In this document: piece after piece, positions 1 through 22,940 of the stretch
Layout of the letters: every line of letters begins with the position of its first letter
How positions within the stretch are numbered: the first letter of the stretch is position 1
From: a virus
DNA: 22,940 bases
Reading direction: 5' to 3' (one strand)
Virus record (IMG/VR): IMGVR_UViG_3300030118_000003
Span: 1 to 22,940 of that record
Made by a program: the position numbers and the translations under genes
Notes under the pieces: generated by a model
The model's input: only the letters and a program-made list of their open reading frames with translations
What the model was told of the DNA's origin: nothing
Databases searched by the model: none

Positions 1-956
1 TAGGTTCAGAGAACTCAGATGGCTTGAGAGGTATATACCTTGATGGTTGTGTGATTGATGAGTACGCAAATGTAAACAGTAAGTTGTTTCCAGAAATAAT
101 AAGACCTGCACTATCAGATAGAAAAGGTTACTGCGTGTTTATTGGTACACCTGCTGGAATGAACAACAACTTCTATGAACTATACCAACACGCACAAGGA
201 GCTGATGATTGGTTCAACTACAAGGCAAAAGCTAGTGAAACAAAAATTGTAGATGAAGAAGAGCTAGTCAAGGCAAAAGAGGTAATGGGAGATAAGAAGT
301 ACCAGCAAGAGTTTGAATGTGATTGGATCGCAAACATAGAAGGTGCAGTATATTCAGATGTGCTAACAAAAATGGAAGATCAAAAACAACTAACAAGAGT
401 GCCATACGACCCATCATTACCTGTGTCTACAAGCTGGGATCTTGGAGTTTCAGATCATTCTGCAATAATATTTTTTCAACAGTTAGGTAGATCAGTAAAC
501 ATTATTGATTACCATGAGGAACGAGGTCAAGGTTTACCACACTATGTGCAAATTATTAAAGATAAAGATTATGTTTACAAAGATCATTTTGCACCACATG
601 ACATTGAAGTTACAGATTTTAGTAATGGTAAGACCAGGAGAGAGGTCGCCTACCAATTAGGAGTTAGGTTTAAAGTCGTACCAAAAATTCCATTAGAAGA
701 TGGTATACACGCAACCACAATGACTTTACCTAGATGCTGGATTGATACTGACCATTGCAAAAAGTTAATAGATGCGTTAAGACATTACCACAGGAAGTAC
801 ATTGATAAAAATAGAATGTTTAGATCAAAACCTGTACATGATTGGAGTTCACACGCTTGTGATGCTATGAGGTATTTAAGTGTAGGACTGCAAGAAATTA
901 ATGATAGACAAACTGCTCCACAAAGTGTAGCAGATAATGAATATAGGATTTTATAA
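1..956 (+). CDS. terL: Terminase large subunit, C-terminal part (5' end outside window)
   Basis: This is the packaging motor ATPase/nuclease that cuts concatemeric DNA and pumps it through the portal. The frame is open to the left edge, so the gene is truncated by the window; the first full codon is at base 3. Visible at once is a Walker B strand ending in acidic residues (GCVIDEY, bases about 45-65), then the ATPase coupling motif FIGTPAGMNN (about 138-167). Walker A lies upstream and is not seen. The C-terminal RNase H-like nuclease domain shows SWDLG with its Asp (about 432-446), an acidic second site around APHD (about 591-602) and HDWSSHACDA (about 837-866) as the third. The stop is followed two bases later by the next ATG. 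T7 places its large terminase (gp19) at the far end of the late region; here it directly precedes the portal block. The family call is secure from the motifs; sub-family is not determined. Confidence 0.93.
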   Translation, partial: GSENSDGLRGIYLDGCVIDEYANVNSKLFPEIIRPALSDRKGYCVFIGTPAGMNNNFYELYQHAQGADDWFNYKAKASETKIVDEEELVKAKEVMGDKKYQQEFECDWIANIEGAVYSDVLTKMEDQKQLTRVPYDPSLPVSTSWDLGVSDHSAIIFFQQLGRSVNIIDYHEERGQGLPHYVQIIKDKDYVYKDHFAPHDIEVTDFSNGKTRREVAYQLGVRFKVVPKIPLEDGIHATTMTLPRCWIDTDHCKKLIDALRHYHRKYIDKNRMFRSKPVHDWSSHACDAMRYLSVGLQEINDRQTAPQSVADNEYRIL

Positions 957-958
957 TT

Positions 959-1177
959 ATGGGATTTCTAAAACCAAAAATGCCACCGCTACCACCAGTT
1001 CAACCTTTGCCTGAACCACCTAAAGCAGAACTTTCACAGGCAGAAAAAGACAAAATTGCGGCAGAGCAAAGAGCTATGGAAAGAAAAAGAAAAGGTAGAA
1101 AGTCTACAATTTTAACTGGACCACTTGGTGATGAAGAAAAAGTTGAAACAGAAAAGAAAACTTTATTAGGATATTAA
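959..1177 (+). CDS. Small phage protein with STILTG / LLG C-terminal motif (copy 1)
   Basis: A 72-residue protein of unknown function, between terminase and portal. The N-terminal third is very proline-rich (MPPLPPVQPLPEPP, residues 8-21). The middle is charged and probably helical, and the last 30 residues read GRKSTILTG ... KKTLLGY. The same C-terminal block occurs in the gene at 1370-1588. From memory, small proteins with this ending are widespread in podophages beside the portal, but no role is established that I can name. It begins two bases after the terminase stop, without a clear Shine-Dalgarno, and its own stop overlaps the next start as TAATG. Because of its position a head or portal accessory role is plausible, but this is inference. 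Confidence 0.8.
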   Translation: MGFLKPKMPPLPPVQPLPEPPKAELSQAEKDKIAAEQRAMERKRKGRKSTILTGPLGDEEKVETEKKTLLGY

Positions 1178-1368
1178 TGTTAGAGAAGATTAAAAAAATA
1201 TTTAAAAAGAAACCAAAGGCAAAAGCGAAAGCAAAACCTAAAAAGGTAGAAGAAGTTTTAGTATTAGATGAAGATAAAACTTTTGAAAATGAAGTTAAAA
1301 AACCAGAAGTAAAAGCTAAACCAAAAGATACTAAAGAAACTAAATCATCATTAACATTTGGAGTATAA
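1177..1368 (+). CDS. Lysine-rich small basic protein
   Basis: A 63-residue unrecognised protein. Residues 1-23 are extremely basic (KIKKIFKKKPKAKAKAKPKK) with alternating Lys-Ala and Lys-Pro steps like a histone H1 tail. The middle is acidic (EEVLVLDEDKTFENE), followed by another Lys-rich segment with KPEVKAKPK. The composition suggests disorder and possible nucleic-acid or polyanion binding, but nothing catalytic is visible. It starts inside the previous stop codon (TAATG) and ends one base before the next ATG (TAATATG), so it is probably translated by coupling. Antisense ORFs here arise only from its repetitive AAA/GAA codons. Confidence 0.72.
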   Translation: MLEKIKKIFKKKPKAKAKAKPKKVEEVLVLDEDKTFENEVKKPEVKAKPKDTKETKSSLTFGV

Positions 1369-1369
1369 T

Positions 1370-1588
1370 ATGGGATCAGTAGTAGCAAAACCAATCGTTA
1401 AATTATTTAAACAAAAAGTACCAACACCTACTGCACCAGAAGTTTCACAAGCTACAGCAACTGATATGGATGGTTATGATGCAAGAAAGACTAAAGCAAG
1501 AGGTAGATCAACTACAATTTTAACAGGATCTGAAGGTGTAGAAGAACAAACATTAACATTAGGTAAGAAAAGTTTATTAGGAAAATAA
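1370..1588 (+). CDS. Small phage protein with STILTG / LLG C-terminal motif (copy 2)
   Basis: A 72-residue protein, exactly the length of the gene at 959-1177. I chose the ATG at 1370 rather than a TTG at 1358 because it sits one base after the upstream stop, a junction (TAATATG) that recurs elsewhere in this window. The C-terminal 31 residues (GRSTTILTG ... KKSLLGK) align with the other small protein with one gap, while the N-terminal halves do not look alike. The N-terminus here has Lys and hydrophobic residues and then Pro/Thr (KVPTPTAPE). The stop overlaps the portal start (TAATG). Function is unknown; a portal- or packaging-associated role is inferred only from position. Confidence 0.8.
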   Translation: MGSVVAKPIVKLFKQKVPTPTAPEVSQATATDMDGYDARKTKARGRSTTILTGSEGVEEQTLTLGKKSLLGK

Positions 1589-3168
1589 TGGCTCGAACAG
1601 ATTTAACAAAAGGTTTATTATCTAGGTTTGAAAAACTTGAAAGTCAAAGACAAAACTGGGAAACACATTGGCAAGATGTTGCAGATTATATGCAACCAAG
1701 AAAAGCAGATGTAACTAAACAAAGAGCTAGAGGTGATAAAAGAATGGAACAAGTTTTTGATTCATCACCTATACAAGCAGTAGAATTATTAGCAGCATCT
1801 TTACATGGTATGCTAACAAACCCATCTACTCCTTGGTTTACTTTAAGATTTAAAGATGAAGAAGTTGATAATGAAGATGATGCAAAACTTTGGTTAGAGT
1901 CAGCAACTGATGTAATGTACACAGCATTTAACAGATCAAACTTTCAACAAGAAATATTTGAATTGTATCATGATCTTATTACTTTTGGTACAGCAGCAAT
2001 GTTTATTGAAGAAGATAATGATGATTTAATTAAATTTTCAACAAGACATATTAATGAAGTATTTATTGCAGAAAATGACAAAGGAAGAATAGATACAATA
2101 TTTAGAAAGTTTAAATTAAGTGCTAGATCATCATTACAAAAATTTGGTAATAAAGTGTCAAGTGAAATACAATCAAAAGCACAAAAGAATCCTTATGAAG
2201 AAATAGAAATATTACACGCAGTTTATCCAAGAACAGATTTTAATCCTAATAAAAAAGATAAACAAAATATGCCATTTGAATCTGTTTATTTAGAATTTAA
2301 AAATGGTAACGAATTATCTGTATCAGGTTTTAAAGAATTTCCATTTGTTGTACCAAGATACTTAAAAGCATCAAATGAAATCTATGGTAGATCACCTGCA
2401 ATGACAGCATTGCCAGATGTTAAGATGTTAAATGAAATGTCAAAGACAACTATTAAAGCTGCACAGAAACAAGTAGACCCACCACTATTAGTTCCTGATG
2501 ATGGATTTTTATTACCAGTTAGAACTGTACCAGGTGGATTAAATTTTTATAGATCAGGTACAAGAGATAGAATTGAACCATTAAACATTGGTGCAAATAA
2601 TCCATTAGGTTTAAATATGGAGGATCAAAGACGAGATAGTATTAGAGCTGTGTTTTATGTAAATCAATTAATGATGCAACAAGGTCCACAAATGACAGCA
2701 ACAGAGGTCATACAAAGAAACGAAGAAAAGATGAGATTGTTAGGACCAGTATTAGGTAGACTACAATCAGAATTATTAAAACCATTGATTGATAGAGTGT
2801 TTGCAATATTACTTCGTAACAATATGTTACCACAAGCTCCAGAATTTTTATCAGGTAGAGATATAGAAATAGAATATGTTTCACCACTTGCTAAAGCACA
2901 AAAGTCTACAGAACTACAATCTATTATGAGAGCAGTAGAAATATTAGGATCACTTGCAAATGTAGCACCAGTATTTGATTATGTTAATTTTGATAATCTT
3001 GTTAAACACTTGGCAGACATTGTTGGTGTGCCACAAAAATTATTAAAATCACAAAGTCAAGTAAATGCGGAAAGACAACAAGCAGCACAACAACAAGAAC
3101 AAATGCAACAGATGCAACAACTACAACAAGTTGCTAAAGCAGGAAGAGATGTAGCACCACTAATGTAA
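1588..3168 (+). CDS. Portal protein (head-to-tail connector)
   Basis: A 526-residue protein of the T7-type head-tail connector family (T7 gp8 has 536 residues). It forms the dodecameric ring at one capsid vertex through which DNA is packaged and ejected and on which the tail assembles. Support comes from the characteristic N-terminal block (WETHWQDVADYMQPRK, residues about 24-39), the following segment with LLAASLHGMLTNPSTPWF, the central PRYLKASNEIYGRSPAMTALPD block (written here in pieces: NEIYGRSPAM is diagnostic), and MMQQGPQMTATEVIQR near the stem/clip region. The C-terminus is glutamine-rich (QQQEQMQQMQQLQQ) and probably a coiled coil. It overlaps the preceding stop as TAATG. A conserved-looking peptide follows in the -1 frame directly after the stop, so the true C-terminus deserves attention. 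Confidence 0.95.
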   Translation: MARTDLTKGLLSRFEKLESQRQNWETHWQDVADYMQPRKADVTKQRARGDKRMEQVFDSSPIQAVELLAASLHGMLTNPSTPWFTLRFKDEEVDNEDDAKLWLESATDVMYTAFNRSNFQQEIFELYHDLITFGTAAMFIEEDNDDLIKFSTRHINEVFIAENDKGRIDTIFRKFKLSARSSLQKFGNKVSSEIQSKAQKNPYEEIEILHAVYPRTDFNPNKKDKQNMPFESVYLEFKNGNELSVSGFKEFPFVVPRYLKASNEIYGRSPAMTALPDVKMLNEMSKTTIKAAQKQVDPPLLVPDDGFLLPVRTVPGGLNFYRSGTRDRIEPLNIGANNPLGLNMEDQRRDSIRAVFYVNQLMMQQGPQMTATEVIQRNEEKMRLLGPVLGRLQSELLKPLIDRVFAILLRNNMLPQAPEFLSGRDIEIEYVSPLAKAQKSTELQSIMRAVEILGSLANVAPVFDYVNFDNLVKHLADIVGVPQKLLKSQSQVNAERQQAAQQQEQMQQMQQLQQVAKAGRDVAPLM

Positions 3169-3194
3169 AAGGTGATAGTCATGAAAGTGCATAC

Positions 3195-3266
3195 ATGGAA
3201 GGACAACGCAGCGTTCTTCTATTTATTAAATCAATGCTGCAAAAGGAAAATGAAAAAGGAAGATAA
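3195..3266 (+). CDS. Possible conserved mini-ORF after the portal (start uncertain)
   Basis: The frame is open from 3138 to the stop at 3264-3266 and reads HESAYMEGQRSVLLFI followed by a charged tail ending KENEKGR. The pattern (an AY residue pair, then GQR, then a hydrophobic helix) resembles short proteins found beside portals in other phages, and the stop lies two bases before the scaffold ATG, the spacing used elsewhere here. The only standard start in frame is the ATG at 3195, which gives 23 residues and would cut off the conserved-looking HESAY part. A Shine-Dalgarno-like AAAGGTG (3168-3174) instead faces the ATG at 3181, whose frame runs to 3360 and overlaps the scaffold; that ORF looks less protein-like. 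Options are a non-standard start, a frameshift from the portal, or a sequence error. Confidence 0.4.
   Translation: MEGQRSVLLFIKSMLQKENEKGR
3254..3262 (+). promoter_or_regulatory. Ribosome binding site of the scaffold gene
   Basis: The purine-rich stretch AAAAGGAAG lies six bases upstream of the ATG at 3269 and supports that start for the scaffold protein. Confidence 0.6.
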
Positions 3267-3268
3267 CT

Positions 3269-4156
3269 ATGTCAAGCGAACAGATAACACAGGAAACTGT
3301 GCCTGTAGAACAAAAGACAACTACAGAAACAGAAACACCAACAACACAACCAACTACTGAAACAAAACCAGAAGTTACTACAACAACCACTACGACAACA
3401 TCATCTTGGAAAGATTCTATAAGCGAAGCATATAGAAATGATCCTAACATTGAAAAGTTTACAGAGATAGATGCGTTAGCAAAATCTTATATCAATGCTA
3501 CAAAAATGATTGGTCAAGATAAAGTTGTTATCCCAACTAATAATTCTACAGAAGAAGCATGGAATGAAGTATATGATAAACTAGGTAGACCAGAGTCTGC
3601 TGATAAATATACTTTAGATGCAAAATCTGAAATAGTAAACTTTGATGATAATGCAATTAAATCTTTTGCAGAACAATCACATAAGCTAGGTTTAAATAAT
3701 AAACAGGCTCAAGGTATCTTAGAGTTTTATAAAAATAATATGGAAGGTACTGCACAACAATCAAAGATAGATACTGAAACTGCTCAAGCTCAAGCTGAAC
3801 AACAGTTAAGGCAAGAGTGGGGTAGAGATTTTGAGGGTAAAGTTAAACAAGCTGGTGCATTAGCAAAAGCTAATATTAATTCAGAAGTTTTAGATATGAC
3901 TTTATCAAATGGTACAAGACTTGGAGATCATCCAGAGATTATAAAAGGTTTTGCAAAGATAGCAGATATGATGCAAGAAGATAAAATTGTTTCTACAGAA
4001 TCTGAAAATGTAAATACAATGAAGGATATTGAATCTGAAATTGCTAGTATTATGAATGATAGAAATGGTCCTTATTATCATAAACAACACCCAGATCATG
4101 ATAAAATGGTACAACAAGTATATACATTAAGAGAAATGTTAAATGCCAAAAAATAA
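3269..4156 (+). CDS. Capsid assembly scaffold protein
   Basis: A 295-residue acidic protein directly before the capsid gene, close to the length of T7 gp9 (307). Scaffold proteins guide procapsid assembly and then leave the head. The N-terminal 45 residues are a disordered Thr/Glu/Gln/Pro tract that ends in a run of eight threonines. Next comes the signature found in T7-type scaffolds, here KVVIPTNNSTEEAWNEVYDK followed by LGRPESADKY (residues about 89-118). The remainder is highly charged and helical (NNKQAQGILEFYKNN, AQAEQQLRQEWG), with a C-terminal Lys-rich tail (LREMLNAKK) of the type that binds coat protein. The AAAAGGAAG upstream supports the start. The end overlaps the next small gene by 14 bases in another frame. 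Confidence 0.88.
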   Translation: MSSEQITQETVPVEQKTTTETETPTTQPTTETKPEVTTTTTTTTSSWKDSISEAYRNDPNIEKFTEIDALAKSYINATKMIGQDKVVIPTNNSTEEAWNEVYDKLGRPESADKYTLDAKSEIVNFDDNAIKSFAEQSHKLGLNNKQAQGILEFYKNNMEGTAQQSKIDTETAQAQAEQQLRQEWGRDFEGKVKQAGALAKANINSEVLDMTLSNGTRLGDHPEIIKGFAKIADMMQEDKIVSTESENVNTMKDIESEIASIMNDRNGPYYHKQHPDHDKMVQQVYTLREMLNAKK

Positions 4157-4316
4157 CAATCTAAATGATAAAGAAATTAGATTAAAAATATTGCGGTTGA
4201 TTAAGGAGTTTGGTTCTGAATTACAGAAAAATAACCCCTTGCCAACCGCAGATATTTATTATAAGTGGATAAATGGTAAGACAATTCGAAAGAACCTTAT
4301 TGACAAAAAGGAATAG
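4143..4316 (+). CDS. Small charged protein between scaffold and capsid
   Basis: A 57-residue ORF starting at the ATG inside the last codons of the scaffold gene and running to a TAG at 4314-4316. It reads MPKNNNLNDKEIRLKILRLI at its start and ends with DIYYKWINGKTIRKNLIDKK plus Glu. It is hydrophilic, has a predicted N-terminal amphipathic helix (residues 9-29), and a Trp/Tyr cluster in the C-terminal half. I do not recognise it. It fills most of an otherwise unexplained 259-base gap, overlaps its neighbour in the way other genes here do, and uses the same codons (AGA, TTA, AAA). No clear Shine-Dalgarno is seen, so coupling to scaffold translation is likely. A capsid-related or regulatory role can only be guessed. 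Confidence 0.62.
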   Translation: MPKNNNLNDKEIRLKILRLIKEFGSELQKNNPLPTADIYYKWINGKTIRKNLIDKKE

Positions 4317-4329
4317 ACTCTAGTCTAAA
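4300..4329 (+). promoter_or_regulatory. Candidate sigma70-type promoter for the capsid genes
   Basis: A perfect TTGACA at 4300-4305 is followed after 18 bases by TCTAAA at 4324-4329 (four of six matches to TATAAT). It would start a transcript about 80 bases before the capsid ATG. In AT-rich DNA such matches arise by chance and the -35 lies inside the small upstream gene, so this is only a candidate. A phage-polymerase promoter in the same leader cannot be excluded. Confidence 0.3.
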
Positions 4330-4334
4330 AGACT
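4315..4334 (+). other. Alternating inverted repeats in the capsid leader
   Basis: AGACT (4315-4319), AGTCT (4322-4326) and AGACT (4330-4334) are spaced so that the middle copy can pair only with the third as an RNA hairpin (three-base loop), while the two-base gap to the first permits only a strained or cruciform pairing. A second weak stem, CTACTA with TAGTGG (including one G-T pair), lies further down the same leader around 4351-4368. The leader from 4317 to 4415 holds no other gene. Function is unknown. Confidence 0.3.
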
Positions 4335-4403
4335 TTAAATCCAAGAGATGCCTACTATTATTTAGTGGAGAACCTTTCTGATTATTTTAACTAACAATAA
4401 TAT

Positions 4404-4409
4404 GGAGAG
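4404..4409 (+). promoter_or_regulatory. Ribosome binding site of the capsid gene
   Basis: GGAGAG lies six bases before the ATG at 4416 and fixes the capsid start. Confidence 0.75.
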
Positions 4410-4415
4410 ACAAAT

Positions 4416-5270
4416 ATGTCATCAAATATAACTACAGCTTTTGTACAGCAGTATTCTGCTAATGTACAAATGCTATCTCAACAAATGGGATCGTTATTAA
4501 GAGACAAAGTCAGAGTTGAATCTGTGGTTGGAAAAAATGCTTTTTTTGACCAAGTTGGCTCAGTAACTGCTGTTGAAAAAACTAGCAGACATTCAGACAC
4601 TCCACAAATAGACACACCTCATGCGAGAAGAAGAGTGTCTCTTGCGGATTATGAATTTGCTGATTTAATAGATCAACAAGACAAAGTTAGACTCTTAATA
4701 GATCCAACTTCATCTTATGCTCAAGCTGCTGCTATGGCAATGGGAAGAGCAATAGATGATGTGATCATAACTGCTGCACTAGGTACTGCGTACACTGGTG
4801 AAACAGGATCAACTAGCACAGCTAATGCGAATACAATCGCACATGGTTCTGGTGGTTTAACTATCGCTAAGTTAAGAACTGCAAAACAGACTCTTGATTT
4901 AAACGATGTAGATCCTTCAATTCCTAGACACATAATCGTGTCTCCGAAACAGATCACTGATCTTTTAGGAACAACTGAGGTTACAAGTTCTGACTTCAAC
5001 ACTGTCAAAGCATTGGCAAATGGTGAAGTAAACTCGTTTCTTGGTTTTAATTTCATTGTATCAAACAGACTTTCATTATCTAGCACAACTAGATCATGTA
5101 TAGCTTTTGCACAAGATGGAATCGCTTTAGGTATTGGCAAAGATGTTAATGCTAGAATAGACGAAAGAAGCGACAAGTCTTATGCTACTCAAGTGTACTA
5201 CTGCATGAGCATTGGTGCTACTAGAATGGAAGAAGATAAAGTTGTTGAAGTACAATGTACAGAATCGTAA
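4416..5270 (+). CDS. Major capsid protein
   Basis: A 284-residue coat protein, expected to have the HK97 fold, following the scaffold gene. It is shorter than T7 gp10A (345). Recognisable features are the N-terminal helix (ITTAFVQQYSANVQMLSQQM), a VGKNAFFDQVGSV segment, the HARRRVSLADYEFADLIDQQ block, then SYAQAAAMAMGRAIDDVI, which is the spine-helix region common to this class. The C-terminal half includes a P-rich strand IPRHIIVSPKQITDLL and FLGFNFIVSNRL, typical of the A-domain in this coat family. Translation starts from its own Shine-Dalgarno after a leader of about 100 bases, and no frameshifted second form (as T7 gp10B) is evident at the stop. The role is secure from sequence style and from gene order. 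Confidence 0.93.
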   Translation: MSSNITTAFVQQYSANVQMLSQQMGSLLRDKVRVESVVGKNAFFDQVGSVTAVEKTSRHSDTPQIDTPHARRRVSLADYEFADLIDQQDKVRLLIDPTSSYAQAAAMAMGRAIDDVIITAALGTAYTGETGSTSTANANTIAHGSGGLTIAKLRTAKQTLDLNDVDPSIPRHIIVSPKQITDLLGTTEVTSSDFNTVKALANGEVNSFLGFNFIVSNRLSLSSTTRSCIAFAQDGIALGIGKDVNARIDERSDKSYATQVYYCMSIGATRMEEDKVVEVQCTES

Positions 5271-5271
5271 T

Positions 5272-5277
5272 AGGAGG
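5272..5277 (+). promoter_or_regulatory. Strong ribosome binding site of the decoration gene
   Basis: A perfect AGGAGG lies five bases before the ATG at 5283. It is the best Shine-Dalgarno in the window, matching a protein needed in many copies. Confidence 0.8.
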
Positions 5278-5282
5278 AATAT

Positions 5283-5780
5283 ATGGCGAATGTTAATACA
5301 GATCTTGTTACAAATTTTGTAGCAACTCCGCAGGTCAAAAATGATTCTCAACAGTTACATGGCGTTAAGCGTGTAGCTCAAGGAACTATTGCTTTGGCTT
5401 CTGGAGATTTATCATCTAGTGATACAGTTATGTTAGCTCCAATTCCAACTAATGCTAGTATTACATCAATCAAATTGTTTAATGACGATTTAGATTCTGG
5501 AACTACTAACACTTGCGATGTTGGATTGTATACAACAGCTATTGCTGCGGTAGACGATGACGCTTATGCTTCTGCAATTACAGACCTTAGAGGTGCTGTA
5601 ACAACAGGAACTGAAGTAGCGTTTGAAGCTAGAAACATCAATACTATGGGTCAAAAAGTTTGGGAAGATGCAGGACAATCTTCTGATCCTGGTGGTTACT
5701 ACTACGTTGGATTAACTTTTGATGCAGCAGGTGATACTGCTGGTGATTTAAGTTTTATAATCGAATATGTTGTAGACTAA
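5283..5780 (+). CDS. Probable capsid decoration / head structural protein
   Basis: A 165-residue protein immediately after the coat gene, sharing its transcript and ending at a terminator. It is rich in Asp, Ala, Thr and short beta strands (LTFDAAGDTAGDLSFIIEYV at the end) with no basic tail, transmembrane segment or catalytic motif. The composition suggests a beta-sandwich. An abundant structural protein is suggested by the ideal Shine-Dalgarno and by co-transcription with the coat gene. Proteins of this size at this position in marine podophages are commonly structural; I infer decoration of the capsid, but a head fiber or minor virion protein would fit too. Confidence 0.68.
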   Translation: MANVNTDLVTNFVATPQVKNDSQQLHGVKRVAQGTIALASGDLSSSDTVMLAPIPTNASITSIKLFNDDLDSGTTNTCDVGLYTTAIAAVDDDAYASAITDLRGAVTTGTEVAFEARNINTMGQKVWEDAGQSSDPGGYYYVGLTFDAAGDTAGDLSFIIEYVVD

Positions 5781-5792
5781 TCAATAGATATT

Positions 5793-5818
5793 AGGTGGGG
5801 AGTAATCCCCACCTTTTT
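5793..5818 (+). terminator. Rho-independent terminator after the capsid block
   Basis: An eight-base perfect stem, AGGTGGGG (5793-5800) with CCCCACCT (5807-5814), closes a six-base loop AGTAAT and is followed by T residues (5814-5818). It is by far the most GC-rich hairpin in the AT-rich window. It lies 13 bases after the decoration gene stop and should reduce transcription into the tail genes. Confidence 0.88.
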
Positions 5819-6019
5819 ATGAAGAAAATTCAAAATTTAAAAACTGTACTACATTTTAAAAAAAAGGATTATGTGTACAGATATGTTTTGGTAGACAGAT
5901 TTAAACATACTTCTAAGTATCATTATGGATTTGATGCCAAAGAAGAGAGAACAGAAGAAGAAATTTTTGCTTTAGAAAAAGATAGACATATAAGGCGAAA
6001 ATATATAATAAGGAAATAG
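5819..6019 (+). CDS. Small basic hypothetical protein
   Basis: A 66-residue protein with many Lys, Arg and aromatic residues (HFKKKDYVYRYVLVDRFKHT) and a charged helical C-terminal half (KEERTEEEIFALEKDRHIRR). I chose the ATG at 5819, which follows the T-tract of the terminator; a GTG at 5795 in the same frame would add eight residues encoded by the terminator stem. No Shine-Dalgarno is visible other than the purines of the stem itself. The protein is not recognised. It ends one base before the adaptor gene, so it may belong to the tail transcript. Its start directly behind a terminator is odd. Confidence 0.62.
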   Translation: MKKIQNLKTVLHFKKKDYVYRYVLVDRFKHTSKYHYGFDAKEERTEEEIFALEKDRHIRRKYIIRK

Positions 6020-6020
6020 T

Positions 6021-6602
6021 ATGGCATCAGTAGTAGATATTTGTAATGGAGCATTAAATCAATTAGGTGCATCAACTATCCTTTCATTAACAGAAGATTC
6101 AAAAAACGCTAGACTTTGCAATTCAAGATATACACAAGTAAGAGATAGTATATTTAGATCACATCCATGGAATTGCTTACAAAAAAGAGTAGAACTAGCA
6201 GCAGATACTGATGCTCCTGCATGGGGTTTTAGTTATGCTTATACTTTACCAGCAGATTGTTTAAGATTACTTAGAATTTTAGATTATGATTCAAACTACA
6301 AAGTAGAAGGTAGAAAAATTTTAAGTAATACTTCTACTATGAAAATATTATATATTGGTAGGATTACTGATCCCAATGAGTATGATGAATTATTAAGAGA
6401 AACTTTATCTGCTGCTCTAGGAGCTGATATTGCTTTTGCAGTTACATCAAATAATCAAACAGCAAAAAATATGTATAATTTATTTAGAGATAAATTAACA
6501 GATGCTAGATTTGTAGATTCAACAGAAGGTCAAAATATAGATCAAGACCTAGGTATGTCAGATCAAGTAGATGCAGGTACATTTATAAATTCAAGGTTTT
6601 AA
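6021..6602 (+). CDS. Tail tubular protein A / adaptor (gp11-like)
   Basis: A 193-residue protein matching T7 gp11 in length (196) and order. It forms the dodecameric adaptor ring below the portal and links it to the nozzle. The N-terminus VVDICNGALNQLGASTILSL is the family signature (a first helix carrying ALNQLG), followed by the segment RDSIFRSHPWNCLQKRVEL (residues about 45-63) with its HPW, also typical, then a beta domain with LPADCLRLLRI and a C-terminal helical part (ELLRETLSAALGADIAFAVT). An AAGGAAAT sequence lies upstream of the ATG. Gene order after the capsid block is as in T7. Confidence 0.9.
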   Translation: MASVVDICNGALNQLGASTILSLTEDSKNARLCNSRYTQVRDSIFRSHPWNCLQKRVELAADTDAPAWGFSYAYTLPADCLRLLRILDYDSNYKVEGRKILSNTSTMKILYIGRITDPNEYDELLRETLSAALGADIAFAVTSNNQTAKNMYNLFRDKLTDARFVDSTEGQNIDQDLGMSDQVDAGTFINSRF

Positions 6603-6605
6603 TAA

Positions 6606-9170
6606 ATGGCTAGGGTAGCTGTAGAATTAACAAACTTTACTAGCGGTGAGCTGTCGCCAAGATTAGATGGTAGAACTGATCTAACTAAATATACATCTGG
6701 TTGCTCAACCTTAGAAAATTTAGTTGTCTATCCACATGGTAGTGCAGCTCGTAGACCAGGTTCTACATTTGTAGCAGAAGTAGCTGATAGCGATAACAAA
6801 ACAAGATTAATTCCTTTTGAATTTTCAACAACACAAACTTATATGCTTGAGTTCTCAAACTTAAAAATGAGAGTGTATAAAGATAGTGGTGCTGTATTAG
6901 AAGGAGATAAAACTATATCTGGAATTACTGCTGCCAATCCTGCTGTCGTAACTGCTACATCACATGGTTATGAAAATGGTGATGAAGTATTGATTAGTGG
7001 TGTTTCTGGTATGACAGAAGTTAATGGTAAAAGATTTTTAGTTGCAGATAAAACAACAAACACATTTGAACTACAAGATAAAGATGGAGTAGATATAAAC
7101 AGTTCAGGATATACTGCTTATAGTTCTGGTGGTGTAGCTAATAAAGTTTTTGAATTAACAACACCTTATACTACTGCACAACTTTTTGATTTAAAATTTG
7201 CACAGAGTGCTGATGTTATGTACATCACACATCCTTCACACGAAGTAGAAAAATTATCTCGTACTGCTCATACTACTTGGACTTTGACAGATGTAGATTT
7301 TACCAAAGGACCAATGCAAGATGCTAACACAACTGACACAACTTTAAATCCAGGTCAATCAGCAGTAGGTACAGGTATAGCTTTAGTTGCTTCTGCGGTT
7401 ACTGGTATTAATGGTGGCTCTGGTTTTCAATCAACAGATGTTGGAAGATTTGTTTATTTAAGTGGAGGTTATGCAAAAATAACTGCTGTTACAGATACAA
7501 CCAATGCAACCATTACAATTATTACAGCTTTAGATAGTGCTAGTGCTACAGCTAATTGGCAACTAGGAGCTTTCTCTGACACAACAGGTCATCCTTCAAG
7601 TGTAACTTTTTTTGAACAAAGATTAGTTTTTGCAGGAACAACTGATCAACCACAAACAATATTTTTTTCAAAGTCTGGTGATTATGAAAACATGGATGCA
7701 AACATTGGTGGAACTGTGGCAGATGATGATGCAATTATTTATACAATCGCATCTAATCAAGTTAATGCTATCAGATTTATGACAGCAACTAGAACTTTAA
7801 TTATTGGTACAGCAGGTGGTGAATTTACTGTATCAGGAGGTGGTACAGATTCTGCTATTACACCAACTAACATATTAATTAAAAAACAATCTAACCATGG
7901 CTCGGCAAATGTAGATGCTATAGCTGTAGGTAACGCAACATTATTCTTACAAAGAGCTAAAAGAAAAATTAGAGAACTAGCATATAACTTTGATGTAGAT
8001 GGTTATATTGCTCCTGATATGACTATCCTTGCTGAACACGTTACTGAAAGTGGTTTAACACAGATTGCATATCAACAAGAACCTAATCAAATTGTTTATG
8101 GAGTAAGAGGAGATGGTGAATTAGTAGGATTAACTTATCAAAGAGAACAACAAGTAACCGCTTGGCATAGACATATTTTTGGTGGTAGATTTGGTAATGC
8201 TACTATTACAGTTACTGATTATGCAAACATAGCAAATGGTACAAGAATAGTTTTAACAAAAGCAGATGGCACAACTACAACCTTTACTTCTGCTACATCT
8301 TCTACAACTGGTAAGTTTCATACAACAACAAGTAATAATCAAACAGCAACAAATTTAAAAACATTAATAGATGCTGACTCTGATTTTACAGCAACAGTTA
8401 GTAGTAATGTAGTTACAATTACAGAAACATCACCATTGTCTACAGGATTTTTAACTATTACATCTTTAGATGATTCTACTCGATTAGCAAAAACTGACGA
8501 AGGTAAAGCAGTATGTGAAAGTGTTGCAGTTATTCCAACTGACGATACTGAATATCAAGTTTATGTAATTGTTAAAAGAACAATCAATGGTGCAACTAGA
8601 AGATTTGTAGAAATATTAAATGTATTTGATTTTGATGAAACAGATAATACATCATTTAATTTTTTAGATAGTGCATTAAGTTATAGCGGTAGTGCTGCAA
8701 GTACAATTTCTGGATTAGATCATCTTGAAGGACAAACAGTTTCTATATTAGCAGATGGTGCAACACATCCAGATAAAACTGTTAGTTCTGGTAGTGTAAC
8801 TTTAGATCGTTCTGTAATAAATGCTAAAATAGGATTAGCTTATACATCTTTATTAAAAACTATGAGATTAAATGCTGGTTCACAGAATGGTACATCTCAA
8901 GGTAAGACAAAAAGAATATATGATATAACAGTTAGAATGTTTGAAACAATAGGTGTAGAAGTAGGACCTGATCTTTCAAATATGGAAAGAATACCATTTA
9001 GAAGTTCTGCTGATTTAATGGATGAAGGTATATCACCATTTACAGGAGATAAAGAAGTAGAATTTAGAGGAAACTATGAAACAGATGGTTTTATATTTGT
9101 TAGGCAAAGACAACCTTTACCTTTTACAATTTTATCGTTATACCCAAGATTAACTACAAATGATGGATAA
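6606..9170 (+). CDS. Tail tubular protein B / tail nozzle (gp12-like)
   Basis: An 854-residue nozzle protein (T7 gp12 has 794) that makes the distal tail tube. The N-terminus has the conserved FTSGELSPRLDGRTDLTKY and CSTLENLVVYPHGSAARRPG blocks. The core carries VTFFEQRLVFAGT (residues about 333-345), a FSKSGDYENM segment, and WHRHIFGG (520-527). C-terminal features include VKRTINGATRRFVEILN (656-672) and FRGNYETDGFIFVRQRQPLP. Three beta insertions are apparent: residues about 105-180 resemble an FCCH-type domain (GITAANPAVVTATSHGY...GD.V), 245-325 a second (DVGRFVYLSG...W.LGAF), and 528-632 a third (ATITVTDYANIANGTRIVLT...). Residue numbers are approximate. The stop lies one base before the gp13-like start. 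Confidence 0.9.
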   Translation: MARVAVELTNFTSGELSPRLDGRTDLTKYTSGCSTLENLVVYPHGSAARRPGSTFVAEVADSDNKTRLIPFEFSTTQTYMLEFSNLKMRVYKDSGAVLEGDKTISGITAANPAVVTATSHGYENGDEVLISGVSGMTEVNGKRFLVADKTTNTFELQDKDGVDINSSGYTAYSSGGVANKVFELTTPYTTAQLFDLKFAQSADVMYITHPSHEVEKLSRTAHTTWTLTDVDFTKGPMQDANTTDTTLNPGQSAVGTGIALVASAVTGINGGSGFQSTDVGRFVYLSGGYAKITAVTDTTNATITIITALDSASATANWQLGAFSDTTGHPSSVTFFEQRLVFAGTTDQPQTIFFSKSGDYENMDANIGGTVADDDAIIYTIASNQVNAIRFMTATRTLIIGTAGGEFTVSGGGTDSAITPTNILIKKQSNHGSANVDAIAVGNATLFLQRAKRKIRELAYNFDVDGYIAPDMTILAEHVTESGLTQIAYQQEPNQIVYGVRGDGELVGLTYQREQQVTAWHRHIFGGRFGNATITVTDYANIANGTRIVLTKADGTTTTFTSATSSTTGKFHTTTSNNQTATNLKTLIDADSDFTATVSSNVVTITETSPLSTGFLTITSLDDSTRLAKTDEGKAVCESVAVIPTDDTEYQVYVIVKRTINGATRRFVEILNVFDFDETDNTSFNFLDSALSYSGSAASTISGLDHLEGQTVSILADGATHPDKTVSSGSVTLDRSVINAKIGLAYTSLLKTMRLNAGSQNGTSQGKTKRIYDITVRMFETIGVEVGPDLSNMERIPFRSSADLMDEGISPFTGDKEVEFRGNYETDGFIFVRQRQPLPFTILSLYPRLTTNDG

Positions 9171-9171
9171 T

Positions 9172-9615
9172 ATGTTATATATAGTACCTTACACTGCTGA
9201 ACATGGAAAATTTATTCTATCATGTCAAATGAATCATAAACTTATGGATAAAGATGCACAATATGAAGGAGATGCTATGAACCTTGTGCAAGACCACTTA
9301 TCTTTTACAGGATTAGTAAATGACAAACCTATCTTTGCTGCTGGTATGAAAATGATTTGGGGTCAAGTTGCAGAAGGTTGGGTCATTGCAACACAAGATG
9401 TTTGGCAACATCCTATTGGTGTAGCAAAGGCAATTAAAAAAGATTTTGCTAGAGTTGCAAGAAAGTATAATATTAAAAGAGTTCAAACTGCTGTAAGATC
9501 AGATTTTGACAAAGGTATAAGATTTGCAGAATGGTTAGGATTAAAAAACGAAGGATTAATGAAACACTATGGTTTTGATGGTTCAGACCAATACAGATAT
9601 GCGAGGATATTCTAA
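9172..9615 (+). CDS. gp13-like internal virion protein with GNAT-type fold
   Basis: A 147-residue protein between nozzle and internal core genes, the position of T7 gp13 (138 residues). The beginning MLYIVPYTAEHGKFILSC resembles the start of T7 gp13 (MTIRP...), and the C-terminal half (RVQTAVRSDFDKGIRFAEWL followed by GLKNEGLMKHYG) is the GNAT acetyltransferase-like ending. The typical R/Q-x-x-G-x-G/A acetyl-CoA loop is not seen, so enzyme activity is doubtful. I chose the ATG at 9172 because it follows the nozzle stop as TAATATG, a junction used twice elsewhere; ATGs at 9160 and 9163 inside the nozzle gene would add three or four residues. T7 gp13 is involved in virion assembly and absent from mature particles in part; whether that holds here is unknown. 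Confidence 0.8.
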   Translation: MLYIVPYTAEHGKFILSCQMNHKLMDKDAQYEGDAMNLVQDHLSFTGLVNDKPIFAAGMKMIWGQVAEGWVIATQDVWQHPIGVAKAIKKDFARVARKYNIKRVQTAVRSDFDKGIRFAEWLGLKNEGLMKHYGFDGSDQYRYARIF

Positions 9616-10073
9616 TGGGATGGGGAACTGCTTTAGTAGGTGCGTTAGGTGTAGCACAATATCAACAACAAAGTGCGATTGGAAAATATAATCAAGCTGT
9701 TGCTAATAGAGAATCTGAAGTATTAAAAGTTCAAGCAGATGCAATAGAAAAGAAAAAAGAATTTGATATTGCACAGTTTGATAAAGAGTTTCAAAAAGTA
9801 GAAGGTCAAACAAAAGTAGCACTTGCAAAATCTGGCGTGGTTCAAGGAACAGGTACAGCATATAGAATTGAAATGGCAAATGCTATGGAAGCAGAATTAC
9901 AAAAACAACTCATTGCATATAATGCTAAAGTTCAAGCCGATAAAAAATTAGAAGAAGCAAAATTTGCAATCATTAGAGGAAACATTGCACAGCAAAATGC
10001 TAAACTTGCACAAATTAATACGATTGCTTCTACTGGAACAAGTTTGTTAGTAATGAGTAAAGGAACATCATAA
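9615..10073 (+). CDS. Internal virion protein B (gp14-like)
   Basis: A 152-residue protein starting in the preceding stop (TAATG) and ending the same way. The N-terminus is Gly/Ala-rich and hydrophobic (GWGTALVGALGVAQYQQQ); the rest is a long alanine-rich, charged helix with coiled-coil character (residues about 35-130), with the segment VALAKSGVVQGTGTAYRIEM in the middle. This layout and the position after the gp13-like gene fit gp14 of T7 (196 residues), which is ejected early and inserts in the outer membrane to open the DNA channel. The protein is shorter than gp14. The identification rests on order and composition. Confidence 0.82.
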   Translation: MGWGTALVGALGVAQYQQQSAIGKYNQAVANRESEVLKVQADAIEKKKEFDIAQFDKEFQKVEGQTKVALAKSGVVQGTGTAYRIEMANAMEAELQKQLIAYNAKVQADKKLEEAKFAIIRGNIAQQNAKLAQINTIASTGTSLLVMSKGTS

Positions 10074-12160
10074 TGCCAAAAATACCTATTTTTGAAGCTA
10101 AAGGAACTATTACAACTGATGTAGGTGTAACTAAAACTGGTGTACAAGTTCCTTTATCACAAACTATTGGTACAGCACTTGCACCTATAACTAAAGCTGT
10201 AGCTAATCATGCTATTAAAGAAAAAAATTTTGAAAACAAAACAGAAGCATTAAAATTAGAAAATAAAGCATTGTTAGAATTAGTAGATGTTTTTGAAGAA
10301 GCTGGAAGATTAGATAATAAAGATCAAGCATTTAGTATTATTCAAAATAAATCTGAAATTATAAAAAATAAATATAAAGATAAAGCATCTAATAAACATG
10401 TTTTAACAATGTTTAATAATAATTTTTATGCTGAAGTACAAAAAGGAATATTTAAAGTTAATAAAAAAGTATCTGCAAATATCATACAATCTTTAGATCA
10501 ACAAGTTGCAACAAAAAAAAATAGATTATTAACTGACGCATACTTAAATGATAATCCACTTGCTTTTAAACTCATAGGATCAGAACTAGAAAAACTTTAT
10601 AAAGAAAATTATGAAGGTAGAATTGATGATGATGAATATAACAGATTAATTGCAAATATACCTGCTGAATTACAAATATTTGAAGTCAATCAATTAATTA
10701 CAAAAGATCCACTATCAGCAATACAAAGATTAAGAGATCCAGACCAATTTAAAGATTTACAACTAAAAGATAGAATATCTTTAGAAAGAGAAGCATTGTT
10801 ATCTTACAGACCTATTTTAAAAGATAACATGACAAATTATTTAGTAGCATTAGAAAATGGTGAAAAAATACCATTAGATCAAAATGCTGTTAAAGAAATT
10901 TTTGGTAACACTGCATATCAAGATTTTAAACAAACTGAAAAAAACATTATTAATTATAGTGCATACAAAGTTAATTTATACAATTCTAAAGTTGGAGATG
11001 AAAGATCAGTAGTAGAATCTTTTCCTTTAACTGATGAAAATTATGCAGAAGATTTAAAATATAAACAAAAACTTATAAATGAATTAACTAAAAAAGATGA
11101 GTTAATTGCAAAAGATTCTGCAAGATTAGTTTTAACTTATAATTCTGAAGTAAGAGCTGCTTATGATGAATTTAACAATGAAACTAACGAAACTATAAAA
11201 GCTCAAAAATTTTCTAAATATGTTAATATGGTTTATCAAGCTCAAGTAGATATGGGTATTGATTCAGATCTAATTAAAATTATTCCACAAAGTCAAGCAG
11301 CAGATATTGTTAAAGATTACAACTCAAGAAGTGCTAATGAAAAGATAGGTTATCTACAAGCATTAGAAGAACAGTATGGTGAGTATTATGGTAAAGTATT
11401 AATGCAATTATCAGAAAATGGTTTACCTGTTACTGCTAAATTAGTTTCTTATTTCAATGATGAAAAATTTGCTTTAGCATCTTTATCCATAGATACCAAA
11501 GAAGAAAAAGATATTCTAAAAAATTTTTTAAAAGGCACAGATGAAACATTTAGTAGTGTACAAAAAAAAGTTGCTGATGACATAGAAGAATTTAGACAAA
11601 AAGTTTTATTAGGAAATCCTTACAATACATCTAAAGCAAATAAAGAACTAGATCAAATTACAGAAGTTTTAACATACATGGCTATTAATGAAATGAGTAG
11701 AGGAACAGATATTAATGATGCTGTGGGTTTTGCTACTGATTTTATTAATAATAATTTTGTAATGGAAGATAGTTACTTTATTCCAAGAATATATAACAAC
11801 GAACCTTTAGGTTCTGGTCAAGTAGAATTTGTAGCTAAAAAAGCAAATGTAATTAAAAATCACTATTTAGAAGCATTTGATATGGAGACATTCAGATCAA
11901 CTAATCCAGATGTACCAGAAGAAGAATTAAATTCATCCATGATAGAACAAGCTAAAAAAAATGGCGTTTGGTTAAATACAGCAGATGGTAATGGTTTAGT
12001 TTTTGCTATTAAGTTTTTTGATGGCACTTATGGTTTGATACAAAACAAAGAAGGAAAATTATTAAGATTTAATTTTGATGATGATTCTTATGTATTACCA
12101 GGCACAAATATTGTGATGGATAAATTAACTAAAAAAGATGAAGAACCACCATCTCCTTAA
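10073..12160 (+). CDS. Internal virion protein C (gp15-like)
   Basis: A 695-residue hydrophilic, largely helical protein, comparable in length to T7 gp15 (747). It starts in the previous stop codon (TAATG). The N-terminal segment (IPIFEAKGTITTDVGVTKTG) is short and extended, then comes a long series of charged helices (for example EDLKYKQKLINELTKKDELI). No membrane segment or catalytic motif is seen, and no lysozyme-type active site. The C-terminal 90 residues look beta-rich (VFAIKFFDGTYGLIQNK). The gene lies between gp14-like and gp16-like genes, and its role in the ejected periplasmic tube is inferred from that order. Confidence 0.78.
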   Translation: MPKIPIFEAKGTITTDVGVTKTGVQVPLSQTIGTALAPITKAVANHAIKEKNFENKTEALKLENKALLELVDVFEEAGRLDNKDQAFSIIQNKSEIIKNKYKDKASNKHVLTMFNNNFYAEVQKGIFKVNKKVSANIIQSLDQQVATKKNRLLTDAYLNDNPLAFKLIGSELEKLYKENYEGRIDDDEYNRLIANIPAELQIFEVNQLITKDPLSAIQRLRDPDQFKDLQLKDRISLEREALLSYRPILKDNMTNYLVALENGEKIPLDQNAVKEIFGNTAYQDFKQTEKNIINYSAYKVNLYNSKVGDERSVVESFPLTDENYAEDLKYKQKLINELTKKDELIAKDSARLVLTYNSEVRAAYDEFNNETNETIKAQKFSKYVNMVYQAQVDMGIDSDLIKIIPQSQAADIVKDYNSRSANEKIGYLQALEEQYGEYYGKVLMQLSENGLPVTAKLVSYFNDEKFALASLSIDTKEEKDILKNFLKGTDETFSSVQKKVADDIEEFRQKVLLGNPYNTSKANKELDQITEVLTYMAINEMSRGTDINDAVGFATDFINNNFVMEDSYFIPRIYNNEPLGSGQVEFVAKKANVIKNHYLEAFDMETFRSTNPDVPEEELNSSMIEQAKKNGVWLNTADGNGLVFAIKFFDGTYGLIQNKEGKLLRFNFDDDSYVLPGTNIVMDKLTKKDEEPPSP

Positions 12161-12162
12161 TT

Positions 12163-13446
12163 ATGGCTAATATTGGATTCGGACTACAAACTGATCAAAA
12201 CGCACCTGAAAGAGGTTATGATTTATTTAAAACCAGTTTAGGTGAAACACTTTCCACGACTGCTGCAGATGCTTGGAAATATAATCCTGTATCGTCTATA
12301 TGGAGACTTGCAGAATTAGAAGGTAATAGAAATAAAGATGATGATGAACCTTTAATTGACAGACAAATTTTAAACGAAAAATATGGTAGTCTTGGTTTGT
12401 TTTTTGAACAAGATGAAAAACAATCAACTGTAGAAATTTTAGTAGAAAGAAAAAAAGAAGAAAGAGAAAGACAAAGTATTATTAATAGAGGACCACAAGG
12501 TTTATCGGTAGGTGCTGCAAAACTTGCTACTTCATTTGTAGCTAGTGCATTAGACCCAATAAATCTTGTTGCAGCTTTTATTCCTATTGTAGGTCAATCT
12601 AATTTTGCACGATTAGTTGCAAGATATGGATTTACAAGAGCTAGACTAGCAAAAGGTGCAATTGAAGGAACAGTAGGTACTGCATTAGTTGAACCTATTG
12701 TTTTAACTGCTGCACAAAAAGAACAATCTGATTATGATTTAGTAGATAGTTTTATTGCTGTTAGTTTTGGAACTATATTAGGAGGTGGATTACATGTTGG
12801 TGCAGGTAAATTAAAAGATTTTGTAAAAAGAAGAAAGTTTGAAAGAAAAGTAAATGAAGCTAGAGAAAAAGCTGGTATTACTGATGGTGAGACACCTGAA
12901 TGGAATCCTTATAAAGAATATTATGGAGAAAATGCAAGAATTATGAAAGAACTTGCAGAGACATCACCAGAAACAAGAGCTGCATTATTACAAAGAGCAT
13001 TAACAGATTTAATAGAAGATAATCCTGTTAATGTAAAACCTATGGCAGATCTTGATCCAAAATTAAGAGAAGCACAAATAAATCAAAATGTTCCTGCAAA
13101 AGAAAGAGTTAATGTCAATCAAAAAGATGACAACATAAAAGGTATTGATAAAAGAGTTACTGATGAAAATTCTGGTAATACTATTGTTAAAAATCCTGAC
13201 CAAAGAGAACTTAATAATTTTGAAGCATCTGGTAAATCTAAAAGTTTAGAATCTAAAAATTTAGATCAAGAGAATGTAGATTTAGAAAGTCAACTTAATA
13301 TTTTAAAAGACAGACAAAAAGGATTAGATATTGAGGACAGTGTAGAAATACAAACATCTAAAAAAGCAGTAGATGAATTTAACCAAAAAAATAAAGAAAT
13401 TAAAGATGCAATTAAAGATGGTATTAATTGTGTAACTAAAAGGTAG
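12163..13446 (+). CDS. Ejection protein, N-terminal half of a gp16-like core protein
   Basis: A 427-residue protein with an N-terminal segment MANIGFGLQTDQNAPERGYD, a charged helix, then a hydrophobic region with three possible membrane segments (about 112-145, 165-182 and 192-212; for example ALDPINLVAAFIPIVG and IAVSFGTILGGGLHVGAG). The last 90 residues are charged coiled coil (residues 340-427, ESKNLDQENVDLESQLNIL). It lies where T7 has gp16 (1318 residues) and, with the next gene (852), sums to 1279. Proteins with this hydrophobic region are found in other marine podophages as ejection proteins. No transglycosylase (SLT) motif is visible. The next gene follows after two bases. Confidence 0.72.
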   Translation: MANIGFGLQTDQNAPERGYDLFKTSLGETLSTTAADAWKYNPVSSIWRLAELEGNRNKDDDEPLIDRQILNEKYGSLGLFFEQDEKQSTVEILVERKKEERERQSIINRGPQGLSVGAAKLATSFVASALDPINLVAAFIPIVGQSNFARLVARYGFTRARLAKGAIEGTVGTALVEPIVLTAAQKEQSDYDLVDSFIAVSFGTILGGGLHVGAGKLKDFVKRRKFERKVNEAREKAGITDGETPEWNPYKEYYGENARIMKELAETSPETRAALLQRALTDLIEDNPVNVKPMADLDPKLREAQINQNVPAKERVNVNQKDDNIKGIDKRVTDENSGNTIVKNPDQRELNNFEASGKSKSLESKNLDQENVDLESQLNILKDRQKGLDIEDSVEIQTSKKAVDEFNQKNKEIKDAIKDGINCVTKR

Positions 13447-13448
13447 TT

Positions 13449-16007
13449 ATGGCAGAAGATAAATGTTTGGCACAGATACGAGAGACTCTTAAAAGATCAT
13501 CTATAGAAACAACTAAAGCTGAAGATATTTTAAGTGAAATTAAAAAAGCACAAAGAGAGGTTGATGTTAATAATTTAGATGATGCTATTATAAGTGATTT
13601 AACTGAAAAAGTATTAAAACAACAAGAGATACAAACTAAAATTAACCAAAGAAATAATTTAGAAAACGAAATAAAAATTAGAAATACAGTTGAATATGTA
13701 GTGGATCAATTTAGTAATGATCCTGTAGAAGGTTTGACAGCAGTATTGGTTGGTTCTAATTTACAGAAACAAGGATCACGATCATCAGTTGCTCTTGCTC
13801 AACTATCCAAATATAGACAAATTGCTACAGCTTTTTCAGAAAAACTTCGACAAAAAAATTTAACAACTTTATTTGCAAATGCAAATTCTGATATTGATAG
13901 AAGAATTGCTAGAACTATTTGGGAGTTAGGTGAAGGTAAAACAATAACAGAAAAAAATAAAGAAATTGTAGAACTATCAAAAATAATACATGAGTTTTCT
14001 GAAACTTTAAGATTAGAATATAATAAATATGGTGCAAACATTGGTAAGTTACCTGGTTGGATTGTAAGACAATCTCACGATCCTTTTCAGTTAAGAAATG
14101 CAATGGATGTTTTAAATTTAAAAAATAATAAAAATATTAAAGAAATAAATGGTTCTGCTGAAAGAAATTTAGAAGCATGGAAATCGTATATAAAAACTAA
14201 ACTTGATGAACGAACTTTTGAAGGAGTAGCTGACAAAGATCGAGATCAATTCTTAACTTATGCTTATAATTCTTTAATAAGAAACGAACATCAAATTGCA
14301 GAAGGTTCTGGTGGTCATTATGGAAGTAGAGATTTAACATCAAAACTAAATGCAAAAAGAGTATTACATTTTAAAACTGCAGATGATTGGTTTGATTACA
14401 ATTCACATTTTGGTGGTGGTAATTTAAGAGAATCTTTATTTGCAGGTTTTAACTATGCTGGAAGAAACATTGGTTTGATGAGTACATTAGGTACAAAACC
14501 AAAAGCAAGTTTTGAAAAAATTGGTAGATTAGTAGAACGACATTTTATTAATAAAGGTGAGCAAGGTAAGGCACAAAAAGTTGGAGATTATCTTAAAATT
14601 CAAGGTAGGTACGAAAGACATTTTGCAGAAGTAGATGGATCGGTAAATTCTATAAATAGTTTTTCTGGTGCAAGATGGAGTGGTATTACAAGATCTATTT
14701 TATCAATGGCTAAACTAGGAGGTGCTGTTATTTCTGCTATGGCAGATATTCATTTATATGGTCGAGAATTGAAATATCAAGGTAGATCATATTTAGGTGG
14801 TGTTGCTGAAGCTATGACACGATTAGCTAAAGTTAAAAATTCTAAAGCTAAACAAGAAATAGCAGAACAACTTGGATTTATGGCAGATAATATTATTTAT
14901 GATTTAGCTGCAAGATATTCTGTAGGTGATACTTTAAATAGATCTTTTACAAAATTACAAAGAACTTTTTTTAAATTAAATTTATTACAATGGTGGACTA
15001 ACTCTTTAAAAGAAGGAGCAATGTTAGGTATGGGTAATTATGTTGCAAAACAAAGAAACATAGCTTTTAAAAATTTAGATTTTAAATTTAAGAGATTAAT
15101 TGAACATTTTGGTATTAATGAAAAAATATGGAACACGATTAGAAAAATGGATGTTGAAAGAGCAGATGATGGTAAAGAATTTTTTTCGGTAAGACAAATA
15201 GATAATTTATCTGATGATGCTATCAAATCTTTAGCTGGATTAAAAACAATGTCAAAAAGACAAATAGATATTTTTAGAGATAACTTAAAAACAAAAGTTA
15301 TGGGTATGTTTTTAGATAGATCTACTTACGCAGTTATAGAACCAGATGCTAGAACAAGATCTTTTATGAAAGGTGGTTTACATGCAGGAACTTTTTGGGG
15401 TGAAGCAGCAAGATTTATGTTTCAATTTAAAGCATTTCCTTTAGCTATTATACAAAAAGTTATGGGAAGAGAAATAGCATCATTAAAAGCTGGTAGAAAA
15501 TTAGAATCATTTTTCGGTATAGTAAATTTAATTATAGGTTCTTCAATATTTGGTTATATATCTATGACAGCAAAAGATTTATTAAAAGGTAAAAGTCCAA
15601 AAGATCCAACAAAAAAAGCTACATTTTTTGCTTCTATGTTACAAGGAGGTGGTCTTGGTATTTATGGTGATTTTTTATTTAGTAAAAGTTTTAGTGGTTT
15701 AGACGTTTTAGCAACAATGACTGGTCCTGCTGCAACTGAATTTGCTAAAGCTGCTAATGCTTTAAGATATGCAGTTCAAGGTGAACCATCAAAAGCAGGA
15801 AAACAAGCATACAAATCTATTGTAAATAATATACCATTTTTAAATTTATTTTACTTAAAAACTGCCTTTGATTATGCTATAGGTTATCAAATGTTGGAAA
15901 CACTTTCTCCAGGATCTTTAAGAAGGATGGAAAAGAAAATGAAGAAAGATACAGGTCAAGAATTTTTATTGACTAAACCATCAACTTTATTTAAAGGATT
16001 TAGATAA
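13449..16007 (+). CDS. Large ejection protein, C-terminal half of a gp16-like core protein
   Basis: An 852-residue mostly helical protein. Residues 1-75 are coiled coil. The segment KRVLHFKTADDWFDYNSHFG (residues 303-321) is a hallmark I associate with internal core proteins of marine podophages. The region after about 410 (SILSMAKLGGAVISAMADIH) and near 690-712 (GIVNLIIGSSIFGYISM) are hydrophobic and could cross a membrane. The remainder is Lys-rich, ending LLTKPSTLFKGFR. It would form, with the preceding gene product, the channel for DNA translocation. The start follows a TAG and two T residues. The catalytic glutamate context of a lytic transglycosylase was not found. Confidence 0.76.
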   Translation: MAEDKCLAQIRETLKRSSIETTKAEDILSEIKKAQREVDVNNLDDAIISDLTEKVLKQQEIQTKINQRNNLENEIKIRNTVEYVVDQFSNDPVEGLTAVLVGSNLQKQGSRSSVALAQLSKYRQIATAFSEKLRQKNLTTLFANANSDIDRRIARTIWELGEGKTITEKNKEIVELSKIIHEFSETLRLEYNKYGANIGKLPGWIVRQSHDPFQLRNAMDVLNLKNNKNIKEINGSAERNLEAWKSYIKTKLDERTFEGVADKDRDQFLTYAYNSLIRNEHQIAEGSGGHYGSRDLTSKLNAKRVLHFKTADDWFDYNSHFGGGNLRESLFAGFNYAGRNIGLMSTLGTKPKASFEKIGRLVERHFINKGEQGKAQKVGDYLKIQGRYERHFAEVDGSVNSINSFSGARWSGITRSILSMAKLGGAVISAMADIHLYGRELKYQGRSYLGGVAEAMTRLAKVKNSKAKQEIAEQLGFMADNIIYDLAARYSVGDTLNRSFTKLQRTFFKLNLLQWWTNSLKEGAMLGMGNYVAKQRNIAFKNLDFKFKRLIEHFGINEKIWNTIRKMDVERADDGKEFFSVRQIDNLSDDAIKSLAGLKTMSKRQIDIFRDNLKTKVMGMFLDRSTYAVIEPDARTRSFMKGGLHAGTFWGEAARFMFQFKAFPLAIIQKVMGREIASLKAGRKLESFFGIVNLIIGSSIFGYISMTAKDLLKGKSPKDPTKKATFFASMLQGGGLGIYGDFLFSKSFSGLDVLATMTGPAATEFAKAANALRYAVQGEPSKAGKQAYKSIVNNIPFLNLFYLKTAFDYAIGYQMLETLSPGSLRRMEKKMKKDTGQEFLLTKPSTLFKGFR

Positions 16008-16008
16008 T

Positions 16009-18450
16009 ATGACAATATCTTCAACTACAGTAAAAAATTCCTATTCAGGTAATTCAAGCACAACAGCTTTTGCCTATACCTTTAAGATTTTTGCGGACAC
16101 AGATTTACAAGTAATTATCAGATCCTCTACAGGAACTGAGACAACCAAAACTCTAACCACGCACTACACAGTATCTGGTGCTGGAGATGCGTCAGGTGGT
16201 AATGTTACATTTACATCTGGGAATACTCCTGCAACTGGTGAAACAGTTGTTATTAGAAGAGGTGTTCCGCAAACTCAGGCAATAGATTATATTGCCAATG
16301 ATCCATTCCCTGCGGAATCTCATGAAGAGGGTTTGGATCGTGCAACTATGACTATCCAACAGATGCAAGAGGAATTAGATAGATCGTTTAAAGTTTCAAG
16401 AACAAATACAATTACTACACCAGAATTTACAGATGATGCTACGACTAGAGCATCTAAAACTTTAGGATTTGATAGCGATGGCAATCTAACGACAGTAAGT
16501 GATTTTTTACCTGCTGGTGGAGACTCTGCTCAATTTACATATTCGACAACAACATCAGACGCTGACCCAGGATCAGGAATTTTTAGATTAAACAATGCAA
16601 CAGTTTCTAGTGCAACTGAAATGTACATTGATGATTTAGAAGCTAATGGAACAGATGTTTCTGCTTGGGTACAAAGTTGGGATGATGTAAGTGGTAATGA
16701 TACCAATAGAGGAAGAATAAGAATTTCAAAAGCAAATACTTTAGATACTTGGATGGTATTTAAAGTAAGTGGAAGTATTACAGATGCAAGTGGTTATTCA
16801 AAAATAACTTTAGTTCATATTGATAGTGCTGGTACTTTTGCTAATGAAGATAAAGTATTTATATCTTTTGTAGCATCTGGAGAAGATGGTGCAATACCTG
16901 GTTATTATTATAAATTTGCAACATCAACGACAGACAGCGACCCTGGAGGCGGATATTTAAGATTTAATAATGGCACTTATGCTTCTGCTACAGCAATCTA
17001 CATTGATGATGCTGATGCAAATGGATCAACAACACAAGCGGATACGATTACATGGGATGATTCGACCTCTACAATTAAAGGTTATCTTCACATAGTAGAT
17101 ATTAACGACAGTTCAACATACGCAAGATTTTCCATAACTGGTAGCTCTACTGATGCTAGTGGTTATAATAAATTAGCGGTTACTCATTTAGTTTCTAACA
17201 ATACTTTTTCAGCAGATGACGAATTATCAGTTCACTTTACAAGAGTTGGCGATAAAGGTGATACTGGAGCAACTGGTTCTACTGGAAGCACAGGATCAAC
17301 TGGTTCAACTGGAGCAAGTGGAACTAACTCACAACTTTCAATGACTTGGAGTTCATCAACGAGTGATGCTGATCCAGGTGCAGGTAAAATAGCTTTTAAT
17401 CATGGTACTGTTGGTTCAGTTTCAATTTTATATGTAGATGATGCAGATGACGCATCTGCTGACATTTCTGGTTTCGTTCAATCTTGGGATGATGTATCTA
17501 ATTCAACAGCAAGAGGATATGTTACTGTTACTAAAGAAGGAACAGCATCAACTTACGCTGTTTTTAAAGTTTCTGGTGCTGTAACAGATGCTTCTGGCTA
17601 TACAAAAGTTCCAGTAACTCATGTTGTGTCTAATGGATCATTTTCAAATACTGATGGAGTGGGAGTTCACTTTACACCTTCTGGAGCTGATGGAACTGGA
17701 GATATGTCGGACTTAGTTGATGATACTTCTCCTCAACTTGGTGGAAATTTAGATACCAACTCACATAATATAATAATTGATGATGCACATTATATTTCTG
17801 ATGAAAACAATAATGAACAAATTATATTTCAAACAACTGCATCAGCAGTAAATGAATTAGAAATTACAAATGGAGCAACAGGAAATGGACCAATTCTTGG
17901 AGCAAGTGGAGAAACAAATGTTGATCTTAATTTAAAACCAAAAGGGTCAGGAGAAACTGTTATAGGCTCTGGTGGAGCTGCTGCAACTCTAACAACAAGT
18001 GGAGCATACGATTTAGTTTTAGATACTAATAAAGGTTCAAACTCTGGTAATATTACAATTACTGATGGAGCAAATGGCGATATAGATATTACTACAAATG
18101 GAACTGGAGCAATCAAATTTAATGATTTAGCTTATATTCCTCAACAAGCATTAACTTCATCATCGAATGCAGTTGCGTGGGATGCACAAGCCGCACCTAA
18201 CGCATATCATCAGACATCAGAGAACACTACTTTATCTGCACCAAGTAATGCAGTTGAAGGTGCGTTTATTTGTATAGAAGTTAATTTTAATGGAAGTCAT
18301 ACTTTTTCGTGGAATGCAATATACCATTTCTCGGCTGATACTGCACCTACGACAACAGATACAGATGGCAAGACAGACATTTTTGTATTTAGGTACAATG
18401 GATCAATTTGGCAAGAAGTAGGAAGAACATTAAATATACCAGAGAGTTAA
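16009..18450 (+). CDS. Tail fiber protein with T7 gp17-type anchor
   Basis: An 813-residue fiber. Residues 1-130 match the T7 gp17 N-terminal anchor that attaches fibers to the tail (the AFAYTFKIFADTDLQVIIRS stretch, then VVIRRGVPQTQAIDYIANDP with FPAESHEEGLDR). The shaft holds three related units of about 115 residues (176-294, 302-413, 446-560), each beginning with a STTSDADPG-like motif and carrying YIDDADANG-like and SGY/VTH sequences. A collagen-like run, nine Gly-X-Y triplets (414-438), sits between units two and three. After GDMSDLVDDTSPQLGGNLDT come short beta repeats, and the last 90 residues form a domain with FSADTAPTTTDTDGKTDIFV, a common fiber end. It starts two bases after the previous stop (TAATATG). 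Receptor binding is likely at the C-terminus. Confidence 0.9.
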   Translation: MTISSTTVKNSYSGNSSTTAFAYTFKIFADTDLQVIIRSSTGTETTKTLTTHYTVSGAGDASGGNVTFTSGNTPATGETVVIRRGVPQTQAIDYIANDPFPAESHEEGLDRATMTIQQMQEELDRSFKVSRTNTITTPEFTDDATTRASKTLGFDSDGNLTTVSDFLPAGGDSAQFTYSTTTSDADPGSGIFRLNNATVSSATEMYIDDLEANGTDVSAWVQSWDDVSGNDTNRGRIRISKANTLDTWMVFKVSGSITDASGYSKITLVHIDSAGTFANEDKVFISFVASGEDGAIPGYYYKFATSTTDSDPGGGYLRFNNGTYASATAIYIDDADANGSTTQADTITWDDSTSTIKGYLHIVDINDSSTYARFSITGSSTDASGYNKLAVTHLVSNNTFSADDELSVHFTRVGDKGDTGATGSTGSTGSTGSTGASGTNSQLSMTWSSSTSDADPGAGKIAFNHGTVGSVSILYVDDADDASADISGFVQSWDDVSNSTARGYVTVTKEGTASTYAVFKVSGAVTDASGYTKVPVTHVVSNGSFSNTDGVGVHFTPSGADGTGDMSDLVDDTSPQLGGNLDTNSHNIIIDDAHYISDENNNEQIIFQTTASAVNELEITNGATGNGPILGASGETNVDLNLKPKGSGETVIGSGGAAATLTTSGAYDLVLDTNKGSNSGNITITDGANGDIDITTNGTGAIKFNDLAYIPQQALTSSSNAVAWDAQAAPNAYHQTSENTTLSAPSNAVEGAFICIEVNFNGSHTFSWNAIYHFSADTAPTTTDTDGKTDIFVFRYNGSIWQEVGRTLNIPES
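16534..17688 (+). repeat. Three related fiber repeat units
   Basis: Protein-level repeats at about 16534-16890, 16912-17247 and 17344-17688. Each carries a S/T-rich start with DADPG or DSDPG, an acidic YIDD or YVDD motif, a TDASGY motif and a closing aromatic strand (VHF or ISF). The units differ at DNA level, so the duplication is old. Confidence 0.75.
17248..17322 (+). repeat. Collagen-like Gly-X-Y run in the fiber
   Basis: Nine Gly-X-Y triplets (GDKGDTGATGSTG and onward) occupy residues 414-438. The codons repeat as GGA/GGT TCA/AGC ACT/ACA, giving a short DNA repeat that could vary in length. Such runs form trimeric stems in phage fibers. Confidence 0.75.
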
Positions 18451-18454
18451 AAAT

Positions 18455-18459
18455 AGGAG
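18455..18459 (+). promoter_or_regulatory. Ribosome binding site of the fiber accessory gene
   Basis: AGGAG lies nine bases before the ATG at 18469, at the only junction in the fiber cluster with an 18-base gap. Confidence 0.65.
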
Positions 18460-18468
18460 TTAAAATAT

Positions 18469-19104
18469 ATGTGGGGATTAGTACAAGACGGATCAATTAC
18501 AAAAATAATAAATAAACCAAAAGGTATGGTTATTGGCGATGTTCAATATTCAAGAAATATATTTTCTTCTAGATGGACTAATGCAGAAAGAGAAGCTATT
18601 GGAATTTATGAAGTAGTCTTTGATAATTCTAATAAAAAAGATGAAGAATATTACATCAATACAAATCAATCTTTTGACTATGCAGATGGACAAGTTACAG
18701 CAAGTTATGGAACTGCAACACCAAAACAATTAGCAGATAGTTTATGGACACAAGAAGATTCTGATAATGGAGATATGCCTGACGATAAAGAAGTAGGCGA
18801 TGTTAAAGTTGAGGGATTAAAAACTCAACATAAAAGAGTTATTAAAAATCAAGCTAGTGGTTTATTAACACCGACAGATTGGTATGTATTAAAAGCAACT
18901 GATGTAGCAGAATATTCAGTTCCAAGTGCAGTATCAACTTTTAGAGCAAATGTAAGAACAAGATCAAACGAAATGGAAACTGCTATTGACAATGCAAGTG
19001 ATGTAGATGCTTTAGCAACTCTTTACGAATATGTTAATACAGGCACAGAAGAAAATCCTGTTATGGAAAGACCATTAGGAGAATTTCCAACATTGGAGAT
19101 TTAA
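18469..19104 (+). CDS. Tail fiber accessory protein (DUF4376-like)
   Basis: A 211-residue protein just after the fiber gene. The N-terminus MWGLVQDGSITKIINKPKGM is of the tail-fiber-assembly style. The middle holds an acidic stretch (EDSDNGDMPDDKEVGDVKVE), and the C-terminal part reads LLTPTDWYVLKATDV, PSAVSTFRANVRTRSNEMET, which fits domains (from memory DUF4376) found in fiber assembly and tip proteins. It could be a fiber chaperone, a tip protein, or both. It has its own Shine-Dalgarno. Its stop overlaps the next gene (TAATG). Confidence 0.66.
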   Translation: MWGLVQDGSITKIINKPKGMVIGDVQYSRNIFSSRWTNAEREAIGIYEVVFDNSNKKDEEYYINTNQSFDYADGQVTASYGTATPKQLADSLWTQEDSDNGDMPDDKEVGDVKVEGLKTQHKRVIKNQASGLLTPTDWYVLKATDVAEYSVPSAVSTFRANVRTRSNEMETAIDNASDVDALATLYEYVNTGTEENPVMERPLGEFPTLEI

Positions 19105-20570
19105 TGATACCAATTTTATCAGGTAATGTAGCCTCAGCTTTACCAAGTGGTTATGATGTAGCCAACTCATGTAGGTTTGATGATGGTAGTAGTGCTTATT
19201 TATATAAAGCCGATCCAGGAGCAAGTGGTAATAGAAAAACTTGGACATTAAGTTTATGGTTTAAAAGAGGTAATCTTGGAACTGTTCAAACTTTATTTTC
19301 TTCAGGAGCTGGTGGTCATGTATATGAAGGTTTTGTTCGTATCAATGCAAGTGATAGATTAGAATTTAAAAATGATGGTCAATATGGTGGAGAAGCATCT
19401 CCAACTAGAGTTTTAAGAGATGTCGGATCTTGGTATCATTTATGTTGGTCAGTTGATGCAACACAAGGTTCAAATGATAATAGATGGAAAATTTATTTAA
19501 ATGGCACATTGATACCAGCTAGTGAATATAGTTCTGTAACTATAGCAAACGCAGATGGTAATATACTTGACTTTGCTACTAATGCTTCAGATTTAGCTAT
19601 TGGTCGTAATGAAAGAAATGATAATGGTTATTGGGATGGTTATATAGCAGAAGTAGTTTTTATAGATGGTACTCAAGAAGCTGTAACTTCATTTGGAGAA
19701 TTTGATGATGATAGTCCAACAATATGGAAACCAAAAGATGTATCAGGATTATCACTAGGCACAAATGGTTTCTATTTAGATTTTGAAGATAGTTCTGATT
19801 TAGGTGCAGATGCTAAAGGTTCATTTGATTTTACAGCAAATAATCTAGCCGCAATAGATTCCAGCACAGATACACCGACTAATAATGCAGTTACTTTTAT
19901 GACAAATCATCCTAGTGCAAGTAATTTTACTATATCTGAAGGTAATTTAAAAATAGAAAAAAGTGGTTCAGCTACGCTTGGACTTTATGGCAGTTCAATA
20001 ATGTTATCAAGTGGTAAGTGGTATTGGGAAGTTAAAATGACCGCAGATGCTGGTTCAGATAGAACAAGAGTTGGACTTGCAGCTTATGAAAGTGTAACAG
20101 GAACAAGCACAATACAAGGAAGTTATTCTGGTCTTGAATTTACCTGCAGTACAGGTGGAAGATTTAACATAGTGACTTCTGGATCAAATAACGAAATTGA
20201 TGGGTTTAATAGTTATTCTACAGGAGATATTATTAGATTTGCTTTGGATATGGACAATCAAAGATTATATATTGGAAGAAACGCAGATTGGTTTAATTAT
20301 AGTTCATCAAATACAGGTGGAGATCCATCATCAGGAAGTGGTTTTGTTACAGATAGTTCAACAGTTTTAGCAGCACCAGTAACAATTTATGCTGGACACT
20401 CTGTTGGAGGAGGCGGTGGAAGTATGGAATTACAATTTAATTTTGGTGCAACAAATACTTTTTCAGTTTCTTCAGGAAATTCAGATGCTAATGGTTATGG
20501 AAATTTTGAATATTCTGTACCATCAGGCTATTACGCAATTAACACAAAAAATTTAGCGGAGTATGGATAA
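19104..20570 (+). CDS. Adhesin-like tail protein with LamG and SPRY domains
   Basis: A 488-residue protein starting in the preceding stop codon (TAATG) and ending likewise. Residues about 28-190 form a concanavalin-like LamG domain (KTWTLSLWFKRGNLGTVQTL, WYHLCWSVDA, WKIYLNGTLIP, LAIGRNE, GYIAEVVFIDG). Residues about 280-450 form a SPRY/B30.2-like domain (SGKWYWEVKM, RVGLAAYE, GDIIRFALDMDNQRLYIGRN). Between them is a linker WKPKDVSGLSLGTNGFYLDF. Both folds bind sugars or proteins, so a role in recognising the host surface is likely. No signal peptide or membrane segment is seen. Family placement is solid; the virion location is inferred from position in the fiber cluster. Confidence 0.8.
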   Translation: MIPILSGNVASALPSGYDVANSCRFDDGSSAYLYKADPGASGNRKTWTLSLWFKRGNLGTVQTLFSSGAGGHVYEGFVRINASDRLEFKNDGQYGGEASPTRVLRDVGSWYHLCWSVDATQGSNDNRWKIYLNGTLIPASEYSSVTIANADGNILDFATNASDLAIGRNERNDNGYWDGYIAEVVFIDGTQEAVTSFGEFDDDSPTIWKPKDVSGLSLGTNGFYLDFEDSSDLGADAKGSFDFTANNLAAIDSSTDTPTNNAVTFMTNHPSASNFTISEGNLKIEKSGSATLGLYGSSIMLSSGKWYWEVKMTADAGSDRTRVGLAAYESVTGTSTIQGSYSGLEFTCSTGGRFNIVTSGSNNEIDGFNSYSTGDIIRFALDMDNQRLYIGRNADWFNYSSSNTGGDPSSGSGFVTDSSTVLAAPVTIYAGHSVGGGGGSMELQFNFGATNTFSVSSGNSDANGYGNFEYSVPSGYYAINTKNLAEYG

Positions 20571-21562
20571 TGGCTTATACAACAATAGACAATCCAGAAC
20601 TTTACTTCCAGTGTAAGCTCTATACTGGAACAGGAAGTTCTCATGCTGTTACTTTAGATGGTGATGAAAATATGCAACCTGATCTTGTCTGGATAAAAAG
20701 AAGAAATTCTGCTGGTGGTCATATGTGGACAGATTCAGTTAGAGGTGTGCAAGAAACAATTATTTCAAATGAAAATAGTGCTGAACAAACATTTTCAAAT
20801 GGTCTAACTGCTTTTGGCTCTGATGGATTTACAGTTGGCAGCGAAAGTGGTTTTAATAATTCAAGTGATACATTTGTAGCTTGGTGCTGGAAAGAAAGTG
20901 CAACTTCTGGGTTTGATATAGTTTCATATACAGGAAACGCAACCAACAGAACAATATCACATTCACTTTCAGCAGCTCCTACAGTAGTAATTATTAAAGA
21001 CCGATCAACTACTGGAGAGTGGGTATTTGGTCATGGTAGTTTAGGATTTTCAAAATTTATAGAAATGAACTCAACAGGTGCAGCTCAAACTTCTTCAGCT
21101 TCTACAAGGTGGAATAGTACTGCTCCAACTTCAAGCGTATTTTCTGTAGGTACTGCAAATGATACTAATGAAAATACAGATAGTTTAATAGCTTATCTAT
21201 TCGCAGAAAAACAAGGCTTTTCAAAATTTGGAAGCTACACAGGAAATGGAGAATCCAGTGATGGACCATTTATTTACACAGGCTTTCGTCCAGCATTCGT
21301 TCTTCAAAAAAATGCAGGTGCTACACAAGGTTGGCAACTACAAGATAATAAAAGAGAAGGATATAATGGAGATAATGATCTTTTACAACCACATGATAAT
21401 GCCACAGAAAGTGGTGTAAATAGAATAGATATATTATCAAATGGATTCAAAGTTATTACAAATGACGCTGGTCAAAATTCTTCTGGAACACAATATATCT
21501 ACATGGCGTTCGCAGAAGCACCATTTGTAAATTCTAATGGAGTACCTTGTAATGCTAGGTAA
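20570..21562 (+). CDS. Adhesin-like tail protein with threefold repeat (DUF7483-like)
   Basis: A 330-residue protein made of three related units (about residues 18-110, 120-213, 223-318). Each unit begins with YTG, has a strand and an aromatic-Lys step (DLVWIKRR, TVVIIKDR, AFVLQKNA), a Trp, a middle with polar loops, and ends in a TFVAWCWKE/SLIAYLFAE/YIYMAFAE strand. This matches, from memory, a beta-rich domain found repeatedly in marine phage adhesion proteins. It starts in the previous stop codon. The function is inferred to be host attachment; nothing catalytic is visible. It ends just at a long inverted repeat. Confidence 0.74.
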   Translation: MAYTTIDNPELYFQCKLYTGTGSSHAVTLDGDENMQPDLVWIKRRNSAGGHMWTDSVRGVQETIISNENSAEQTFSNGLTAFGSDGFTVGSESGFNNSSDTFVAWCWKESATSGFDIVSYTGNATNRTISHSLSAAPTVVIIKDRSTTGEWVFGHGSLGFSKFIEMNSTGAAQTSSASTRWNSTAPTSSVFSVGTANDTNENTDSLIAYLFAEKQGFSKFGSYTGNGESSDGPFIYTGFRPAFVLQKNAGATQGWQLQDNKREGYNGDNDLLQPHDNATESGVNRIDILSNGFKVITNDAGQNSSGTQYIYMAFAEAPFVNSNGVPCNAR

Positions 21563-21574
21563 CAAGTTACCTAG
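21555..21574 (+). other. Perfect inverted repeat overlapping the adhesin stop
   Basis: CTAGGTAAC and GTTACCTAG (nine-base arms) are separated by two bases and include the TAA stop of the upstream gene. No T-run follows, so it is not a standard terminator. It may be an RNA hairpin that stops, protects or is processed, or a binding site. It marks the border between fiber and lysis genes. Confidence 0.6.
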
Positions 21575-21595
21575 AAGCTACGCAGCGAGATAATT

Positions 21596-21829
21596 ATGAA
21601 ATATATTTTAATATTATATATGTGCAGTTTAACTACAGGTCAATGTCCAAACAATTCAATATCAGGTTATCAATTTGCATCGCATTATGATTGTATAAAT
21701 GCTGGTTATGCTATTGCTCAAAAAACTTACAGAAATTTATCTGAGTTAGAAGAGTGGGATATAGACCATATAAATAAAAACAAAATAGTAGTTAAGTTTG
21801 AATGTAAGGAGATAAAAGTAAATGCCTAG
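21596..21829 (+). CDS. Small Cys-containing exported protein candidate
   Basis: A 77-residue protein with a short hydrophobic N-terminus (MKYILILYMCSLTTGQC) and four cysteines (10, 17, 33, 70). It has the motifs GYQFASHYDC, GYAIAQKTY and a terminal VVKFECKE. The N-terminus could be a short signal or anchor, but I see no clear cleavage or lipobox site. From memory, small proteins of this type recur in marine phages, with no known role. It comes before the lysis genes and may be part of them. It overlaps the next gene by eight bases. No clear Shine-Dalgarno precedes it. Confidence 0.68.
   Translation: MKYILILYMCSLTTGQCPNNSISGYQFASHYDCINAGYAIAQKTYRNLSELEEWDIDHINKNKIVVKFECKEIKVNA
21805..21811 (+). 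promoter_or_regulatory. Ribosome binding site of the holin candidate
   Basis: TAAGGAG lies ten bases before the ATG at 21822, inside the end of the previous gene. Confidence 0.65.
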
Positions 21830-22067
21830 AAAAAAAACTTTAACAGCAAAAGAATTAACAAATCAAATGACAGGTATGAGATTATCAAAACATGAAGCTA
21901 TTTGTGCAGAAAGAATGAAAACATTATTTAAAGCAATAGATGAAATGAGAATAGAAATTAAACAACTAAGAACAGATGTAAGTAAAGGAAAAGGTGCTAT
22001 TAACTTATTAATTATTCTTGGGGGTATTGCAGGAGTCTTGCTTGGCTTCTTCAAATGGGATGGCTAG
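21822..22067 (+). CDS. Tail-anchored membrane protein, holin candidate
   Basis: An 81-residue protein with a basic N-terminus (MPRKKTLTAKEL), a charged amphipathic or coiled-coil helix (ERMKTLFKAIDEMRIEIKQL, residues 30-49) and one membrane segment near the C-terminus (INLLIILGGIAGVLLGFF, residues 60-77). This topology is seen in XhlA-like and other single-segment phage holins. It lies two genes before the endolysin. Holin function is inferred from topology and place; a spanin-like or other membrane role cannot be excluded. It overlaps the next gene by eight bases. Confidence 0.65.
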   Translation: MPRKKTLTAKELTNQMTGMRLSKHEAICAERMKTLFKAIDEMRIEIKQLRTDVSKGKGAINLLIILGGIAGVLLGFFKWDG

Positions 22068-22365
22068 AAGAAAAAAAGCAGTTGCTGGTTTAACTTCTGA
22101 ACTTGCAGCACAGCTTGACTTTGCTAAAGACCCAAATATATTAGTATTTACACCACTTGGAGGACTAGGACCTATAGATATTGTTACTTTAAATATGACT
22201 ACAGGTGAGTATACTGCGTATGATGTTAAGACAAAAAATTTTAGAAAAAAAGATTACATCCCTAGTGATGGGTATAAGAGAAAAACTAAAGGTTCTCTTA
22301 TTAACAGACAAACAACTAATGAACAAAAGAAACTAAAGGTAAAAATTATTTATGCAACTATCTAA
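22060..22365 (+). CDS. Small PD-(D/E)XK nuclease-like protein
   Basis: A 101-residue protein starting MARRKKAVAGLTSEL. I chose the ATG at 22060, overlapping the holin stop; a start at 22018 lies inside the holin membrane segment. The sequence has a pattern of the PD-(D/E)XK fold: E14 in the first helix, a beta hairpin with FTPLGGLGPIDIVTLN (D40), then GEYTAYDVKTKN (D55-x-K57), and Q89 in a basic helix. The C-terminal part is rich in Lys and Arg, as in DNA-binding small nucleases. If active it might nick or cut DNA (Holliday junction resolvase or VRR-NUC style). It is unusual inside a lysis cassette. It overlaps the endolysin gene by 14 bases. Confidence 0.66.
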   Translation: MARRKKAVAGLTSELAAQLDFAKDPNILVFTPLGGLGPIDIVTLNMTTGEYTAYDVKTKNFRKKDYIPSDGYKRKTKGSLINRQTTNEQKKLKVKIIYATI

Positions 22366-22837
22366 ACATTTTAAACTAGAAGAATTTACTAAATCAATGA
22401 CAGCAACTCGTAAGGGTATAGATAATACACCTGGAGCTGGTGATATTAAAAACTTAGAGAATGTTTGTTATGAAATATTAGAACCAGTACGAGCTAAGTT
22501 TGACAAACCTATAACTGTTACATCAGGGTATAGATCAGAAGAACTATGCGAAGCTATCGGTAGCAAAAAAACATCACAACACGCAAAAGGTCAGGCAGTA
22601 GATTTTGAGATTGCTGGTGTACCTAACATTCAAACAGCTTATTGGATTCAAGCTAATTGCGACTTTGATCAATTAATATTAGAGTTTTATAATCCAGATG
22701 ATCCTGCTGGTGGTTGGGTTCACGTGTCGTACAATGAAAAAGGATCTAATAGAAAACAGGTTTTGACTTACGATGGTAAAAAATTTGAAAATGGTTTACC
22801 AGATATGAAGTGGAAAGATGGAAAGGTATTAGGATAA
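22352..22837 (+). CDS. Endolysin, M15 family peptidase
   Basis: A 161-residue zinc peptidase of the peptidase M15 type (D-Ala-D-Ala carboxypeptidase or L-Ala-D-Glu endopeptidase class), which cuts peptide links of the cell wall. The zinc site is seen as SQHAKGQAVDF (H77, D84) and WVHVSY (H124), with E111 in LILEFY as probable catalytic base. The upstream SGYRSEEL motif (58-65) is also typical. N-terminal residues (LSKHFKLEEF) match this subfamily. No signal peptide is present, so it would need the holin candidate to reach the wall. It starts inside the previous gene and its stop overlaps the next start (TAATG). Confidence 0.93.
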   Translation: MQLSKHFKLEEFTKSMTATRKGIDNTPGAGDIKNLENVCYEILEPVRAKFDKPITVTSGYRSEELCEAIGSKKTSQHAKGQAVDFEIAGVPNIQTAYWIQANCDFDQLILEFYNPDDPAGGWVHVSYNEKGSNRKQVLTYDGKKFENGLPDMKWKDGKVLG

Positions 22838-22940
22838 TGTGGTTGAATTTATTATCGTTGGGTGTAAAGACAGGAGCTAGAATATATCAGAACAAGCAAC
22901 GAACTAAACAGTTGATGTCAGATGCTCAGATGCTTCATGC
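22837..22940 (+). CDS. Hypothetical protein, 3' end outside window
   Basis: Only the first 34 residues are in the window, starting MWLNLLSLGVKTGARIYQNK. The start overlaps the endolysin stop (TAATG). It has a short hydrophobic N-terminus followed by Lys, Arg and Gln, and its end here (LMSDAQMLHA) suggests a helix. From memory, similar small proteins follow endolysins in marine podophages. Function is unknown. Confidence 0.6.
   Translation, partial: MWLNLLSLGVKTGARIYQNKQRTKQLMSDAQMLH

Follow-up and report, generated by a model that had tools for sequence, protein, structure and literature searches.

A small predicted PD-(D/E)XK nuclease gene at the lysis end of HTVC010P-type pelagiphage genomes

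Few ocean viruses are as common as the HTVC010P-type pelagiphages, whose hosts are SAR11 bacteria. Small PD-(D/E)XK nucleases are common in phages, and the structure matches obtained here from the PDB and BFVD include many of them. T7 endonuclease I (gp3, Phage_endo_I), the product of an early gene, is a PD-(D/E)XK phage resolvase, while T4 endonuclease VII (gp49) has a His-Me finger fold unrelated to PD-(D/E)XK. I-Ssp6803I is an intron-borne, sequence-specific endonuclease of the superfamily, and HNH proteins act as terminase packaging partners in HK97-type phages. T4 gp49, which does late in infection the job proposed below for the pelagiphage protein, is described as debranching DNA for packaging and as binding the portal (PMC3485210). 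Cyanophage P60 gp36 (phrog_5018) resembles the pelagiphage protein in its size, its E..D..DxK layout and its place between tail fibre and endolysin, both of which it overlaps. The two proteins are, however, about 21% identical, the P60 protein has a different C-terminal part and lacks the conserved glutamine Q89, and P60 also carries a T7-type endonuclease I, an enzyme not found in the pelagiphages.

The window, a virus record of 22,940 bases, is a fragment of an HTVC010P-type pelagiphage; its capsid protein and the one encoded by Pelagibacter phage HTVC010P share 96.5% identity. The genes at its lysis end are the following.

21596..21829, + strand: 77-aa small protein whose N-terminus is signal-like; its gene opens the lysis-end block (phrog_19893, 2.6e-32)
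21822..22067, + strand: 81-aa protein with a coiled coil and a C-terminal membrane segment, XhlA-like (weak matches)
22060..22365, + strand: small PD-(D/E)XK nuclease gene, homolog of HTVC010P gp36 (101-aa ORF translation, homologs, model)
22352..22837, + strand: M15 peptidase endolysin (PF08291, 2.5e-19; phrog_894, 1.2e-48)
22838..22940, + strand: start of a holin-like membrane protein gene, homolog of HTVC010P gp38, cut by the record end (assigned from its sequence)

The nuclease candidate shares 89% identity with HTVC010P gp36, a 'hypothetical protein', and overlaps its neighbours on both sides as the initial annotation had claimed, sharing its first 8 bases with the upstream ORF and its last 14 with the endolysin. 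A TTG at 22018 offers an alternative longer start; most homologs start elsewhere, beginning with MARRKK or similar. Relatives in IMG/VR, homologs in 19 Pelagibacter phage records (tblastn, 60-89% identity) and a median dN/dS of 0.17 between the window and 56 equal-length homologs, a set that was not deduplicated, make 22060-22365 a genuine gene, beyond a chance pattern. Among IMG/VR stretches matching the search pattern, 141 of 148 code for relatives, and 80 were kept. More distant relatives were reached in scans with Greip and HTVC106P-type queries, and a scan of bacterial genomes returned two contigs, both in metagenome-assembled genomes. Twenty Mycobacterium matches in the tblastn search were set aside as short and non-significant; the Mycobacterium portal-protein matches (E 0.6 over 27 residues) were put down to chance. 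The gene is under purifying selection; across the 56 homologs the codons of E14, D40, K57 and Q89 vary synonymously, and that of D55 is constant. Homologs across the HTVC010P group are annotated as hypothetical or, in one genome, mis-called a peptidase: Greip gp55 (QLF88292.1; L082 33364-33663) is entered as 'Peptidase_M15_3 domain-containing protein', a label apparently transferred from the adjoining endolysin gp54.

The 101-residue translation carries a putative active site at the residues first proposed for it, E14, D40, D55-x-K57 and Q89, whose codons are listed here with their conservation.

22099..22101, + strand: E14 codon, helix A acid (invariant in 131/131 rows)
22177..22179, + strand: D40 codon, motif II Asp (invariant in 131/131 rows and in the 8-row cyanophage alignment)
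22222..22230, + strand: D55-x-K57 codons, (D/E)xK motif (invariant in 131/131 rows; in the 8-row alignment D55 invariant, K57 in 7/8)
22324..22326, + strand: Q89 codon, helix B (invariant in 131/131 rows; absent from the cyanophage homologs)

The 131 rows represent 130 distinct proteins, the window protein being counted twice, and remain from 199 loci after removal of short and X-containing sequences. Conservation of E14, D40, D55 and K57, which the earlier reading had made a test of its proposal, thus extends with Q89 to every row, down to about 30% identity. Only 13 columns are conserved at 99% or more, and all five proposed active-site residues are among them; E88 is not invariant in this alignment. 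A smaller alignment of 36 sequences, drawn from 38 representatives by leaving out L199 (which has an X) and L073, spans 29-87% identity to the window protein and is invariant at G10, E14, V29, P38, D40, D55, K57, G78, I81, R83, T86, Q89 and L92. When four cyanophage or spring-water homologs are included in the 8-row alignment, G10, E14, V29, D40 and D55 are still invariant, and Q89 is missing in these four. One of them, from MW202557 (L203 450-800), has DVT in place of DVK, with Thr instead of the catalytic Lys, and judged by this substitution is possibly a catalytically dead version. The helix A acid, the motif II Asp and the (D/E)-x-K motif of the superfamily are therefore present in order and conserved.

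The predicted structure agrees with this assignment. AlphaFold2 modelled the window protein from the 36-row alignment with a pLDDT of 87.5 and a pTM of 0.71, and the elements of the model (H2-22, E27-30, E41-45, E51-58, H87-91, E95-99) follow one another as helix-strand-strand-strand-helix-strand, the alpha-beta3-alpha-beta core of PD-(D/E)XK proteins. In a Foldseek search of the PDB, chains of I-Ssp6803I rank highest, at E values of 0.038 to 0.068 and probabilities of 0.98 to 1.00. Hits to the SPARDA nuclease, to HinP1I, to EcoRV and to Hjc follow, interspersed with low-probability rows for acetyltransferase and LolA structures that are unrelated, and no PDB match of this model reaches E<=0.001. 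VIA-align places the model against 9qcc_Y (Z 8.0, 90 residues, 3.9 A), I-Ssp6803I (2ost_A; Z 7.8, 84 residues, 2.3 A) and Hjc (1gef_B; Z 7.5, 75 residues, 2.0 A), with FAN1 and VRR_NUC proteins at Z about 6 to 7 (4qbn_A, a VRR_NUC: Z 6.5, 72 residues, 3.2 A). A second AlphaFold2 model, of a 26%-identical HTVC106P-type relative (L113), reached a pLDDT of 83.1 on a 20-row alignment that has the window protein among its rows. Foldseek matches it to 2ost at E 1.8e-4 and then to Hjc entries, and VIA-align to 2ost_A at Z 8.4 (85 residues, 2.2 A) and 1gef_B at Z 7.5 (76 residues, 2.0 A). Z values of 7 to 8 are middling taken alone; the fold call is persuasive because almost every leading match comes from a single superfamily and because conservation falls on the catalytic residues. 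The restriction-endonuclease-like core is thus present in both models, and together with the conserved residues it bears out the original description of a PD-(D/E)XK nuclease-like product. We regard the fold and active site as close to certain and hold with very high confidence that the window protein is a PD-(D/E)XK nuclease.

Profile searches place the protein more loosely. The window protein matches no Pfam family, a sequence-profile search of the PDB gives no match at E<=10, and its PHROGs match, phrog_30258 at E 0.2, was ignored as not usable. PDDEXK_5 (PF11645) is matched at E<=1 by 14 of the 36 alignment members (best 1.6e-5), and the scores shown for relatives, at most 23.9 bits, stay below the curated cut-off of 26.1. 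Matches to YjhX_toxin (5/36) and to NOV_C (12/36), a PD-(D/E)XK-like family, were rejected, the scores shown for them also being under the cut-off; a toxin-antitoxin reading was dropped because a partner is lacking. The protein shares its core fold and small single-domain build with the archaeal Hjc resolvase (1GEF, PF01870), a likeness known from the predicted fold, whereas none of six records, the window's included, has a PF01870 match at E<=5. The P60 gp36 protein matches PF01870 at E 0.029, under the cut-off, and none of seven records matches VRR_NUC (PF08774) at E<=1.

In profile comparisons with hhalign, the HTVC106P group connects on one side to the HTVC010P group (E 2.6e-10) and on the other to the P60 group of gp36 and its relatives (E 4.5e-9). 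The direct comparison of the HTVC010P and P60 groups is weak (13% probability), and a better figure for it comes from an alignment that already includes the HTVC106P group; as far as the sequences go, the HTVC010P group is tied to the P60 group only through the HTVC106P group. The PHROGs matches run the same way, with phrog_5018 matched by P60 gp36 (4e-22) and by the HTVC106P group (1e-8 to 7e-7) and with no direct match of the window protein or HTVC010P. Among the BFVD matches is Q8W6V7 from P60, 99 aa long and entered as 'Holliday junction resolvase'; judged by its length, it is probably P60 gp36.

The gene is embedded among lysis functions. The 81-aa protein upstream had been called a holin candidate: its overlap with the nuclease gene stands, and its identity as a holin is uncertain. 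It has a weak match to phrog_1193 'hemolysin' (E 0.0032), the corresponding HTVC010P protein hits XhlA at E 0.0048, under the curated cut-off, and a larger holin-like gene begins at about 22838. The cassette thus has two membrane proteins, the XhlA-like one at 21822-22067 and the holin-like one after the endolysin. The 81-aa protein precedes the nuclease in 77 of the 94 loci with enough upstream DNA. In all 92 HTVC010P-type loci with at least 600 bases downstream, a lysin or holin-like gene lies within 650 bases. The M15 endolysin is the next gene in 64 of these and lies about 200 bases on in another 7; elsewhere the next gene encodes a 70-aa coiled-coil protein (19/92), a T4-type lysozyme (1) or a membrane protein (1). 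In the four loci with the 70-aa protein that were read (L040, L031, L075, L093), no M15 or T4-type lysin was seen nearby. The HTVC106P-type set comprises 82 loci, from 80 virus contigs and 2 bacterial-genome contigs, and a lysin is present in 60 of the 61 with at least 2.8 kb downstream (36 M15, 24 lysozyme). The nuclease keeps to the end of the late region where lysis and packaging genes lie, even as the type of lysin switches.

Carriage of the gene is close to general among related phages. Nineteen of 21 records whose capsid protein is at least 69% identical also carry it; the others are Skadi-11, a 9.9-kb fragment, and HTVC028P, whose genome is complete and whose capsid protein is 69% identical, and in which the gene was not found. 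The profile search behind the HTVC028P result contained its own targets, so its positive matches are circular and only the miss is informative. HTVC028P has an integrase, and in it a different M15 peptidase gene comes immediately after the XhlA-like one. With neither the nuclease gene nor any of four resolvase families found in HTVC028P, the gene is dispensable in at least one relative.

These four families, Phage_endo_I, RusA, Endonuclease_7 (that of T4 gp49) and VRR_NUC, were found by profile in none of the window, HTVC010P, Greip, HTVC106P and HTVC028P. T7 endonuclease I was likewise unmatched as PF05367 in the window and the four pelagiphage records searched. A family scan covering 50 of 64 HTVC010P proteins (for PHROGs, 25 of 56 families among the matches listed) identifies an annealing protein of the ERF family and a small terminase of Sf6 type; in HTVC028P the scan covered 33 of 52 proteins. 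Since the four resolvase profiles find nothing in these records, the window-type gene is the best candidate branch-cutting enzyme for the three complete genomes in which it occurs. Among the cyanophages, P60, S-CBP1 and S-SRP01 carry a T7-type endonuclease I beside the late nuclease homolog, and the Phage_endo_I matches of P60 and Syn5 map to other parts of those genomes. A plain stand-in for endonuclease I was accordingly rejected, as these three cyanophages have both genes and HTVC028P has neither; in the cyanophages the nuclease is more likely to have a separate late task linked to packaging than to act as a replacement. P60 gp17 (L209 3134-3493) and Syn5 gp28 (L210 12796-13128) are a second small PD-(D/E)XK-like gene, in the early region, flanked by DNA polymerase and exonuclease. 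A 295-aa hypothetical protein adjoining the ERF gene, HTVC010P gp52 (L081 29347-30234), has no Pfam match and by eye looks like a RecB/Cas4-type exonuclease.

The gene, its family, the invariant active-site residues, the model fold and the conserved late position are established by these data; the role that we infer from them, held with about even confidence, is that of a late structure-selective PD-(D/E)XK endonuclease debranching phage DNA for packaging. The protein would be an active metal-dependent endonuclease of the small Hjc/I-Ssp6803I-like type, translated at the end of the late operon and coupled to its lysis neighbours through the short overlaps. Metal ions would be coordinated by E14, D40 and D55, K57 would activate the water, and the protein, probably a dimer, would contact DNA through the basic stretch between residues 59 and 95. 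The substrate would most likely be branched DNA, in the form of junctions and forks that exonuclease/annealing-protein recombination leaves behind, and removal of the branches would let linear concatemers enter the terminase. The need for such a step follows from recombination-type replication, which yields branched concatemers, as T4 gp49 illustrates (PMC3485210). Where the gene lies and what else the genomes encode speak more for debranching or packaging than for bulk degradation of host DNA. Several points count against debranching: HTVC028P lacks the gene, the cyanophages also have endonuclease I, and in HTVC010P-type phages TerL is far from the nuclease, at the other end of the late operon. 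The best structural match, moreover, is to a homing endonuclease, an enzyme whose target is a linear sequence and not a junction.

It is unlikely that the protein is instead a packaging partner of the terminase that nicks or trims concatemers at the motor without resolving junctions. The more distant loci argue for such a partner, as the homologs of S-CBP1 and S-SRP01 lie directly upstream of TerL (12 and 16 bases apart), that of MW202557 is separated from the portal by one gene, and in cyanophages the endonuclease I alongside argues for a second, late job; the distant TerL of the window's own group and the ability of HTVC028P to manage without the gene argue the other way. Late degradation of host or competitor DNA, for nucleotide recycling or exclusion, is rather improbable. 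These phages are described as depending on host polymerases, and nuclease genes of Skadi, which ones being unspecified, are proposed there for early-stage recycling (PMC10504331). A position at the lysis end is late for recycling, though, a 101-aa single-domain enzyme has no obvious means of sparing phage DNA, and a separate, larger early-region nuclease is already present (Greip gp37, HTVC028P gp07).

We consider it very unlikely that the gene is a free-standing I-Ssp6803I-like homing endonuclease settled among the lysis genes, a reading prompted by the rank of I-Ssp6803I as nearest or second-nearest solved structure in every listing and by the variable gene after the nuclease. Unlike the intron-borne enzyme, it is a fixed late gene, carried by nearly all the capsid-bearing relatives, one of the two misses being a fragment; its position is constant, its overlaps are short, it is under purifying selection, and neither an intron nor disruption of a target site was seen. 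Least probable of all, and scarcely credible, is a catalytically dead protein serving as a DNA- or terminase-binding factor, for although the distant MW202557 homolog lacks the Lys, the catalytic set is invariant in all 131 rows despite synonymous codon drift.

A literature search, with the main HTVC010P-type genome paper outside its scope, found no published description of such a gene in pelagiphages or of a nuclease in a lysis cassette, and both the nuclease identity and its fixed place in the cassette seem to have gone unremarked so far. Most genes of HTVC010P-type pelagiphages are unnamed, and a likely biochemical activity can now be assigned to one that almost every sequenced isolate of this type carries. 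It is the best candidate for the missing branch-cutting enzyme in phages that have an ERF recombination system and no recognised resolvase. Different groups of marine podoviruses have a small nuclease at the end of the genome region devoted to lysis and packaging. Speculatively, and with low confidence, these lineages might share a lysis-coupled 'last-step' nuclease that clears branches from unpackaged DNA at a time set with lysis, the enzyme staying in place while the lysin is exchanged. As the enzyme is small and has a single domain, the question is directly testable.
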